64,000 nt of DNA from Bacillus sp. 103mf (GTDB taxonomy: Bacteria; Bacillota; Bacilli; Bacillales; Bacillaceae_G), in assembly GCF_900116295.1 (NCBI RefSeq), contig NZ_FPAF01000005.1:1-64000 (forward strand). Reading direction: 5' to 3'. How positions within the stretch are numbered: the first letter of the stretch is position 1; each line of letters opens with the position of its first letter. Made by a program: the position numbers and the translations under genes. Below are positions 1 to 64,000 of the stretch, piece by piece. The notes below the pieces were generated by a model that did no database searches, was not told the origin of the DNA, and was given only the letters and a program-made list of their open reading frames with translations.

Positions 1-819
1 GCTTCGTTTAATACAGGTAATGACGGAGCAACATATGGATCGCAGACATTTACTATATTGGATAAAGGTCAACGTAAATCTATTACAGCTAAGTCATACG
101 ATGAATCTATGGGATGGAAACCAACATTCACCATTGATAACCCTCAAAGCGCAGAACTTGTAAAGATAACGTCAAATGCAATTTATTTTTATAACATGAA
201 TAAAAACTATAAGAATGAATTGGTTACTGAGGATGGTGGTTCACATTTAACTTTATATAAAGGAATGATTGCTTGTGACGATGGTTGGGGTGGATATTTA
301 CAAGTCAAGAATAGCAGTGGTTCAAGTCATAATGGTGTTGTAGCAACCGAATATAAAACTACTTCTCAACGGAAACTTAAAACGTATATAAAAGATTTAC
401 AGTTTGATGCTCTTCAAAGTGTTTTAGATTTAAAAATTAAAGAATACTATTTCAAAGATGATATATCTAAACTGTATGAAATGCGTGAACAGAGAGAAGA
501 AGGACAAGCGCCTTACACATTAAAAGATATTCCTAAACGATATGGGTTTATGGTGGATGATTGCCCTTTACCATTTACTGATGAGCAACGTAACGGTGCC
601 AATCTATACGGTTCTTTATCAGTTACAATAAAAGGTTTTCAGCAATATGTTCAAAAAACTGATGATAGATTAAATCAAATAGAAAAGGTGATTATTGATG
701 AAAATAACAGCAAACGCAGAACTTTACGCAAAAGTGGTGGAAGAACAACTAAACGCTGCTATCCAAGAGAAAAACATTTATTTGGCTCGCGTAATCGAGT
801 TAGAAGCAGAAAATCGTAA
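1..819 (+). CDS. Phage tail/fibre-type structural protein, 3' part
   Basis: The reading frame is open from the first base, so the true start lies upstream of the window. The protein has no motif I can name, but its position just upstream of holin and endolysin genes and the C-terminal stretch QYVQKTDDRLNQIEKV, which looks like a short coiled coil, fit a Siphovirus-type minor structural or tail-fibre protein. The last 38 or so residues are very basic (K/R-rich) and lie over a second ORF in another frame (698-865), so either the tail is unusual or the true end of the gene lies earlier through a frameshift. Function is inferred from context. Confidence 0.6.
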   Translation, partial: ASFNTGNDGATYGSQTFTILDKGQRKSITAKSYDESMGWKPTFTIDNPQSAELVKITSNAIYFYNMNKNYKNELVTEDGGSHLTLYKGMIACDDGWGGYLQVKNSSGSSHNGVVATEYKTTSQRKLKTYIKDLQFDALQSVLDLKIKEYYFKDDISKLYEMREQREEGQAPYTLKDIPKRYGFMVDDCPLPFTDEQRNGANLYGSLSVTIKGFQQYVQKTDDRLNQIEKVIIDENNSKRRTLRKSGGRTTKRCYPREKHLFGSRNRVRSRKS

Positions 820-865
820 TTTAAGAGAAGAAAATGAAAAGTTGAAACCAAAGTCTACTAATTGA
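698..865 (+). CDS. Small coiled-coil phage protein (55 aa)
   Basis: An ATG ORF of 55 codons overlaps the end of the upstream structural gene by 122 bases in a different frame. The translation is rich in E, K, N and L with heptad-like spacing (RVIELEAENRNLREENEKL), so it should form a single coiled coil. This composition looks more protein-like than the basic tail encoded by the overlapping frame. Similar tiny coiled-coil ORFs often sit between tail-fibre and holin genes in Bacillus prophages. The function is unknown. Confidence 0.5.
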   Translation: MKITANAELYAKVVEEQLNAAIQEKNIYLARVIELEAENRNLREENEKLKPKSTN

Positions 866-906
866 GTAAGGCTTTTTTATTTTCACTTGAAAGGAGGTGA
901 GGACCT

Positions 907-1398
907 TTGGAACGACTCAATAGTCTAGTAAGGACATTAAATATTACTGATGTCATTGGTGATCCGCAGTTTAAAACAGCAGCAGCGATTTCTGGAGGAT
1001 TAGGAACTTTCGTTAGCTTTTTATATGGTGGACAAGTTAATCAGCTTTGGATAACTGCACTAGTTTTGATTGTTGTGTTAGATTGGATTACTGGTATTAA
1101 AGCAGCAAAGAAAGATGGAACATATGCGTCTGAATATGGAATTGAGGGCATTGCACGAGCTGTAGTGCTTTTTCTTTTGCCTTCATTTGCTCATGTACTT
1201 GATATGTTAGTTAAACTACCAGACATATTTTTTTGCGCCATCACAGGCGGTCTAATCTATCACATTTTTAATAGTTTCACAGCAAATTGTGCGCGAATCG
1301 GCTGGGAAAAATGGATTCCATCGCGTTTATTAAGAAGTGTTTCTTCTGAAATTGAAGCGAAAATTAGACGTTCAGAATCTAGAAAAAACAGAAATTAA
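907..1398 (+). CDS. Phage holin, holin_4/TcdE-type family
   Basis: A 163-residue membrane protein with hydrophobic segments around residues 25-45, 50-65, 80-100 and 105-120, and the typical VVLDWITGIKAA stretch of the holin_4 (Cph1/TcdE) family. Holins form lesions in the cytoplasmic membrane at the end of the lytic cycle and release the endolysin. The start is TTG, chosen because a strong AAAGGAGGTGAGG sits just upstream. It is the first gene of a holin-holin-endolysin lysis cassette. Confidence 0.85.
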   Translation: MERLNSLVRTLNITDVIGDPQFKTAAAISGGLGTFVSFLYGGQVNQLWITALVLIVVLDWITGIKAAKKDGTYASEYGIEGIARAVVLFLLPSFAHVLDMLVKLPDIFFCAITGGLIYHIFNSFTANCARIGWEKWIPSRLLRSVSSEIEAKIRRSESRKNRN

Positions 1399-1411
1399 TA
1401 TTTTTAGTTAC

Positions 1412-1440
1412 AGCGCTGTTAAATTGACAGTGCTTCTTTT
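1412..1440 (+). terminator. Rho-independent terminator after first holin
   Basis: Stem AGCGCTGT/ACAGTGCT with a 7-base loop, followed by TCTTTT. Confidence 0.6.
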
Positions 1441-1480
1441 GTAAGTTGGAAAAATAAAAAACAAATTGGAGGAATTTGAT

Positions 1481-1882
1481 ATGTCATTAGTAACTTTAGA
1501 AACTCAAGTAGTACAAGCTTTGGGTGGTATTTTATGTGCTGCAATCACAACTGGAATCGGTGTGTTAACACCACGAATTAAATCTTATATTCAGGCTCAT
1601 ACAGACGCGAAAACAGCGACTGTAGTAGTAGATTCGCTGAATACTCTTAATAAAATAACAGAGTCAGTTGTGGCTGATTTTACGCAACGTATGGTTTTAG
1701 ATGTGAAAACGAAAGGCGGATGGACACCAGAACTAGCTAATCAAGTAAAAGCAAATGCTGTATCAGCGATTAAAGAGCAAGGTGCACAACTTATTCCACT
1801 GTTGGAAAAAGAAGTTGGTAATGTAGAAAAATTGATTGAATCTACAATCGAGCAAGCAGTTCTAAAATCAAAAACAAAGTAG
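1481..1882 (+). CDS. Phage holin, LLH family
   Basis: A 133-residue protein with one N-terminal hydrophobic segment (about residues 8-28), then an alanine/valine-rich helical domain containing ADFTQRMVLDVKTKGGWTPE. This layout matches the phage_holin_LLH (TIGR01673) family, a second type of holin common in B. cereus group prophages next to a holin_4 gene. An in-frame TTG lies 15 bases upstream, but the GGAGG ribosome binding site lies inside that extension, so ATG at 1481 is chosen. It could also be an anti-holin or pinholin partner of the upstream gene. Confidence 0.8.
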   Translation: MSLVTLETQVVQALGGILCAAITTGIGVLTPRIKSYIQAHTDAKTATVVVDSLNTLNKITESVVADFTQRMVLDVKTKGGWTPELANQVKANAVSAIKEQGAQLIPLLEKEVGNVEKLIESTIEQAVLKSKTK

Positions 1883-1909
1883 ATCGATTACTCAACTCAT
1901 TATGTATGG

Positions 1910-1940
1910 AGAGCATTCCGATTAGGAGTGCTCTTTTATT
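1910..1940 (+). terminator. Terminator between LLH holin and endolysin
   Basis: Stem AGAGCATTCC/GGAGTGCTCT with one G-T pair, then TTTTATTTTT. Confidence 0.65.
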
Positions 1941-1968
1941 TTTAAAATAAAAAAGGAGAGAATGAATA

Positions 1969-2994
1969 ATGACTAAAAACATTGTAGATATTTCAAAATA
2001 TAACGATAATATTAATTGGGACGTAGCTGCTCAAAATCTTGATTTAGCAATCTGCCGAGTGCAGTATGGTTCAAATAAAGCGGACTATTTGTATAAACAG
2101 CATGTGGTGAATTTAGAAGAACGAGGTATTCCACACGCTGCATATGCATACGGCTGCTTTGTATCTGTGGAAGATGCAATTGTAGAAGCAAAGGATTTCA
2201 TGAATCGTGTTAGTCCTAACGCTAAATTCTTAGTCCTAGATGTGGAAGACGACACTTTAGATAGTTGTGGTGCTACTAATCTAACAAAAGCGTCACAGGC
2301 GTTCATAGACACATTAAAAGATGCAGGATGGAAAGTAGGGTTCTATGTATCTCATCATATGTACGGCTCATATGGATTACAGAATGTACAAGCTGATTTC
2401 TTGTGGATTCCTCGTTATGGAGCAAAACCTGTGTATCCTTGTGACATTTGGCAATATGCTGATAATGCAACAGGCGGTTATGTAGAGGGAATTGGTAACT
2501 GTGATGTAAATAAACTTATTGGCGATAAGTCACTAGAATGGTTTATCGGTAACGAACAACATAAAGAAGCGCAATCTAACGAACAAGAAGTTTTAGGATA
2601 CCTTACAACAACGGCAGACGTTGCGAACATTCGTAAAGAATCTAATGTAAATGCACAGGTTATGCGTCAAGCTACAAAAGGTCAAGGTCATACTTATTAT
2701 GATTGGTTCTATGATGGACAATACTTTTGGTTCAAAGTTAACCCTGAAAATTGGATGCGTAATGATGTAGTATCCATTAATAAAGACGGCAAAAACAAAG
2801 GTGTCGTTTGGATAAATGGTACTGATATCAATCTTAGAAAAGGTGCATCTACTGGTGACGCTGTTATCAATAAAATTACAAAGCGTTCCGCTTATGACGT
2901 TCATTATCGTTACGAAAATTGGATTTATGTCGCAGGCGAAGGTGTTGAAGGTTGGATGTATTTTGATGAATCTTATGTGAAGTGGATTAGATAA
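1969..2994 (+). CDS. Phage endolysin, GH25 muramidase with SH3 wall-binding domains
   Basis: A 341-residue lysin. Residues 1-190 form a GH25 (Cpl-1/Cellosyl-type) lysozyme domain: it starts with NIVDISKYND and has the catalytic DVE motif at D91/E93. GH25 enzymes cut the MurNAc-GlcNAc beta-1,4 bond of peptidoglycan. Two SH3-like repeats follow, at about 210-265 and 275-341 (DVANIRKESN and DINLRKGAST signatures), which should bind the cell wall. There is no signal peptide, as expected for an enzyme released through holins. It has a good AAAAGGAGAG ribosome binding site and is the last gene of the lysis cassette. Confidence 0.93.
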   Translation: MTKNIVDISKYNDNINWDVAAQNLDLAICRVQYGSNKADYLYKQHVVNLEERGIPHAAYAYGCFVSVEDAIVEAKDFMNRVSPNAKFLVLDVEDDTLDSCGATNLTKASQAFIDTLKDAGWKVGFYVSHHMYGSYGLQNVQADFLWIPRYGAKPVYPCDIWQYADNATGGYVEGIGNCDVNKLIGDKSLEWFIGNEQHKEAQSNEQEVLGYLTTTADVANIRKESNVNAQVMRQATKGQGHTYYDWFYDGQYFWFKVNPENWMRNDVVSINKDGKNKGVVWINGTDINLRKGASTGDAVINKITKRSAYDVHYRYENWIYVAGEGVEGWMYFDESYVKWIR

Positions 2995-3002
2995 TTAAGA
3001 AG

Positions 3003-3030
3003 GCTGACTCTTATGAGTCAGCTCTTTTTA
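3003..3030 (+). terminator. Terminator after endolysin
   Basis: Perfect 8-bp stem GCTGACTC/GAGTCAGC with a TTAT loop, followed by TCTTTTTA. Confidence 0.8.
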
Positions 3031-3397
3031 TTAGGGGGGGGATTTTCGGAATTTTGGTTCGCCAGGTGTCTGGAAAATCTGTGCAAAATTTAAAACTTTG
3101 GGCTTGAAGTCGCTGATATATTTGTTGTGTTTTTTACTCCTTTCATTTTTTGAACATGATAAAAGGCTAACGCCTTTTATATCAGCGTTAACCTTCACTA
3201 TTACTATAATATATATTTGATTTTTACTTTTGCTACATTTTACTGCATTATAATAATTAGGCATTGTAATATTAATTGTTATTTCTTTATTCTTATTTAA
3301 TTAGTTTAATATAGAATTTTATGCAGTCATCCATCTAGTAATTTTGCAGCTAATTTATTAAAACTCTTAAGTTTTTAGTAAGATTAAATTATAGCTT
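3031..3397. other. Gap at prophage end with nested inverted repeats
   Basis: No convincing gene. An outer 10-bp inverted repeat (CGCTGATATA at 3111-3120, TATATCAGCG at 3178-3187) encloses an inner 9-bp hairpin (ATAAAAGGC at 3159-3167, GCCTTTTAT at 3172-3180). The stretch lies between the phage endolysin and chromosomal-type toxin genes, so an attachment site may be here, but the other att copy is outside the window. The rest is AT-rich without features I recognise. Confidence 0.4.
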
Positions 3398-3937
3398 CTA
3401 TTCTATATTTATATAAATATTATTATAATTTAACTTTTTCTTTTCTGATTTATTAGCTTTTAAATTAACATCATACTTAAATGTTTGATAACTACTATGA
3501 TTAAGATTATCCATTTTTTCTTCTTCAACATATATTTCATATGTTCCTATACAATAACTAATAATTTCAGCAAGCATTTCTAAAATTTCTTTATGTGTCA
3601 TACATCTAAGGTTACCTTCATATACAACATTATAAGCAGTATCACTTGAAGTATAATTTTTTTTAGCATTATCATCAATAAACATAATCTCTGTATCCAT
3701 AATAAAAATTGACGTTTGACATTCTAAAAAGTTAATAAACAATTCTTGTTTTTCTCCATCCAAGCATACAGTCTCAATTTGTTTATCTGAATCTTTTGGA
3801 ATCTCTTCGTCATCTGATAAAACTCTAATATCAACATCTGAATTCATACTCAAAGGCTCAACAAAATATTTTAATATTTCTTCATTTGTAAATTTCATAC
3901 ACCAATCTGTTTCTGGATATAATTCTTCTATTCTCAT
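3398..3937 (-). CDS. Probable immunity protein for the LXG toxin
   Basis: A 179-residue acidic protein with no signal peptide and no family I recognise. Its start overlaps the end of the upstream toxin gene by 4 bases (ATGA type), so the two are translationally coupled. In polymorphic-toxin loci the gene directly after the toxin nearly always encodes the cognate immunity protein, which binds and blocks the C-terminal toxin domain inside the producer. The immunity role is inferred from position and acidity. The tail is lysine/asparagine-rich. Confidence 0.55.
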   Translation of the reverse strand: MRIEELYPETDWCMKFTNEEILKYFVEPLSMNSDVDIRVLSDDEEIPKDSDKQIETVCLDGEKQELFINFLECQTSIFIMDTEIMFIDDNAKKNYTSSDTAYNVVYEGNLRCMTHKEILEMLAEIISYCIGTYEIYVEEEKMDNLNHSSYQTFKYDVNLKANKSEKKKLNYNNIYINIE

Positions 3938-5313
3938 TTTTCAAACTCCGTTCCTTTCATAAATTGTTCTACTGGATATTTAGTTTGACATCTTTTACAC
4001 ACTGGAATGTTTTTCCCATTTCTTGGTCTAATAGCATTTGTCATTATTATATTATCACTATTTACACCCAATTGCTCAACAACTAAATCTTCTGCACAGA
4101 TAGGTTGTCCAGCGTGCATCTTCCTACTTTTAATTCCAACTGCAATTTCCCCAGTCTCTAAGTTAGTACCTCCTACAACAGTTACAACATCACTTCTTTT
4201 GGTATTACTCCAAGCATTAATTTCAGCTAACTTACTATCTCTTCCAGCTACTGCTTTCTTAGTACCTACATCTTTCCAATACTCATTATATCTAGCCGCT
4301 TCATCTGGAGACATTAAATCTCTAAAACTTGAGTATGTAGGGTTTGCAGACCCCTTAGTGATCTTATTAGCTTCAATCACTCTCTCGGCATCCCTAGCGG
4401 CTTCAGCAGTCATTTTTAAGCCTTTACCAACTTTAGAGATTTTTCCAAAAGGTGTAAGCCCAGCTACCGCCATTCCGCCAGCTAAAAATCTATCCAAAGT
4501 ACCAAGTTTTTCTCCAGTAGATGGATCAACACCTTCCCAAGCACGACGAACATCATATTCACCGCTTATCTCACCAGCTATATCCCTAGCTAACTTTTTG
4601 CCATCAAAATCTTTTTTTTCTGATTCTGATGAAGTTTCATCATTTACTGTTTCTTCTCCAATTAAATCCTTATTCACAAATTTATCAGCTTCACGAGCTC
4701 TATCTTCTGCAATTTTTTGAATAGGCCCCGTCCACTCCATATTCAACCCTTGCGTACTAAATGTTCCTGATACGGGGCTAAAACCTTTCCCGCTTTGAAC
4801 TTCCGCAAGACCTTTCGTGATGCTCGCAGCTAGTTGGATTGCTGTATCATAGTTGCTACTAGAAGTAGAATTGAATTCACGCAGATGGTTTAGCTTTTCT
4901 TGCAGTTTTTGTTTCATCAAATCAAAAATACCCATCATAGCTTGCATACCAGGAAGAGTATTACTAATTACTTCAATACCTGCTTTTGTTTGGTCAATCC
5001 CTCGCATCTGTTCTTCTATTTCTTGTTCAATAACATCTGTTGAAGCTACTTTGGATTGAAAATCGTTTGGGAAGGCATCATTTTGACGGATCAATTCTTC
5101 ACATAAGTAAATAATCCCTTGGGCTAAAGGGCGGAATGTTTGAGCGAAGAATGCTTTTGCACTGTCGTAAGTTTGCCCTTGCAAAACAGCATCGAATACA
5201 AAAGCATCAATCGAATTGATGACTTGTTCCATACCTTGAATCGTTGCAGTACACATAGCATTCATACTTTGTGTTTGAGATTGTACTTCTCCTAGATACA
5301 TGTTTAGGCTCAT
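3934..5313 (-). CDS. LXG-domain type VII secreted toxin with putative deaminase C-terminus
   Basis: A 459-residue protein. Residues 1-200 are a helical LXG domain, the region that directs export by the Gram-positive type VII (ESX/Yuk) system. Residues 253-300 resemble a pre-toxin linker (VDPSTGEKLGTLDRFLAGG). The C-terminal part, 325-459, contains C406-A-E408 and, about 30 residues later, C439-x-x-C442, the zinc-binding pattern of the cytidine-deaminase fold as found in YwqJ-like toxins. It would therefore deaminate a nucleotide or nucleic acid in a competing cell. It overlaps both neighbours by 4 bases in one operon with two helical partner genes and an immunity candidate. The LXG part is certain; the deaminase call is inferred from motifs. 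Confidence 0.8.
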   Translation of the reverse strand: MSLNMYLGEVQSQTQSMNAMCTATIQGMEQVINSIDAFVFDAVLQGQTYDSAKAFFAQTFRPLAQGIIYLCEELIRQNDAFPNDFQSKVASTDVIEQEIEEQMRGIDQTKAGIEVISNTLPGMQAMMGIFDLMKQKLQEKLNHLREFNSTSSSNYDTAIQLAASITKGLAEVQSGKGFSPVSGTFSTQGLNMEWTGPIQKIAEDRAREADKFVNKDLIGEETVNDETSSESEKKDFDGKKLARDIAGEISGEYDVRRAWEGVDPSTGEKLGTLDRFLAGGMAVAGLTPFGKISKVGKGLKMTAEAARDAERVIEANKITKGSANPTYSSFRDLMSPDEAARYNEYWKDVGTKKAVAGRDSKLAEINAWSNTKRSDVVTVVGGTNLETGEIAVGIKSRKMHAGQPICAEDLVVEQLGVNSDNIIMTNAIRPRNGKNIPVCKRCQTKYPVEQFMKGTEFEK

Positions 5314-5672
5314 AACCTCACCTCCAGTGCTAATTTTTGGCGCTGATGGTGAATGTCATTTTCTAGATTGCTTAGGTTTTGTTTTTCCTTTAGCAACGTT
5401 TCTTTTTGGTCTTCCAATTCGTGGGTAAGCTTTCGCTCAATTTGCCCTGCATCTTGACGTAAATTATGAAAAAACTGTCCTAGTTCTCTATCATTATGCC
5501 AAGTTTCTAATATACGGTCAAACAAGCGATAGCTTCGCCCTTTCCATTGATAAAAATCTGCTTCCGCTTGTTCTTGCCTTTGAATCGCGCGTTTATTTTG
5601 ATATTGTTCTTCAGATAGACTTCTTAATTTTTCGTTCAGTTGATTCATTTGTTTCTCTATATCTTGACTCAT
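5310..5672 (-). CDS. LXG-toxin partner protein, DUF5082/YwqH-like
   Basis: A 120-residue, charged, almost entirely helical protein (long E/Q/K/R-rich stretches, no Cys, no signal peptide). In B. subtilis the order ywqH-ywqI-ywqJ-ywqK places a DUF5082 protein and a DUF5344/DUF3130-type protein before an LXG toxin; the same layout is seen here. Such LXG-associated helical proteins bind the LXG domain and present the toxin to the secretion machine. Its stop overlaps the toxin start by 4 bases. Confidence 0.65.
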   Translation of the reverse strand: MSQDIEKQMNQLNEKLRSLSEEQYQNKRAIQRQEQAEADFYQWKGRSYRLFDRILETWHNDRELGQFFHNLRQDAGQIERKLTHELEDQKETLLKEKQNLSNLENDIHHQRQKLALEVRL

Positions 5673-5707
5673 CTTTTCCCTCCTACTTTTTTACGTTCAC
5701 ATAGGTA

Positions 5708-6013
5708 TCAGTTAAAGGGATCTTTATTAAAGGATAATTGTGAAAAATTGTTTTGAAGTGCGTTATCCATACGTTCGAACTCGTTAGCTACAGAATGAAT
5801 GTTGCTAACGGCTTGTTGAAAGGCGCTATAAAATTGTTTCGTTAATTCCAAAGCTTGTTGATTCGCTTCTTGCGCTTTGGCGTTGACAGATAACGTTGTA
5901 CGTTCCGATTTAGTTATGGATCTACTTGTGGCACTTTGAATCGTATTAGCAGCAGTTTCCATTTGCGTTGCAATTTGTCCTGCCGTTTGAAAATTACTTT
6001 GAAATTGTCCCAT
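5708..6013 (-). CDS. WXG100-like type VII effector partner, DUF3130/TIGR04197-like
   Basis: A 101-residue helical protein rich in Q, A, N and S, of WXG100 size, first gene of the LXG operon. It resembles the TIGR04197/DUF3130 family of small type VII substrates (YwqI/YxiC-like) that pair with LXG toxins. The start has a good GAAAGGAT ribosome binding site 8 bases upstream. It probably forms a helical bundle with the LXG domain and the downstream partner before export. The operon promoter should lie in 6030-6130. Confidence 0.65.
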   Translation of the reverse strand: MGQFQSNFQTAGQIATQMETAANTIQSATSRSITKSERTTLSVNAKAQEANQQALELTKQFYSAFQQAVSNIHSVANEFERMDNALQNNFSQLSFNKDPFN

Positions 6014-6264
6014 CGCTTGAATCCTTTCTATAACTTAATAAGACATGAAAATTATACCATATTAGTATATATTTTTGTATTGACATAAGTAAAAAATTAT
6101 TGTTATAAGGATGTTTTTTAGAGTCCGAAAGTCAATTCAATTATAAAAGCTGTGTATTATTTTTTGGAATTTTAATGGAATTTTTATGATGCATTTACAT
6201 CTTTTTAACATTAATCCGCTAAAGTTTTACATGTAACTAATCACAGTGAAAGGAGATGGGGTAA

Positions 6265-6630
6265 GTGAAACAAACACAAATGTACGATGTATCCGTATCA
6301 GAAGGGCAAGAGTTAATATGGCATATCGCTGAAGTTAAACGTGGGCATAACATGTATCGTTTTGAAATTCATAAGGCTACTGATTGCATAACAGTATACT
6401 TTATTGGTGAAGATCACAGTAGGTTTATGATTACTAGTCTTGAAGAAATGCTTATGATGATACCGAACGAAATAGAGAAGAAACGTTATCGAAATATAGT
6501 AGGTAACGCTGATTGGTTGTTACTAAACGGTATATATGATTGTCGAGGTATGACAGAAAAAGAGGTGGCATCTTTTTTATATTTAAAGAACAATGTGTTA
6601 GATGAGATGGAAGCAAGTATAGAAGCATAA
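6265..6630 (+). CDS. Hypothetical protein (121 aa)
   Basis: A GTG start with a strong AAAGGAGATGGGG ribosome binding site. The product is soluble, with no signal peptide or membrane segment. It mixes beta-rich sequence (residues 15-60) with a helical C-terminus (EKEVASFLYLKNNVLDEMEA). I do not recognise the family. It stands alone, diverging from the LXG operon, with a weak terminator after it. Confidence 0.6.
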   Translation: MKQTQMYDVSVSEGQELIWHIAEVKRGHNMYRFEIHKATDCITVYFIGEDHSRFMITSLEEMLMMIPNEIEKKRYRNIVGNADWLLLNGIYDCRGMTEKEVASFLYLKNNVLDEMEASIEA

Positions 6631-7030
6631 TAAAAAAGGAAATGCCGCGCGATCGATTATTCTTTAAACAAGACATACTAGACAGAAAAGATATGATGAA
6701 AAATAAAACTAAGAGCCCTCTCATGTGAGAAGGTTTTTTATTTATTTTCATTTAACAAGTGTAAGCTTATTACACTTACTACAAATAAACGCTTCAGTAA
6801 TATGGATGACATGTTATCCGTACTGATCCTCTCATAGTGTTGATATAAAGGCTTTTTTCTTTGGTCCCTTTGACCACATTTTGACCACGAATCATATAAA
6901 AACACGCGAAAAAATATGAAAAATATTTTCATGATAAAGTAGTCTATAGAAAGAAAAAAGTACCAAAACCCTTCTATATCAAGGTTTATTGGCACTTTCA
7001 TAGTTTGTATGTGGTACAAAATGAATAGAT
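6631..7030. other. Intergenic gap, no supported gene
   Basis: A weak hairpin with a T-run lies at 6716-6740 (CCTCTCA/TGAGAAGG then TTTTTTAT) and may end the upstream gene. The rest is AT-rich. A minus-strand ORF (6738-7019) has no ribosome binding site and protein-unlike composition. Nothing else is recognised. Confidence 0.4.
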
Positions 7031-7390
7031 TTAAAACTGTTCATTCTTCTCCCAAGATTCAACAATGTAATGAGCAACTGTTGGATTGTAACCTTTTCCA
7101 ATTAAGTACGTGATTGCAGCAATTTCCGTCATTGCGTGTGGTACAGATGTATATTTTGCTTCTTTTACGCCGTATTCTACCCACGGTTTTACGAGATTTA
7201 ATACGGGTTGTTTTAAGTGTTGAAATTGCGAAGCGTATTGTTGAATTTGTTGCTCAGTTGGTTCTGTTGGTATTGCGGGGCCGGATTGAGGGAAACGTGG
7301 ATCATAATGGTATTGGTAGTGTAGATGTTGTTCTGGATATGGTTGATAATAGGATTGCTGCGGATAAGGCTGTTGTGAGTTATAAAACAT
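7031..7390 (-). CDS. Hypothetical P/Q/Y-rich protein (119 aa)
   Basis: The N-terminal half is rich in Pro, Gln, Tyr and His (QQPYPQQSYYQPYP), a composition common among Bacillus spore-coat proteins. The C-terminal half is an ordinary folded helical region ending in HYIVESWEKNEQF. The start at 7390 is chosen over an upstream in-frame GTG because GGAGGAAAAAAA precedes it. The function is unknown; a coat or surface role is only a guess from composition. Confidence 0.6.
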   Translation of the reverse strand: MFYNSQQPYPQQSYYQPYPEQHLHYQYHYDPRFPQSGPAIPTEPTEQQIQQYASQFQHLKQPVLNLVKPWVEYGVKEAKYTSVPHAMTEIAAITYLIGKGYNPTVAHYIVESWEKNEQF

Positions 7391-7469
7391 TTTTTTTCCT
7401 CCTTCATGATACTGAGTACAACATATAGTATGGACGGACAAGAAAATATGTGATGAAAAAATGAGGGCG

Positions 7470-7478
7470 TGTTACAAT
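7470..7478 (+). promoter_or_regulatory. Extended -10 promoter of the HD phosphohydrolase gene
   Basis: TGTTACAAT is a TGn extended -10. It lies inside an upstream in-frame start at 7461 and so favours the start at 7500. Confidence 0.45.
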
Positions 7479-7499
7479 AGTGAATTGGGTGAAGATATT

Positions 7500-8147
7500 A
7501 TGAACAAACAAGAACAAATTGAAAAAACGATTATATTTGTTAAAGACATATTAGAAAAAGATGCAAGTGGTCACGATTGGTATCATATTGAACGTGTACA
7601 TAAATTAGCAATTGCATTGTTTGAAAAAGAAGGTGGAAATCGCTTCGTTATTGAAATGGCAGCTTTACTTCACGACGTTGCAGATGAGAAGTTAAATGAG
7701 AGTGAAGAAGCTGGTATGAAGAAAGTGACAGACTGGCTTGAACTATTATGTATTAGCCAAGAAGATGCACGGCATATTGTTCATATTATTGCTAATATGT
7801 CTTATAAGGGTGGACACGGCGGAACTGTGGAGACGTTAGAAGGGAAAATAGTTCAAGATGCAGACCGCCTTGATGCACTTGGAGCAATCGGGATTGCACG
7901 AACATTTGCTTATGGAGGTGCAAAGGGACGTTTACTGTATGACCCAAACATTCCACCGCGTGAAACGATGACGAAGGAAGAATATCGAAAAAGCGATGAA
8001 CCATCGCTCAATCATTTTTATGAAAAATTGCTAAAGTTAAAAGATTTAATGAATACAGATGCAGCGAAGGAAGAGGCTGAGGAGCGTCATCGCTATATGG
8101 AGCAATTTATTAATCAATTTATGAAAGAGTGGAATGCACAAATATGA
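7500..8147 (+). CDS. HD-domain phosphohydrolase, YpgQ-like
   Basis: A 215-residue soluble HD-superfamily enzyme. The metal ligands are visible: HDWYHIERVH near residue 26, the HD pair in LLHDVADEK near 60, and DADRLDALG near 120. It is close in length and order of motifs to B. subtilis YpgQ, a Mn-dependent nucleotide pyrophosphohydrolase; the exact substrate here is not visible. The ATG at 7500 is used because the apparent -10 box lies at 7473-7478. Its stop overlaps the start of the ABC-F gene (ATGA), so the two are probably co-translated. A YpgR-like gene lies downstream at 11405. Confidence 0.85.
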   Translation: MNKQEQIEKTIIFVKDILEKDASGHDWYHIERVHKLAIALFEKEGGNRFVIEMAALLHDVADEKLNESEEAGMKKVTDWLELLCISQEDARHIVHIIANMSYKGGHGGTVETLEGKIVQDADRLDALGAIGIARTFAYGGAKGRLLYDPNIPPRETMTKEEYRKSDEPSLNHFYEKLLKLKDLMNTDAAKEEAEERHRYMEQFINQFMKEWNAQI

Positions 8148-10036
8148 GAATGTTAACAGTTGAAAATGTATCGAAATCATATGGAGATAAACCATTATTT
8201 AATGGTCTATCTTTTAGTATTACCGAAGGACAGCGCGCTGGTATTATTGGTGTAAATGGAACTGGTAAATCAACGTTATTAAAAATTATTGCGGGTGCGG
8301 AAATTCCAGATACAGGGGAAATGACGCATACACGTGGATATACGATTAGTTATTTATCACAGCAGCCAGATTTTAAAGAAAATTTAACTGTACTGGAGCA
8401 AGTGTTTCATGGTGATACACCGTTAATTCGTCTTCTTCGTGAATATGAACAAACATTATTGAACTTAGAAAAAAATCCAGCAAGTGAAAAAGCACAGGAA
8501 GCATTATTTGCAGTGCAGCAGCGTATGGATGCAATGAATGCTTGGGAAGCGAATGCAAATGCAAAATCGTTGTTAACAAAGCTTGGTATTACTGATTTTT
8601 CTGCGGAAGTAGGAAATTTATCGGGCGGACAGAAAAAACGCGTTGCGATGGCGCAATGTTTCATACAAACACCAGATTTATTAATTTTAGACGAGCCGAC
8701 GAACCATCTCGATCATGAAACAGTAGAATGGTTAGAAGAATATTTATCACGTTATACAGGTTCTGTTTTGCTTGTTACGCATGATCGTTATTTTTTAGAT
8801 CGTGTAACGAACCGTATTTTTGAATTAGATAATGGTAAGTTATACAGCTATGAAGGAAACTACGGTGCTTTTTTAGAAGCGAAAGCACTTCGAGAAGAAC
8901 AAGAAATAGCACAAGAAACAAAGCGTCAAAACTTATATCGCCGCGAGCTTGCTTGGATTCGCCGCGGTGCGAAAGCGCGCTCTACGAAGCAAAAGGCACG
9001 TATTCAGCGCTTTGAAGAATTGCAAAAGAAAGAAGGACCAAGTGCAAAACAAAACGTTGATATTGCGCTTGGAGGTAGCCGACTAGGAAAGAAAGTACTA
9101 GAATTAAAAGATGTAACAAAAACATTTGGTGATAAAACTGTTCTTCGTAATTTTGGGTATATTGTGAAACCAGGAGATCGCATTGGTATTATTGGTGCGA
9201 ATGGCAGCGGGAAATCTTCTCTATTAAACATGTTAGCTGGTAAAATCAAACCGGACAGCGGTGAAATTGAAGTTGGACAAACGGTAAAAATCGCATATTA
9301 TACGCAAGAAAATGAAGATATGAATTTAAATCAGCGGATGATTGAGTATATTAAAGAAGCAGCTGAAGTCATTCATACAACAGATGGAAAAACGATTAGT
9401 GCTTCGCAAATGTTAGAACGTTTCTTGTTCGAGCCGCATACACATGGTACACCGCTTAGTAAATTATCAGGTGGTGAAAGAAGAAGATTATATTTATTGC
9501 GTATTTTAATGGGAGAACCGAATGTTTTACTTTTAGATGAGCCGACTAACGATTTAGATACGCAAACATTAACAGTGCTTGAAGATTATTTAGAAGAGTT
9601 TCCTGGAGTTGTCCTTACTGTATCGCATGATCGATACTTCCTTGATAAAATTGCAGAAGAACTGTTTGTATTTGAAGGTAACGGAAATGTTCGAATCTTC
9701 TTTGGTAGTTATAGCGATTATTTAGATGAGAAAAAAGAACAAGAAGCATTATTAAAAGCAGAAGTGCAGAAAGAAAAGAAAGTAGAAGAAGCTCCAAAAC
9801 AACAAAGGAAACGCAAGCTTTCCTATAATGAACAGCGTGAATGGGAGACGATTGAAGATAAGATTGCAGAATTAGAAGCGAAAATTGAAAGTATTACAGA
9901 AGAATTAGAAAAAGTGGGCGCTGATTATACGAAAGCACAGCAACTCTCTGAAGAGCAGCAGCGAACAGAAGAAGAATTAGAACAGACAATGGAGCGTTGG
10001 AGTGAATTATCTGACATTATTGAAGGTTTAAAGTAA
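8144..10036 (+). CDS. ABC-F family ATPase, Uup/YfmR-like
   Basis: A 630-residue protein with two ABC domains and no membrane segment. Walker A motifs are GVNGTGKSTLL and GANGSGKSSLL, signatures LSGGQKKR and LSGGERRR, and Walker B motifs end in DEPTNHLD and DEPTNDLD. A charged linker rich in R/K (RRELAWIRRGAKARSTKQ) joins the domains and a C-terminal coiled coil (from about residue 555) marks the Uup/YfmR branch. ABC-F proteins bind the ribosomal E site and relieve stalled or difficult translation. The start at 8144 overlaps the upstream stop as ATGA. Confidence 0.9.
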   Translation: MRMLTVENVSKSYGDKPLFNGLSFSITEGQRAGIIGVNGTGKSTLLKIIAGAEIPDTGEMTHTRGYTISYLSQQPDFKENLTVLEQVFHGDTPLIRLLREYEQTLLNLEKNPASEKAQEALFAVQQRMDAMNAWEANANAKSLLTKLGITDFSAEVGNLSGGQKKRVAMAQCFIQTPDLLILDEPTNHLDHETVEWLEEYLSRYTGSVLLVTHDRYFLDRVTNRIFELDNGKLYSYEGNYGAFLEAKALREEQEIAQETKRQNLYRRELAWIRRGAKARSTKQKARIQRFEELQKKEGPSAKQNVDIALGGSRLGKKVLELKDVTKTFGDKTVLRNFGYIVKPGDRIGIIGANGSGKSSLLNMLAGKIKPDSGEIEVGQTVKIAYYTQENEDMNLNQRMIEYIKEAAEVIHTTDGKTISASQMLERFLFEPHTHGTPLSKLSGGERRRLYLLRILMGEPNVLLLDEPTNDLDTQTLTVLEDYLEEFPGVVLTVSHDRYFLDKIAEELFVFEGNGNVRIFFGSYSDYLDEKKEQEALLKAEVQKEKKVEEAPKQQRKRKLSYNEQREWETIEDKIAELEAKIESITEELEKVGADYTKAQQLSEEQQRTEEELEQTMERWSELSDIIEGLK

Positions 10037-10111
10037 AAACAAGCCGCATATGTTGAAATGTAAAGGGAAAAACTTTACACTATTGGTAGAATCTATTTTA
10101 GGAGGGAAATC

Positions 10112-10843
10112 ATGCGATCATCTAATCCAATGTTAAAGAAAGATGCGTTTCGTAAAGAGGGCGTAAGTACTTCAGCGATGACAATCGGTGGTACAGTAGG
10201 AAAAACGTTTATTATGCTCATATTGTTATTAGGAACGTCTGTGTACGCATATATGCAGATGATTCAAAATAAAATGCAAATGTCAGTGTTAATAGGTGCT
10301 TTAATTTTTGCTTTTATTATTTCGCTTGTATCGATATTCGTACCGCGTATTTCACCAATTACAGCACCGATTTATGCTGCTGTCGAAGGGATTTTATTAG
10401 GAAGTATTTCTGCTGTATATACAATGCGATTTGGTGATTTTATTATTTTACACGCAGTATTATTAACAATTTCTATTTTACTAGCAATGTTAGTGTTATA
10501 TGCAACGCGTGTTGTGAAAGTGACAGATAAGTTCCGTACGGGTGTGATGGCAGCGACATTTGGAATTATGATTATGTATTTAATCGTTTTAGCTTTACAA
10601 CTATTTGGCGTACCAGTGCCATTCTTACATCAAGGTGGAACGATTGGTATGATCGTCAGCGCAGTTATAATTGTTGTTGCTGCATTAAACTTAATGTTAG
10701 ACTTTGATTTCATTGAAGGCGGTGCACGCAGCGGTGCTCCAAAGTATATGGAGTGGTACGGTGCGATGGGCTTAATGATGACATTAGTTTGGTTATACTT
10801 AGAAATTTTACGCTTCGTTTCTTATTTTGTAAAAAATGATTAA
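10112..10843 (+). CDS. Bax inhibitor-1/YccA family membrane protein
   Basis: A 243-residue protein with seven hydrophobic segments from about residue 30 to 240 and a basic N-terminus. The pattern and the motif DFDFIEGGA near residue 195 place it in the BaxI_1 (YccA-like) family. Bacterial members are proton-sensitive ion-leak channels or modulators of membrane proteases. It has an AGGAGGG ribosome binding site and a strong terminator, so is monocistronic. Confidence 0.85.
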   Translation: MRSSNPMLKKDAFRKEGVSTSAMTIGGTVGKTFIMLILLLGTSVYAYMQMIQNKMQMSVLIGALIFAFIISLVSIFVPRISPITAPIYAAVEGILLGSISAVYTMRFGDFIILHAVLLTISILLAMLVLYATRVVKVTDKFRTGVMAATFGIMIMYLIVLALQLFGVPVPFLHQGGTIGMIVSAVIIVVAALNLMLDFDFIEGGARSGAPKYMEWYGAMGLMMTLVWLYLEILRFVSYFVKND

Positions 10844-10850
10844 CGTACTG

Positions 10851-10886
10851 AAATCCTGCATGTTTGTATCATGCAGGATTTCTTTT
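10851..10886 (+). terminator. Strong terminator after the BaxI gene
   Basis: Perfect 12-bp stem AAATCCTGCATG/CATGCAGGATTT with a 7-base loop, then CTTTTT. Confidence 0.9.
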
Positions 10887-11002
10887 TGAAATTTTATAGA
10901 AATAAAGATGAGTTTTCATATGAAAAAATATTTTTTTACATTTTTTACTACACGTTTCGTTTTTTCTACAATAAAGAAAAAACGAAGAGGTGACATAATC
11001 GT

Positions 11003-11341
11003 ATGATGAATCGAGTTGCGTTAATTGGCAGATTAACAAAAGATCCAGAGTTATTTTATACAAAACAAGGAATTGCCTATGCACGTATATGTGTTGCGGT
11101 AAATAGAGGCTTTCGTAACAGCTTAGGAGAGCAACAAGCAGATTTTATTCATTGCATGATTTGGCGGAAATCAGCGGAAAATGTAACGATGTACTGCAAA
11201 AAAGGGGAACTTGTTGGTATAACAGGACATATTCATACGAGTCAGTACGATAATGAGAGCGGCAAGAGAATATATAAGACAGAAGTTGTGATTGAAAGAA
11301 TTACATTTTTAGAGAAGAAAAAAGAGCAAGCACCTCAGTAG
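11003..11341 (+). CDS. ssbB: Single-stranded DNA-binding protein SsbB
   Basis: A 112-residue OB-fold SSB (starts MNRVALIGRLTKDPEL, then DFIHCMIWRKSAENV). It lacks the long linker and acidic C-terminal tip of the essential SsbA, and matches the short paralogue SsbB (YwpH), which coats incoming single strands during competence. The GAGGTGA ribosome binding site is 10 bases from ATG at 11003; a second ATG follows directly. A 14-base palindrome TTTTCATATGAAAA and an AAAA-N5-TTTT half-box lie upstream near 10913-10937 and could bind a regulator such as ComK, but only one half-box is clear. Confidence 0.88.
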   Translation: MMNRVALIGRLTKDPELFYTKQGIAYARICVAVNRGFRNSLGEQQADFIHCMIWRKSAENVTMYCKKGELVGITGHIHTSQYDNESGKRIYKTEVVIERITFLEKKKEQAPQ

Positions 11342-11359
11342 GAGTCTTAATTGAGAACA

Positions 11360-11368
11360 TGTTACAAT
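11360..11368 (+). promoter_or_regulatory. Extended -10 promoter of the YpgR-like gene
   Basis: TGTTACAAT lies 36 bases before the GTG start and excludes the upstream in-frame start at 11351. Confidence 0.45.
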
Positions 11369-11404
11369 ACAGCTAAGAACGGCAATAAAGGAGAGACAAT
11401 ATAC

Positions 11405-12532
11405 GTGAAGATTAAAGGCATTGAACCGACACCAAGTCCAAATACAATGAAGGTTATTTTAAATGAAGTATTACCAGCAGGAGCGCGTAACAATTATACA
11501 CGTGAAAATGCTAATGAGGCTCCAGAGAGAGTGCAGCAAATTTTGCAAATTGAAGGTGTAAAAGGTGTATATCATGTAGCCGACTTTTTAGCGGTAGAAC
11601 GTAATGCGAAATATGATTGGAAACATATTTTACAGCAAGTTCGCACAGTCTTTGGTGAAGAAGTCGTAACAGAGAGCGAGCAAGAACAGAATGCCCATTT
11701 TGGGGAAGTAAAAGTGTTTATTCAAATGTTCTTTACCATTCCGATGCAAGTGAAACTAACAGATGGTACAACTGAGGAACGCGTAGGGTTACCAGATCGT
11801 TTTAAGGAAGCGATTATGAAAGTGCAAATGTCAGCGCCAAATGTTGTGAAAGAGCGTAAATGGACCCAGCAAAGTACGCGTTATGGTAACTTTGAAGAGA
11901 TTGGAAAAGAAGTTGTGGAAGAAATTGTTGCGACATATCCAGCCGATCGTGTAGATGCGGTTGTACAAGAATTATTACAACAAGCAGGAGAGGTAGAAGT
12001 AACGATTACAAAGCGTGAGCCATATAAAGTAACTGAGGAAATGATGAATGATTCTGATTGGACAAAGCGCTATGCAGCGCTTGAACAAATGGATCCAACA
12101 GAAGAAGATATTCCTGTACTAGAGAAAGCGTTAGAAGATGAAAAAGTATCGATTCGCCGCTTAGCAACTGCATATTTAGGTATGGTCAAAGGAGACCGCG
12201 TTTTACCTTTACTCTATAAGGCATTATTAGATAAATCAGTCAGCGTACGCCGCACAGCAGGTGATTGCTTATCAGATATCGGTGAACCTGCTGCGATGTT
12301 TGTGATGATTAAAGCATTAAAAGATTCAAGTAAACTTGTACGCTGGCGCGCGGCAATGTTTCTATTTGAAATTGGTGACGAAAGTGCAATCCCAGCACTT
12401 CGCTTAGCGCAAGAGGATCCAGAATTTGAAGTCGCAATGCAAGCGCGTTTAGCACTTGAACGCATTGAGGGCGGTGAGGAAGCAAAAGGTTCTGTTTGGA
12501 AGCAAATGACGGAGTACCGAAAAGGAGAATAA
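11405..12532 (+). CDS. Conserved virulence factor C-like protein, YpgR-like (Nfu-N + HEAT repeats)
   Basis: A 375-residue soluble protein. The N-terminus (about 1-90) resembles the NifU/Nfu N-terminal domain (IEPTPSPNTMKVILNE), and the C-terminal 150 residues are HEAT-type repeats (VSIRRLATAYLGM, VSVRRTAGDCLSDIG, LVRWRAAMFLFEIG). This arrangement defines the CvfC/YpgR family, named for a Staphylococcus aureus virulence-affecting factor; the molecular role is not known. The GTG start has AAAGGAGAG 8 bases upstream. The next gene starts 4 bases after its stop, forming an operon. Confidence 0.85.
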   Translation: MKIKGIEPTPSPNTMKVILNEVLPAGARNNYTRENANEAPERVQQILQIEGVKGVYHVADFLAVERNAKYDWKHILQQVRTVFGEEVVTESEQEQNAHFGEVKVFIQMFFTIPMQVKLTDGTTEERVGLPDRFKEAIMKVQMSAPNVVKERKWTQQSTRYGNFEEIGKEVVEEIVATYPADRVDAVVQELLQQAGEVEVTITKREPYKVTEEMMNDSDWTKRYAALEQMDPTEEDIPVLEKALEDEKVSIRRLATAYLGMVKGDRVLPLLYKALLDKSVSVRRTAGDCLSDIGEPAAMFVMIKALKDSSKLVRWRAAMFLFEIGDESAIPALRLAQEDPEFEVAMQARLALERIEGGEEAKGSVWKQMTEYRKGE

Positions 12533-12535
12533 TCT

Positions 12536-12919
12536 ATGATTGCCTTTTACGATAGCTGGTGTCCGATGTGTACAAAGATTGCAAATCGAACAAAGGAACT
12601 AGATAAAAAGGGGAAAATAACATTTGTTTCTTTTCGTGAAGAAGAAATTGTTCAGCAATATTGTTTATCAGAAGAGATGCAGCAAAACATGGAGAAACAT
12701 TTGTACATTTATAAGGATGCGCGCTGGTATAAAGGGATTCGAAGTATATATGTCTTAGCGAAAGCAATTCCTGCATACTGGGTAATCGCACCTTTTATTA
12801 AACTATCGATTTTTTTCGGATTTGGTCATGTCTTATATGATTATATTGCGACAAAGAGAGAAATTGTCCCTGTTGGACATTGTAAAAATGGTGTTTGTGA
12901 AATCCAAAGGAAAAAATAA
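12536..12919 (+). CDS. Thiol-disulfide oxidoreductase DCC family protein (DUF393)
   Basis: A 127-residue protein beginning with the DCC motif: D5-S-W-C-P-M-C, a CxxC redox-type site right after the first strand, as in DUF393 thioredoxin-like proteins. A second Cys pair sits at the C-terminus (CKNGVC). One hydrophobic stretch near residues 80-100 is compatible with membrane contact. It directly follows the YpgR-like gene and probably shares its transcript. The substrate is unknown. Confidence 0.8.
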   Translation: MIAFYDSWCPMCTKIANRTKELDKKGKITFVSFREEEIVQQYCLSEEMQQNMEKHLYIYKDARWYKGIRSIYVLAKAIPAYWVIAPFIKLSIFFGFGHVLYDYIATKREIVPVGHCKNGVCEIQRKK

Positions 12920-13003
12920 GAAAGTCATAATGTTTCTTTTGCGTCTAGTATTAGAGCGTGATATGATGAATTTGGAATGAAAGTTGAAGGAGAGATTGGT
13001 AAC

Positions 13004-13438
13004 ATGACAAATGCATACGAAGAATACATGCGCCAAATGGTAATTCCAATGCGTCAAGAATTAGTACGCGCAGGATTTAAAGAATTAACAACAGCAGAAG
13101 GTGTACAAGAATACATGGAAAATGCAGAAGGGACAACATTAGTTGTTGTGAACTCTGTTTGTGGTTGTGCGGCAGGTCTAGCGCGTCCATCAGCTGGTCA
13201 AGCGGTTGTACGTTCTGAGAAGCAACCTAACAATCTTGTCACTGTATTTGCAGGTCAGGATAAAGAAGCAACAGCGATGATGCGCTCTTACTTTGATGAT
13301 ATCCCGCCATCATCACCATCTATGGCATTATTAAAAGGAAAAGAAGTTGTTCATTTTATTCACCGTCATGAAATTGAAGGTGCAACAATGGAAGAGATTA
13401 TTCAAAACTTAGAACAAGCTTTTGAAAAGCATTGCTAA
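13004..13438 (+). CDS. brxA: Bacilliredoxin BrxA (YphP-like)
   Basis: A 144-residue DUF1094 protein with the CGC active site in VVNSVCGCAAGLARP near residues 48-62, the mark of bacilliredoxins, which remove bacillithiol from S-bacillithiolated proteins after oxidative stress. From memory the sequence is closer to B. subtilis YphP (BrxA) than to YqiW (BrxB). The start is 13004 because AAGGAGAG lies just before it; an upstream in-frame ATG would include that site. A terminator follows. Confidence 0.9.
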   Translation: MTNAYEEYMRQMVIPMRQELVRAGFKELTTAEGVQEYMENAEGTTLVVVNSVCGCAAGLARPSAGQAVVRSEKQPNNLVTVFAGQDKEATAMMRSYFDDIPPSSPSMALLKGKEVVHFIHRHEIEGATMEEIIQNLEQAFEKHC

Positions 13439-13467
13439 AAAGGGAGAGATTTTCTCCCTTTTTCTTT
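13437..13467 (+). terminator. Terminator after brxA
   Basis: Stem AAAGGGAGA/TCTCCCTTT followed by TTCTTT. Confidence 0.85.
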
Positions 13468-13483
13468 GTAATGAGGTGACAGA

Positions 13484-14260
13484 ATGATTGTAACGACAGC
13501 AGGACGAACAAATAAAGAAATGACTGCATATGCTGAAAAAATAGCAACGGATTTACAAAGTTCTTTTCTTATGAGAAATGATCGTCCTATTTATGAATTA
13601 CATGAGCAATATAAACAAGATGTACTTGTTGCTCAGAAAAATCGATTAGCGATTTATCCGCAAGGAACGGAAGAATCGTTCTTTTTTCATCCGAACTCTG
13701 CTATGTTTCGCGTGAAGCGATTAATGCGTGGTGAACATGATCCATTTCTGCAAGCCGCGCAGCTAGATAAAGGGATGACGCTGTTAGATTGTACACTTGG
13801 CATGGCATCTGATAGCATTGTGGCTAGTTATGCTGTAGGAGAAGCGGGACAAATCACTGGATTAGAAGGTAATCGCTATATGGCATATTTGATCGGAAAA
13901 GGTCTTCAGCAATGGGATGCAGGTGTAACAGAAATTAACGAAGCAATGCAGCGAATTACAGTAAAACATACAGAGCATTTATCTTTTTTACAACAATGTG
14001 CAGATCATAGCTACGATGTAGTATATTTAGATCCGATGTTTGAAGAAACGGTATTAGAATCAGACGGTATTCGTGGTTTAAAACATTTTGCACTGTACAA
14101 TGATATTACGGATGAGACAGTTAAAGAGGCTAAGCGTGTAGCGCGAAAACGGGTTGTGTTAAAGGATCATTTCCGCAGCAAGCGTTTTGAAAAACATAAT
14201 TTCTTTGTCTATAAACGAAAAAGCGCAAAATTTCATTTTGGTGTAATTGAAACTTGCTAA
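13484..14260 (+). CDS. Class I SAM-dependent methyltransferase, YpiP/RsmJ-like
   Basis: A 258-residue protein with SAM-binding motif I as LLDCTLGMASDS near residue 105, an acidic residue after the second strand (GLEGN), and motif IV VVYLDPMFEE near residue 185. The DPMF form is characteristic of RsmJ, which methylates 16S rRNA G1516 in Escherichia coli, and of Bacillus YpiP. The C-terminal KRKSAKFHFGVIE strand completes the fold. The RNA target in Bacillus is inferred. Confidence 0.8.
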   Translation: MIVTTAGRTNKEMTAYAEKIATDLQSSFLMRNDRPIYELHEQYKQDVLVAQKNRLAIYPQGTEESFFFHPNSAMFRVKRLMRGEHDPFLQAAQLDKGMTLLDCTLGMASDSIVASYAVGEAGQITGLEGNRYMAYLIGKGLQQWDAGVTEINEAMQRITVKHTEHLSFLQQCADHSYDVVYLDPMFEETVLESDGIRGLKHFALYNDITDETVKEAKRVARKRVVLKDHFRSKRFEKHNFFVYKRKSAKFHFGVIETC

Positions 14261-14281
14261 TTATTAGACAATATGTATAAT
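14254..14281 (+). promoter_or_regulatory. Promoter of the arg T-box leader
   Basis: -35 TTGCTA at 14254-14259, 16-base spacer, -10 TATAAT at 14276-14281. Confidence 0.6.
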
Positions 14282-14287
14282 AGATTA

Positions 14288-14541
14288 TAATAAATTTTCA
14301 TAGAAAATCTTGGATGAAGATAGTAATTATTTTCAGAAGCAATAGCGAGCTAGGGACGGTGAAAGCCTAGTGCGGAGAAAATAATGAGGCGCACTTCGGA
14401 GATGCTGCTTGAACGGTGTAGTAGAGTAAGCCGGGGCTCCCTAACCTCGTTATAAACGGGAAAGTGGTTCGTTATGAACAACAAGGGTGGTACCACGGGT
14501 GTAAACTCGTCTCTTTTTTAGAAAAGAGGCGAGTTTTTTTA
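14288..14541 (+). ncRNA. T-box riboswitch (Arg, specifier CGC)
   Basis: The leader contains the T-box sequence AAGGGTGGTACCACGGG (14483-14499), which forms the antiterminator with the NCCA end of uncharged tRNA, and a competing terminator at 14505-14540 (ACTCG-CTC stem then TTTTTTT). In stem I the putative specifier codon is CGC at 14390-14392, placed as in other T-boxes before an A. CGC is an arginine codon, which agrees with the downstream argS. Uncharged tRNA-Arg should allow read-through into argS. Confidence 0.9.
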
Positions 14542-14565
14542 TTGATAAAAAGGAGGAAGATACTG

Positions 14566-16254
14566 ATGGAATATAAAATGAAGTTTGCACAGCATGTATT
14601 CGATGTATTAGAACCAGGTTTATCATTAGAACAAATTGCCGCTTTAATTGAAACACCAAAGCAAGATGAGTTTGGAGATGCCGCTTTTCCTTGTTTCACA
14701 TTAGCAAAACAATATAAAAAAGCACCAGTAGTTATTGCGCAGGAACTAGCAGATAAATTATCTCACCCATTTTTTACAAAAGTGGAGGCAGTTGGACCAT
14801 ATGTAAATGTGTTCTTCAATCGTCAAATTGTAAGTAATGAGGTGTTAAATACGATACTAGATGAAAAAGAAGAGTACGGAAACCTGCACTTTGGGCAAGA
14901 AAAAACAGTTGTGATTGACTATTCATCTCCTAATATCGCTAAACCGTTTTCGATGGGGCATTTACGCTCTACAATGATTGGAAATGCCTTAAAACATATA
15001 TGTGAAAAATGTAGTTATGAAGTTGTAGGCATTAACTACGTTGGCGACTGGGGAACACAGTTTGGAAAACTCATTACCGCCTATAAAAAATGGGGCAATG
15101 AAGAGCTTGTTAGAGAAGATCCGATTCGCGAGTTATTTAAGTTATACGTACGTTTTCATGAAGAAGTAAAAGAGTATCCAGAGCTTGAAGAAGAAGGGCG
15201 TGCTTGGTTTAAGAAGCTAGAGGATGGCAATGAAGAAGCGGTATATTTGTGGAACTGGTTCCGTCACGAATCGTTAAAAGAGTTCTCTCGCATTTATGAA
15301 CTGCTTGGCGTAGAATTCTCGAATTTTCAAGGGGAAGCATTTTACAATGATAAGATGGATGATTTGGTCAAGCTTCTAGAAGAAAAATGTTTATTAGAAG
15401 AATCAGATGGAGCGCAAGTTGTTAATTTAGAAGAAGAAGGAATGCCGCCATGTTTAATTAAAAAATCAGATGGTGCTACTCTCTATGCAACGCGTGATTT
15501 AACTGCAGCATTATATCGTCAAAATACGTATGCATTTGATAAAGCATTATACGTTGTTGGAGAAGAACAAAGTTTACATTTCTCGCAATTTTTCATTGTA
15601 CTAAAGAAATTAGGATTCCAGTGGGTAGAAGGCATGTCTCACGTTCCGTTCGGACTTATTTTAAAAGATGGTAAGAAAATGTCTACTCGTAAAGGGAAAG
15701 TTGTTTTACTAGAAGAGGTGTTAGAAGAAGCAATTGCGCTAGCAAAGAAAAATATTGAAGAGAAGAATCCGAACTTAAAGAACAAAGATGAAGTAGCTAG
15801 ACAAGTCGGGGTTGGCGCAGTTATTTTCCATGACTTGAAAAACGAACGCATGCATAACATCGAATTTTCGCTTGAAAAGATGCTGAAATTTGAAGGAGAA
15901 ACAGGACCATACGTACAATATACGCACGCACGTACTTGTTCATTATTGAAAAAAAGTGATGTAGACATTGAGAAGCAAGACTTACAGTTAACAGACGATA
16001 TAAGTTGGACAGTGATAAAATTACTTCATCGTTTTCCGCAAGTTGTTGAAACAGCGTTTGCTAAATACGAGCCATCTCATATTGCAAAATATTTATTAGA
16101 CGTGGCACAGGCGTTTAACAAATATTATGGTAACGTTCGTATTTTAGAAGAAAATGCAGAGAAAGAAAGTAGACTTGCGCTTGTATATGCGGTGGCAGTT
16201 GTATTGAAAGAAGGATTACGTTTGCTGGGAATGGAAGCGCCTGAGGAGATGTAA
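14566..16254 (+). CDS. argS: Arginine--tRNA ligase (ArgRS)
   Basis: A 562-residue class Ia synthetase. It has the N-terminal additional domain (residues 1-100), the HIGH-type motif in YSSPNIAKPFSMGHLRS near 123-140, a KMSTR version of KMSKS in LKDGKKMSTRKGKV near 365, and a helical anticodon domain ending in GMEAPEEM. It loads arginine onto tRNA-Arg. The start at 14566 follows AAAAGGAGGAAG; an in-frame upstream start lies in the T-box and is not real. B. cereus group genomes usually carry another argS, so this T-box-controlled copy is probably the second one. Confidence 0.95.
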   Translation: MEYKMKFAQHVFDVLEPGLSLEQIAALIETPKQDEFGDAAFPCFTLAKQYKKAPVVIAQELADKLSHPFFTKVEAVGPYVNVFFNRQIVSNEVLNTILDEKEEYGNLHFGQEKTVVIDYSSPNIAKPFSMGHLRSTMIGNALKHICEKCSYEVVGINYVGDWGTQFGKLITAYKKWGNEELVREDPIRELFKLYVRFHEEVKEYPELEEEGRAWFKKLEDGNEEAVYLWNWFRHESLKEFSRIYELLGVEFSNFQGEAFYNDKMDDLVKLLEEKCLLEESDGAQVVNLEEEGMPPCLIKKSDGATLYATRDLTAALYRQNTYAFDKALYVVGEEQSLHFSQFFIVLKKLGFQWVEGMSHVPFGLILKDGKKMSTRKGKVVLLEEVLEEAIALAKKNIEEKNPNLKNKDEVARQVGVGAVIFHDLKNERMHNIEFSLEKMLKFEGETGPYVQYTHARTCSLLKKSDVDIEKQDLQLTDDISWTVIKLLHRFPQVVETAFAKYEPSHIAKYLLDVAQAFNKYYGNVRILEENAEKESRLALVYAVAVVLKEGLRLLGMEAPEEM

Positions 16255-16305
16255 AAGAGAAAGGGATTTGATCATTGACAAGTAGTAGTATTCCTGGAAA
16301 TCATA

Positions 16306-16525
16306 ATGACAAATCATTATGTTCCTATTGATGCGGCGCATTTTGAGTCACGAGACCGGGCGACTCCGCAAGAGAAGAAATCAAAGCCACAGCCGAAACA
16401 GCGCGGTCATAAACCGAAAGCGGAACGGAAAACGTTCTAATAAGAAAAATAAGACCGAGAAAATCAAAAAACATCTATGAAAAGACAATAGAAGATCAAC
16501 TAGATATTAACCTTGAAACTGTATA
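16306..16525 (+). pseudogene. Relic of an IS1182-family transposase
   Basis: A 44-codon fragment starting at 16306 reads VPIDAAHFESRDRA followed by a K/P/Q-rich stretch and KAERKTF, then stops; after a frame change the conserved YEKTIEDQLDI follows near 16477-16510. These are the middle segments of IS1182-type DDE transposases (HFEARD ... LPIYEKKIEAQLD). No terminal repeats or complete ORF remain. Confidence 0.7.
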
Positions 16526-16750
16526 AGAAGATATGTAAGAGTAATTTTTAAACAAATCAAGCAACACGATATGCAGAAAAAATTTGACTTATTCGAAAAT
16601 AAAGAATTGGTTAGAGATAAGTAGTTGAAAAGTAAATAACCCTCTTAGCTTTTAAAAGGTGAAGAAAAATACTAAATGAATTGTTAACAAATGAGCTTCG
16701 TCCATTATTTAGATTGCAAGACATTGAGAATGATTGGAGGTATCTGGCAT

Positions 16751-17311
16751 ATGTCGAAGGAAAAGAATCCATTATGTTCGATGGAGGAGCTTCAAATTAA
16801 GTTGAAAGAAAGAATGCTTCCAATGGCAGAATACTTAGAGATTGATTCATTTTTATTAAAGAACAATATTCATCAGGAACCGATTCAAGAATTTCAAGAG
16901 AAATTTCAACTTCATCCGAAAAGTGTCTTTTTAAATTTTGTTCGTCAATATGACTTGAATCAGTGGGAGTTCTTTAATATTTGGTTTGGACGCGAAAATT
17001 ATTTGGAGGAATTGATTGAAATTAATACAGCAACAGGATGGGATTGTTGGTGGGGAGAAGGGGAGAGACCAAGTGAATGGTTAATGATTGCTCAAACGGA
17101 TCCTTATACATTTTTGCTTCACCGACAGACGGACAAAATTTACGCCATTACAAGCGATGATAAAGATACGGAGTGGCAGGCAATTGCCCCAAATTTTGAA
17201 CAGTGGGTTCGAGGAATCGGAACATACTATATAGAGAAGCGTGATATTGAAGAAGTTATCTGCCTTGTACAAGCTGAAAATAAAAAATATTGGAGAGAAT
17301 TGAATACTTGA
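16751..17311 (+). CDS. SUKH (SMI1/KNR4) family protein, orphan immunity-like
   Basis: A 186-residue soluble protein. The region FNIWFGRENYLEELIEIN followed by a WW-G-GE patch and WLMIAQTDPYTFLLH fits the SMI1/KNR4/SUKH fold, whose bacterial members are mostly immunity proteins against secreted nuclease or deaminase toxins. No toxin gene is adjacent; a transposase relic lies directly upstream. ATG at 16751 with GGAGG 10 bases upstream is preferred over starts at 16691 and 16730. It may be an orphan immunity gene kept for protection against neighbours' toxins. Confidence 0.65.
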   Translation: MSKEKNPLCSMEELQIKLKERMLPMAEYLEIDSFLLKNNIHQEPIQEFQEKFQLHPKSVFLNFVRQYDLNQWEFFNIWFGRENYLEELIEINTATGWDCWWGEGERPSEWLMIAQTDPYTFLLHRQTDKIYAITSDDKDTEWQAIAPNFEQWVRGIGTYYIEKRDIEEVICLVQAENKKYWRELNT

Positions 17312-17410
17312 ATATTAAGCAATTCCTGTTGGGACAGGGTGGAAAATAGAAGAACATCATTGTCAAACGAACGAAACGCAAGATTTCCCGCAGTGAAGCG
17401 AATAGATTTG

Positions 17411-17452
17411 AAAAGCTCCTTAAGCCATTTGAGTGCCTAGAGGAGCTTTTTT
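17411..17452 (+). terminator. Terminator after the SUKH gene
   Basis: Perfect stem AAAAGCTCCT/AGGAGCTTTT with a 20-base loop and a T-run. Confidence 0.7.
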
Positions 17453-17558
17453 ATAAAGCATAATGTTTATTTAAAACGGTAGGAATTTATTTTAATCAAT
17501 CTTTTTCAAAATGTATTCTTTTAAATCTTTTTGAGATAACTATTATCTTAATATATAA

Positions 17559-18248
17559 CTATTTTTTTAGTATTTTTTTAAGCTCCATCAAATTTGAAAT
17601 CTCATAAGTAGGTTTTAATTCTGATGTATTTACAATTTGATTAGGATTAAACCAACATGTATCTATGCCAAAACTGTTTCCGCCTTGTATATCAGAAGTT
17701 AAGCTATCTCCTACCATTAATACTTTGTTTTTGTCAGTATGCTTTAAATTGTTTAAGGCGTGCTCAAATATTTTAGAATCTGGCTTCGATACATTAACAT
17801 CCTCAGAGACTACTATATCTTCAAAATATTTTGCTATAGTAGATTTCCGTATTCGATTATCTTGAACATCTTTGAGACCATTGGTTATTATCGAAAGTCT
17901 ATATTCTTGATGTAGACTTTCGACAAGGGTTATACTCTCATCATATAAAAAAGAAGCATTAGATAAATGTTTCATATATAATTGTGCGAGTTCAACTTCA
18001 TCCAATTTAGTATTTAATTTATTTGATAACCGTTTAAATCGTTCAACATTTAAGTTTTTCTGAGTAATAAGTCCATCCTCTAGCTCTTTCCATATAGCTG
18101 TATTGATAGCCTTATATATTTTTAAATGATAACTTTCATCATATTTTATATTACATGCCAGCATCGTATTTTTAAGAGCGTATTTTTCAGATTTTTTAAA
18201 ATCAAATAAAGTCTCATCTGCATCAAATATTATAACTTCGTACTTCAT
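17559..18248 (-). CDS. YjjG-family noncanonical pyrimidine nucleotidase (HAD)
   Basis: A 229-residue HAD-IA phosphatase. Motif I is DADETLFDF at residues 9-17, with the second Asp as acid/base, motif II SIITNG near 120, motif III Lys in VSKPDSKIF near 155, and motif IV MVGDSLTSD near 178. The DADETLFDF form and the length match the YjjG (TIGR02254)/YfnB group, which dephosphorylate modified pyrimidine nucleotides and prevent their use in DNA. It stands alone between degraded mobile-element sequence. Confidence 0.85.
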   Translation of the reverse strand: MKYEVIIFDADETLFDFKKSEKYALKNTMLACNIKYDESYHLKIYKAINTAIWKELEDGLITQKNLNVERFKRLSNKLNTKLDEVELAQLYMKHLSNASFLYDESITLVESLHQEYRLSIITNGLKDVQDNRIRKSTIAKYFEDIVVSEDVNVSKPDSKIFEHALNNLKHTDKNKVLMVGDSLTSDIQGGNSFGIDTCWFNPNQIVNTSELKPTYEISNLMELKKILKK

Positions 18249-18260
18249 ATTAATCCTCCA

Positions 18261-18466
18261 GATATATATAAATACAAATTAAAAAACCGACATAAAAACC
18301 TCTTTCTTTTAGATGGTCGAGAGCATCTGGCCATGCATAGAAGCGGTCAGGGCCTTTTCCTGCCACATGCAAGGTTTAAAACAAAATGACAAAGCAAGTA
18401 GCAGTCATGTTTCGTTCTGCATAACAGCGACTTATATGACGGAAAATTAAAATGGATATATATAGT
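18261..18466. repeat. Dispersed repeat family R1, copy A
   Basis: About 200 bp shared with copies at 36451, 46360 and 56241. It opens with TATATAAATACAAATT and AAAACCGACATAAAAACC, contains TGGTCGAGAGCATCTGGCC and GCGGTCAGGGCCTTTTCCTG, and ends with AAAATGGATATATATA. The ends form a short inverted repeat (TATATAAAT/ATTTATATA type). It has no ORF and two internal hairpins. It looks like one of the bcr repeats of the B. cereus group; which one I cannot say. Confidence 0.75.
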
Positions 18467-18697
18467 TAATTTTTGTAGTGGTCACATACAAACTGTCTTA
18501 TAAAAATGTCTTATCAACGTATTCATATGAGGTCCTGTCATACGTTAAAGCGCTAGGTTATAAATAAAATATCTTCTATGTTTTACGACACTTAATAAAT
18601 TACAATATTTATTAAGTATTGTATATGACATATGTCATACTAAGCAGGGATTATGAGAAAATCTGAGCACGGGGAAATTATTTGTATGTAGTCTTCT
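18467..18697. other. Intergenic sequence without recognised features
   Basis: AT-rich, with a palindromic TATGACATATGTCATA near 18625-18640 that could be an operator. No gene is supported. Confidence 0.3.
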
Positions 18698-18824
18698 TTA
18701 TATTTTGTGTAATTTTGCATAGTCTAAAAAAACTGTTAATTCTGCTGCTAGTAGTGTATTCACGGCTTTTTCTAAGTGCTCATGAAAATCTCTGTAATAT
18801 CATGTTTTGGACTAGTGCTTCCAT
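18698..18824 (-). pseudogene. Relic of an IS256-family transposase N-terminus
   Basis: On the minus strand an ATG opens MEALVQNMILQ; after a one-base frame change it continues DFHEHLEKAVNTLLAAELTV, then FLDYAK and a stop. This matches the N-terminus of IS256-type (Mutator) transposases (LLEEELTAYLGYEPYE pattern). The rest of the gene is missing. Confidence 0.55.
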
Positions 18825-19013
18825 GATTTTTGATGTAAACTGATTCATAGGAAGGCTCTTTTCTATGAATTTTTGCGGTAACCTAATTCTATTAAGAAAA
18901 GGTCTTTTTTTATGTTTTTATTTACATAAAATATTGTATACTCTCTAAGTATTTGAATAAGACAACAATAAATCAATTAAACTTACAATTTAAATTTAAT
19001 AGGAGATAAGATT

Positions 19014-21293
19014 ATGAGTGAAAATAATAAGTTAAAGGTACGTAGTAAATCAGTTGCGGTGATAGGAGTAACTGGCGTATGTTTATTGTTAGCAGAACCA
19101 ACGTTTATAAAAGCTGATAACTTACAGGGTGAAGATATTAAATCAAATAATTTACAAGATCAATCACAAGATAATAGTTTTAAAATAGATAATTCACAAA
19201 ACTTACAAGGCAGTAATATAAAATCAGATACCCAGAAAGATAATGATAGTAAGTTAGAAAATGTACAAGATAGAGATGTACATTCAAATAATCAACAAGA
19301 TAGCAGTGCCAAATCATATAACATAGAAAGTAATGAGGTTAAATCATCTAATCCACAAGAGAATGTTAGTCAACCATCTACCTCACAACCTAGTGCAACA
19401 ACAGTACAAGAGACTCAATTTATTAAGTTTTCACAAGGTAATGGCATTTGGTCTGTACCATATGGATTACAAGGTGCAAACTATGTTGATTCCACAAATA
19501 AGTATGTAGGAAAAGAAGTTCAGCTGATTCAAAAAATGACAGTAAACAATATAGTATGGTATCAATTTAGTGTAGACGGACAAACAATCGGTTGGCTTGA
19601 TAGTAGAGTGTTAACTGATTTGACAAACGTACAAGAAATAGATGAAAACGCCGTAATGGGTGCAACATCAAATAATGGTATATGGTCTGTACCTTATGGT
19701 ATTAGCGGTGCAAACTACATAGACTTATCAGATAAATACGCTTACCAAAACATTAAATTAATAAAAAAAGTAACTTTTGGAAATGCGACATGGTATAAAT
19801 TTAGTTTAAATGGTCAAGTTATCGGATGGATTGATGATAAAGCATTAGATAAAGGACAATCGACTTCTGTTAATTTCAATGTAATGATTGGAAATACAAA
19901 TGGTAATGGGATATGGTCAACGCCGTACGGTATCATGGGTGCTAGATATTTAGGTTCTACAAATGATTATACATATCAAACTGTACAAGTAATAAGAACT
20001 GTAAAAATAGGAAACACAAATTGGTATCACATAAGTAAAGACGGTAAGTTAATTGGTTGGATAGATGGTGATAGAGTTGTAACGGATTTAGAAAACGTAC
20101 AAATTGAAAATAGTACCTTAACAATAAGCGGTTCTATAAAACCTTCTGACGGTATTTGGAGTGTACCATATGGAGAATACGGTGCAAATTGGATTGCGCC
20201 TGTTAGTGATTATAGTTATAAACAAGTTCAAATTATACAGAGTGTAAAAAAATGGGGTGTAACTTGGGATAAAATCAAGTTAGGTGATAGAGTGTTAGGG
20301 TGGGTTGATGCAAAAACATTAGCAAATCTTACAATACAGAATGAAGATAGAACTGCAATGATTGGAGACACTAATGGTCATATTGTATGGACTTTACCTT
20401 ATGGTGAAAGTAGTGCTAAATATGTTAACCCTGCTGTAAAGTACATAAATCAACCAATTCAAATCATTCGTAGTACGGAAAAAGATGGAGTACTTTGGTA
20501 TAACTTTAAAATTGGTAACAATGAAGAGGGTTGGGTTGACTCCAGAGCAATTTCTAGTGCATCTAATATAATAGAAATGAATGAAACGTATCATGTATCA
20601 AATCCTGAGGGTCATACTGTATGGTCAAGACCTTATGGTATGCAAAACGCATCTTATATTGGCTTTGCTTCTAATTTTGCTAATAAGAATTTAAATGTGA
20701 AATTATCTGTAAATTACAACGGTGTAACATGGTATGCTTTTAGAGACAATAAGGGCGGTTTAAATTGGATAGATAGTAGAGCAGTTGTTCAAGGTTCTAC
20801 TTATCCACATATGGATGTGCCGATTATTAGCCAACGTGATCCTTATATGCCATCAAGAAATTTAGTATCTGGTTGTGAGATAACTTCTGTAACTATGATG
20901 TTACAATATGCAGGTGCGAACGTAGATAAAGTTCAACTTGCATACGAAATGCCGTATTCTAGTTTTGATCCAAATCTAGGTTTTGTAGGAAACCCTTTTG
21001 GTAGAGGGTGGACTATATATCCACCTGCTCTAATGGATTTAGTACGTAAATACGCAGGTAGTTCAATAAATTTAACTGGGCAAGATATAAAAAGACAATT
21101 AGATGCTGGAAAACCTGTTGTAGTTTGGATGACTATGCATGGTTTTACAGTTCACGCTATTACGCTTGTAGGGTATGATGAAAACAATTTTTATTATAAC
21201 GATCCTTGGACTGGTGAGAAAAATGCTTCTATGTATTGGTCTGACTTTTATAACAATTGGTCTACTCAAAATAGACGAGCAATTTCATATTAA
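19014..21293 (+). CDS. Secreted C39-family peptidase with six GW-type modules
   Basis: A 759-residue exported protein. A signal peptide spans about residues 1-34 (KSVAVIGVTGVCLLLAEPTFIKA). A low-complexity N/Q/D/S-rich linker follows to 130. Six repeats of about 78 residues come next, each starting GIWSVPYG-like and ending (I/L)GW(I/V/L)D; these are GW/SH3_8-type modules that bind lipoteichoic acid or the wall. The last repeat has NW for GW. Residues 605-759 form a C39-like papain-fold domain with Cys in SGCEITSV near 621, His in FTVHAITLVGYD near 712 and NDPW near 728. It has no LPXTG anchor, so retention is probably through the GW modules. The substrate is unknown. Confidence 0.85.
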   Translation: MSENNKLKVRSKSVAVIGVTGVCLLLAEPTFIKADNLQGEDIKSNNLQDQSQDNSFKIDNSQNLQGSNIKSDTQKDNDSKLENVQDRDVHSNNQQDSSAKSYNIESNEVKSSNPQENVSQPSTSQPSATTVQETQFIKFSQGNGIWSVPYGLQGANYVDSTNKYVGKEVQLIQKMTVNNIVWYQFSVDGQTIGWLDSRVLTDLTNVQEIDENAVMGATSNNGIWSVPYGISGANYIDLSDKYAYQNIKLIKKVTFGNATWYKFSLNGQVIGWIDDKALDKGQSTSVNFNVMIGNTNGNGIWSTPYGIMGARYLGSTNDYTYQTVQVIRTVKIGNTNWYHISKDGKLIGWIDGDRVVTDLENVQIENSTLTISGSIKPSDGIWSVPYGEYGANWIAPVSDYSYKQVQIIQSVKKWGVTWDKIKLGDRVLGWVDAKTLANLTIQNEDRTAMIGDTNGHIVWTLPYGESSAKYVNPAVKYINQPIQIIRSTEKDGVLWYNFKIGNNEEGWVDSRAISSASNIIEMNETYHVSNPEGHTVWSRPYGMQNASYIGFASNFANKNLNVKLSVNYNGVTWYAFRDNKGGLNWIDSRAVVQGSTYPHMDVPIISQRDPYMPSRNLVSGCEITSVTMMLQYAGANVDKVQLAYEMPYSSFDPNLGFVGNPFGRGWTIYPPALMDLVRKYAGSSINLTGQDIKRQLDAGKPVVVWMTMHGFTVHAITLVGYDENNFYYNDPWTGEKNASMYWSDFYNNWSTQNRRAISY

Positions 21294-21300
21294 AGTATTG

Positions 21301-21331
21301 GGTAGAGTTTAAAAATAACTCTACCTTTTTA
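21301..21331 (+). terminator. Terminator after the GW/C39 gene
   Basis: Perfect stem GGTAGAGTT/AACTCTACC followed by TTTTT. Confidence 0.85.
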
Positions 21332-21393
21332 TATGGATGTATGGAAACAAGAAAATATGAGTGTCAATCAGTATTTCAACAAAATTCCAATAA

Positions 21394-21630
21394 TTAATGA
21401 TTAAAAAATCCTAAAGCATATTTTACTCCTTCATGGATATCGGTTGTTTCATACCCTGCTAATTCTTCATAGGTAATTTGCATTTTGACATTTTCTAATT
21501 CGTAACCACTGTCTAAATCAATATTCAACAGAACCTCATATCCATCAGTAGTAACGTTTGTTTCTATAATGTTAAAGGTTTGAATCGCTGTACCTGTTTC
21601 ATACTCGATTGGCTCTAAAAAATTTGACAT
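21394..21630 (-). CDS. Hypothetical acidic protein (78 aa)
   Basis: A small, acidic, beta-rich protein (FNIIETNVTTDGYEVLLNIDLD) with no signal peptide, membrane segment or known motif. The start at 21630 (MSNFLEPIEYET) is chosen because AAAAGTGGTG precedes it; a GTG 12 bases upstream would include that site. It stands alone, convergent with the GW/C39 gene. Confidence 0.55.
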   Translation of the reverse strand: MSNFLEPIEYETGTAIQTFNIIETNVTTDGYEVLLNIDLDSGYELENVKMQITYEELAGYETTDIHEGVKYALGFFNH

Positions 21631-21766
21631 AAAAAACACCACTTTTCCTAATAATAAACATGTTTAGCTCTTTCAGTAGTTTAACCATGCGACATGCTGT
21701 TATGCATGTCACATTCCAATAAGTGTAGAGTTTAAATAAAAATAATTTAAAAACATTCTAAAATGA

Positions 21767-21796
21767 TTGACAATTGATAATGAACTGGAATAAAAT
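21767..21796 (+). promoter_or_regulatory. Promoter of the ile T-box leader
   Basis: -35 TTGACA at 21767-21772, 18-base spacer, -10 TAAAAT at 21791-21796. Confidence 0.6.
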
Positions 21797-21802
21797 AACT
21801 GT

Positions 21803-22076
21803 TAACAAAAGTATACAAATCTGATGACGAGAACAAGTAAAATATATCACTGTTCCCCAGAGAGCCGGTGCTGTGCTGAAAACCGGTGTTCGGTATATGT
21901 TTGAAAATCATCTCCGAGGAGTCGAGCTGAACATAGTAAGTTCGAACGGTTGTCTACCGTTACAAGGAACGCGTATGATTGTACGTTGCTGAGTGCTATT
22001 GATGAGCCATTGATCAATAGAAGTAGGGTGGTAGCGCGGGTAAACCCGTCCCTAATGATAGGGACGGGTTTTTTGT
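21803..22076 (+). ncRNA. T-box riboswitch (Ile, specifier ATC)
   Basis: The T-box sequence AGGGTGGTAGCGCGGG lies at 22025-22040 and the terminator at 22044-22074 (ACCCGTCCCTA/TAGGGACGGGT then TTTTTT). In the stem I specifier loop the sequence GAAAATCATCTCC puts ATC, an isoleucine codon, at 21907-21909. It controls ileS by sensing uncharged tRNA-Ile. Confidence 0.93.
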
Positions 22077-22110
22077 GTACTTTTAGTTATTTCTCAAGGA
22101 GTGATTGTAG

Positions 22111-25100
22111 ATGAAGAAGGTAGATGTGAAAGAATTAGCTGTAAGGAGAGAAGCACGAATTCGTAAGCAATGGAATGAACAGGATACCTTTATGCAATCG
22201 ATTCGAAATCGTGAAGGTGCACAATCTTTCGTATTTTATGAAGGACCGCCAACTGCGAATGGGCTTCCGCATGTCGGTCATGCCTTAGGGCGAACCATTA
22301 AAGATTTGGTTGCAAGATATAAAACGATGACAGGATATAAAGTGCTGCGTAAGGCTGGATGGGATACACATGGATTACCAGTGGAATTAGGTGTTGAAAA
22401 GCAGCTTGGCATTTCTGGTAAACATGATATTGAAAAGTACGGTGTAGAAGCCTTTCTAGCCAAATGTAAAGAGAGTGTATTTACGTATGAAAAGCAGTGG
22501 CGTGAGTTTACAGAGAGTATTGGTTACTGGGTTGACATGAATACGCCGTATATCACGTTAGATAATTCCTATATTGAAAGTGTTTGGCATGTTCTTGGAA
22601 CGATTCATGAAAAAGGATTGCTGTATAAAGGTCACCGCGTTTCTCCTTATTGCCCAAGCTGCCAAACGTCGTTAAGCTCACATGAGGTGGCGCAAGGATA
22701 TAAAACAGTGAAGGATTTAAGTGCAACAGTTAAATTTCAGCTTGCAGATCAGGAAAACGAGTATATTCTCGGCTGGACAACGACGCCGTGGACGCTTCCC
22801 GCTAATGTAGCGTTAGCAGTTCATCCTGAGATGGAATATGTGAGGGCGCAGCAAGGGGATGATGTTTATATTGTTGCGAAAGAGTTAGTGGAAGATGTAC
22901 TGCAGCAAGAGTATAAAGTGTTATCTGTTCACAGGGGAAGTGAGTTAATAGGTCTTTCTTATGTGCCGCCGTTTCAATTTGCAGACGTTACGAATGGCCA
23001 TTGTGTTGTAAATGCCGATTTTGTCACAGCAAATAGCGGTACAGGAATTGTTCATATTGCACCTGCTTACGGAGAAGATGATTATAAAGTGGTTCAAGAA
23101 CATGGTCTATCATTTGTGAATGTTGTAAATGAGAAGGGAGAATACACATCTGATGTTCCTTTTTTACAAGGGAAATTTGTAAAAGAGTGTGATGTTGATA
23201 TTGTTCGCTATTTAGCTGAGCATGGTCTTCTTTATCATAAGGAGAAGTATGAGCATAGTTATCCGCATTGCTGGCGCTGTGATTCACCGTTACTTTATTA
23301 CGCAAATGAAAGCTGGTTCATTCGAACAACTGCTTTAAAAGAGCAATTTTTACAAAATAATAATGAAGTAACATGGCATCCAGAGCATATTCAACATGGC
23401 CGATTCGGTAATTTTTTAGAAAATATGGTTGATTGGAACATTAGCCGAAAACGATATTGGGGTACGCCGCTTAATGTATGGGAGTGCGATGGATGTCATC
23501 ATCAATTTGCGCCGAAAAGTATTGAAGAACTTAGGGATTTTGCGATTAGCGCTGTAGATGAAAATATTGAGTTGCATAAGCCATATATGGATGAAGTGAA
23601 GGTAAAGTGTTCAAAATGTGGTGAGACGATGAATCGCACGCCAGAAGTAATTGACGTTTGGTTTGATAGCGGTTCGATGCCATTTGCTCAGTATCATTAT
23701 CCATTTGAAAATAAAGAGTTATTTGAAGAACAGTTTCCAGCGGATGTTATTGCTGAAGGAATTGATCAGACGCGCGGATGGTTTTATAGTCTACTTGCAG
23801 TATCTACGCTGTACACTGGAAGAGCACCGTATAAGCGTGTATTATCACTTGGGCATGTGTTAGATGAAAATGGGCAAAAAATGTCTAAAAGTAAAGGGAA
23901 TGCGTTAGACCCAGTAGATTTAGTAGAGAAATTTGGAGCGGATGCCCTGCGGTGGGCACTTCTTGTAGATAGTGCGCCGTGGAATCCAAAGCGATTTTCA
24001 GAACGAACTGTACAAGAAGCAAAGTCGAAACTCGTTGATACGTTGCTAAATGTATATAGTTTTTATGTATTGTATGCGGATTTAGATGGATACAATCCAA
24101 AACAGGAATATAGTACAAAGAAAACAAAATTGGATGAGTGGGTACTATCAAGACTGCATAGTACGATTCAAAAAGTAAGCATGGCTTTAGAAGATTATCA
24201 ATTTACAACAGCTGCGCGTGAAATAGCATTATTAGTGGAAGAGGTAAGTAATTGGTATGTAAGACGCTCCCGCAGTCGTTTTTGGGCATCTGGTATGAAT
24301 GCTGAAAAAGCAGCAGCATACGATACACTTCACGAAGTACTTGTTACGATTAGTAAGCTGCTTGCGCCGTTTACACCATTTTTAGCAGAAGATATTCATT
24401 CCAATTTAGAAGGCAGCAGTGTTCATTTAGCAGATTATCCAGTATTTGATGAAGCGTTAATTCATACACAGCTTGAAAAAGAGATGGCAGCTGTTTTGCA
24501 AGTAGTTGAGCTCGGACGTAGTATTCGCAATCAACACACATTAAAAGTAAAACAACCATTAGCAAAACTTATTGTATTTGAGAATGCGAAGCAAGAAATG
24601 GACTGGGATTCTTATAAAGAGATTATAATGGATGAGCTTAACGTGAAAGAAGTTACGATCGAACATAGCGAAGCGGAATATATGTCATATCAGTTAAAAC
24701 TAAACTTTAAACAAGCAGGACCGAAATTTGGAAAACAAATCAATACGGTAAATCATTGGCTGCAAAATTTATCTAATGAAGAAGTGAAAGTGTTTCTAAA
24801 TGATAAAAAGGGAGCATGTCAATTGTCTGCTGGAGAAGTTGTCACAGTAACATTAGAAGATGTGTTTGTTGAAAAAATACCGAAAACAGGATTTGCTGAT
24901 GCTGCGAATGGATTATATACTGTTATGCTAGATACGAATGTAACGGATGAATTGCTGCAGGAAGGAATGGCGCGAGAATTTATTCGCGCTGTGCAGGAAT
25001 ATCGAAAACAATTGAATTTACCAGTAAATTTGCGAGTAGACATTGAAGTTGAATGTGGTGAGGAATTACAGAATGTAATTATGAAGTATAAAGTATTACT

Positions 25101-25215
25101 GCAAGAAAACTTACTTATGAAACAATTATTCATCAAGGAATCGATGCAACAAGCAAAGCAAATCCAAGTAGGGAATAAGCATGTGTTGATTCATCTTAGA
25201 GCGAACGAGATATAA
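22111..25215 (+). CDS. ileS: Isoleucine--tRNA ligase, IleRS2 type
   Basis: A 1,034-residue class Ia synthetase. HVGH (the HIGH motif) is at residues 54-57 and KMSKS at 590-594; an editing (CP1) domain lies between them with the motifs [16 protein letters not shown] and [15 protein letters not shown]. The length over 1,030 and the eukaryote-like features suggest the IleRS2 branch, which is known to tolerate mupirocin; canonical bacillar IleRS is about 920 residues with a C-terminal zinc domain. It has an AAGGAG ribosome binding site and its own T-box. It is probably a second ileS besides the housekeeping gene elsewhere. Confidence 0.93.
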
Positions 25216-25221
25216 GATAAG

Positions 25222-25249
25222 AAAAACAGAGTATACGCTCTGTTTTTTT
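25222..25249 (+). terminator. Terminator after ileS
   Basis: Stem AAAACAGAG/CTCTGTTTT followed by TTT. Confidence 0.8.
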
Positions 25250-25328
25250 CTTTTGAAGAAACTGTGAAAAAGCATTGTAAGTTCTATAACTAGTATATAA
25301 AATTATGAAAAAAGGATGGAGTGAAAAG

Positions 25329-28300
25329 ATGCGAGACTTCGAGAAATTAAGGGTATACGTAAAAAGGAAAGAATTTTTAAATGGTTTATCGGAAATTCAA
25401 AAGGAAATTGAGGAAATAAGAGCAAGAAAATCCCTTTCATATATGAAAAAATGGCTCGGTAAAATTTCTTCAGAAGAAGATTTTTATACACTTATTCAAT
25501 TGTTGGATGAAGGGTTAATGCCATCTTATAGTAGATTTATAGTGCGGTATGCGCATCGTCGTTTTAACAGTTTTCGTACGCTTACTTGGTTTTGTGATGA
25601 TTTAATTGATGAACGAAAATCATTAGATGCAGAAGATTTGTTAAAAGAGGCATTGCAAAAAGAAGGGAATGCTGTTAAAAAAGAGCACCTTGCAAAGACA
25701 TATTTCGTATTGGCACGCTGCATACTGGAAATGCGTCGTTATGAGGAAGCTTATACATATATGAAGAAAGCGGAAGAGTTAAGTGAAATTCCGATTTTTG
25801 ATAAATGGGGTTACTTCTATTTATTTAAAGGCGATTGGCTAAAGGCAGAAGAAGTACTTCGAAAAGGAATGAATTATGAAGAATGTGCAGATACGTCAAC
25901 ATATTTATTGGCTGAGCTGCATTCTATGAAAGGGGAACATGAAGAATCATTACAAATCATTACGGAAGCGATGAAGAAATTTCCACAAGTTCCGTTCTTT
26001 TATTTAGAAAAGATTAAAAGATTATATGATCAAAAAGCATATGCTGAGCTGAGCCAAGTTTTACATGAAGTTCAAAAGTTGTTGCCATTTCATAGTTATC
26101 AATCGTTTTTCTTACAAATTTGGGCGGAAATCTATTATACGAAAGGTGATTGGGATACTCTGCAAACATTGTTAGAAAATGAGAATAGTTTAAAAGATTC
26201 CCCTTATCACAACGCGCTGCGTTTTGCTGAGCAAAAAGAAGTGATGTTACCAATTATACCTGTCGTGCAGAAAGATAACTATTGTGTACCTGCAAGTATC
26301 GAAATGATGCTGAAGCTTTTTGGAAAGCATGAAAATCAAGATGAAATTGCCAAGCATATTTTTGATGGAATCGGATCGAAGTTGTCAAAAACAGTTGAAT
26401 ACGTAGAAGAGACTGGTTATAAAAGTCGCTTTTTTGTAGGTGCAGTAGACATGTATAAAAGATTTATCGATGCCGGTATTCCGGTTATGCTTAGTGTCGA
26501 TATAGATCATGTTTCGCATGTGCAATTGGTAGTTGGTTATAATGATCAGCTGCAAGTTTTATATATTCAAGATCCAAATTTTGCAGAGCGCATACTTGTC
26601 ACATATGAAGAATTTGCAAAGCAGTATGTAAATACAAACTATTTATCCATCGCAATTGTTCCAAAAGAGAAAAGTGAGCTGCTTTCTTCTTTATGTGAAG
26701 AAGATGATTTGTATTTCCATCGCATCTTTTCGTTAACAGATCACATGGAATTTGCTGAACACGACGATGTGGAAAATTTATTAAGGCTTTTACATGAGCA
26801 TAACGAAAATCCGTATACATGGCTATATGCGATTAAGCATTTAGATTTACAAGATGGAAAGGAGTTTATATTTAGCTGTGCGAAGCGTGCTTTACATGCC
26901 TATCCGGAATCCGATTATGTAAACCTTCATGCAGCGCAATGTTTTGTGCGTATTGAAGAACTGGAACAAGCAAATAAAGTATTAAAACAAGTGAAGCATA
27001 AAACTTCTAATTCATTCTATCATTTTATTGAAGGACGCATTGCGTTAGATGAATCTCGTTATCATGATATGATCGCCAGTTTTCGCGCGTCGCTCCAGCT
27101 AGATCCTGACCAGCCAGTAGCTTGGAGTTATATGGCAATTGGATATATGTATTTAGGTGATTTAGAACAGGCTCTAAAGTATTCGTCTATTGCAACGGGG
27201 CGTTACGAAGATCGTTTTGTTTTTGTTAATCATGCTCTTATTTTAATGGATGCAGATCGAGATGAAGAAGCATATGAAGTGTTTACTATGTTGTTAAAAC
27301 AATATAAACGAGACGGATATGTCTGGTGTGAGCGTGCGAGGTGTGCTCATAAATTAGGAAAGGTAAGATCGGCAATTCGCGGACTGCGAATCGGCAAGGC
27401 ATTAGATCGTCAACTGCCGCTTCCATATATCATGTTAGCTGATATTTATGAAGCAGAATTAGATGATGAAAGAAAAGCAGAAGAGATTTTACTAGAAGGA
27501 ATACAATATGATGTCCAATCAGCTGCATTATATGCGAAATTAGGAGACTTTTATTTAGAACGAGAGCAATATGAAAAAGCGCTGAACATGTATGAAGTAG
27601 GACTTCAACACGACGAGGAAGATGTATCCTGTCATATAGGGATAGGTGAAGTCTACATGAAACAAAGAAGCTATGAAACAGGAAAACAATATATTTTTAG
27701 ACTGAAAAAACAGTTTACTGAAGATAGTGACTTCCTTATTAATGCTGGGAAAGTATTATGGAATGCTGCTATGGATCAAAGCATAGAGCAAAAAGAAGTG
27801 GAATTGGCTTTAACAATCATGGAAGAAGGAATCGTTTGTATACAAAATAATTTCCGGGATGCACTAGATATATATGTAACGCAGCTAGAAGATACACCAT
27901 TTTTACAAAGAGGGATTTCATTTTTAAGTACTTTAGTTGAAGAAGATAATCATAATATAGATTATTTATGTTATTTAGGAATATTACAGGAGTCGGCTGG
28001 GAATTATATGAAAGCTATTCAGCTATATGAGCAAGCGGCGCGGATCACTGAAGATACATTCCCGCATTTTAGGCTCGGAGAAGCGTATAAAACATTGGAA
28101 GAATGGGAACAAGCAAAAACAGCTTATTTACAATGCGTGAAACGAGATTCTACTTTTGCAATGGCGCATTTAAAACTGGCTGAAATTTACTTTGTTGAAG
28201 AAGATTTAGAAAACGAACAGCATCATATGTTTGAAGGTTGTAAAAATGCACCTTTATTAGTAAATATGGAGCATTTAGCGAATATATCAGTAAAAGCCGG

Positions 28301-29537
28301 GCGTCATAAGGAACTGATTGCGGCTTTAAACAAAAAGAAAGGGATTATTTCTGAGCCATGGCGTTTAAATAGCCTTGCATATGTGTACGGAGCATCTGGT
28401 GATGGGCAGAAAGAACGTGTTTATGTAGAACAGGCGCTGGCAAAGGAAAATAATCATGAAGAGATATTACATCATTATGCGAAAATATTACTTGCCTCGC
28501 ATGAAAAAGAAGGCTTATCTGTTATTGAGAACCTTATTATGCAAAATGTTCACAATGAAGAAGTGTATGTAACGTATATAGACGAATTGCGAAAGCGAAG
28601 AAAAAGTATAAGTGATAATTTAGGAGATTTAGACATATCAAAAGAAGAAAAAAGTTATGCATTTATGTATGCAGCTTCCGCACTTGAACAAAAATGTATG
28701 GAACAGATGGAGCAAGAAGAACAAACAGGAGCATTTTTCACAAAAATATATCGCCGCTTTCGAAAACGTGCACAGGATGTACTTTCTATTACATCTCTTA
28801 TTGATTTGTATGAAATGGCAATCCACCTAAATCAAGAAAACGGCGGGGCGGTACAGCGATTTGCTCACTTTTATGTAAATGGTAATCTCATTGATGAGGC
28901 AATAGAAACATTACGTAAGTCGCTCGAAAATCATTGGAATTATGAAGTTGCACATCAGTTTATTATGCTACTTTTAGAACATGTAGATGACAATGGGGAA
29001 AGGCTACAAGAGGCATTTCGTGAAACGGAGCACATTTTGCAAGAAAGACCGATGGACGCATCGATTCGAATGCTGCAGGGCACGATATTACTAGATTTAC
29101 AAAGGGAAGAAGAAGGAGAATATATTCTCCATGCCTTAACAGAAGATGTTCCAAAGATGAGTGGTAGTTTTATACATTTAGGTGCTCTTTACAGTAATCA
29201 AGAGCGTTACCAAGAAGCGATTGCTATATTGGAAAAAGGATTAGAGCATCATCCAGAAGAGGAGGAACTATATATCGGTCTTGGTGTTTCCTATCATTTA
29301 AACGGTGATACAGAAAGAGCGTTGCAGCTTATGGATGAGGTATTATTGATGGAGGAATCACATTTAAATGCCAGGTATAATAAAGCATGCTATTTATCTG
29401 TATTGAATCGAAAGGAAGAAGCGACCACTGAATTAGAGCGCGTACTGCAAGAAGATGAAAGCGGCTATTTTGCAGAATTAATGGAAGAGGACCCAGATTT
29501 AATACGTATTAAAAAATATGTAAAGCAATATATTTGA
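25329..29537 (+). CDS. Large TPR-repeat protein with internal C39-like peptidase domain
   Basis: A soluble protein of 1,402 residues, no signal peptide. N-terminal TPR-like helices (residues 1-300) lead to a papain-fold C39-like domain at about 305-440 with Cys in NYCVPASIEMM near 318, His in HVSHVQLVVGY near 396 and Asp/Asn in YIQDPNF near 413. Some 950 residues of tetratricopeptide repeats follow (for example YLGDLEQALKYSSIA, EQYEKALNMYEVGLQ). The start at 25329 is preferred because GGATGGAGTG lies upstream; an in-frame ATG at 25305 overlaps it. TPR arrays bind partner proteins; the cytoplasmic C39 domain may be a protease or an inactive binding module. It is monocistronic, between T-box genes. 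Confidence 0.8.
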   Translation: MRDFEKLRVYVKRKEFLNGLSEIQKEIEEIRARKSLSYMKKWLGKISSEEDFYTLIQLLDEGLMPSYSRFIVRYAHRRFNSFRTLTWFCDDLIDERKSLDAEDLLKEALQKEGNAVKKEHLAKTYFVLARCILEMRRYEEAYTYMKKAEELSEIPIFDKWGYFYLFKGDWLKAEEVLRKGMNYEECADTSTYLLAELHSMKGEHEESLQIITEAMKKFPQVPFFYLEKIKRLYDQKAYAELSQVLHEVQKLLPFHSYQSFFLQIWAEIYYTKGDWDTLQTLLENENSLKDSPYHNALRFAEQKEVMLPIIPVVQKDNYCVPASIEMMLKLFGKHENQDEIAKHIFDGIGSKLSKTVEYVEETGYKSRFFVGAVDMYKRFIDAGIPVMLSVDIDHVSHVQLVVGYNDQLQVLYIQDPNFAERILVTYEEFAKQYVNTNYLSIAIVPKEKSELLSSLCEEDDLYFHRIFSLTDHMEFAEHDDVENLLRLLHEHNENPYTWLYAIKHLDLQDGKEFIFSCAKRALHAYPESDYVNLHAAQCFVRIEELEQANKVLKQVKHKTSNSFYHFIEGRIALDESRYHDMIASFRASLQLDPDQPVAWSYMAIGYMYLGDLEQALKYSSIATGRYEDRFVFVNHALILMDADRDEEAYEVFTMLLKQYKRDGYVWCERARCAHKLGKVRSAIRGLRIGKALDRQLPLPYIMLADIYEAELDDERKAEEILLEGIQYDVQSAALYAKLGDFYLEREQYEKALNMYEVGLQHDEEDVSCHIGIGEVYMKQRSYETGKQYIFRLKKQFTEDSDFLINAGKVLWNAAMDQSIEQKEVELALTIMEEGIVCIQNNFRDALDIYVTQLEDTPFLQRGISFLSTLVEEDNHNIDYLCYLGILQESAGNYMKAIQLYEQAARITEDTFPHFRLGEAYKTLEEWEQAKTAYLQCVKRDSTFAMAHLKLAEIYFVEEDLENEQHHMFEGCKNAPLLVNMEHLANISVKAGRHKELIAALNKKKGIISEPWRLNSLAYVYGASGDGQKERVYVEQALAKENNHEEILHHYAKILLASHEKEGLSVIENLIMQNVHNEEVYVTYIDELRKRRKSISDNLGDLDISKEEKSYAFMYAASALEQKCMEQMEQEEQTGAFFTKIYRRFRKRAQDVLSITSLIDLYEMAIHLNQENGGAVQRFAHFYVNGNLIDEAIETLRKSLENHWNYEVAHQFIMLLLEHVDDNGERLQEAFRETEHILQERPMDASIRMLQGTILLDLQREEEGEYILHALTEDVPKMSGSFIHLGALYSNQERYQEAIAILEKGLEHHPEEEELYIGLGVSYHLNGDTERALQLMDEVLLMEESHLNARYNKACYLSVLNRKEEATTELERVLQEDESGYFAELMEEDPDLIRIKKYVKQYI

Positions 29538-29635
29538 TGAATTTTGGGAAAGTTTATAACAAGATAATAACGGATGTATAGAAGAAGTAAGAGAAATAAC
29601 CTTTCAAATTATTTAAAAAAATAAAGAAAAACAAC

Positions 29636-29664
29636 TTGCATTTCGTTGTTTGAAAGGATAGAAT
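29636..29664 (+). promoter_or_regulatory. Promoter of the asp T-box leader
   Basis: -35 TTGCAT at 29636-29641, 17-base spacer, -10 TAGAAT at 29659-29664. Confidence 0.55.
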
Positions 29665-29670
29665 ATTCCG

Positions 29671-29908
29671 TAAATATAAAAAGCGATGAGCAGGAAAAGT
29701 ACATCGTGAACTGATCTACAGAGAGCAATCGGTAGCTGAGAAGATTGCGGTGCAGCGCGATGGAAAGACACCTGTGAGTGTTATTTTGAACGTAAACAAC
29801 TAGTAAAAGTAAACGGAACCTACCGTTATCAGGCGAAAAGTGGTCAAGATGACAATTTGGGTGGTACCGCGGTGAAATCCGTCCCTTATATAGGGGCGGA
29901 TTTTTGTA
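29671..29908 (+). ncRNA. T-box riboswitch (Asp, specifier GAC)
   Basis: The T-box sequence TTGGGTGGTACCGCGG is at 29857-29872 and the terminator at 29877-29906 (AATCCGTCCC/GGGGCGGATT then TTTTG). In stem I, GGAAAGACACC puts GAC, an aspartate codon, at 29767-29769, in the same GAAA-NNN-A setting as the ile leader upstream. It matches the downstream aspartyl-tRNA synthetase. Confidence 0.9.
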
Positions 29909-29931
29909 TTCTTTGAAAGGGGTGAGCGGCC

Positions 29932-30030
29932 GTGGATGATGATGACAACGACAATAATAAATATACAATCATACAATTAATAGTAGGAGGCGGAATGTAT
30001 GCGTCAACAGATAAAGCGGTCGCTTATTAG
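29932..30030 (+). CDS. Possible Asp/Asn-rich leader peptide upstream of aspS
   Basis: A 32-codon ORF starting with GTG, with GAAAGGGGTGAG about 7 bases upstream, lies after the T-box terminator. Its first nine codons read (M)DDDDNDNN, five Asp and three Asn. It runs through the AGGAGG of aspS (29985-29990) and overlaps the first ten aspS codons in another frame. Ribosome stalling at the Asp/Asn codons could affect access to the aspS start. Coding is not proven; the composition and ribosome binding site are the only evidence. Confidence 0.4.
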   Translation: MDDDDNDNNKYTIIQLIVGGGMYASTDKAVAY

Positions 30031-31291
30031 CGAATGTACACCGCATGAAACAGTTGTGTTACAAGGATGGGTAAAGAAAATTCGTCATCTAGGGAATATT
30101 AGCTTTTTATTACTTCGTGATCGAACAGGAGTCATGCAATGTGTACTTGAAAAAGAATGGGCTGGATATAAAGTAGAAGTAGAAAGTGTTGTGCAAATTA
30201 CAGGAAAAGTAATTGAGACAGAGAAAACGAAACTTGGAGTAGAGTTATTAGTTGAAGAAGTTACGCTTATAAATAGTGCAGAGCCAATTCCATTTGAAGT
30301 AAATAAAAAGAAACTGCAGGTCGGTTTAGATCAAATGTTACATTCACGAACGTTATCACTTCGGCATGAACAAGTCCAAGCGATTTTTACAATTAAATCA
30401 ATGTTTGCACATGCCTTTAGTGAATATTTACTACAACATGATTTTACAAGAATTTTCACACCGAAAATTGTTTCACAAGGAGCGGAAGGCGGAGCAAACG
30501 TATTTCAGTTTCAATATTTTGAAAAAGAAGCATATTTAGCACAATCACCGCAGTTTTATAAGCAAATGATGGTTGCGGGCGGATTAGAACGTGTTTTTGA
30601 AGTGGCACCAGTGTACCGCGCTGAACATCACAATTCATCTCGTCATTTAAACGAATACATTTCCTTAGACGTCGAATTTGCATTTATTGAAGACTTTTAT
30701 GAAGTAATGAAGCTTGAAACGGATGTACTTCGGTATATGTTTGAAAAAGTACAGCAATACTGTACAAAGGAGTTACAGTTGCTGCAAATTGAAATTCCGG
30801 TCATTACAGACATTCCAAAATTAACGGTGACAGAAGCGCAAACCATTTTACAAAAAGAGTATCGAAAAGAATCTCCGATAGGCGATTTAGATTCAGAAGG
30901 AGAAAAATTGCTTGGTAAGTATGTAAAAGAAACATACAATAGCGATTTTGTCTTTATCACTCATTATCCGAAAGAAACACGTCCGATGTATACAATGCCA
31001 AATCAAGAGAATCCTTCTGTCACAGACTCTTTTGATTTATTGTATAGGGGATTAGAAATTACATCAGGTGCGCAGCGTATTCATAACTACGGTATGCTAG
31101 TTCGCTCCTTTGAAGAAAAGGGATTAAATGTAGAAAACTTTCAATCGTATATCGATACATTCCGATATGGATGTCCGCCGCACGGTGGGTTTGCGATTGG
31201 ATTAGAACGGCTTGTATATAAATTTTTAAACTTATCGAACGTTCGTGAAGCAAGCGCATTTCCGAGAGACTGTACGCGGTTAGTGCCGTAA
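29999..31291 (+). CDS. aspS: Aspartate--tRNA ligase, archaeal type (likely non-discriminating)
   Basis: A 430-residue class IIb synthetase: an N-terminal OB anticodon-binding domain (1-100), motif 2 in FEVAPVYRAEHHNSSRHLNEY near 200, and motif 3 in GGFAIGLERLVYKF near 400. Bacterial AspRS is about 590 residues with a GAD insertion; the short form lacking it is the archaeal/eukaryal type, often non-discriminating, making Asp-tRNA-Asp and Asp-tRNA-Asn, the latter amidated by GatCAB. The ATG follows AGGAGGCGG. It is controlled by an Asp T-box. Specificity for one or both tRNAs is inferred. AsnRS is the nearest alternative family. Confidence 0.85.
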   Translation: MRQQIKRSLISECTPHETVVLQGWVKKIRHLGNISFLLLRDRTGVMQCVLEKEWAGYKVEVESVVQITGKVIETEKTKLGVELLVEEVTLINSAEPIPFEVNKKKLQVGLDQMLHSRTLSLRHEQVQAIFTIKSMFAHAFSEYLLQHDFTRIFTPKIVSQGAEGGANVFQFQYFEKEAYLAQSPQFYKQMMVAGGLERVFEVAPVYRAEHHNSSRHLNEYISLDVEFAFIEDFYEVMKLETDVLRYMFEKVQQYCTKELQLLQIEIPVITDIPKLTVTEAQTILQKEYRKESPIGDLDSEGEKLLGKYVKETYNSDFVFITHYPKETRPMYTMPNQENPSVTDSFDLLYRGLEITSGAQRIHNYGMLVRSFEEKGLNVENFQSYIDTFRYGCPPHGGFAIGLERLVYKFLNLSNVREASAFPRDCTRLVP

Positions 31292-31303
31292 TATAAAGTG
31301 AAA

Positions 31304-31335
31304 TAATCCCCGGTACACTAACCGGGGATTTGTTG
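31304..31335. terminator. Bidirectional terminator between aspS and amj
   Basis: Stem AATCCCCGG/CCGGGGATT between convergent genes, with T-rich sequence on the aspS side. Confidence 0.75.
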
Positions 31336-31348
31336 TGAGCATCTTTTT

Positions 31349-32146
31349 TCAATTCGTAATCGAAATAATCCACAATATCCAATAAGCTCCTGGTACAAAA
31401 AGAAGTTGAGCTAGTAATGTACCTGAAAATCTAGAAATCATTAACCATCCATACATTTTTCCCATTGTTTCTGCACCGTTTTCTTTTTGGAGAGCCCGTT
31501 CGGTTAGTAAGGCAATTTGCGGGTCTAGCAGTACTGTAAGTAGAATGGTAGCAAATCCATTAATAAGACCAGATGCAGTCGTTGCAGTCGTAGCATAAGT
31601 TGGGTTTAATACAGAAGCATACAAGGCAGAAAGTACGCCAGCGGTATAAATTGCTGTTACAACCATATTAATGAGCATAATCCGTTTTGGAATACCACCA
31701 ACGCGCAAACGGTGAATCATTTCTAACTTTGGGAATCGAATATATTTTTTTGTATAGCATAGTTTTTGCACATTATTTGTTTTCATCATCCGGATGAATG
31801 ATCCTTCTATTTCAAATTGCTGAATGACATATCCAAATAACTTTGTAAGCGTTGGATACAAAAAGAGTGCAAGTAATGTTCCTGTGGAAGCTGCTAACAA
31901 TATAAGGCGTATCGTAGTTTCCATATCGATATCACCATGTGCTCGAGCTCTATCTGCAATATTTCCAAGCATAACCGCTTGGAAAAGGTTCGATGTTCTG
32001 GAAACGAGTAATACAATTCCTATAATCGCTAGTGCTACCGCAAGCTTTTTTAATCGAACTCCAGCTAAGCGAATGCTATAGGAGCTTGTTTCCACAGCAT
32101 GGATAATCATTGTAAAAACCATAATAAAAATTAATTTTGTTGTCAT
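31349..32146 (-). CDS. amj: Alternate lipid II flippase Amj (YdaH, DUF2837)
   Basis: A 265-residue protein with about six to seven membrane segments and the family start MTTKLIFIMVFTMIIHAVETSSYSIRLAGVR (first 20 positions and then an SSYSIR motif near 22-27). Amj is the alternate lipid II flippase found in B. subtilis, which works beside MurJ to move the peptidoglycan precursor across the membrane and is induced when MurJ is blocked. It stands alone, convergent with aspS. Confidence 0.88.
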   Translation of the reverse strand: MTTKLIFIMVFTMIIHAVETSSYSIRLAGVRLKKLAVALAIIGIVLLVSRTSNLFQAVMLGNIADRARAHGDIDMETTIRLILLAASTGTLLALFLYPTLTKLFGYVIQQFEIEGSFIRMMKTNNVQKLCYTKKYIRFPKLEMIHRLRVGGIPKRIMLINMVVTAIYTAGVLSALYASVLNPTYATTATTASGLINGFATILLTVLLDPQIALLTERALQKENGAETMGKMYGWLMISRFSGTLLAQLLFVPGAYWILWIISITN

Positions 32147-32329
32147 ATGTATTCACCATCTATTAAAAATTGGAAAATAAATCTAATCATACATGATAAG
32201 AAAGAATTTGTACATCTTGATTTTTTGTTAGTTGGTTCCTTACGTCGTTTCATTGACAGAATATTTACATTAAAATGATTGTTTTGTAAAATGGTGAGAG
32301 TTGTGGTTAGGATAATAAGGAGGATGGGG

Positions 32330-32971
32330 ATGAAAACATATTATAGTAACCGAGCAAAGAGTTATGAAGAAGTATACTTCCGAGATGACCCTATTAGACA
32401 GACAGAATTAATAGAAATAAAAGATGTTTTGAAAGAAAAGTTTGCAGGGAAGGATGTACTTGAAGTTGCTTGCGGTACAGGATATTGGACGCAATATGTT
32501 GCTGAAACGGCTGAGCACATTACTGCGATTGATTACTCGGAAGAAGTACTAACTATAGCGAAAGAAAAACAGCTTTTTCCATCGAAAGTTTCTTTTATAC
32601 AAGGAAATGCATATAAACTGAATCAACTAGCAAAAGCATTTAATGGAGCATACGCAAATTTTTGGTTTTCTCATATTCCAAAAGAAAATATTCTCTCTTT
32701 TTTGGAACAGTTTCATGCGGTTTTAGAAAAAGGATCTATTGTATGTATTGTAGATAATATGTATAACGAAGGAATTGGTGGAACACTTATTTCTAAGCCA
32801 AGAGATGAAAATACATATAAAATACGTTCGTTAGCTGGTGGGCAGCAATATGAAATCATAAAAAATTATTATTCGAAAGAAGAACTTACAACTATTTTTA
32901 AACCATTTGCAGTAGACTTAGAGATTCATATAAATACGTGTTTTTGGTTATTGTCATATAAAGTAAAGTGA
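32330..32971 (+). CDS. Class I SAM-dependent methyltransferase
   Basis: A 213-residue protein with SAM motif I VLEVACGTGYWTQYVA near residues 43-58, motif II acidic residue in ITAIDYSEEVL, and motif IV-like NFWFSHIP. It is a small-molecule-type methyltransferase with unknown substrate. ATG at 32330 is chosen: AAGGAGG ends 6 bases upstream, too close to the alternative ATG at 32324. The HAD gene downstream starts 14 bases after the stop and is probably co-transcribed. Confidence 0.85.
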   Translation: MKTYYSNRAKSYEEVYFRDDPIRQTELIEIKDVLKEKFAGKDVLEVACGTGYWTQYVAETAEHITAIDYSEEVLTIAKEKQLFPSKVSFIQGNAYKLNQLAKAFNGAYANFWFSHIPKENILSFLEQFHAVLEKGSIVCIVDNMYNEGIGGTLISKPRDENTYKIRSLAGGQQYEIIKNYYSKEELTTIFKPFAVDLEIHINTCFWLLSYKVK

Positions 32972-32985
32972 GCGGGGGAGAATAT

Positions 32986-33642
32986 ATGTATACAACTTTT
33001 TTATTCGATTTAGATGGCACATTAACAGATCCAAAAGAAGGTATTGTAAATTCGGTCATATATGCGCTGCAAAAAATGGGGATAGATGAGCAGGATAATT
33101 ACAAATTACTTACTTTTATCGGTCCTCCGCTTCAACATTCATTTGCGAATATATATGGAATGAATGAAAAACAAGTAACAGATGCAGTCACGTATTACCG
33201 TGAATATTTTAAAACGAAGGGAATGTTTGAGAATCATGTATATGAGCATATTCCTAGTGTTTTACAAGATTTAAAGGATGCAGGAAAGCGGTTATTTGTG
33301 GCAACGTCTAAGCCAACTGTATTTGCTAAACAAATTTTGGAACACTTTCAGATGGCACATTATTTTGAAGAGATTGTCGGTAGTAATTTAGACGGAACAC
33401 GCATTGCAAAAGCGGACGTCATTCAGCATATTTTACATACATATCACGATTTAGAAAAAGAGCATGTAGTTATGGTAGGCGATCGAGAGCACGATATAAT
33501 TGGAGCACGGCAAGTTGGTATCGATTCTATCGGAGTCATGTATGGATACGGTAGTCAAGAAGAATTAGCGGCGGCGGGAGCTACTCATATGATTAAAGAT
33601 GTAGAAAATATAAAGAAGTTTTATTATGTGGTAGAAAAGTAA
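32986..33642 (+). CDS. HAD-IA family phosphatase, Gph-like
   Basis: A 218-residue HAD hydrolase. Motif I is FLFDLDGTLTDPKEGI at the N-terminus, motif II VATSKP near 105, and motif IV MVGDREHDIIGA near 163. The helical cap after motif I and YGYG near 190 place it with phosphoglycolate phosphatase/PGMB-like enzymes. It probably dephosphorylates a small phosphorylated metabolite. GGGGGAG precedes ATG at 32986. Confidence 0.85.
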   Translation: MYTTFLFDLDGTLTDPKEGIVNSVIYALQKMGIDEQDNYKLLTFIGPPLQHSFANIYGMNEKQVTDAVTYYREYFKTKGMFENHVYEHIPSVLQDLKDAGKRLFVATSKPTVFAKQILEHFQMAHYFEEIVGSNLDGTRIAKADVIQHILHTYHDLEKEHVVMVGDREHDIIGARQVGIDSIGVMYGYGSQEELAAAGATHMIKDVENIKKFYYVVEK

Positions 33643-33650
33643 TGGATTGA

Positions 33651-33680
33651 AAAGATAAGGTTGTCACCTTGTCTTTTTTT
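33651..33680 (+). terminator. Terminator after the HAD gene
   Basis: Stem AAGATAAGGT/ACCTTGTCTT with TGTC loop, then TTTTT. Confidence 0.75.
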
Positions 33681-33809
33681 GTATAGAGATGTAGAAAAAA
33701 ATGACTGTATTTAGAGTTTGAAAGAGGGATTTTCGTTATAAAGTGGAATTGTAGTAAATAAACTGAAAATTCTATAAATATTTCCTTGGAAATTAAAAAG
33801 GAGGAACTC

Positions 33810-35249
33810 ATGGAATTAGTCATTATTTTACTGGCACTTAGCATGTTAATGTTTGTAGCGTATCGCGGATTTTCTGTTATTTTGTTTGCGCCTATTTGTG
33901 CTCTGTTTGCTGTTTTGTTAACAGAGCCAACTTATGTATTACCGTTTTTCTCAAATATTTTTATGGAGAAAATGGTTGGTTTTATTAAGTTATATTTCCC
34001 AGTGTTTTTGCTAGGCGCGATTTTTGGAAAGGTAGTTGAGATGTCAGGAATCGCAGAATCTATCGCAAAAACGATTATCCAAATTGTTGGGGTAAAACGA
34101 ACGATATTGGCAATTGTATTAATGGGAGCTATTTTAACATATAGTGGTGTCAGTGTATTTGTTGTGGCATTTGCTATATTTCCATTTGCAGCTAATTTGT
34201 TTCGTGAGGCAAATATACCGAAACGTCTCATTCCTGGTACAATTGCACTTGGAGTGCTTACTTTTACAATGGATGCGCTTCCAGGAACACCACAAATTCA
34301 AAATGTTATTCCGACAACATTTTTCAAGACAGATATTTATGCTGGCCCGCTATTAGGAATTACAGGAGCTATTTTTATTTTCATAATCGGTATGGTGTAT
34401 TTAGAAAGTCGGCGTCGCAGGGCAGAAGCGCAAGGCGAAGGGTATTATGGATTTGACGATGGACATGTAGAAATGGCGGCATCTATCGAAGTGGAACAAG
34501 GTGTAAAACAGTCACTCCCAACGACTGAAATTACACCACTTCGTCAAGTACTTGCCTTCGTACCGCTTATTTTAGTTGGTGTAATGAACAAAGTTTTTAC
34601 AATTACTATTCCAAAATGGTATCCAAATGGTTTTGATTTTGCAGCTATTGGTTTAAAAAGTTTTGGGAAAGTAGAATTGTCCGGAGTACTTGGAGTATGG
34701 TCAGTAGAATTAGCACTTATCATGGGGATTATTGCAACACTCCTTTTAAATTGGAAGCGTGTATTTGTAGACTTTCAAACAGGGTTAAATGTAAGCATTG
34801 GCGGAGCATTGTTAGCAGCAATGAATACCGGTGCAGAATATGGATTTGGTGGTGTAATCGCATCTCTTCCAGGATTCGGCGTAATCCGTGACGGTATTTC
34901 AACTACTTTTACAAATCCGCTTATTAACGGAGCAGTTACGACAAATGTGCTTGCGGGTATAACAGGGTCGGCCTCTGGGGGGATGGGAATTGCATTAAGT
35001 GCAATGGCGGATAAGTATATTGCAGCTGCAGAGCAATTTCATATTCCATTAGAAGTGATGCATCGTATTATTGCAATGGCATCAGGCGGGATGGATACAT
35101 TGCCGCATAACGGAGCGGTTATTACATTACTTGCAGTAACTGGGTTAACTCATAAACAATCGTACCGGGATATTTTTGCAATTACAATTATTAAAACGAC
35201 AGCTGTGTTTGTTGTAATTGGTATGTATAGCTTAACAGGTCTTGTATAA
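33810..35249 (+). CDS. GntP-family permease
   Basis: A 479-residue membrane protein with about twelve hydrophobic segments, including GVSVFVVAFAIFPFAANLF, and GGMDTLPHNGAVITLL near the C-terminus, typical of the GntP branch of the ion-transporter superfamily. Members import gluconate, or 3-hydroxybutyrate and other hydroxy acids, with protons. No metabolic gene is adjacent, so the substrate cannot be set. Start 33810 follows AAAAAGGAGGAAC. Confidence 0.85.
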   Translation: MELVIILLALSMLMFVAYRGFSVILFAPICALFAVLLTEPTYVLPFFSNIFMEKMVGFIKLYFPVFLLGAIFGKVVEMSGIAESIAKTIIQIVGVKRTILAIVLMGAILTYSGVSVFVVAFAIFPFAANLFREANIPKRLIPGTIALGVLTFTMDALPGTPQIQNVIPTTFFKTDIYAGPLLGITGAIFIFIIGMVYLESRRRRAEAQGEGYYGFDDGHVEMAASIEVEQGVKQSLPTTEITPLRQVLAFVPLILVGVMNKVFTITIPKWYPNGFDFAAIGLKSFGKVELSGVLGVWSVELALIMGIIATLLLNWKRVFVDFQTGLNVSIGGALLAAMNTGAEYGFGGVIASLPGFGVIRDGISTTFTNPLINGAVTTNVLAGITGSASGGMGIALSAMADKYIAAAEQFHIPLEVMHRIIAMASGGMDTLPHNGAVITLLAVTGLTHKQSYRDIFAITIIKTTAVFVVIGMYSLTGLV

Positions 35250-35258
35250 TCTTCAGAA

Positions 35259-35290
35259 AGAAGAGAGCACTATGTACTCTCTTCTGTTTA
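35259..35290 (+). terminator. Terminator after the permease gene
   Basis: Stem GAAGAGAG/CTCTCTTC with ACTCTCTTCTGTTT at its end. Confidence 0.75.
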
Positions 35291-35384
35291 ACTTATAATA
35301 TTATTATGTAAACTAAAATATTATTCGTGGAAAATATTCAGAAAATATATTATAATGTAAGTGGTTACAAAAAGGGGGCATACG

Positions 35385-36007
35385 ATGTTCTCGTTACAAC
35401 CAATCGCTTTTGTACATAATAAAGTGAAACTTCCGTCAGTTGGGGTTTTCTTCATCCCCCACTGACGGTTAGCCCGCCCAATCGGGCTTTTACGGGCAGT
35501 TATCCCCCACCTATCTTCTTTGCTTCTCTCTGAATCTTGAGGTGGGGGTCTTACTGCCCACAAATAGCGGGATAAATGAATCAATGTAGAAGATGATTTG
35601 TGGGGAAAAATTGAATCTGTTATTGAGTTGACAGATTTGTATACGAGAGTTTGCAAGGGTTTGAACAATTTTCACATATTGAAGTGATTTTTTATTTTAA
35701 TAGAATGAGAGAAGAGAACATTTAGTACACAGCAAGACATCCCCGAAATAATGAAGAGTACCCGAAAGTGGGTATTTTTGCACAGCGCGGGAAAAATCGT
35801 CCGAATCGATTAGGTGCTACGATTGTAAAAGTAGTATGAAGAGAAGGAAAGCGCTTAGTTGTGCAAGGGTTAGATGCGATTGATGGTACCCCTATTTTAG
35901 ATGTGAAACCAGTTATGAAAGAGTTTTTACCAAAAGAAGAAATTAAGCAGCCTGGCTGGGCAACAGATTTAATGAAGAACTATTGGAAAGGAAGCGAAGA
36001 GAAGTGA
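35385..36007 (+). pseudogene. trmO-like tRNA methyltransferase pseudogene, interrupted by a bcr1-like repeat
   Basis: The remains read FSLQPIAFVHNK, then (after the repeat) INVEDDLWGKIESVIELTD, FEQFSHIEVIFYF, YTARHPRNNEEYPKVGIFAQ, RPNRLGATIVKVV and GLDAIDGTPILDVKP, in the order of TrmO (YaeB/UPF0066), which methylates t6A37 of some tRNAs. Damage includes a TGA where removal of the repeat would leave an Arg codon position, at least one frameshift near 35650, a TAG near 35725 and a TGA near 35837. A good ribosome binding site AAAGGGGG still precedes the ATG. The GNAT gene starts at the GTGA overlapping the final stop. Confidence 0.88.
35419..35576. mobile_element. bcr1-like repeat element inserted in the trmO pseudogene
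   Basis: A 158-bp stretch flanked by ATAAA at both ends (35419-35423 and 35572-35576), so about 153 bp plus a 5-bp duplication. It contains three hairpins, including CCGTCAGTTGGGG/TCCCCCACTGACGG and AGCCCG/CGGGCT, and TATCCCCCACCT paired with AGGTGGGGGT. Size and the TTTAT/ATAAA duplication agree with what I recall of bcr1, a B. cereus-group-specific mobile repeat. Confidence 0.8.
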
Positions 36008-36444
36008 AAATATATCAAGCAACTATGGAAGACTTACAAGGAGTAGCATCATTATTTAATGAGTACCGTATGTTTTATAGACAAGATTCTAATATGGAGG
36101 AAGCAGAACAATTTTTGCGTGAACGTATAGATCGAAAAGAATCCATTATTTTTGTGGCAGTAGATGATGAAAAATATGTTGGATTTACGCAGCTATATCC
36201 TTCTTTTTCTTCTGTTTCGATGAAAGAGTTGTGGATTTTAAATGATTTATTTGTGCGAAAGGAAGCAAGAGGAACTGGAGTAGGGAAAGAATTGTTAGCA
36301 AAGGCGAAGCAATTTGCAGTGGAGACAGGGGCAAAAGGGTTAAAGCTCCAAACGGAAGTAGATAATGCAACAGCACAGCGTTTATATGTAGGGAACGGTT
36401 ACATAAGAGATGATCGCTGTTTCTATTATGAATTAAATTTATAA
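36004..36444 (+). CDS. GNAT family N-acetyltransferase
   Basis: A 146-residue GNAT enzyme. Motif A for acetyl-CoA is LFVRKEARGTGVGKELL near residues 83-98 (RxxGxG), followed by KGLKLQTEVDNATAQRLYVGNGY, the usual end of the fold. The substrate is unknown. The start is GTG at 36004, overlapping the stop of the decayed trmO gene as GTGA, so the two formed an operon before the upstream gene decayed. Confidence 0.85.
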   Translation: MKIYQATMEDLQGVASLFNEYRMFYRQDSNMEEAEQFLRERIDRKESIIFVAVDDEKYVGFTQLYPSFSSVSMKELWILNDLFVRKEARGTGVGKELLAKAKQFAVETGAKGLKLQTEVDNATAQRLYVGNGYIRDDRCFYYELNL

Positions 36445-36450
36445 AAATTC

Positions 36451-36567
36451 ATATATAAATACAAGTTGAAGGGCCTAAAAAGCCCTTTCTTTTTAGGAGA
36501 TCGAGAGCATCTAGTCGTGCATAGTAGCGACTCATATGTTGAAAAATGAAAATGGATGTATATAACT
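36451..36567. repeat. Dispersed repeat family R1, copy B (internally deleted)
   Basis: It has the same ends as the other copies (TATATAAATACAAGTTG ... AAAATGGATGTATATA) and the GATCGAGAGCATCT core, but lacks the central part with GCGGTCAGGGCC. Length 117 bp. Confidence 0.7.
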
Positions 36568-36696
36568 AGACATATTACGATTCGATATCACAATATGAAA
36601 ATGTAAAGGTGCAAGCCTTTCACAGAGAAATGGTTTAAGTATTTTTGCAGTTGAGGTATGCAGAACGAGTGGAATGAATAAAACAGCAATGCCGTT

Positions 36697-37236
36697 TTAT
36701 TCAGAATGTGAAAAGAGCCATGAAACAGCATCCTCTAAATTTGTGGCAATATAATCAGCATTCATGTTCGCCCATTTATGACGGTACGTATGCAGTGCAT
36801 CGTATCCAGCACCTGTTTGCACTAAAATCGTTGTGGCACCGACCTTTATACCTGCAACAATATCGCTCCACCGATCGCCGATTACAACACATTTTGTTAA
36901 ATCAAGATGATGTTTTTCCGCTGCTTGAAGAAGCATTCCTGTTTCAGGCTTACGACACCTGCAGCCATCACCATGCCGGTGTGGACAAAGATAAATGTCG
37001 TCAAAACCAAATGCTTCTAATTCTTGAATAAAGTCTTCTGTTGTTGCTTTGCCATCAGCAATGCCCGGTTGGTTTGTAAAAGAAAATAGTTGTATGTTTT
37101 GTTCCTTTAGTTTAGTTAGAGCTATCTTAGTAAATGGGAATAATTGTAGTTCTCCAGGATAATGAATCGTTGTATCGCCGCCGATTGTACCGTCACGGTC
37201 GATGAAAATCGCTTCGATGTTCCGTTTAATTGTCAT
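36697..37236 (-). CDS. HAD-IIIA phosphatase, GmhB-like
   Basis: A 179-residue HAD-IIIA enzyme. Motif I FIDRDGTIGGD near 11-21, the cysteine/histidine zinc loop CPHRHGDGCRCRKP near 83-96, and motif IV CVVIGDRWSDIVAG near 116-129 match D,D-heptose-1,7-bisphosphate phosphatase (GmhB) and histidinol-phosphate phosphatase relatives. No heptose genes are nearby, so it may act on another sugar phosphate. It is transcribed alone. Confidence 0.85.
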   Translation of the reverse strand: MTIKRNIEAIFIDRDGTIGGDTTIHYPGELQLFPFTKIALTKLKEQNIQLFSFTNQPGIADGKATTEDFIQELEAFGFDDIYLCPHRHGDGCRCRKPETGMLLQAAEKHHLDLTKCVVIGDRWSDIVAGIKVGATTILVQTGAGYDALHTYRHKWANMNADYIATNLEDAVSWLFSHSE

Positions 37237-37451
37237 AATAAATATCCTTTCTCGTCGTTTGCTAGAAATGTTTTAGAATGCAAAATAAAAGATTTTTGAA
37301 CTTATAATATAAAATATTCTATTATTCGTGTTATTTTCCTGCATATGAATGATATCTTCACTACCCTTAGATTGAAAAGTATTTTAATTGAAAAATATGT
37401 TATTATTTTCATAGGGATTTATTGTAATTATATAGAGAAAGAGGGATTTAG

Positions 37452-38162
37452 TTGCTGCAAGTGAATATAAAATCAGCTGGATACGAAGCTGGAGAGGAAA
37501 CGATACATAATATCGCCTTTTCAATTGAACAAGGTGAACTAGTTGCTTTAATTGGCGCAAATGGAGCAGGAAAGAGTACAACGATAAAAGCGATTCTTGG
37601 CTTATTGGCGCATATGGAAGGGCAGGTCTCATTTGGAGAGAAAAAGAATCCGTATGCATATGTACCTGAACATCCGACGTATTATGATTATTTAACATTA
37701 TGGGAACATATTGAACTTTTAATGGCCGCTAGGGATGTTGAATCAGGAAGCTGGGAAATACAGGCGGAAGAGTTGTTGCGTACATTTCGTATGGACAAGC
37801 ATAAGCATGAATATCTATCGAAGTTTTCAAAAGGAATGAAACAAAAGTCAATGCTCATTTTAGCTTTTTTAACAGAACCAGATTTTTATATTATTGACGA
37901 GCCGTTTATTGGATTAGATCCGACGGCAACTCGTGATTTTCTCAATTTTTTGTATAAAGAAAAGGAACGCGGAGCAGGTATTTTACTGTGCACACATGTG
38001 TTAGATACAGCAGAAAGAATATGTGAGCGTTTCTTATTAATTTCAGAAGGAACATTATTTGCAAATGGAGATTTACGTAGCATTCAAACGCTTGCTAACA
38101 TGCTGGACGGGACGTTGTTAGATTGTTTTGATGTGATTGTAAGGCGGGAGCAGCATGATTAG
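37452..38162 (+). CDS. ABC transporter ATP-binding protein, EcsA-like
   Basis: A 236-residue ABC ATPase with Walker A GANGAGKSTT near 36, signature LSKFSKGMKQKSM (a KG form of the LSGGQ loop) and Walker B FYIIDEPFIGLD. The form of the signature and the partner gene match EcsA of the EcsAB transporter, which affects protein secretion and intramembrane protease activity in B. subtilis. The start is TTG with GAGGG upstream. It overlaps the permease gene by 8 bases. The HIT gene usual at ecs is not here, so this is probably a paralogue. Confidence 0.8.
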   Translation: MLQVNIKSAGYEAGEETIHNIAFSIEQGELVALIGANGAGKSTTIKAILGLLAHMEGQVSFGEKKNPYAYVPEHPTYYDYLTLWEHIELLMAARDVESGSWEIQAEELLRTFRMDKHKHEYLSKFSKGMKQKSMLILAFLTEPDFYIIDEPFIGLDPTATRDFLNFLYKEKERGAGILLCTHVLDTAERICERFLLISEGTLFANGDLRSIQTLANMLDGTLLDCFDVIVRREQHD

Positions 38163-39369
38163 AACACTATTTTATAAAAGGTTGTTTCATGAAATGAAAC
38201 GAAAATGGAAGGCAGTGCGCTCTGTTGTTGATTGGACGATTGCATTATATGCAGTTGTTCCAGTACTTGTATTTAGCTGGATATACTACGCTTCACTTTG
38301 GAAAAATGGACCGAAAGATGAAGATGTATTATATTTGTCTATCGGACTTTTTGTTTTTTACATTTCAACGTACTCAAGAGGTGTGCGGTCATTTTTGGAA
38401 CAAGCAGACAGTTTATTTTTAATTCAATTTCCAGATCGGATTAAACAAATGATGAAATATGGAATGATATATTCATTTTGTCGTATTTGCTTCACAAGTG
38501 CACTTGTAACAATATTATTCCTACCCATCCTTTTGAAAAGTCTGCATGGAACTGGTATACAAGCTTTTTTCTGCTTTGTATTTTTAACATACTTTCGTTT
38601 CGCACTTTCTTTGCTGCAACGGTATATTGATGTTCGGTTTCATAAACAGTGGCAAGTGATCATTATTAAAAATATTCTCTTTTGTGTAGGTATTGTATAT
38701 ATAGGACTGGCATGTAGATATATATTACAGCATCCTTTTTACACGATTTTGTTTTTTGTTTTTCTCCTTATTATCAGTTTTTTCTTAGTAAAAGAAAAAA
38801 TGGAGTACCATCGTTTCTTCTTTAAAGAAATTGAAAAAGAAAAGGGAGAAGAAATGAGATGGACAACGCAAATTATGGCAATTGGGGGGCAAGTACAAAA
38901 ACCTACAACGACAGCGAAGCCGTGGTTATTTCCCCGTTCTAAACGTATATTACTAGGAAATAGCAATGATGCTAGAATCATTGAAGCTTTTCTAAAGGAA
39001 TATTTTCGTTCGGGTGATGCAAGTGGCTTTTACATTCAGGTTATCTTTGCAAGCGCAATTGCCATTTGGCGTGCACCGTGGTGGATTGCTGTAATCGTTA
39101 TTTCGTTTGCGTTATTTGCAATATATCGTTATTCAAGTGACAAATGGAAAGTTTTTTCTGGAAAACTGTTTTTACAGTTATATTGTCCAGAAGGGAAGAT
39201 ACTGTGGCTTTCACAGAAAGCAAAAGCATATCTCATTATACCAGCTTTATGTGTATATGGCATTGCAGCACTAGCTCATTTTTATATGATTCCTGCTGTA
39301 GTTTGTGCAGGGATTGTCATTGGATTAACAGTATGGATTTTATTTATTCCTAACAAAAAAAAGAGCTGA
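38155..39369 (+). CDS. ABC transporter permease, EcsB-like
   Basis: A 404-residue membrane protein with about eight hydrophobic segments (for example WTIALYAVVPVLVFSWIYYA near 25-45) and a basic N-terminus. Size, topology and pairing with an EcsA-like ATPase give the EcsB (PF05975) call. It is the second gene of a two-gene operon ended by a terminator. Confidence 0.8.
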   Translation: MIRTLFYKRLFHEMKRKWKAVRSVVDWTIALYAVVPVLVFSWIYYASLWKNGPKDEDVLYLSIGLFVFYISTYSRGVRSFLEQADSLFLIQFPDRIKQMMKYGMIYSFCRICFTSALVTILFLPILLKSLHGTGIQAFFCFVFLTYFRFALSLLQRYIDVRFHKQWQVIIIKNILFCVGIVYIGLACRYILQHPFYTILFFVFLLIISFFLVKEKMEYHRFFFKEIEKEKGEEMRWTTQIMAIGGQVQKPTTTAKPWLFPRSKRILLGNSNDARIIEAFLKEYFRSGDASGFYIQVIFASAIAIWRAPWWIAVIVISFALFAIYRYSSDKWKVFSGKLFLQLYCPEGKILWLSQKAKAYLIIPALCVYGIAALAHFYMIPAVVCAGIVIGLTVWILFIPNKKKS

Positions 39370-39383
39370 ATAGCTCTTTTTTT
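39355..39383 (+). terminator. Terminator after the ecsB-like gene
   Basis: Stem AAAAAAGAGCT/AGCTCTTTTTTT with GAAT loop; it overlaps the end of the gene. Confidence 0.8.
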
Positions 39384-39633
39384 GTTAATCCGTAATTGAC
39401 ACATACATAAAATAAATGAGAACACAAATGCTTACGGCTGAAAAGAGAAGGTCAAGGTTCAAATGGAAAACCTCCTAGTAAAGTTGAGGAATGATACTTA
39501 TTATATGAAATCTTACTATTCCATATTCAAATGATGTTAACGTTATTAAAATTGTAAAGTGCAAAAATTGGCATCATTTTGTATAATAGAAGAAATAGTT
39601 ATAAAAATATAAAAAGAAAGGGAGGGATACAAC

Positions 39634-40209
39634 ATGCCAAATTGGATGAAAAAGACACTCGTCGCGTTAATTACTGTATTTACATTTGGATTAGTAACAC
39701 CTCCTTCTGCGCTGCTTGATACTGCAAAAGCGGACAAGCCTACAAAACAACAAAATCTAGAGCAACCGTCGTATACACTGGATGAAGAGTCAAGCGATAT
39801 AAGTTCAGAAGCATTTCTTTCCTATGCGATGCAGGAAGCTGAGCGGCAATCAATGGAGAAATTCGGATCGAAAATCGGCCCAGTAATTGAAGATGAGTTT
39901 AGAGATGTTATATTGCCGAAAATAGAGGAAGCACTTGCAAACCTTGCGAATCATACACCGGAAGATTCGTTACAGTCTTTAGCAATTTCACAAAAACCAG
40001 CCGGTGGAAAAAATGAAAAGATTTTTCATGTTTATGATACAAAAACTGGTGATGACTTACTTCGTTTTCACGTAAGAAGAGATCATCCTCCGCAAGATGG
40101 TTATTATTTTAATTTTCATTACCATCGTTATGATGATAACTTTACAGCACACCATGAGCTTGGTGATATTTATTGGAATACGAATACACCGCCGCAATGG
40201 CTGTCATAA
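39634..40209 (+). CDS. ypjP: YpjP family protein
   Basis: A 191-residue protein with an N-terminal hydrophobic segment (residues 8-25, signal or anchor), an acidic linker, and a conserved histidine-rich C-terminus (FHVRRDHPPQDGYYFNFHYH, then DIYWNTNTPPQWLS). This is the YpjP family. In B. subtilis ypjP lies next to thyB and dfrA, and here thyA-dfrA follow about 4.5 kb downstream, so synteny agrees. The function is unknown. Confidence 0.85.
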   Translation: MPNWMKKTLVALITVFTFGLVTPPSALLDTAKADKPTKQQNLEQPSYTLDEESSDISSEAFLSYAMQEAERQSMEKFGSKIGPVIEDEFRDVILPKIEEALANLANHTPEDSLQSLAISQKPAGGKNEKIFHVYDTKTGDDLLRFHVRRDHPPQDGYYFNFHYHRYDDNFTAHHELGDIYWNTNTPPQWLS

Positions 40210-40215
40210 AAAAGG

Positions 40216-40248
40216 AGAACAGGGAGATATACCTTGTTCTTTTTTTGT
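40216..40248 (+). terminator. Terminator after ypjP
   Basis: Stem AGAACAGGG/CCTTGTTCT followed by TTTTTTT. Confidence 0.7.
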
Positions 40249-40323
40249 GAATAAAAGGTTATATCCATTTGAAAGAGAATTCTTAAATATAAAGAATAGA
40301 AATGATAACAAGGAGTATTGGTG

Positions 40324-40953
40324 ATGAATAAATATGTTATGTTTGATTTTGATGGTACATTAGTGGATTCTAAAGATATTTTTATCCCTATTTTCAATGA
40401 AATAGCAGAGAAACACCGTTTTAAACAAGTAAAAGAAGAGGATGTTGAAGCATTGCGGAAGTTATCAATTCCAGAGAGATGTAAATTACTTCACGTGCCT
40501 CTGTATAAAATTCCTATGATAGCATTAGAGTTCTATAAATTATATCAACCATCGATTCAAAATCTTACTTTGTTCGATGGAATAAGAGATGTTTTGCAGG
40601 CGTTGAAAGAGAGCGGCTATGAAATTGTCATTGTATCCTCGAACGCTGAGGAGCATATTCGGGAATTTTTACGTCAAAATGAAATTGATTATATTCATGA
40701 TGTTTTTTGTTCTAACAATATTTTCGGGAAAGACAAGGTGATAAAGAAATTTTTAAAAGCAAACAAACTAAAAAATTCAGATGTGATTTACGTAGGAGAT
40801 GAGCTTCGAGACATTGTATCTTGCAAAAAAATTGGTGTAGAAGTGATTTGGGTAAGCTGGGGATATGATGTGATAGAAACAGTACAGGCTGAATCTCCGA
40901 ATTACATAGCGAATGTACCAGAAGAAATTGTAAGTGTTGTACATTCAAAATAA
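40324..40953 (+). CDS. HAD-IA family hydrolase
   Basis: A 209-residue phosphatase-like protein. Motif I MFDFDGTLVDSKD, motif II IVSSNAEEH near 103, Lys in FGKDKVIKK near 138, motif IV YVGDELRDI near 160. The helical cap and length place it with phosphoglycolate-phosphatase-like enzymes; the substrate is not visible. AAGGAG is 8 bases before ATG at 40324. A VOC-family gene follows after 29 bases and is probably in the same transcript. Confidence 0.85.
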   Translation: MNKYVMFDFDGTLVDSKDIFIPIFNEIAEKHRFKQVKEEDVEALRKLSIPERCKLLHVPLYKIPMIALEFYKLYQPSIQNLTLFDGIRDVLQALKESGYEIVIVSSNAEEHIREFLRQNEIDYIHDVFCSNNIFGKDKVIKKFLKANKLKNSDVIYVGDELRDIVSCKKIGVEVIWVSWGYDVIETVQAESPNYIANVPEEIVSVVHSK

Positions 40954-40982
40954 TGTAAAGTGGGAAAGGGAGCAAGGGGAGT

Positions 40983-41375
40983 ATGCCAGAGAAAATGTTC
41001 GAACCGGGTATTCACCATATTGAGTTTTGGGTAGCAAACTTAGAGGAGTCTACTGAATTTTATCGTCAATTATTTTCGATTATTGGCTGGAAACAACTAA
41101 ATGAAACAGCTTTTAGTACAGGGAAAACAGAAATTTATTTTAAAGAGATTGATGCAGAGCTTATACGAACATTAGGGCCAAGACATATTTGTTATCAAGC
41201 AATGAATCGTTCTGTAGTTGATGAAGTAGCAAGTTTTTTACATAATGTTCAAGCTACAATCATTCGTGGTCCAATAGAAGTAAAAGAGTATTCGGAAGGA
41301 TATTATACAGTAGATTTTTATGATCCAAACGGTTACATCTTAGAAGTTGTGTATGCGCCGAATATGGAGATGTAA
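40983..41375 (+). CDS. VOC (glyoxalase/dioxygenase-fold) family protein
   Basis: A 130-residue VOC protein with metal-ligand-type residues in GIHHIEFWV (H11/H12), HICYQAM (H near 61) and GYILEVVYA (E near 121). This is the single-chain glyoxalase fold. The exact reaction is unknown; members include glyoxalases, fosfomycin-resistance proteins and dioxygenases. Confidence 0.82.
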   Translation: MPEKMFEPGIHHIEFWVANLEESTEFYRQLFSIIGWKQLNETAFSTGKTEIYFKEIDAELIRTLGPRHICYQAMNRSVVDEVASFLHNVQATIIRGPIEVKEYSEGYYTVDFYDPNGYILEVVYAPNMEM

Positions 41376-41550
41376 ATGGAGTATAAGTAGAATGACTTCT
41401 ATTAGTTAAACAAACTATAACTAGAAGAGGATACTATGATCAAGATTATCGGAAATTCTCTTAACACTTAAATTAGCAAGAATGATTCACTCCTTATTAA
41501 GAAATACATCAAAAAGGATGTAATAGGAAAGTAGAGACTTTCATCCCAAA

Positions 41551-41586
41551 ACAAGCAATGCCTAGGAGGAGCATTGCTTGTTTGTT
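41551..41586. terminator. Bidirectional terminator
   Basis: Stem ACAAGCAATGC/GCATTGCTTGT between convergent genes, T-rich on both sides. Confidence 0.75.
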
Positions 41587-41595
41587 TCATTCACC

Positions 41596-42078
41596 TTATG
41601 CAATTTTTGTAACAACAAGTGAAGGATTGTCATAACTGGAAACTCCTGAACCACCAGCAGCAACTGAAGTGAAACGAAGAGATACTTGATCTTCTGCATT
41701 GAGATTTCGCTGTATGGTTTTAGATGGGGTCGATACAATAGTTAGAAAAGCATTATCTATTGGATTGATTATAAAAGGATTTATTATAAAAGCCGCAAAA
41801 CTTGTCAAATCCTCTACGCCATTAACATTTGCAATAACTGTCACAACTTCGGATTGGGCGCTAGCATTGACAGCTATAGCAATAACAATACTAAATTCGA
41901 TACTATAAACTCCCGTACTTAAAACAGTAATAGTATTTGTTGCAAGATCTAGAATTGTTCCGGATGATGGTCCCGTCATCTTAAAATCAACTATACCATT
42001 AGGAGTGACAGGAATACTAGAATCATCTCCATAAAGGGAACCATATACTGGTTTAAATGGTGGTCCTGGTGGTACCAT
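41596..42078 (-). CDS. BclA C-terminal-domain-like protein, putative exosporium protein
   Basis: A 160-residue protein made of short hydrophobic beta strands (TNTITVLSTGVYSIEFSI, VVTVIANVNG, VSLRFTSVAAGG), the layout of the TNF/C1q-like jelly-roll domain at the C-terminus of BclA, the collagen-like hair protein of the B. cereus exosporium. The N-terminus is short and proline/glycine-rich (MVPPGPPFKPVYGS) without a GXX collagen array. It probably assembles as a trimer on the spore surface or exosporium. ExsF/BxpB-type proteins are an alternative. It has a good AAAGGAG ribosome binding site. Confidence 0.65.
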   Translation of the reverse strand: MVPPGPPFKPVYGSLYGDDSSIPVTPNGIVDFKMTGPSSGTILDLATNTITVLSTGVYSIEFSIVIAIAVNASAQSEVVTVIANVNGVEDLTSFAAFIINPFIINPIDNAFLTIVSTPSKTIQRNLNAEDQVSLRFTSVAAGGSGVSSYDNPSLVVTKIA

Positions 42079-42299
42079 AAATTATCAAACTCCTTTATTT
42101 ACATTTAGTATATTAAATGAAAAAGGAGTTTTTTTGCTTGTATGCTTGTCCAACATAATTTATAAACACGAATATCTCATTCATATGAGGTTGACATAAC
42201 GTAATATTATCGGAATTTTCCCTCATCCTTTGTGAGGCAAAGATTCTCGTCCTTCCTTATATAGTTTTTTTAACAGGAAGTAATACTGCATCAAATACA

Positions 42300-42890
42300 A
42301 TGTTTATCAAATTACAAACACAGACTGCAGTTCAAGTTGGATTATCTCCAGTCTTATTAGCTTGTATTCAAATAGAAGATGTTTGTGGTAAACCTTTTGA
42401 GCTGTTAATGGACGAGCTTATATTTGAACCGTTACATATGAAAAATAGTACATTCAAACAAACAACATTAACAGAAAGAAGTGGACTATTTTCTTGTGGT
42501 CATAATAAAAAAGGCGAAGTCGTTTCTAGTAAATATCCGATTTATCCATATCCAGCAGCTTCTGGACTTTGGACAACACCAACAGATTTGGCAATTTTGC
42601 TAATTGAAGTCATAAATGCGTTAAAAGGTAAAAGTAAAATTGGTCTTTCTGAAAGTAAGGCAAAAGAACTCATTACTTCACAAGGTTGTAAGGAATGGGC
42701 TGGTTTAGCTGTTTTTCTGGATGGTTCAGGACAAGGAATTGAATTTTCGTCACTTGGTTGGGGAATAGGGTTTCAATGTATGCTCGTTGCTTATCCATAT
42801 TTAGAAACAGGTGTAGTTATTATGACAAATACAGATTTAGAAGTTCATCAAATGAAGGGGATTATTGGTGAGATAATACACAGAATATAG
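42300..42890 (+). pseudogene. Truncated serine hydrolase (class C beta-lactamase fold), C-terminal part
   Basis: Only the C-terminal half of a beta-lactamase-family serine hydrolase is present: IEDVCGKPFELLMDELIFEPLHMKNSTF, PYPAASGLWTTPTDLAILL and VVIMTNTDLEVHQMKGIIGEI in segments. The catalytic SxxK and tyrosine regions are missing, the first 30 residues look frame-shifted, and there is no ribosome binding site at the first ATG. The upstream sequence from about 42240 may hold more of the gene. Confidence 0.7.
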
Positions 42891-42978
42891 AAAAAATTAG
42901 GTTTTAATAAGGATAAGGGAGAAACTTTCGACAGTTAAAACTTAAATTTTACAAATAGAAGAAAATGATTGAATAAAA

Positions 42979-43007
42979 AACGCAGGGTTTCGAAGGCCCT
43001 GCGTTTT
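42979..43007. terminator. Bidirectional terminator
   Basis: Stem AACGCAGGG/CCCTGCGTT between the truncated and the intact serine hydrolase genes, followed by TTTCTT. Confidence 0.8.
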
Positions 43008-43020
43008 CTTAACTAAAATT

Positions 43021-44478
43021 TTATTTTTCTATTTTTGTAAACAGAAGTGGCTTTGTGCTTAACGTTGCTGGGAAGTGTACTTTCAGTTCATGCAGTTCAC
43101 CTGCTGGATTCATTTCATAAGAAATTAATATGTCCATTTCTGCTTGGAAAACATTCCATTTCGTATTGAACATATCATAGTGGTGATGGTTCATTTCAAT
43201 GTCGAATGACGCAAATTTAAAATATAATGATTCATTTCGTTTGTGTACCTCAATTGTACCGTATGCAGGATGTTCGAATGTTCCGATATAATCCTTTAAT
43301 GGATGGGAAAGAACAGTTTCCTTTACTTGTGGTAGCGGTTTGTTTATTTCTTCTATTATTTCTTTAAGCTTTGCTGTATCTTCTATTGCACGTTTATGCC
43401 AATCAATTGGTTCTAATCCAAGCAATTCATCATAAATTTGATGTGCGAGGTAAGAAGGTAATAATGTATGACTGGAATTTGTTAGTACGACAAGACCGGC
43501 ATTTTTTTCTGGCATAAAAGAAACAAGAGCTGAGAATCCGTCGATACTCCCCCCATGATGGATTTCTTTATGGCCGCGATAGGCAGTAATAAACCAGCCA
43601 AGTCCGTAGCTGTTTAATGGTGTTTCCGGTATAGTAAACATTGGATCATTTGGAATTGGAATGTGCGGTGTATACATTTGTTCAAGCAAATCTTGTGCAA
43701 GTAATTCATGTTCGCCAACTTTTCCTTTATTTAAATGAAGTAACACCCATTTTGCCATATCTTCTATATTAGAGTTTATACATCCAGCAGCACCGATTGT
43801 ATCAATGTTGCAAAAAGGTACTTCTGTTACGTTTCCATCTTTCTCAATGTAAGGAAGTGCATGATCATCTGATTTTTGCGAAGTGGTAACTGAGAAGTTT
43901 GTACGTTCCATTTGAAGTGGGGTTAAAAGATGTTCTGTAACATATTGTTCCCATGTTTCATTTGTAATGTTTTCTGCAATAGAGCTAATTGTGGCATACA
44001 TTAAGTTGTTATATAAAAACGCAGAACGGAACGGCGCATCTAGTTCTAAGTGGCGAATGTTTTCAACAATGTTTTTTCTACTTAAGGAGGCTGCGTACCA
44101 TAGTAAATCGTGGCGACTGACACCGGTGCGGTGAGATGCTAGGTCGCGAGCTGTTGTTTGTACGCTTGCTAGCGGATCGTGAAGTGAAAAAGTTGGAATA
44201 TACGTTTGTACAGGTGTATCCCAATTAAATTTTTGCTGCTGCGCGAGTAAACTTAAAGAAAAAGTACCAAAAGCTTTTGTTGATGAACCGATTGCAAATA
44301 GTGTTTTTGGTGTAACGGTTTTTTTATTTTTTGTATCACGGTACCCATAACCTTCTGAGAACACTACTTCACCATTTTTTACGATGGCCACTGCAGCTCC
44401 TGGGACGTTCAATTCTTTCATCATGTTTTGGATTGTCGTATGTAATTTACTTGTAAGAGGCATTTCAGTTTTTTGCAT
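43021..44478 (-). CDS. Serine hydrolase, class C beta-lactamase/D-aminopeptidase fold
   Basis: A 485-residue protein without an evident signal peptide. SxxK is in AIGSSTKAFG near residue 67, a Tyr-x-Asn-type motif in LYNNLMYATI near 150, and HHGGSIDGFS near 310 replaces KTG. Residues from 390 onward form a lipocalin-like C-terminal domain (DYIGTFEHPAYGTIEV), as in Pab87-type peptidases. It probably cleaves a peptide or ester; it need not be a beta-lactamase. The start at 44478 is chosen because GGAGG sits inside the longer frame. Confidence 0.85.
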   Translation of the reverse strand: MQKTEMPLTSKLHTTIQNMMKELNVPGAAVAIVKNGEVVFSEGYGYRDTKNKKTVTPKTLFAIGSSTKAFGTFSLSLLAQQQKFNWDTPVQTYIPTFSLHDPLASVQTTARDLASHRTGVSRHDLLWYAASLSRKNIVENIRHLELDAPFRSAFLYNNLMYATISSIAENITNETWEQYVTEHLLTPLQMERTNFSVTTSQKSDDHALPYIEKDGNVTEVPFCNIDTIGAAGCINSNIEDMAKWVLLHLNKGKVGEHELLAQDLLEQMYTPHIPIPNDPMFTIPETPLNSYGLGWFITAYRGHKEIHHGGSIDGFSALVSFMPEKNAGLVVLTNSSHTLLPSYLAHQIYDELLGLEPIDWHKRAIEDTAKLKEIIEEINKPLPQVKETVLSHPLKDYIGTFEHPAYGTIEVHKRNESLYFKFASFDIEMNHHHYDMFNTKWNVFQAEMDILISYEMNPAGELHELKVHFPATLSTKPLLFTKIEK

Positions 44479-44746
44479 AGTAAAACCTCCACTCATATAT
44501 TATTTACTACCGCACTATAGTTTCTTGAAACGAATGGGAAATCCCTTTTTCTTTTTAGAAGAAAAATCGACGAAAGTATGTCAGATTGTAAAGATGAAAA
44601 ATTTTTCAATACTGAGTTTTTGCGTGTGTATTCTATATTAAAGAGTTTTTATAAAAAAGTCCGTGTGAAATTCGAAGGCATATATGATAAACTCCATATA
44701 GGAAAAAATAATGTTACATAAAGCAATTGTGAAAGAAGGTTACTTG

Positions 44747-45703
44747 ATGAAACACGCAGAGTATGAATATTTAAATATGTGCCGTCATGTTATGGAAAAC
44801 GGTACGAGAAAAGAAGACCGCACTGGTACAGGAACAGTATCTGTATTTGGGTATCAAATGCGCTTTGATTTAAGTCAAGGTTTTCCGTTACTTACGACAA
44901 AACGTGTGCCGTTTCGTTTAGTAGCGAGCGAACTTCTTTGGTTTATGAAAGGTGATACAAATATTCGTTATTTGCTGCAGCATAATAATAATATTTGGAA
45001 CGAATGGGCGTTTAAGAGCTGGATAGAGAGCGATGCATATACAGGTCCAGATATGACAGATTTTGGACTTCGTTCGCAGCAAGATGAAGAGTTTCATAAG
45101 CAGTACGAAGAGCAAATGGAATTGTTTAAAACAAAAGTGCTTGAAGATGACGAATTTGCAAAGCGTTACGGTAATTTAGGAGATGTGTATGGGAAGCAAT
45201 GGCGTGCATGGAAAACGACTGCTGGGGAAACGCTTGATCAATTACACGATGTAATTGATATGATTAAGAAAAATCCAGATTCCCGCCGCCTTATTGTGTC
45301 TGCATGGAATCCCGAAGATATACCAAGTATGGCGTTGCCGCCTTGTCATACGTTATTCCAATTTTATGTGGCAGACGGAAAATTATCTTGTCAGCTATAT
45401 CAACGCAGCGGTGATATTTTCCTTGGTATTCCATTTAATATAGCGAGTTATTCTTTATTAACACATTTAATTGCACATGAGTGTGGCTTAGAAGTAGGAG
45501 AGTTCGTTCATACAATTGGTGATGCTCATATTTACACAAATCATTTTGAACAAGTGGAAACACAATTAGCACGTGAACCGCGTCCATTCCCGACGTTAAA
45601 GCTAAATCCAGACGTGAAGTCTATCTTTGATATTGAAATCGATGATCTTATGTTAGAAGGATACGATCCACATCCAGCAATTAAAGCTCCGGTAGCTGTG
45701 TAA
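44747..45703 (+). CDS. thyA: Thymidylate synthase
   Basis: A 318-residue folate-dependent thymidylate synthase, converting dUMP and 5,10-methylene-THF to dTMP and DHF. The catalytic Cys is in [12 protein letters not shown] near 200; [26 protein letters not shown] and [11 protein letters not shown] are the other conserved segments. It has the long small-domain insertion (residues 85-135) of Lactobacillus casei-type enzymes. ATG at 44747 follows AGAAGG. dfrA, which regenerates THF, follows 20 bases later. Confidence 0.96.
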
Positions 45704-45723
45704 ACAAAGTTAGGGGGATATAT

Positions 45724-46212
45724 ATGATTTCATTACTTGTAGCAATGGATAAAAATCGACTAATCGGTAAAGATAACCAATTACCTTGGCATCTTCCGGC
45801 AGATTTGGCATACTTTAAAAAAGTAACGATGGGTCACCCGATTATTATGGGGAGAAAAACGTTTGAATCCATTGGCAGACCTTTACCTGGCAGAACGAAT
45901 ATCATTTTAACTCGTAATCAAAATTATGAAATGGAAGGCTGTAAAGTCATTCATTCTATCGATGATGTAAAGAAAATGGACGAGCAAATGAATGAAGAAC
46001 TCTTTGTAATTGGCGGTGCAGAAATTTTTAAAGAAGTGCTTCCTTTTGCCAATCGCTTGTATATTACACAAATTGAAGAGGTATTTGAAGGTGATACATT
46101 TTTCCCCGAAATAAACTACAATGAGTGGGAAGAAGTATCTGCAACACAAGGCGTGACAGATGAGAAAAATCCATATACATATGCTTATCATGTGTATGAT
46201 AGAAGGAAATAA
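45724..46212 (+). CDS. dfrA: Dihydrofolate reductase
   Basis: A 162-residue chromosomal DHFR: MISLLVAMDKNRLIGKDNQLPWHLPADL, with the catalytic acidic residue position in the LPADLAYFKK helix (Asp27), the IMGRKTFESIGRPLPGR NADPH loop and IGGAEIFKEVLP. It reduces DHF to THF, completing the thymidylate cycle with the upstream thyA in a two-gene operon. GGGGG precedes the ATG. Confidence 0.96.
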   Translation: MISLLVAMDKNRLIGKDNQLPWHLPADLAYFKKVTMGHPIIMGRKTFESIGRPLPGRTNIILTRNQNYEMEGCKVIHSIDDVKKMDEQMNEELFVIGGAEIFKEVLPFANRLYITQIEEVFEGDTFFPEINYNEWEEVSATQGVTDEKNPYTYAYHVYDRRK

Positions 46213-46218
46213 GGAGAG

Positions 46219-46250
46219 AAGATTGGTGTGTTACATACCAATCTTCTTTT
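46219..46250 (+). terminator. Terminator after dfrA
   Basis: Stem GAAGATTGGT/ACCAATCTTC followed by TTTT. Confidence 0.8.
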
Positions 46251-46359
46251 GCTGTTGCCGGTGATGAAATTTGTTTAACTGGATCAAAGGATCGATTGAT
46301 TGTTTGAGAAACAAAGGAAAGAGGTCTTTTATATCGATCTTTTAATTTGTATTTATACA

Positions 46360-46560
46360 TATATCGAAATTAAAAACCTGACATAACCCCCTTTTCTTTT
46401 TAGATGGTCGAGAGCGTCTGGCCATGCGTAGAAGCGGTCAGGGCCTTTTTCCTCCACGTGCGAAGTTCAAACAAAGAGAGAAAGAAAGTAGCAGGTTATG
46501 TTTTGTTCAGCAGGGCGGCGGCTTGTGTGTTGGAAAGTTAAGTTGGATTTATATATATAT
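46360..46560. repeat. Dispersed repeat family R1, copy C
   Basis: Shares AAAAACCTGACATAA, TAGATGGTCGAGAGCGTCTG, GAAGCGGTCAGGGCC and the end GTTGGATTTATATATATA with copies A, B and E. It ends directly beside the MITE-like element. Confidence 0.72.
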
Positions 46561-46561
46561 T

Positions 46562-46805
46562 AAGGAACCGTAACTACTCGGTCACTCTATGAAAAACCGA
46601 TAGAAAAGCATTTTTTTAAGTGGCCAGGGAGGGACTGGCTATGTATAGGAGCGGTCAGGGCCTTTTCCTGCCACGCGCAAGGTAGCAAGGCGTAGGTCCA
46701 TTTTTATCTTCATGGCAGCAACTATAGGGAAGCGTATTTTCGTTGGAATTATACTCTTTACCAAGCTTCTAAATGAAATGTATGGCTGAGTAGTTACAAG
46801 GAATC
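46562..46805. mobile_element. MITE-like element with inverted ends and 8-bp flanking repeats
   Basis: Terminal inverted repeats GTAACTACTCGGTCA (46570-46584) and TGGCTGAGTAGTTAC (46783-46797) match in 13 of 15 positions, with the outer ten perfect. Directly outside lie AAGGAACC (46562-46569) and AAGGAATC (46798-46805), an 8-bp direct repeat with one mismatch, as expected for a target duplication. The 228-bp element has no ORF. Its inside holds a GCGGTCAGGGCCTTTTCCTG core related to family R1. Confidence 0.65.
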
Positions 46806-46957
46806 AATAAAAATAAAGCCTTATATAAAAATTTTTTGAATGTTATACTGGTAATATAAAGAACGGCGCATATTGTGTCGTTTTTTTATATTGGGTGAAT
46901 TTTGTAAAGTTGGATTTTTATAGTATGATAGTATCGAGATATAAAGGAGGAGAAAAT

Positions 46958-48952
46958 GTGAAAAAGATATGGGGAATGCTTCTTATTTTTTCATTGCTAC
47001 TGGTAGTAGGCTGTGGAAAAGAAGAAAAGCCAGAACAAGCGATGGATACATATGTAAAAGCATGGAACGAAAAAAAGTTTGATAAAATGTATGAACAGTT
47101 ATCGAAAGAGGCAAAGCAGTCAATTACAAAAGATGATTTTGTAAAGAAATATGAAAACGTTTATACAGGTATTGCAGTGAAAAATTTAAAAGTAGCAGCA
47201 GAAGCGAAAAAAGAAGACAAAAAAGATGAGAAAAACAATGCGAATGTACCTTTTAAAGTAAGTATGGATACAATCGGTGGAAAGATTTCGTTTGAAAATG
47301 AGGCAAAACTTGTGAAAGAAAAGGATGGAGATAAGGACGTCTGGAAAATTGATTGGAATCCATCGTTTATTTTTCCAACCATGAAACAAGATGATAAAGT
47401 ACTGGTGCAATCGTTTTCGCCAAAGCGCGGTGAAATTTCTGATAGGAACGGAAGTGGATTGGCGACAAATGGGAAATCTACAGAAGTTGGAGTTGTACCT
47501 GGGAAATTAGGCGAATCAGCACAGCAAACGAAAGAAACGTTAGCGAAATTATTACATATGCCGGTTGAAGATATTGAGAAGAAATTAACAGCGAAGTGGG
47601 TACAACCAGGCTACTATGTTCCACTTTCTATTTTGCCAGAAGGTGCGAATGAAAATGATTACATTTCAATGCCTGGTGTAGCAACGCGCACAGTAAATGT
47701 TCGGACGTATCCTTTAGGAGAAGCTGCCGCTCATTTAACGGGCTATATGGGCAAAGTAAATGCAGAAGATTTGAAGAAATTAGAAGAAAAAGGATATAAA
47801 GCGGATGATCCTATTGGAAGAACAGGCCTTGAAAGCGTTTTTGAAGATAAACTCCGCGGGGAAAAAGGCGGACGTGTTTATATTGCCGATGCAAAAGGAA
47901 AAGAGCTAAAAGAGCTTGCTAAAAAACAAGCGAAAGATGGCGAAAATATTACACTAACGATTGATGGGAATTTGCAACAAAAGATTTATGCAGAAATGAA
48001 GGATGAAGCTGGTTCAAGTGCAGCAGTACATCCGAAAACAGGGGAAACATTAGCGCTTGTAAGTAGTCCATCATACAATCCGAATGTCATGATGAGAGAG
48101 TCAGCGAAAGCAGAGCGAGATGCTTTGAATAATGACCAGAAAAAGCCAATGACAAATCGCTTTACGCAAGTATACGCACCGGGTTCTGTTTTTAAACCGA
48201 TTACAGGAGCAATTGGTCTTGAAACAAAAGTGCTTGACCCGAAAGAATCTCTTAAAATTGATGGTGTAAAATGGGCAAAAGATTCTTCTTGGGGTAACTA
48301 CTATGTAACGCGTGTAAAAGATGCAAATCCAGTTGATTTTGAAAAAGCAATGATGTATTCCGATAACATTTATTTTGCACAGGAAGCATTAAAAATTGGT
48401 AAAGATAAGTTTGTAGAAGAAGCGAAGAAATTTGGACTTGGTGAAAAGTTACCAATTGAATATGGATTTGCAACGTCGCAAATCGCAAAAGATGGTATAA
48501 AAGATGATATTGGACTTGCTGATACAGGATATGGTCAAGGAAAAGTCTTAATGTCATCTCTTCACGTTGCATTATCGTATGCGCCAATTGTGAATGAAGG
48601 AAATATTCCATCCCCGCACCTTGTAAAAGACGAAAAACAGGTAAAGGCGTGGAAAGAAAAAGTGGTATCTAAAGAGAACAGTGATATTTTGAAAAATGCT
48701 TTAATAAAAGTTGTGAATGATCCAGAAGGAACAGGTAAGATTGCAAAACTAGATGGCATTACACTTGCTGGAAAAACAGGAACAGCTGAATTAAAAGAAT
48801 CAAAAGATGCCGATGGTAAAGAGTTAGGGTGGTTTGCTGCATTTGATGCAAATTCTCCAAATATGATTGTCGCAATGATGATTGAAGATGTAAAAGGAAG
48901 AGGCGGAAGTAGTATTCCAGCTGAGAAAGTAAAGCATGTATTTCAAAAGTAA
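46958..48952 (+). CDS. pbpC: Penicillin-binding protein 3-type transpeptidase lipoprotein (MecA-like)
   Basis: A 664-residue class B PBP. An N-terminal lipoprotein signal ends in LLVVGC; residues 35-140 form an NTF2-like MecA_N domain, then a dimerisation domain (about 150-330) and the transpeptidase domain with SxxK in APGSVFKP near 415, SxN as YSDN near 465 and GKTGTAE near 605. It cross-links peptidoglycan; MecA-like and B. subtilis PBP3 (PbpC) proteins keep working at beta-lactam levels that block other PBPs. GTG at 46958 has AAAGGAGGAG upstream. The symbol is by similarity to B. subtilis pbpC. Confidence 0.88.
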   Translation: MKKIWGMLLIFSLLLVVGCGKEEKPEQAMDTYVKAWNEKKFDKMYEQLSKEAKQSITKDDFVKKYENVYTGIAVKNLKVAAEAKKEDKKDEKNNANVPFKVSMDTIGGKISFENEAKLVKEKDGDKDVWKIDWNPSFIFPTMKQDDKVLVQSFSPKRGEISDRNGSGLATNGKSTEVGVVPGKLGESAQQTKETLAKLLHMPVEDIEKKLTAKWVQPGYYVPLSILPEGANENDYISMPGVATRTVNVRTYPLGEAAAHLTGYMGKVNAEDLKKLEEKGYKADDPIGRTGLESVFEDKLRGEKGGRVYIADAKGKELKELAKKQAKDGENITLTIDGNLQQKIYAEMKDEAGSSAAVHPKTGETLALVSSPSYNPNVMMRESAKAERDALNNDQKKPMTNRFTQVYAPGSVFKPITGAIGLETKVLDPKESLKIDGVKWAKDSSWGNYYVTRVKDANPVDFEKAMMYSDNIYFAQEALKIGKDKFVEEAKKFGLGEKLPIEYGFATSQIAKDGIKDDIGLADTGYGQGKVLMSSLHVALSYAPIVNEGNIPSPHLVKDEKQVKAWKEKVVSKENSDILKNALIKVVNDPEGTGKIAKLDGITLAGKTGTAELKESKDADGKELGWFAAFDANSPNMIVAMMIEDVKGRGGSSIPAEKVKHVFQK

Positions 48953-48958
48953 TAGAAT

Positions 48959-48998
48959 AGGGGCTGTCTCGTTCATAAGCGAGGTAGCTCCTTTTTTA
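48959..48998 (+). terminator. Terminator after the PBP gene
   Basis: Stem GGGGCT-CTCG/CGAG-AGCTCC with internal mismatches, then TTTTTT. Confidence 0.7.
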
Positions 48999-49065
48999 TC
49001 TTTCACTGATGGAAGTCTAATTTTATATAGTTATTTACTTACGAAAAAAAAGTAGCTATTTTTTA

Positions 49066-49094
49066 TTGACAAAAAAATATTAATTAGGTATTAT
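49066..49094 (+). promoter_or_regulatory. SigA-type promoter of azoR
   Basis: -35 TTGACA at 49066-49071, 17-base spacer, -10 TATTAT at 49089-49094: near-consensus, as expected for a gene held down by a repressor. Confidence 0.75.
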
Positions 49095-49095
49095 T

Positions 49096-49112
49096 ACTTA
49101 CGTAAGGTAAGT
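49096..49112. promoter_or_regulatory. Putative repressor operator of azoR
   Basis: Perfect inverted repeat ACTTAC-GTAAG-GTAAGT directly after the -10 box, with a further ACTTAC half-site at 49037-49042. The type of site and the azoreductase target fit an HxlR-family (YodB/CatR-like) repressor of quinone and azo-compound stress genes. The regulator gene is not in the window. Confidence 0.6.
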
Positions 49113-49176
49113 GATTTACTTTTTATATTAAAAATCTCAAATTGAAGATATTTATGAACAAGGGAGAGAAATGAAC

Positions 49177-49812
49177 ATGACAAAAGTATTATTTATTACG
49201 GCAAATCCAAATCCAGTAGAAGTATCATTCGGTATGGCGGTAGGAGAAGCGTTTATTGAAGCTTACAAACAAGCTAATCCACAAGATGAGGTTATAACAA
49301 TTGATTTATTCCATACAAATGTACCTGCAATTGATGGTGAAGTGCTTGCTGCTTGGGGAAAACTTGGGGCAGGAGAAGGCTTTGAAACATTAAGTGAAAG
49401 CCAACAACAAAAAATTGCAGCAATGAACGGAAACTTAGAAACGTTTATGCACGCAGACAAATATGTATTTGTAACACCAATGTGGAATTTGAGCTATCCA
49501 CCAGTTGTAAAAGCATACTTAGATAACCTATCAATAGCAGGTAAAACATTTAAATATACTGAAAATGGTCCAATTGGTTTATTAGAAGGTAAAAAAGCTC
49601 TTCATATCCAAGCAACAGGCGGCGTATATTCTGAAGGACCATACGCAGCAATGGACTTTGGTCGAAACCACTTAAAAGCAATGCTAGGCTTCATGGGTGT
49701 AACGGATGTAGAATATATTGCTGTAGAAGGTATGAGTGCAAATCCTACGCAAGCACCTGAAATTAAAGAACGAGCTATTGAAAAAGCACAAGAGTTAGCA
49801 AAACAATTTTAA
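49177..49812 (+). CDS. azoR: FMN-dependent NADH-azoreductase
   Basis: A 211-residue flavodoxin-fold oxidoreductase: FITANPNPVEVSFGMAVGEAF binds the FMN phosphate, and FVTPMWNLSYPPVVKAYLDN and ATGGVYSEGP are the other FMN/dimer segments of AzoR. It reduces azo dyes and quinones with NADH and protects from electrophile stress. Of two in-frame ATGs, 49177 is chosen because GGGAGAG is 8 bases upstream of it. It is monocistronic with promoter, operator and terminator. Confidence 0.92.
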   Translation: MTKVLFITANPNPVEVSFGMAVGEAFIEAYKQANPQDEVITIDLFHTNVPAIDGEVLAAWGKLGAGEGFETLSESQQQKIAAMNGNLETFMHADKYVFVTPMWNLSYPPVVKAYLDNLSIAGKTFKYTENGPIGLLEGKKALHIQATGGVYSEGPYAAMDFGRNHLKAMLGFMGVTDVEYIAVEGMSANPTQAPEIKERAIEKAQELAKQF

Positions 49813-49828
49813 TCTATCATATTATGAA

Positions 49829-49863
49829 AAATGTCCAAACGCTTGCCGTTTGGACATTTTTTC
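49829..49863 (+). terminator. Terminator after azoR
   Basis: Perfect stem AAATGTCCAAAC/GTTTGGACATTT followed by TTT. Confidence 0.9.
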
Positions 49864-49925
49864 TTCTTTTTCCTTCGTTTGTCTAGTATAATGAAAAACG
49901 GAATGACAATATGTGGGGGTTCTAT

Positions 49926-50645
49926 ATGATTCAAACATTTTTTAAGATTTTGTACTTAATTTTAATTGTAATTGGTATTACGCCAAGAATGTGGCGTATA
50001 AAACGAAAGGTACATACACTATCACCGCAAGAAAAAGATCAGCTGGTGTATAAAACAACAAATTGGTTTGGCAAGAAGATGGTTCGTGTAGCTGGATCAA
50101 CAGTACAAGTAAATGGACTGGAAAATGTACCACAAGATAAACCGGTACTCGTTGTAAGTAATCATCAAAGTGACATGGATATTCCAGTTTTACTAGGTTA
50201 TTTAAATAAACCAATTGGATTCGTTTCAAAAGCGGAAATTAAAAAATTTCCAATTGTATCAACGTGGATGGAAATGATGAGTTGTGTATTTATGGATCGC
50301 AAGAATCGCCGTCAATCGTTACAAGCGATTAAAGATGGGATTGAGTTGTTAAAACAAGGGCACTCTATCGTTATCTTCCCAGAAGGCACTCGTAGCAAGG
50401 GTGATACAATGGGAGAATTTAAGGCTGGTAGTTTTCATCTTGCTGTAAAAGCAGGTGTAGCGATTTTACCTGTAACATTGGACGGAACTTATAAGATGTT
50501 TGAAGCGAATGGCAATCGAATGAAGCCGGCGCATGCAACGATCACAATTTCGAAACCAATTACAGCAGAACAATATCAAAATATGGATATTAAAGAATTA
50601 ACGAAATATACGCAAGATATCATTGCAAGTCAGCTAAAAAAGTGA
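49926..50645 (+). CDS. plsC: 1-acyl-sn-glycerol-3-phosphate acyltransferase
   Basis: A 239-residue acyltransferase that makes phosphatidic acid from lysophosphatidic acid in the membrane. One N-terminal membrane segment (residues 3-20), the catalytic NHQSDMD motif (NHx4D) near 79-85, IVIFPEGTRSKGD near 147-159 and AVKAGVAILPVTL near 172 are all present. B. subtilis has the acyltransferase ypkP after dfrA, and the same local order is kept here. GTGGGGG lies upstream of the ATG. Confidence 0.92.
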   Translation: MIQTFFKILYLILIVIGITPRMWRIKRKVHTLSPQEKDQLVYKTTNWFGKKMVRVAGSTVQVNGLENVPQDKPVLVVSNHQSDMDIPVLLGYLNKPIGFVSKAEIKKFPIVSTWMEMMSCVFMDRKNRRQSLQAIKDGIELLKQGHSIVIFPEGTRSKGDTMGEFKAGSFHLAVKAGVAILPVTLDGTYKMFEANGNRMKPAHATITISKPITAEQYQNMDIKELTKYTQDIIASQLKK

Positions 50646-50649
50646 GTAA

Positions 50650-50688
50650 AAAAGGTCTCAGCTACAGTAAAAGCTGAGACCTTTTTTA
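50650..50688. terminator. Bidirectional terminator between plsC and hemolysin III
   Basis: Stem AAAAGGTCTCAGCT/AGCTGAGACCTTTT between convergent genes, T-runs on both sides. Confidence 0.88.
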
Positions 50689-51342
50689 TGCTACAGGTAA
50701 TACATAAAATAATACGCAGAAAAACATCATCGTGCTTCCACCTAATACAAAGAGGTGCCAAATCGCATGATTAAACGGGAGTTTCTCCCACAGGAAGAAG
50801 ATGGCACCGACAGAATATAAAATTCCGCCAATTAATAATAATGTGAAGCCGCTACCTGTTAAGTTTTCATATAATGGTTTAATAGCAACGATAATGAGCC
50901 ATCCCATTAGGACGTAAAATAAGGTTGATAGTTTAATAAAGCGACGTACAAAAAATATTTTGAAAATGATTCCTGCAATTGCAAGTGTCCATATAATCGC
51001 AAGTAATGTCCAGCCTATTGGTCCGCGCAGAGTAACGAGTAAAAATGGTGTATATGTGCCAGCGATAAATATATAGATGGCAGAGTGATCTAAAATAGTA
51101 AATAATTTTTCTACTTTTGGATGATGGATACTATGTAATAGTGTTGAACATACATACAGTATAAGCATGCTAACACCGTATACAGTAAATCCTACAACTG
51201 CTGATGCAGTTCCATGTTTTGATGCGTGAATAATTAAAATAATTAACGCAGGGATACTTAAAATGGCACCAATGCCATGTGTAATTGCATTTGCGATTTC
51301 TTCTTTAACAAACTGAGTCATTCGAGTTATTTTTTGAGTCAT
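50686..51342 (-). CDS. Hemolysin III family protein (PAQR/TrhA, YplQ-like)
   Basis: A 218-residue protein with seven membrane segments. The PAQR signature residues are visible: EEIANAITHGIGA near 15, STLLHSIHHP near 66 and LDHSAIYIFIAGTYTPF near 84, and FNHAIWHLFVLGGS near 189, all with the metal-binding His/Asp. B. cereus hemolysin III was reported to lyse red cells when overproduced; TrhA is linked to membrane-fluidity control. GAAAGGAGTC precedes the start at 51342. Confidence 0.88.
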   Translation of the reverse strand: MTQKITRMTQFVKEEIANAITHGIGAILSIPALIILIIHASKHGTASAVVGFTVYGVSMLILYVCSTLLHSIHHPKVEKLFTILDHSAIYIFIAGTYTPFLLVTLRGPIGWTLLAIIWTLAIAGIIFKIFFVRRFIKLSTLFYVLMGWLIIVAIKPLYENLTGSGFTLLLIGGILYSVGAIFFLWEKLPFNHAIWHLFVLGGSTMMFFCVLFYVLPVA

Positions 51343-51535
51343 GTTTCGACTCCTTTCTCATGTAGTCCAATGAGGAATATAGTTTCTTTCACCATATCAT
51401 ATACAAAAGGAATAGGAAATGAAAAATGTACAAAATTTATATTTTCAAATTTTTTCGACAAAAGATAGCGGATACATTGACGTTTACAGACTTTTTTGAC
51501 AAAATGAAGTTAATTGAAAATAAGGGGGAAGCAGT

Positions 51536-51700
51536 ATGCCGAATATTGGGTTTCCAGGATTGATTTTAATTTTAATTTTAGCATTAATTATTTTTGGACC
51601 AAAAAAATTACCAGAAATTGGACGAGCGTTTGGAGAAACCTTAAAAGAATTTAAAAAATCTGCAAAAGGTTTGCATGATGATATAGATGAGAAAAAATGA
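51536..51700 (+). CDS. tatA: Sec-independent translocase subunit TatA
   Basis: A 54-residue protein too short for the usual ORF cut-off. It has one membrane segment ([13 protein letters not shown]), the hinge [14 protein letters not shown] and an amphipathic helix [12 protein letters not shown], all diagnostic of TatA/TatE. TatA forms the pore through which TatC-bound folded proteins cross the membrane. AAGGGGGA lies 8 bases upstream. tatC follows 134 bases downstream after three hairpins. Confidence 0.93.
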
Positions 51701-51707
51701 AGTTTTT

Positions 51708-51802
51708 ATCAGTAGGGGAAGTTCCTGCTGATTGTTAGTCGAATCAAACGGATGCCTATGTCCGTTTGTGAGGGACTAAAGATGTAAGAGAAGCTTGCAT
51801 CT
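51708..51802 (+). promoter_or_regulatory. Three consecutive hairpins between tatA and tatC
   Basis: Hairpin 1 (51708-51732) ATCAGTAGG/CCTGCTGAT; hairpin 2 (51735-51779) nested TTAGTC/GACTAA and CAAACGGA/TCCGTTTG; hairpin 3 (51780-51802) AGATGTAAG/CTTGCATCT directly before the T-run. Together they fill the gap almost completely. They may set the TatA:TatC ratio by termination or transcript processing. Confidence 0.6.
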
Positions 51803-51808
51803 TTTTTT
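51780..51808 (+). terminator. Terminator-like hairpin inside the tat operon
   Basis: Stem AGATGTAAG/CTTGCATCT with AGAAG loop, then TTTTTT. It should stop part of the transcription before tatC unless tatC has its own promoter. Confidence 0.7.
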
Positions 51809-51834
51809 CAGTGACCAGAGAAATGGGTGAGAAT

Positions 51835-52578
51835 ATGAACGATCACGAAATGAGCATAGTAGATCATCTTGGAGAGTTGCGAAAACGACTTCTTATTACA
51901 GCAGTGGCATTTTTATTTTTCCTTATTATTGGTTTTTCTTATACGAAAGAGATTTATAGTTTTATTGTAAAAGATTTACATATGAAATTAACAGTTCTTG
52001 GACCGAGCGATATTTTATGGATTTATTTTGTTATTGCGGCTGTGTTTTCAATCGTATGCACCATTCCAATTGCAGCCCTGCAGCTTTGGTTATTCGTCAA
52101 GCCAGCATTGCTTCCAAATGAGCGGAAAATGACGTTATTATACGTACCAGGATTATTTATATTATTCATTGGTGGACTATGTTTCGGATATTTTATTATC
52201 CTACCATTTGTACTGAACTTTTTGGTTAGTCTTGGTGATGAAATGTTTCAAACAATGTTTACAACAGAGAAATATTTTTCTTTTGTTATGAACATGACTG
52301 TACCATTTGCTGTGATTTTTGAATTACCTGTTGTAACCATGTTTTTAACAAGTATTGGAATTTTAAATCCAGTAGCACTACAAAAAATTAGAAGATATGC
52401 GTATTTTATATTAATTATCATTGCGGTGTGCATTACACCACCTGACTTTATTTCAGATTTTTCCGTAGCAATTCCATTGTTGGTAATTTATGAATTAAGT
52501 ATTACAATGTCAAAAATTGTATATAAAAGAAAGGTAAAACGAGAATTGCAATCTTCATCGAAAAGTGCCTCTTTATGA
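51835..52578 (+). CDS. tatC: Sec-independent translocase subunit TatC
   Basis: A 247-residue protein with six membrane segments; the N-terminal SIVDHLGELRKRLL binds the twin-arginine signal peptide, and FGYFIILPFVLNFL, FELPVVTMFL and VCITPPDFISD are conserved TatC segments. It is the receptor for folded Tat substrates. ATG at 51835 with GGGTGAG upstream is chosen over GTG at 51811. Confidence 0.93.
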   Translation: MNDHEMSIVDHLGELRKRLLITAVAFLFFLIIGFSYTKEIYSFIVKDLHMKLTVLGPSDILWIYFVIAAVFSIVCTIPIAALQLWLFVKPALLPNERKMTLLYVPGLFILFIGGLCFGYFIILPFVLNFLVSLGDEMFQTMFTTEKYFSFVMNMTVPFAVIFELPVVTMFLTSIGILNPVALQKIRRYAYFILIIIAVCITPPDFISDFSVAIPLLVIYELSITMSKIVYKRKVKRELQSSSKSASL

Positions 52579-52592
52579 CGGGCACTTTTTTT
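52561..52592 (+). terminator. Terminator overlapping the end of tatC
   Basis: Stem AAAAGTGCC/GGGCACTTTT followed by TTT. Confidence 0.85.
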
Positions 52593-52733
52593 ATTTCTTT
52601 GTTATACTATTAGTGTAAGCGTATACAATATAAAAAAGAAAAAAATTAATGCTTCTCCAAAATTTAGACAAACTTTTTGCCTTTGTCGGTTTATACTAAC
52701 ATTATAAATCCAAAAAAAAAGAGGATTGATATC

Positions 52734-52985
52734 GTGATTATGAAGAGTTTTTATTTCACTCATCCAACAGGAAAATGTGTAAAGGTGGTTGAAATCCCTG
52801 TGCTACAAACACAGCACCCATTAGCGTTTCAAATTCAGTCGCGTCTTCAGCTCTTTATTTCTAAAATTCAAAAACAAAACCAACCAAGGTTTTCGTACTC
52901 ATTTCGAGAATATTTGCAGAATTGCTTAAAATGGAATGATTATTCAAATGTATATGAAATAAATACGTTAGAGAAAAATGCATAA
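52734..52985 (+). CDS. DUF2535 family protein (YpmP-like)
   Basis: An 83-residue protein. The pattern CVKVVEIPVLQTQHP, QSRLQLFISKI and RFSYSFREYLQNCLKW matches what I recall of DUF2535 (B. subtilis YpmP, also 83 residues). A Sco-type gene (ypmQ in B. subtilis) lies downstream here, which supports the match. The start is GTG with AGAGG 9 bases upstream. The function is unknown. Confidence 0.7.
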   Translation: MIMKSFYFTHPTGKCVKVVEIPVLQTQHPLAFQIQSRLQLFISKIQKQNQPRFSYSFREYLQNCLKWNDYSNVYEINTLEKNA

Positions 52986-53024
52986 GAAAACGGCGGAGCA
53001 AAAGTGCTCTACCGTTTTCTTTTT
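52986..53024 (+). terminator. Terminator after the DUF2535 gene
   Basis: Stem AAAACGG-GGAGCA/TGCTCT-CCGTTTT followed by TTTTTT. Confidence 0.85.
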
Positions 53025-53134
53025 TAGACATAAAAAACAAGAATTTCGTCAGAAAATTACCTTAAACTGTTGAAAGCAGTGGGAATACTAGTATAATAAC
53101 AGGGAGAGCGTAGTGGAAAGGGAAGAAATAAAAC

Positions 53135-53977
53135 ATGCAAAAAATTAAAATTGTCACAGACTCAACGTCGGATTTATCACCAGATGTGATTGAGAAATAT
53201 GATATTCATGTTATTCCATTATCAATTTCTGTGAACGGACAAACTTATTTAGATCGCGTAGATTTACAACCAGATGAGTTTATTGAAGAAATGCAAAAAT
53301 CAGAAGAATTACCTAAAACATCGCAACCAGCAGTTGGTTCATTTGTAGAAATGTATGATCGCTTAGGAGAGGACGGCAGTCAAGTTCTTTCGATTCACTT
53401 AACAAATGGATTAAGCGGATCAGTTGCAACGGCAAATAGTGCAACAACGATGACAGATACAAAAGTAACAGTAGTGGATTCTTTATTTATTAGTCATGCT
53501 TTGGCTTATCAAGTAATTGAAGCAGCGAAAATGGCACAAGAAGGTCGTTCTTTAGAAGAAATTTTAAAACGTATTGAACAAGTTAGAAAAAACACACGTT
53601 TATTCGTTGTTGTTGATACGTTAGAAAACCTTGTGAAAGGCGGTCGTATCGGTAAAGGAAAAGCAATGATCGGGTCTTTATTAAATATTAAGCCAATTGC
53701 TGGTATTGAGGACGGAGTCTATAATCCGATTGCTAAGGTACGTAGTCAAGGACAAATCGTAAAAACATTAGCGAAAATATTTGAAGAAGATATAGCTGGT
53801 AAGACAGTAAAAGCAGTTGCGATTCCACATGCAAAATCATTACCGTTAGCGCAGAAAATGAAAGAAGCAGTTGAAAAGATCAGTGGATTTACACAATCAG
53901 AAATCTTCTTTACAACACCGGTTATTAGTACACATACAGGCGTTGGCGCAATTGGATTCTCTTATTTTGCAGAATAG
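53135..53977 (+). CDS. DegV family fatty-acid-binding protein
   Basis: A 280-residue DegV (FakB-like) protein: IVTDSTSDLSPDVIEKYDIHVIPLSI at the N-terminus, TSQPAVGSFVEMYD, SIHLTNGLSGSVATA and HTGVGAIGFSYF at the C-terminus. Such proteins hold one fatty acid for the kinase FakA, which makes acyl-phosphate for phospholipid synthesis. Whether this one works with FakA is inferred. It is monocistronic. Confidence 0.9.
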   Translation: MQKIKIVTDSTSDLSPDVIEKYDIHVIPLSISVNGQTYLDRVDLQPDEFIEEMQKSEELPKTSQPAVGSFVEMYDRLGEDGSQVLSIHLTNGLSGSVATANSATTMTDTKVTVVDSLFISHALAYQVIEAAKMAQEGRSLEEILKRIEQVRKNTRLFVVVDTLENLVKGGRIGKGKAMIGSLLNIKPIAGIEDGVYNPIAKVRSQGQIVKTLAKIFEEDIAGKTVKAVAIPHAKSLPLAQKMKEAVEKISGFTQSEIFFTTPVISTHTGVGAIGFSYFAE

Positions 53978-53978
53978 G

Positions 53979-54013
53979 AAAAAGCTACTTGATTATATTC
54001 AAGTAGCTTTTTT
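53979..54013 (+). terminator. Terminator after the DegV gene
   Basis: Perfect stem AAAAAGCTACTTG/CAAGTAGCTTTTT. Confidence 0.9.
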
Positions 54014-54358
54014 CGTGCAGGATACATATTAATCATAAACAGGCACTGATTTTGCGTGCTATACATACAAATTTTCTCTATCTACTTTTTTCCTTGAACG
54101 AAAGGAGAAGAGGCTGTATATGTTTTCTCAAAAAATAAAATGTTTTTCCTTCATGGCTAAAAATGCTCGCACGGCTGTTTCTAGGGAAATATGCGAAACC
54201 ATTCAGGCTCATAAACTCCAATTGGCATGAGGGCAATATCAATTGTAAAGTAATCTCAAATTTCTTGAAAAACACAAAAGGAAAGAAAATTGACTAAGTA
54301 TTAAAAAAGTATAAAAATACAATAAGACACTATTTACATAGTAAGAAGGGGTGTTCAA
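54014..54358. other. Intergenic gap, no supported gene
   Basis: A minus-strand ORF (54078-54275) has no ribosome binding site and no recognised similarity. The last 80 bases, with AAGAAGGGG before 54359, should hold the promoter and ribosome binding site of the XRE gene. Confidence 0.35.
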
Positions 54359-54817
54359 ATGAATAAAGACGAAGTCGTACTAATAATTGCGAAAAAAATG
54401 AAGTTGGTTCGAACAGAATATAATTATACACAAGAAGAAATGGCAGAGATTTTAGGTCTTTCTAAAAAGACGCTTGTTCAAATTGAAAAAGAGCGCATTT
54501 TGCCTTCGTGGACGACTGTTGTTGCGATATGTGCCTTGTTTCAAAGTAGCGAAATCGTGCAGTCTGCATTTGGAGGCTCTGCTCTTGAAGTTGTCCAAAC
54601 AATCGCTCACCATCAAATGGAGTATAAAAAAGAAAAAACGATGGGTGGACATATATGGTGGAAAGAGATTGAGAAAAGAGGAGATTTCTGTTTACAACAA
54701 AACATTGTTAGTCAACATTATCGAATTTTAGACGGTGAAAATTATAGGTGGTTTAGTACATTTCATAAAGAAGAAGCAATTGAAAAATTAGTACGATTTA
54801 GTGAACAAGTGAAGTAA
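54359..54817 (+). CDS. XRE-family transcriptional regulator
   Basis: A 152-residue protein with an N-terminal HTH of Cro/C1 type: KMKLVRTEYNYTQEEMAEILGLSKKTLVQIEKERILPS at about residues 13-50 (in segments). The C-terminal half (GGHIWWKEIEKRGDF, YRILDGENYRWFS) is a conserved domain I cannot name. The target genes are unknown; the next gene, a Sco-type copper chaperone, is separated by a short repeat remnant. Confidence 0.85.
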   Translation: MNKDEVVLIIAKKMKLVRTEYNYTQEEMAEILGLSKKTLVQIEKERILPSWTTVVAICALFQSSEIVQSAFGGSALEVVQTIAHHQMEYKKEKTMGGHIWWKEIEKRGDFCLQQNIVSQHYRILDGENYRWFSTFHKEEAIEKLVRFSEQVK

Positions 54818-54849
54818 ACAGTTTCCTCATAGTGTTTACCTTTGTTACA

Positions 54850-54900
54850 ATAAAGTGAAACTTCCGTTAGTAGGAGGCCTTTACTGCTCGTTAGTATGGG
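54850..54900. repeat. Short bcr1-like remnant
   Basis: ATAAAGTGAAACTTCCGTTAG followed by an imperfect TAGTAGGAGGCC...GGGATAG end. It resembles the first 25 bases and the last bases of the elements at 35419 and 58438 but lacks the middle. Confidence 0.5.
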
Positions 54901-54935
54901 ATAGAAGAAATTGAAAGAGAGAAGGGTGTTCTAGA

Positions 54936-55523
54936 ATGAAGCGATATCAAAAATGGATTGGTATTCTTGCCGCTTTTTGCTTGCTACTTTTAGCTGGATG
55001 TAGTTCAGGATCGAAACTTCGAGATCCGTTAAATTGGGATGTTGAAAGTTTTCAATACATAAATCAAAATGGTGAAAAATTTGGTACAAAAGATTTAAAA
55101 GGAAAAGTGTGGGTAGCAGATCTTGTATTTACAAGCTGTCAAACAGTATGTCCGCCGATGACAGCGAATATGGCGAAGCTGCAAAGATTGGCAAAAGAAG
55201 AAAAACTAGATGTTCAATTTGTATCATTTAGTGTTGATCCAGAGGTAGATAAGCCTGAAAAGTTAAAAGCATTTGTGCAGAAATTTACTGATGATACAAA
55301 GAATTGGAATTTGTTAACAGGTTATTCGCAGGATGACATCGAGAAATTTGCGAAAAATAATTTTAAAACGTTAGTTGATAAACCAGATAATCAAGATCAA
55401 GTTCTACACGGTACAAAATTTTACTTAGTGGATCAAAACGGAAAAGTGATGAAGGAATATAGTGGAATGAATAATACACCATATGATGATATATTACGTG
55501 ATATTAGGCGTTTAACACGATAA
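54936..55523 (+). CDS. ypmQ: Sco1/SenC family copper chaperone (YpmQ/BsSco)
   Basis: A 195-residue lipoprotein (signal ending LLLLAGC). The thioredoxin-like domain carries the copper/redox site SCQTVCPPM (CxxxC) near residue 67-75, and the third ligand His in VLHGTKFYLVDQ near 155. It helps build the CuA centre of cytochrome c oxidase. ypmQ lies near ypmP in B. subtilis and the same pairing is seen here. AGAAGGG precedes the ATG. Confidence 0.92.
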   Translation: MKRYQKWIGILAAFCLLLLAGCSSGSKLRDPLNWDVESFQYINQNGEKFGTKDLKGKVWVADLVFTSCQTVCPPMTANMAKLQRLAKEEKLDVQFVSFSVDPEVDKPEKLKAFVQKFTDDTKNWNLLTGYSQDDIEKFAKNNFKTLVDKPDNQDQVLHGTKFYLVDQNGKVMKEYSGMNNTPYDDILRDIRRLTR

Positions 55524-55665
55524 TAAGGATATAATTTGGTTATCCCTTTTGGATAGACAGTAAAAAAGAGTCCATTTAGTATGATGGACTCAGTATTGTT
55601 TATCTGGAGGGATTTTTAGATTATTGTCTATTTGAAGAGAAGACGATTAACTTAGCATTCTTTTC

Positions 55666-56124
55666 TTATTCAATCGATAAAATATCATGTTGCTGTGGAA
55701 GCTTTGGTGCACGAATTTCTAAAATGCCGTTTTGATAAGAAGCTTTTGCTTGCTTTTTGTTAATGGGATACGGTAATTTTATAACGCGAGAAGCTTCTGA
55801 CATTGTGCGTTCGCGGCGATAATAATTATATGATTCGTTCATTTCTTCGTCTAAAACATCTTCTTTCACGGCAATTTTTAAGTATTCACCTTGTATTTCA
55901 ACTTGAATCTGTTGTTTTTGAATACCAGGAAGTTCAGCTTTTATAACAATGTCCTTTTCCACTTCAAATAAATCAACTGGAAATGTTACTAAACGGTTTC
56001 CTTTTTGGAAAAAGTGGTTCATATCAGCAATAACATCACGAAGCGGAGTTTGTTCGAAAAAGTCATCAATTTGTTTTAAGTAACTTCGAAATTGTGGACG
56101 TGAAGGTTTTTTTTCATCACTCAT
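55666..56124 (-). CDS. Hsp20/alpha-crystallin family small heat shock protein
   Basis: A 152-residue protein with the alpha-crystallin domain from about residue 48: VDLFEVEKDIVIKAELPGIQKQQIQVEIQ, YYRRERTMSEASRVIKLPYPI and the final IEIRAPKLP-like strand (in segments). Small heat shock proteins hold unfolding proteins as oligomers. AGGAGGAGAAATT precedes the start at 56124. Confidence 0.9.
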   Translation of the reverse strand: MSDEKKPSRPQFRSYLKQIDDFFEQTPLRDVIADMNHFFQKGNRLVTFPVDLFEVEKDIVIKAELPGIQKQQIQVEIQGEYLKIAVKEDVLDEEMNESYNYYRRERTMSEASRVIKLPYPINKKQAKASYQNGILEIRAPKLPQQHDILSIE

Positions 56125-56240
56125 AATTTCTCCTCCTAAAGATAAATTTGAAATATCATATGAAAAAAAAGCCTAAATGTGAGGATGTTTTTTAGCTAAG
56201 TAAGAAATTGAAAGATAGGGTAAGAATAGAAGTGTTTTAA

Positions 56241-56444
56241 GTATATAAATACAAATTGAAAAAACGACATAAAAAAACCCTTTCTTTTTAGGGGGGGCGG
56301 GAGCATCTGACTATACATAGAAGCAAGCGGTCAGGTCCTTTTCCTATCACATGTATAAAATAAAGGGTGAAAGCAAGTAGCGGTCATGTTTTGTTCTACA
56401 AAGTAGTGACTTATATGTTGAAAAAAACAAAATGGATTTATGTA
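56241..56444. repeat. Dispersed repeat family R1, copy E
   Basis: Opens TATATAAATACAAATTG, AAAAACGACATAAAAAAACC, has GGGAGCATCTGACTATACATA and GCGGTCAGGTCCTTTTCCTA, and ends AAAATGGATTTATGTAC. It is a full-length but diverged copy (a GGGGGGGCGG replaces AGATGGTCGA) located upstream of asnB. Confidence 0.75.
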
Positions 56445-56539
56445 CTTTTTGTCGCCATATTGCTATGATTATGCTAGTATAAATAGGGTTGATATAGTAG
56501 TATAGAAAAAGAATGAAAACCGAAAGAGGGTAAGAAAGT

Positions 56540-58441
56540 ATGTGTGGTTTTGTAGGATGTTTATGTGAAAACCCTAGAGGGTTTTCGGCAGAAGAAAAAC
56601 ATCAATTTGAAAATATGAATACGATTATCTTTCACCGTGGTCCAGACGATGAAGGGTACTTCCGTGATGAACACGTACAATTTGGCTTCCGCCGTTTAAG
56701 TATTATTGACTTAGAGGCAGGACATCAGCCGTTAACGTATGAAAATGATCGTTATGTAATTATTTTTAATGGTGAAATTTATAACTATGTAGAGCTTCGC
56801 GAAATGCTTCTTGAAAAAGGTGCAACATTTGCGACACAATCTGATACAGAAGTAATCATTGCATTATATGCTCATATGAAAGAAAAATGTGTAGATTATC
56901 TTCGTGGTATGTTTGCATTTATGATTTGGGATCGCGAAGAGAAAAAACTTTTCGGTGCGCGTGATCATTTCGGTATTAAACCGCTTTATGTTGCACAGCA
57001 CGAGGATACAACATTCTTTGCATCTGAAAAGAAAAGTATCTTACATGTGATGGAAGATAAAGGGGTAAATCCAGCTTCTCTGCAACACTACTTTACGTAT
57101 CAATATGCTCCTGAGCCTGAAACGTTAACAGTTGATATTAACAAAATTGAGCCAGGTCACTACTTTGTAAAAGAGCTTGGTAAAAAGATGGAAATCCGTC
57201 GTTATTGGCAACCATATTTCAATGCATCTGATGCGACGAAAGAAGAGCATATTCAGGCAATTCGTGACGTGTTATACGATTCTGTGAAAATGCATATGCG
57301 TAGTGATGTACCAGTAGGTTCATTCTTATCTGGCGGTATCGATTCATCGATTATCGCGTCTATCGCAAAAGAAATGAATCCAAATCTATTAACTTTCTCT
57401 GTAGGCTTTGAACGTCGTGGTTTTAGTGAGGTTGACGTAGCGAAAGAAACAGCAGAAAAATTAGGTGTAAAAAACTATAGCGTATTCGTAACACCACAAG
57501 AATTCATGGATGAATTCCCAAAAATTATGTGGCATATGGATGATCCATTAGCGGATCCAGCAGCTGTACCATTGTACTTCGTTGCAAAAGAAGCACGTAA
57601 ACATGTAACAGTTGTTCTTTCTGGGGAAGGTTCAGATGAGTTGTTTGGCGGATATAACATTTATCGTGAGCCAAACTCTTTAAAAATGTTCTCTTACATC
57701 CCTAGCCCAGGAAAACGTGTATTAAAAGCGTTAAGTGGTGCATTAAAAGAAGGATTCAAAGGAAAAAGCTTCTTAGAGCGCGGATGTACACCGATTGAAG
57801 AGCGTTACTATGGAAATGCGAAAATCTTCCGTGAAGAAGAAAAAGCAGCACTTATGAAGCACTACAATGAGAGTGTGAATTACATGGATATTACGAAGCC
57901 GTTGTATGATGATATCAAGAACTATGACGATGTAAGTAAAATGCAATACATTGATATGTTCACATGGCTGCGCGGCGACATTTTATTAAAAGCTGATAAA
58001 ATGACAATGGCACATTCATTAGAACTTCGTGTACCATTCTTAGATAAAGAAGTATTTGATGTTGCATCTAAAATTCCAACAGAATTAAAGATTGCAAATG
58101 GTACAACAAAAGCAATTTTACGTGAAGCAGTACGTGGTATTGTACCGGATCACGTATTAGATCGTAAGAAGTTAGGCTTCCCAGTACCGATTCGTCACTG
58201 GTTAAAAGATGAAATGCATGATTGGGCTGTAAATATCATTAAAGAAAGCAAAACAGAGCATTTAATCGATAAGCAGTACGTATTAGATTTATTAGAAGCA
58301 CATTGTGCAGATAAAGGCGATTACAGCCGTAAAATTTGGACAGTACTTGCATTTATGGTATGGCATCAAATTTTTGTTGAGCACAAATATGATACAAATG
58401 CGTTTCACGAAGAAACAAAGCGCGCTTATAGCTTAGTATAA
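56540..58441 (+). CDS. asnB: Asparagine synthase (glutamine-hydrolysing)
   Basis: A 633-residue class II amidotransferase. Cys2 (MCGFVGC) is the glutaminase nucleophile, followed by FHRGPDDEG, GFRRLSIID and FNGEIYNY; the synthetase domain has the ATP PP-loop SGGIDSS near 260. B. subtilis AsnB (632 residues) amidates mDAP of peptidoglycan rather than serving asparagine supply, so that role is likely here. The stop codon TAA is part of the ATAAA duplication at the border of a bcr1-like element. Confidence 0.9.
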   Translation: MCGFVGCLCENPRGFSAEEKHQFENMNTIIFHRGPDDEGYFRDEHVQFGFRRLSIIDLEAGHQPLTYENDRYVIIFNGEIYNYVELREMLLEKGATFATQSDTEVIIALYAHMKEKCVDYLRGMFAFMIWDREEKKLFGARDHFGIKPLYVAQHEDTTFFASEKKSILHVMEDKGVNPASLQHYFTYQYAPEPETLTVDINKIEPGHYFVKELGKKMEIRRYWQPYFNASDATKEEHIQAIRDVLYDSVKMHMRSDVPVGSFLSGGIDSSIIASIAKEMNPNLLTFSVGFERRGFSEVDVAKETAEKLGVKNYSVFVTPQEFMDEFPKIMWHMDDPLADPAAVPLYFVAKEARKHVTVVLSGEGSDELFGGYNIYREPNSLKMFSYIPSPGKRVLKALSGALKEGFKGKSFLERGCTPIEERYYGNAKIFREEEKAALMKHYNESVNYMDITKPLYDDIKNYDDVSKMQYIDMFTWLRGDILLKADKMTMAHSLELRVPFLDKEVFDVASKIPTELKIANGTTKAILREAVRGIVPDHVLDRKKLGFPVPIRHWLKDEMHDWAVNIIKESKTEHLIDKQYVLDLLEAHCADKGDYSRKIWTVLAFMVWHQIFVEHKYDTNAFHEETKRAYSLV

Positions 58442-58546
58442 AGTGAAACTTTAATCAGTGGGCGGGGGCTTTATCCCCCACCTTACTTCTTTGCTTCCGC
58501 TGAATTTTGAGGCGGGAGTATTACTGCCCGCGAATAGCGGGATAAA
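58438..58546. mobile_element. bcr1-like repeat, internally deleted, at the asnB stop codon
   Basis: A 109-bp stretch bordered by ATAAAGTGAAA at 58438 and again at 58542. It shares CCCCCACCTTACTTCTTTGC, TTGAGGCGGGAGTATTACTG and GAATAGCGGGATAAA with the element at 35419, but lacks its first hairpin pair. Confidence 0.75.
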
Positions 58547-58550
58547 GTGA

Positions 58551-58588
58551 AAACCTTAAGATAGCATTGCTATCTTAAGGTTTTTTTC
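58551..58588 (+). terminator. Terminator after asnB
   Basis: Perfect stem AAACCTTAAGATAGC/GCTATCTTAAGGTTT with ATT loop and a T-run. Confidence 0.92.
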
Positions 58589-58634
58589 ATAAATACTTGT
58601 CCTGTTTGATACAATAATAAGGAGTGAAATAAAT

Positions 58635-58994
58635 ATGTTAATGTTTGAAAAAGTAACAGGCGAAACAAAACTAGTAGTAAAAGAAATGTTTTCTTCTCAT
58701 GATCTACCAATTCAAGATGTAGCGTATTGTATAAAAGCAGATGATACATATATAGGTGTTGTTGACTACACTGTGAAACAAGAGAAAGCGATATTATCGT
58801 ATCTTCTTATTCATCACGATTATGAGGGATACGGATATGGAACAAATGCTTATTACACGTTTGAGGAGATAGTAAAAAGAGAGCATGTGAAGGAGATTCA
58901 AATCACATTTATAAATAAAAATGAAAGAATAGAATCATTTTTTGAACAACTTGGTTTTCAACAAAATAATCATGTTTACATAAAGAAAGTGTAA
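58635..58994 (+). CDS. GNAT family acetyltransferase-like protein
   Basis: A 119-residue GNAT-fold protein. IIHHDYEGYGYGTNAYYTFEEI near residues 58-80 is motif A in degenerate form (YEGYGYGT), and IESFFEQLGFQQNNH is the usual C-terminal end. No substrate can be named. The next GNAT gene starts 16 bases downstream, so they form an operon with the membrane protein after it. Confidence 0.75.
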   Translation: MLMFEKVTGETKLVVKEMFSSHDLPIQDVAYCIKADDTYIGVVDYTVKQEKAILSYLLIHHDYEGYGYGTNAYYTFEEIVKREHVKEIQITFINKNERIESFFEQLGFQQNNHVYIKKV

Positions 58995-59010
58995 CGGGGG
59001 AGACGAAGAA

Positions 59011-59499
59011 ATGGAAATTCGCAGCGCATATAAAGAAGACGTAAAAACAATTTTACATATATATAATGATGCAATTATCCATACAACCGCTACATTTGAT
59101 TTACAAGAGAAGACATTAGCAGAAATGAATATGTGGTTTGATGCGCATAATGAAATGTATCCAGTCATCGTTGCTGAAGACGATGGTATTGTGCTTGGGT
59201 ATTGCTCTTTATCACCATTTCGCGAAAAAGAAGCATATAAGCAAACAGTAGAAATTTCAGTATATGTGGAAAAACAAGCGCGCGGGAAAGGTGTAGCGAA
59301 GAAATTGATAGGGCACATACTTCAATTGGCAGAAGAGGCAGCTCATCATACTATTATTGCTGGGATTACAAAGGGAAACGATATAAGTGTGAAGCTACAT
59401 GAACAGATAGGATTTACATATGTAGGATGTTTTCAAGAAGTAGGTTATAAGTTTGATGAGTGGCAAGATGTGTTGTTTTATCAGTACATTATAAAATAA
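59011..59499 (+). CDS. GNAT N-acetyltransferase, phosphinothricin acetyltransferase-like
   Basis: A 162-residue protein starting MEIRSAYKEDVKTILHIYND, with TATFDLQEKTLAEMNMWF, motif A YVEKQARGKGVAKKLIGH near 90-107 and HEQIGFTYVGCFQEVGYKF near 135. The layout matches the Pat/YwnH/MnaT group that acetylates phosphinothricin or methionine sulfone/sulfoximine. It is the middle gene of a three-gene operon. Confidence 0.87.
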   Translation: MEIRSAYKEDVKTILHIYNDAIIHTTATFDLQEKTLAEMNMWFDAHNEMYPVIVAEDDGIVLGYCSLSPFREKEAYKQTVEISVYVEKQARGKGVAKKLIGHILQLAEEAAHHTIIAGITKGNDISVKLHEQIGFTYVGCFQEVGYKFDEWQDVLFYQYIIK

Positions 59500-59511
59500 G
59501 GTGGGAAGTAT

Positions 59512-59847
59512 ATGGGGATGACACTAACACTTATGGTAATTCTTGGCTGCTTTTTGTTTGCAGAGCTCTTTCAATTATTTATAAGAAATATATTAAGTAA
59601 GAGACGTACACCATATGAATTGCAGTATTTCCCATTATTTTTAATGTTATTTTTTATGCTATATATTTTGCAAAAAGTCACTCTTTTTCCACCAACCATT
59701 GAAATTTTTTTGAAATTAGGTTTGCTATATAGTTGCATCGGAATGGGAATCTTATGTTGTCTATTTTTTCTGAGATATGTCCACTATCAAACTTATATTT
59801 TGATTTTAAATTGGTTGAATCGAGATGATGGAAACCGTCTTTCATAA
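59512..59847 (+). CDS. Hypothetical membrane protein (111 aa)
   Basis: Three hydrophobic segments, about residues 3-20, 42-57 and 65-88, with a basic loop after the first (RNILSKRRT). No family is recognised. It starts 12 bases after the GNAT gene with GGTGGGAAG upstream and is the last gene of the operon. Confidence 0.65.
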   Translation: MGMTLTLMVILGCFLFAELFQLFIRNILSKRRTPYELQYFPLFLMLFFMLYILQKVTLFPPTIEIFLKLGLLYSCIGMGILCCLFFLRYVHYQTYILILNWLNRDDGNRLS

Positions 59848-59858
59848 GATGGTTTTTG
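59832..59858 (+). terminator. Terminator after the GNAT/membrane operon
   Basis: Stem AAACCGTCTT/AAGATGGTTT with TCAT loop, then TTG; overlaps the end of the gene. Confidence 0.6.
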
Positions 59859-59952
59859 TCTATCATTGTCACATTCTATCAGTTCTATGAATAAAATAGG
59901 ACGAGCATATAATATATGCTTTAGAATGAAGGGGAAAGAAAGGGATTGAGTG

Positions 59953-60939
59953 ATGAAACTTGTCATTGATGCAGGACATGGCGGATATGACTCGGGTGCT
60001 GTTGGAAATGGTTTAGAAGAAAAGAATCTCACGTTACAAATTGCGCAGCGTGTTCGCGATATTTTACTAGCAACTTATTATGTGGACATTGAGATGACAC
60101 GTGATAGTGATGTATTCGTAGCGTTATCAGAACGGGCAAATATCGCTAATTCATATAATGCAGATTTCTTCATTTCATTTCATATTAATAGTGGTGGCGG
60201 GACAGGCTATGAAGATTATATTTATAATGGCCTCCCAAGCGGTAGTTCCGCGGCTATGAAACAAGCGAAAATGCATGAAGCTGTTCGCACTGTTTTAAAT
60301 CAATATGGATTGCAAGACCGCGGTGCTAAAGCAGCGGATTATGCGGTATTAAGAGAAACAGCAATGGACGCTCTCTTAACAGAAACAGCATTTATTGATA
60401 CGACGTTAGATGCAAATTTACTAAAAAATCAACAGTTCATTGAAGATTTGTGTCAAGCGTATACAAAGGGGATTGCAAATATTATGGGATTGTCTGCGAA
60501 AGAGAACCCGAATCCTCCAGCACCAGATCCACAAGCGATTGGTGTAGTAAATATTCTTGGAACGAACGTAAATTTACGAACAGGTCCCTCAACAAGTTAT
60601 TCAGTTATTCGTCAATTAAATGCACCGGAATCGTATGTTGTTTTTAATGAGAGTAATGGATGGTTAGATCTTGGAGCGAGTCAGTGGATTTATTACGATC
60701 CATCTTATATGCAATATACAAAGTATAGAAATCAAGATGGAAGTCCGATTGGTGTAGCCGAAATTCGCGGAACCAATATCAACTTAAGAACAGGACCATC
60801 AACGAGCGCTTCAGTTATTCGTCAATTAAATGCACCAGAATCATATGTAGTATATCAATACCAAAACAGTTGGCTTGATCTTGGAGCGAGTCAGTGGATT
60901 TATTATGACCCCTCTTATATTAAATACACTTCATATTAA
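59953..60939 (+). CDS. N-acetylmuramoyl-L-alanine amidase with two SH3 domains
   Basis: A 328-residue Amidase_3 enzyme. KLVIDAGHGGYDSGAVG carries the first zinc His, EEKNLT the Glu, SFHINSGG the second His and LLTETAFID the catalytic Glu. Two SH3_3 domains follow (about 195-255 and 270-328), each with NLRTGPSTS and a nearly identical end; they should bind the wall. It cuts the bond between MurNAc and the stem peptide. There is no signal peptide, so export is unexplained unless it is a spore or lysis-released enzyme. ATG at 59953 is preferred over GTG 3 bases upstream. Confidence 0.9.
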   Translation: MKLVIDAGHGGYDSGAVGNGLEEKNLTLQIAQRVRDILLATYYVDIEMTRDSDVFVALSERANIANSYNADFFISFHINSGGGTGYEDYIYNGLPSGSSAAMKQAKMHEAVRTVLNQYGLQDRGAKAADYAVLRETAMDALLTETAFIDTTLDANLLKNQQFIEDLCQAYTKGIANIMGLSAKENPNPPAPDPQAIGVVNILGTNVNLRTGPSTSYSVIRQLNAPESYVVFNESNGWLDLGASQWIYYDPSYMQYTKYRNQDGSPIGVAEIRGTNINLRTGPSTSASVIRQLNAPESYVVYQYQNSWLDLGASQWIYYDPSYIKYTSY

Positions 60940-61010
60940 GTTGGAAGGAAAGAATCCATGTTCTATAGGTTCTTTTGATTTTAACTTTGCCAAATGAAGT
61001 GAACGTATAT

Positions 61011-61060
61011 AAAAACACCTAGGGTTTCTTGTATTTTACAAGAGATCCTAGGTGTTTTTT
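61011..61060 (+). terminator. Terminator after the amidase gene
   Basis: Stem AAAAACACCTAGG/CCTAGGTGTTTTT with an inner CTTGTA/TACAAG stem, then TTT. Confidence 0.9.
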
Positions 61061-61546
61061 GAGTAGAGAGTTTTTCTATTGAGACTTTTCATCATGGCAA
61101 TTTCTTTAGATAATACCGTCTTCTTTTATTTGTTCGCAGTATTAGGCGTTGTTTTTTGTGAACTCTTTGTTTCCACCGCTGGCCATAAAAATGAATTGAA
61201 CGAACTATTAGAGGAGAAAATGCTCCACTGAAATTATTATATCCCTCAAGAAACCCCAAGTTATTCCCTCCTTTTTAGGAGATAAAAATAATGAGAACAA
61301 ATAGTTTGCGTCTCATATTTTATGTTTTGATATCCAATATGAGCAAGTCTTTTTGAAAAAAATAATTACTAATAACATAGGTTATTAGTAGGTGGGTAAG
61401 AACATTTGGGTATATGTTGAAAAAGAAAATTCAATATAGCTAGTAAATGGAGAGAATATTTTGTTGTGTAATAGTTAGAAAATTCCTTCTTTTTAAGTGG
61501 ATTAAATTATACAATGGGGGTATATAGGAAGAGGAGGCGAGGAACA
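61061..61546. other. Intergenic gap with a possible 45-codon ORF
   Basis: At 61094-61231 an ATG ORF encodes a hydrophobic helix followed by charged residues (VFFYLFAVLGVVFCELFV ... LLEEKMLH). No good ribosome binding site precedes it; it could be the tail of a lost membrane-protein gene. The region 61240-61540 is AT-rich and should hold the dat promoter. Nothing else is recognised. Confidence 0.35.
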
Positions 61547-62422
61547 ATGTACAGTACTTATAAAGATTGGATATTACTTAATGGAAGTATGATAAATACG
61601 AGAGAGAAAGAGCAAATGATTTCATTAGATGAGCGAGGATTACAGTTTGGAGATGGAGTATATGAAGTATTTCGTTTATATGATGGGAAGCCTCATTTAT
61701 TAGATCTCCATTTAGATCGTTTTTTTCAATCTATGAAAGCAATTGAATTAGAACCGCCCTTTACAAAAGAAGAATTTATTTATCAAATGCAGCAATTAGT
61801 TGAGAAAAATGAATTTAAAGAGGATGGAAATGTATATATTCAAATTTCAAGAGGTGTACAGCCTAGAAACCACTTGTTCGAGTCCAATCTTCAGCCTACA
61901 TACTATGCAAATATCGTACCATTTCCAAGGCCAGATACTTTGATGGAAAACGGAATTAAAGCAACAGTTGCCGAGGATATACGTTGGCATTTTTGTCATA
62001 TAAAATCCCTTAATTTACTTCCGAATATCATGATTAAAAATAAAATTGCAAAAGAAGGCTATTACGAAGCGATTTTAGTTCGTAATGGCATTGTAACAGA
62101 AGGGTGTCATTCTAATTTCTTTATTGTCAAAAATGGAACTCTTATTACACACCCTGCGAACCAATTTATTTTGCATGGAATTACACGTCATCATGTCATT
62201 TCTTTAGCAAAGAAGTTGAATATTCCTGTTGAAGAACGACAATTTTCTCTTCCAGAAGTATATGGTGCAGATGAGTGTTTTTTTACAGCTACACCCATTG
62301 AAATTGTACCAGTGACGCAAATTGGAGGAGATTGGTATCAAACGGGAGAACAACCAATTATAAGAAAGTTGCAGGAAGCGTATAAAGAAAGTATTTATAA
62401 TAAAGTAACGCCGAACAATTAA
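61547..62422 (+). CDS. dat: D-amino acid aminotransferase
   Basis: A 291-residue fold-type IV PLP enzyme: DERGLQFGDGVYEVFRLYDG near the N-terminus, HLDRFFQSMKAI, the PLP Lys in DIRWHFCHIKSLNLLPN near 145, EGCHSNFFIVKNG near 178 and FFTATPIEIVPV. These match Bacillus DAAT, which interconverts D-alanine and D-glutamate with their 2-oxo acids for peptidoglycan. GAGGAGGCGAGG precedes ATG at 61547. A decayed partial copy lies downstream. Confidence 0.92.
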   Translation: MYSTYKDWILLNGSMINTREKEQMISLDERGLQFGDGVYEVFRLYDGKPHLLDLHLDRFFQSMKAIELEPPFTKEEFIYQMQQLVEKNEFKEDGNVYIQISRGVQPRNHLFESNLQPTYYANIVPFPRPDTLMENGIKATVAEDIRWHFCHIKSLNLLPNIMIKNKIAKEGYYEAILVRNGIVTEGCHSNFFIVKNGTLITHPANQFILHGITRHHVISLAKKLNIPVEERQFSLPEVYGADECFFTATPIEIVPVTQIGGDWYQTGEQPIIRKLQEAYKESIYNKVTPNN

Positions 62423-62752
62423 TAAATTACGGCTTCACTTTGAATGCGGTCATTCCAGTAACTTGAATCAGTACAGTTGTTTGAACAAGTGACAGAAAAA
62501 TCGCTTCATGGATGAGTAACGATCCTAAAGGATTTTTATAACAGGCATTGCATATCGGTACTTTCTTTCAATGAGGGAGTGATGGTATATCTATATGCAC
62601 GTCTCTTCGATGTGTCTGTATCTTATAAAAATGCTGTTCGAGCTATATATACTAGGTAAATATTGTATTATTTCCAAAGCCAAATACGCTGATGGAAAAT
62701 GGAATGAAAGTGAAACTGCGTTTTATTGAACGTTAGAAGTGAAAAAATACGT
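62423..62752 (+). pseudogene. Decayed fragment of a second dat gene
   Basis: At 62657-62736 one frame reads NIVLFPKPNTLMENGMKVKL, matching NIVPFPRPDTLMENGIKATV of the intact dat, then stops. About 90 bases upstream a frame-shifted GATGG...TATATGCACGTCTCT corresponds to the DGNVYIQIS region. The rest of the gap shows no recognisable gene. It looks like the remains of a tandem paralogue. Confidence 0.6.
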
Positions 62753-62782
62753 AAAAAGCTGGAACATGTCCAGCTTTTTTTG
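62753..62782 (+). terminator. Terminator
   Basis: Stem AAAAGCTGGA/TCCAGCTTTT followed by TTT; it would have served the lost dat copy. Confidence 0.75.
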
Positions 62783-62845
62783 TTATGTGATATAATCAGA
62801 CTGGCAGGGATTTTGAAAATGTTATAAAAGGGGATTTTAAATTAT

Positions 62846-63493
62846 ATGGATTATCAAGCATTCAAAGATATTATTCACGGTCGTCGCAGCGTTCGTAAAT
62901 TTACAGAGCAAGATGTTTCTGTGGAAGATATTGAAGAAATTATCGATTGTGCGAGATATGCACCGAGTGATACAAATTCGCAAACATGGGAATTTGTCGT
63001 TATTATGAACCGTGACAAAATTAAAGAAATAGAAGAAATGACATGGAATGAATTACATAAGCGAGCAGAAGAAGCAGCACAAAAAGGGGAGGAAAAAGCA
63101 GGGAAATTATTGACTCGTTCTTTTGGACCATATGCAACAGCATTTTCAGATGCACCGGTTTTAATCATTTGTTTAGCAACCCCATATCAATCTAAATTTC
63201 GTGAAAAGATTTTTGATCCAATTGAGTTTGTTCCAGAGTCTGTTTGGGAAGAGGAAGGCATTAAAAGTAGTTGCTTAGCCTCGCAAAACTTAATGCTTGC
63301 GGCTCATGCTAGGGGCCTCGGTACATGCCCGATGACAGGACCGGTGTTATTAGCACAGAACGAGCTAAGAGACTACTTAGAAATTGGATCTGATAAACAA
63401 ATCAATATGGTGATTGCATTAGGACATCCGAAAGAACAGCCAAAAAAATTAGCTCGAAAAGAAGTAGCGGAAATTACGAAGTTTATTCGATAA
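62846..63493 (+). CDS. Nitroreductase family protein
   Basis: A 215-residue FMN-dependent oxidoreductase: HGRRSVRKFTEQDV near residues 11-24 (FMN phosphate contacts), DCARYAPSDTNSQTWEFVVI near 36-55 and ARGLGTCPMTGP near 154-165. Members reduce nitro compounds, quinones or enones with NAD(P)H. The natural substrate is unknown. AAAGGGG lies upstream. Confidence 0.9.
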   Translation: MDYQAFKDIIHGRRSVRKFTEQDVSVEDIEEIIDCARYAPSDTNSQTWEFVVIMNRDKIKEIEEMTWNELHKRAEEAAQKGEEKAGKLLTRSFGPYATAFSDAPVLIICLATPYQSKFREKIFDPIEFVPESVWEEEGIKSSCLASQNLMLAAHARGLGTCPMTGPVLLAQNELRDYLEIGSDKQINMVIALGHPKEQPKKLARKEVAEITKFIR

Positions 63494-63528
63494 AATGAAC
63501 TCTTCGTTAGTAAGAAGAGAAAAGTTGA

Positions 63529-63565
63529 AATAATCTTAGTTATAAGGGCTAAGATTATTTTTTTG
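63529..63565 (+). terminator. Terminator after the nitroreductase gene
   Basis: Stem AATAATCTTAG/CTAAGATTATT followed by TTTTT. Confidence 0.88.
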
Positions 63566-63750
63566 TGGAAATGAATAGTAAAAAAGATTTACTAAAAATT
63601 TCTTGAAGAAATAATGGTGATAAACAGGGAATAAGTGTGGTACAGTTAATGATATAAGTAGAGAATTTGTTTATGAAAGTAATAAGTGTATATATTTAAG
63701 AGTTATTCTTGTATAATAAATTATACATTGAGATACAGGGGGAATGGATT

Positions 63751-64000
63751 TTGAAAAAATTCATAGTCACTGGATTATCTGTTATGTTGTTAGTTGGTTG
63801 TGGAGTAACAGAAGAAAATAACGTCAAAGAAGAAAAACAACAAGAACGAGTTGTTAATGCACAGCAAGAAATAAAATATTCATTCCCAGAGGGAGTAACT
63901 TCAGTTGGTGAAGGAAAAGTAAAAGTTGTTACACCAGATGGTACATCGGAAAATGGGAATATACCTGTCGTATTTATTAAAAAAGATACGCTTATTCAAC
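63751..64000 (+). CDS. Lipoprotein, 5' part
   Basis: The gene runs off the end of the window. A TTG start with AGGGGGAATGG upstream begins MKKFIVTGLSVMLLVGCGVT, a lipoprotein signal with lipobox LVGC (Cys17), followed by an E/N/K/Q-rich linker and SFPEGVTSVGEGKVKVVTPDG. The first 83 residues show no known domain. It is probably membrane-anchored on the outside. Confidence 0.75.
   Translation, partial: MKKFIVTGLSVMLLVGCGVTEENNVKEEKQQERVVNAQQEIKYSFPEGVTSVGEGKVKVVTPDGTSENGNIPVVFIKKDTLIQ

Follow-up and report, generated by a model that had tools for sequence, protein, structure and literature searches.

In the DNA that we analyzed (64,000 nucleotides of Bacillus sp. 103mf, referred to as the window), a 32-codon open reading frame that begins with a run of Asp and Asn codons lies between a tRNA-Asp-type T-box and aspS2, the gene of an archaeal-type aspartyl-tRNA synthetase (AspRS2). 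We put the probability at about 70% that this ORF is genuine and translated into a leader peptide, and that it serves aspS2, after the T-box, as a second, translational sensor of tRNA charging. Since the leader opens with the Asp/Asn codon run, synthesis of the enzyme would probably be preceded by a check, made by the ribosomes, of how much of both charged tRNAs is available. Comparison of related loci strongly supports the conclusion that the leader has been selected to encode Asp and Asn between the Asp T-box and aspS2. The coordinates of the different elements are summarized in Table 1.

Table 1. Sequence elements of the aspS2 locus in the window
Feature	Position	Strand	Basis
T-box leader, Rfam RF00230, tRNA-Asp type	29677..29889	+	141.7 bits (gathering score 93)
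Specifier codon GAC (Asp)	29767..29769	+	pattern GAA-N-GAC-ACC
Intrinsic terminator of the T-box, ATCCGTCCC..GGGGCGGAT-TTTTT	29877..29906	+	by eye from the sequence
Shine-Dalgarno sequence GAAAGGGGTGA of the leader ORF	29915..29925	+	sequence
Leader ORF, 32 codons, GTG start, stop inside aspS2	29932..30030	+	sequence; kept in 29 distinct loci
Asp/Asn codon block DDDDNDNN, leader codons 2-9	29935..29958	+	translation and counts
AGGAGG Shine-Dalgarno sequence of aspS2, within the leader ORF	29985..29990	+	sequence
aspS2, archaeal-type aspartyl-tRNA synthetase, 430 aa	29999..31291	+	NCBIfam profiles; PDB match

The 32 codons of the leader translate into VDDDDNDNNKYTIIQLIVGGGMYASTDKAVAY. In the window, the terminator of the T-box sits between the T-box and the leader ORF, and the ORF spans the AGGAGG of aspS2 and enters this gene by ten codons in a different frame. 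A sequence-only reading of the same DNA had given positions for the leader Shine-Dalgarno (SD) sequence, the GTG, the ORF, the AGGAGG and the overlap with aspS2, and all of these agree with the sequence. Its proposal of an Asp/Asn-codon leader between an Asp T-box and aspS is likewise borne out by the RF00230 match, the GAC specifier and the translation. At GTG 29932, Asp or Asn occupies 8/8 of codons 2-9. When all 6,681 ATG, GTG and TTG triplets on both strands were inspected, this GTG was the only one with at least 5 Asp/Asn in codons 2-9, and the next best had 4. Similarly, no second run of at least 6 Asp/Asn codons was found in any of the window's six frames. The Asp/Asn block at GTG 29932 is not due to chance.

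For the T-boxes, specifier codons were read by the pattern GAA-N-XXX-ACC, and the rule GAA-N-specifier is known from B. subtilis glyQS. An RF00230 T-box was present in all 29 distinct leader loci (window included). The pattern gave a GAC specifier in 23 of 24 loci, and in the 24th (L013) GAC was read by eye. Two further RF00230 elements of the window (14302-14517 and 21815-22056) lie upstream of argS and ileS, which were assigned by profile matches (TIGR00456 and TIGR00392), and no Asp/Asn-type leader ORF was found at either of them. The top-scoring models for ileS were MupA and MupB, both under their cut-offs. Outside the Bacilli set, the specifier of the aspS2 T-box set L040, L045 and L063 apart from L022 and L052, with AAC (Asn) in some of these loci and GAC (Asp) in others; these readings come from the simple pattern, and many of the 19 loci gave no clear reading. 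Also outside this set, L017 (1869-2000) and L029 (1852-2000) carry 3' of the T-box an extra antiterminator-like GGTACCGCGG and a terminator-like hairpin, as judged by eye, which is perhaps a tandem arrangement.

The aspS2 product matched NF003483 with 605.4 bits and TIGR00458 with 441.4 bits (cut-off 368.4), in both cases above the cut-off, and both models are named 'aspartate--tRNA(Asn) ligase'. Its closest solved chain was 1n9w/3kfu (E 1e-115 for 1n9w), which is named 'non-discriminating and archaeal-type' and presumably originates from Thermus. These matches confirmed the archaeal-type assignment made in the sequence-only reading. As discrimination positions of AspRS enzymes, we assumed residue 26 of aspS2 (window 30074-30076) and the KTKLG motif. 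At these two determinants, we found Lys/Lys in the window and His/Pro in the Paenibacillus loci and in L007. The AspRS2 of the window is predicted to be non-discriminating and to charge tRNA-Asn.

When we compared distinct aspS2 loci of Bacillaceae and Paenibacillaceae that carry a T-box, the D/N leader was present in 29/29 (window included); these loci are mutually related and do not represent 29 independent tests. The closest aspS2 relative among the matches listed (best 80 of 587 confirmed stretches) was a Lederbergia gene with 77%. Since the best match reached only this value and none of those listed came from the B. cereus group, our comparison set consists of species more distant than that group. 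Loss of the D/N codons, of the frame or of the GTG ribosome site in close relatives had been named beforehand as evidence against the leader; in these more distant relatives (29 distinct loci) all three are kept. Among the best 80 of 587 stretches, T-box and leader were found in 16/16 loci that belong by title to Bacillaceae and Paenibacillaceae (L001-L016), and the leader in 0/64 of the remaining aspS2 loci, which are mostly clostridial (at least 5 D/N). The sole match at this threshold among the 64 loci (L047) is really the start of aspS2 itself. At a threshold of at least 4 D/N, the 64 loci yielded seven rows in six loci, of which two were again aspS2's own start and five were without such a D/N leader. 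A T-box preceded aspS2 in 19 of the 20 loci scanned among these 64 leaderless ones (best 80 of 587); the exception was L051, labelled Lactobacillales. The idea of the leader as a general T-box feature was rejected, since it is absent at the argS and ileS T-boxes and at the 64 other aspS2 loci (best 80 of 587).

The leader travels with aspS2. We searched genome samples that were picked without regard to the leader and accepted aspS2 at E 1e-100 or better. In the order of Bacillus sp. 165 (G001), 5 of 397 genomes contained aspS2, with the leader in 5/5. For the family of Paenibacillus mendelii (G402), the corresponding numbers were 9 of 295 and 7/9. One of the two leaderless loci (L153) is cut off, its contig starting 6 bases ahead of aspS2, and the other (L160) is a divergent aspS2 without T-box and leader. 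The genera of Lederbergia citri (aspS2 in 6 of 16 genomes) and Cytobacillus praedii (6 of 36) each showed the leader in 6/6 cases, and a third genus had aspS2 in 5 of 19 genomes, every one already in our set. A plasmid search gave no match, and a viral collection contained 5 aspS2 relatives, none of them with the leader. Duplicates were dropped (L152, L155, L156, L161, L162, L164, L167, L169, L170, L173-L177; L081-L086, L102, L139, L141, L142, L144-L149), and the counts likewise exclude L153 at its contig end, L160, which lacks both T-box and leader, and two decayed copies (L140 and L143). The leader pattern GGTGAN{3,9}RTGGAYGAYGRYRAYRAY, which overlooks variants such as L005 and L138, had 6 matches in 5 chosen genomes and 5 in the 397 genomes, and the reversed control had 0 and 2. 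Eight of the matches were aspS2 leaders, one was a decayed aspS2 copy (L143) and two were located within longer acidic frames (L150, L151), and the occurrence of the leader before other genes was rejected on these grounds. L140 (G388, genus of Lederbergia citri) and L143 are second leader copies beside aspS2 remnants. In L140, the RF00230 match is kept and the gene is shortened; in L143, a stop interrupts the aspS2 frame and RF00230 does not reach its gathering score. The gene itself is sparse and scattered among the sampled Bacilli (5/397 and 9/295 genomes at E 1e-100), a pattern suggestive of transfer or loss.

Next to its distribution, we analyzed what is conserved in the leader. Over codons 2-14 of the 29 loci, 189 of 377 residues were Asp, 79 Asn and 5 Glu, and the codons used were GAT (123), GAC (66), AAC (50) and AAT (29). 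Since Glu accounts for 5/377 residues and Asn for 79/377, it is Asp/Asn identity that is kept and not acidity. The usual form of the leader is M-D-D-(D/G)-D-D-D-(D/N)-(D/N)-N; at codons 2, 3 and 5-9, Asp occurs most often (24 loci tabulated), and the sensing block comprises 6-15 codons (29 loci, L163 excepted). Across 17 aligned loci, no variation occurs in the GGTGA of the leader SD, in the TG of the start codon or in the GA with which codon 2 begins. In 24 loci, the leader SD matches the complement of the 16S 3'-end exactly over 5 to 12 bases, with 6 bases in the window. We then compared codons 2-9 in 28 near pairs, which are not independent and which, like the geometry counts given below, cover 24 of the 29 loci. 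Here, 77 codons differed: Asp or Asn was kept with a synonymous codon in 38, Asp and Asn were exchanged in 20, Gly was kept with a synonymous codon in 3 and the other 16 were of different kinds, so that 58/77 retain Asp or Asn, and third positions take 54 of the 89 base differences. In L165 (Lederbergia genus), a DDN block has grown to DDNDDNDDNDDNDN in 9-base units with the frame intact. The synonymous and Asp-Asn changes, the third-position bias and the in-frame growth indicate that selection acts on a coding sequence to keep Asp and Asn, and not on acidity or RNA structure. RNAalifold returned 0 consensus pairs for 17 of the 29 loci, and a noncoding structure in the leader was rejected for this reason. 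The same result and the position of the leader behind the terminator led us to reject a transcription attenuator of the his/trp type.

In 28/29 loci, the leader frame extends across the start of aspS2; in the exception (L159) it ends at a TAG that touches the aspS2 ribosome site. The leader shares the phase of aspS2 in 4 of the 29 loci (L005, L006, L168, L165); its offset is 1 in 14 loci and 2 in the other 11, and in 24 of the 25 out-of-frame loci its stop lies 20-191 nt beyond the aspS2 start. From codon 15 to the aspS2 start, the leader frame is open in 28/29 loci and the other two frames are open in 7/29 and 18/29; because control frame 2 is open that often, the open leader frame alone is weak evidence. 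To locate ribosomes on the leader, we assumed that the front edge lies 12 nt beyond the first A-site nucleotide and that the 30S footprint runs from -20. With these assumed values, 19-56 nt stay free in 24/24 loci when the ribosome sits on the first D/N codon. On the last D/N codon, 5-23 nt remain free in 15/23 loci (11 nt in the window) and the footprints overlap by 1-4 nt in 8/23; L163, which has no valid block call, was left out of this count. In the folds, the aspS2 SD was partly paired in 12 Paenibacillaceae loci (unpaired 0.15-0.44) and mostly open in four Lederbergia loci (0.55-0.95). Masking the leader start in 24 loci changed how exposed the SD was, with no uniform direction.

As the simplest reading of these sequences, the leader would be a translational attenuator working by ribosome occupancy, in which flow represses and Asp/Asn stalling derepresses. 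Uncharged tRNA-Asp, recognized at the GAC specifier, would let RNA polymerase pass the T-box terminator, and the resulting mRNA would present a strong ribosome site for the leader. When Asp-tRNA-Asp and Asn-tRNA-Asn are ample, ribosomes would cross the block as well as the ribosome site and start of aspS2 and would suppress initiation there. If either charged tRNA is scarce, a ribosome would stall on the Asp/Asn block and further loading would be blocked; its front edge would come to rest near the aspS2 initiation footprint or before reaching it, and aspS2 would be translated. The Asn codons would report on a product that the GAC T-box should not read. The leader as such, with its position, conservation and open frame, is shown by the sequences; translation of the leader, stalling, occlusion and the sign of the effect are what we infer from them. 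Whether both layers form a two-tRNA circuit, in which the T-box reads only tRNA-Asp, the leader reads tRNA-Asp and tRNA-Asn and the enzyme is raised when either product falls, appears to us an evenly balanced question.

That stalling frees the aspS2 ribosome site and flow covers it had already been suggested from the window alone. As an inferred mechanism, this fits the geometry of most loci, but the four in-frame loci do not fit in a simple way and are the main difficulty for a model in which flow represses. In these loci, smooth translation of the leader would yield an extended AspRS2 and not a block. Perhaps only the T-box is left in them, the translational layer having been lost; alternatively, the sign of the model may be wrong.

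The in-frame loci and the overlapping ORFs would suit positive translational coupling, in which translating the leader would expose the ribosome site of aspS2 or supply it with ribosomes, and stalling would reduce aspS2. The partly paired SD in the Paenibacillaceae folds points in the same direction. However, in 24/25 out-of-frame loci the leader stop lies past the aspS2 start and not at it, masking the leader start had no consistent effect on SD exposure in 24 folds, and the SD is mostly open in the four Lederbergia loci. Moreover, an Asp/Asn block would then cut the enzyme when it is needed, and we consider such coupling unlikely. The nascent Asp run might also destabilize or pause ribosomes (intrinsic ribosome destabilization as for MgtL, with an ABC-F protein such as EttA as modulator) and report Mg2+ or the state of translation instead of charging. 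According to PMC11282234, E. coli ribosomes pause or fall off when acidic residues stand among the first 30 of the chain, and Asp prevails in the early leader codons (24 loci). Yet Asp to Asn exchange weakened the effect in that paper, equally acidic Glu is nearly missing from the leader whereas neutral Asn is frequent (5 and 79 of 377), and the leader accompanies aspS2 and an Asp T-box. In our view, these data make an acidity sensor quite unlikely.

It is still less probable that there is no peptide gene and that a purine-rich SD-like tract stabilizes or loads the mRNA, with the GAY repeats as neutral spacer. In its favor are the strong SD and the stabilization of Bacillus mRNAs by bound or stalled ribosomes. 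Codon-level conservation, third-position change, frame-keeping expansion, the kept start codon and the near absence of Glu argue against it. Hardly credible is an AspRS2 that truly starts at the leader start and carries an acidic N-terminal extension: the leader is in frame in 4/29 loci, but out of frame in 25/29, in both other frames. As the window is one of the latter, an extension is refuted there unless frameshifting occurs. Our preferred reading thus remains a translated Asp/Asn leader that senses tRNA charging downstream of the T-box, and it can be compared with several known systems.

The leader rtpLP of the B. subtilis at operon has three Trp codons and a stop close before the SD. In this operon, a T-box is reported to act together with stalling that depends on tRNA and governs translation (Chen and Yanofsky 2003, 2004, cited in PMC11255114 and PMC4027176). 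The sequence-only reading had not seen such a combination described. This claim of novelty fails, since the anti-TRAP operon already joins a Trp T-box to a leader in which stalling depends on tRNA, and T-box plus translational stalling is thus known. The aspS2 locus resembles the at operon (Trp T-box and rtpLP before rtpA, anti-TRAP) in that a T-box senses uncharged tRNA at transcription and in that the leader ORF follows the terminator and is rich in the cognate codon of the T-box (here GAC specifier, GAT/GAC in codons 2-14). In contrast to the at operon, the controlled gene encodes the synthetase itself, two tRNAs are addressed by Asp and Asn codons, the sensing codons number 6-15 and the frame overruns the target start in 28/29 loci. 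A stop before the SD, as in rtpLP, is absent in the window, and only L159 of the 29 loci stops at the SD; the aspS2 leader is therefore not a member of the at-operon family. The synthetase target, the two tRNAs in one leader and the frame over the target start are apparently new. Among the titles listed for open-licence PMC papers, our literature search found none that names an Asp/Asn leader with a T-box and no report that a T-box plus translational stalling controls a synthetase gene or senses two tRNAs.

Leader peptides with cognate codons are also known from other Firmicutes genes: those with His codons precede hisS paralogs and his operons in Bacilli, the B. cereus group among them (PMC2965389, PMC9413887). 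They are described as transcription attenuators with terminator hairpins that replace T-boxes, whereas the Asp/Asn leader follows a T-box terminator and no conserved hairpin was found (17 loci). If our reading is true, a synthetase gene would check both tRNAs that its enzyme may charge, and the leader could flag which AspRS2 enzymes truly supply Asn-tRNA. To our knowledge, tandem tRNA sensing is known from one operon, and it would then be a recurrent design kept across two Bacilli families. The two-codon T-box of C. acetobutylicum reportedly binds two tRNAs (Saad 2013). The likeness lies in T-box control of the tRNA-dependent asparagine pathway and in the sensing of two tRNAs. There, one RNA reads both tRNAs, whereas here the RNA would read one and the codons both. 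The Bacilli would then have solved with codons what the clostridium reportedly solves with a two-codon T-box.
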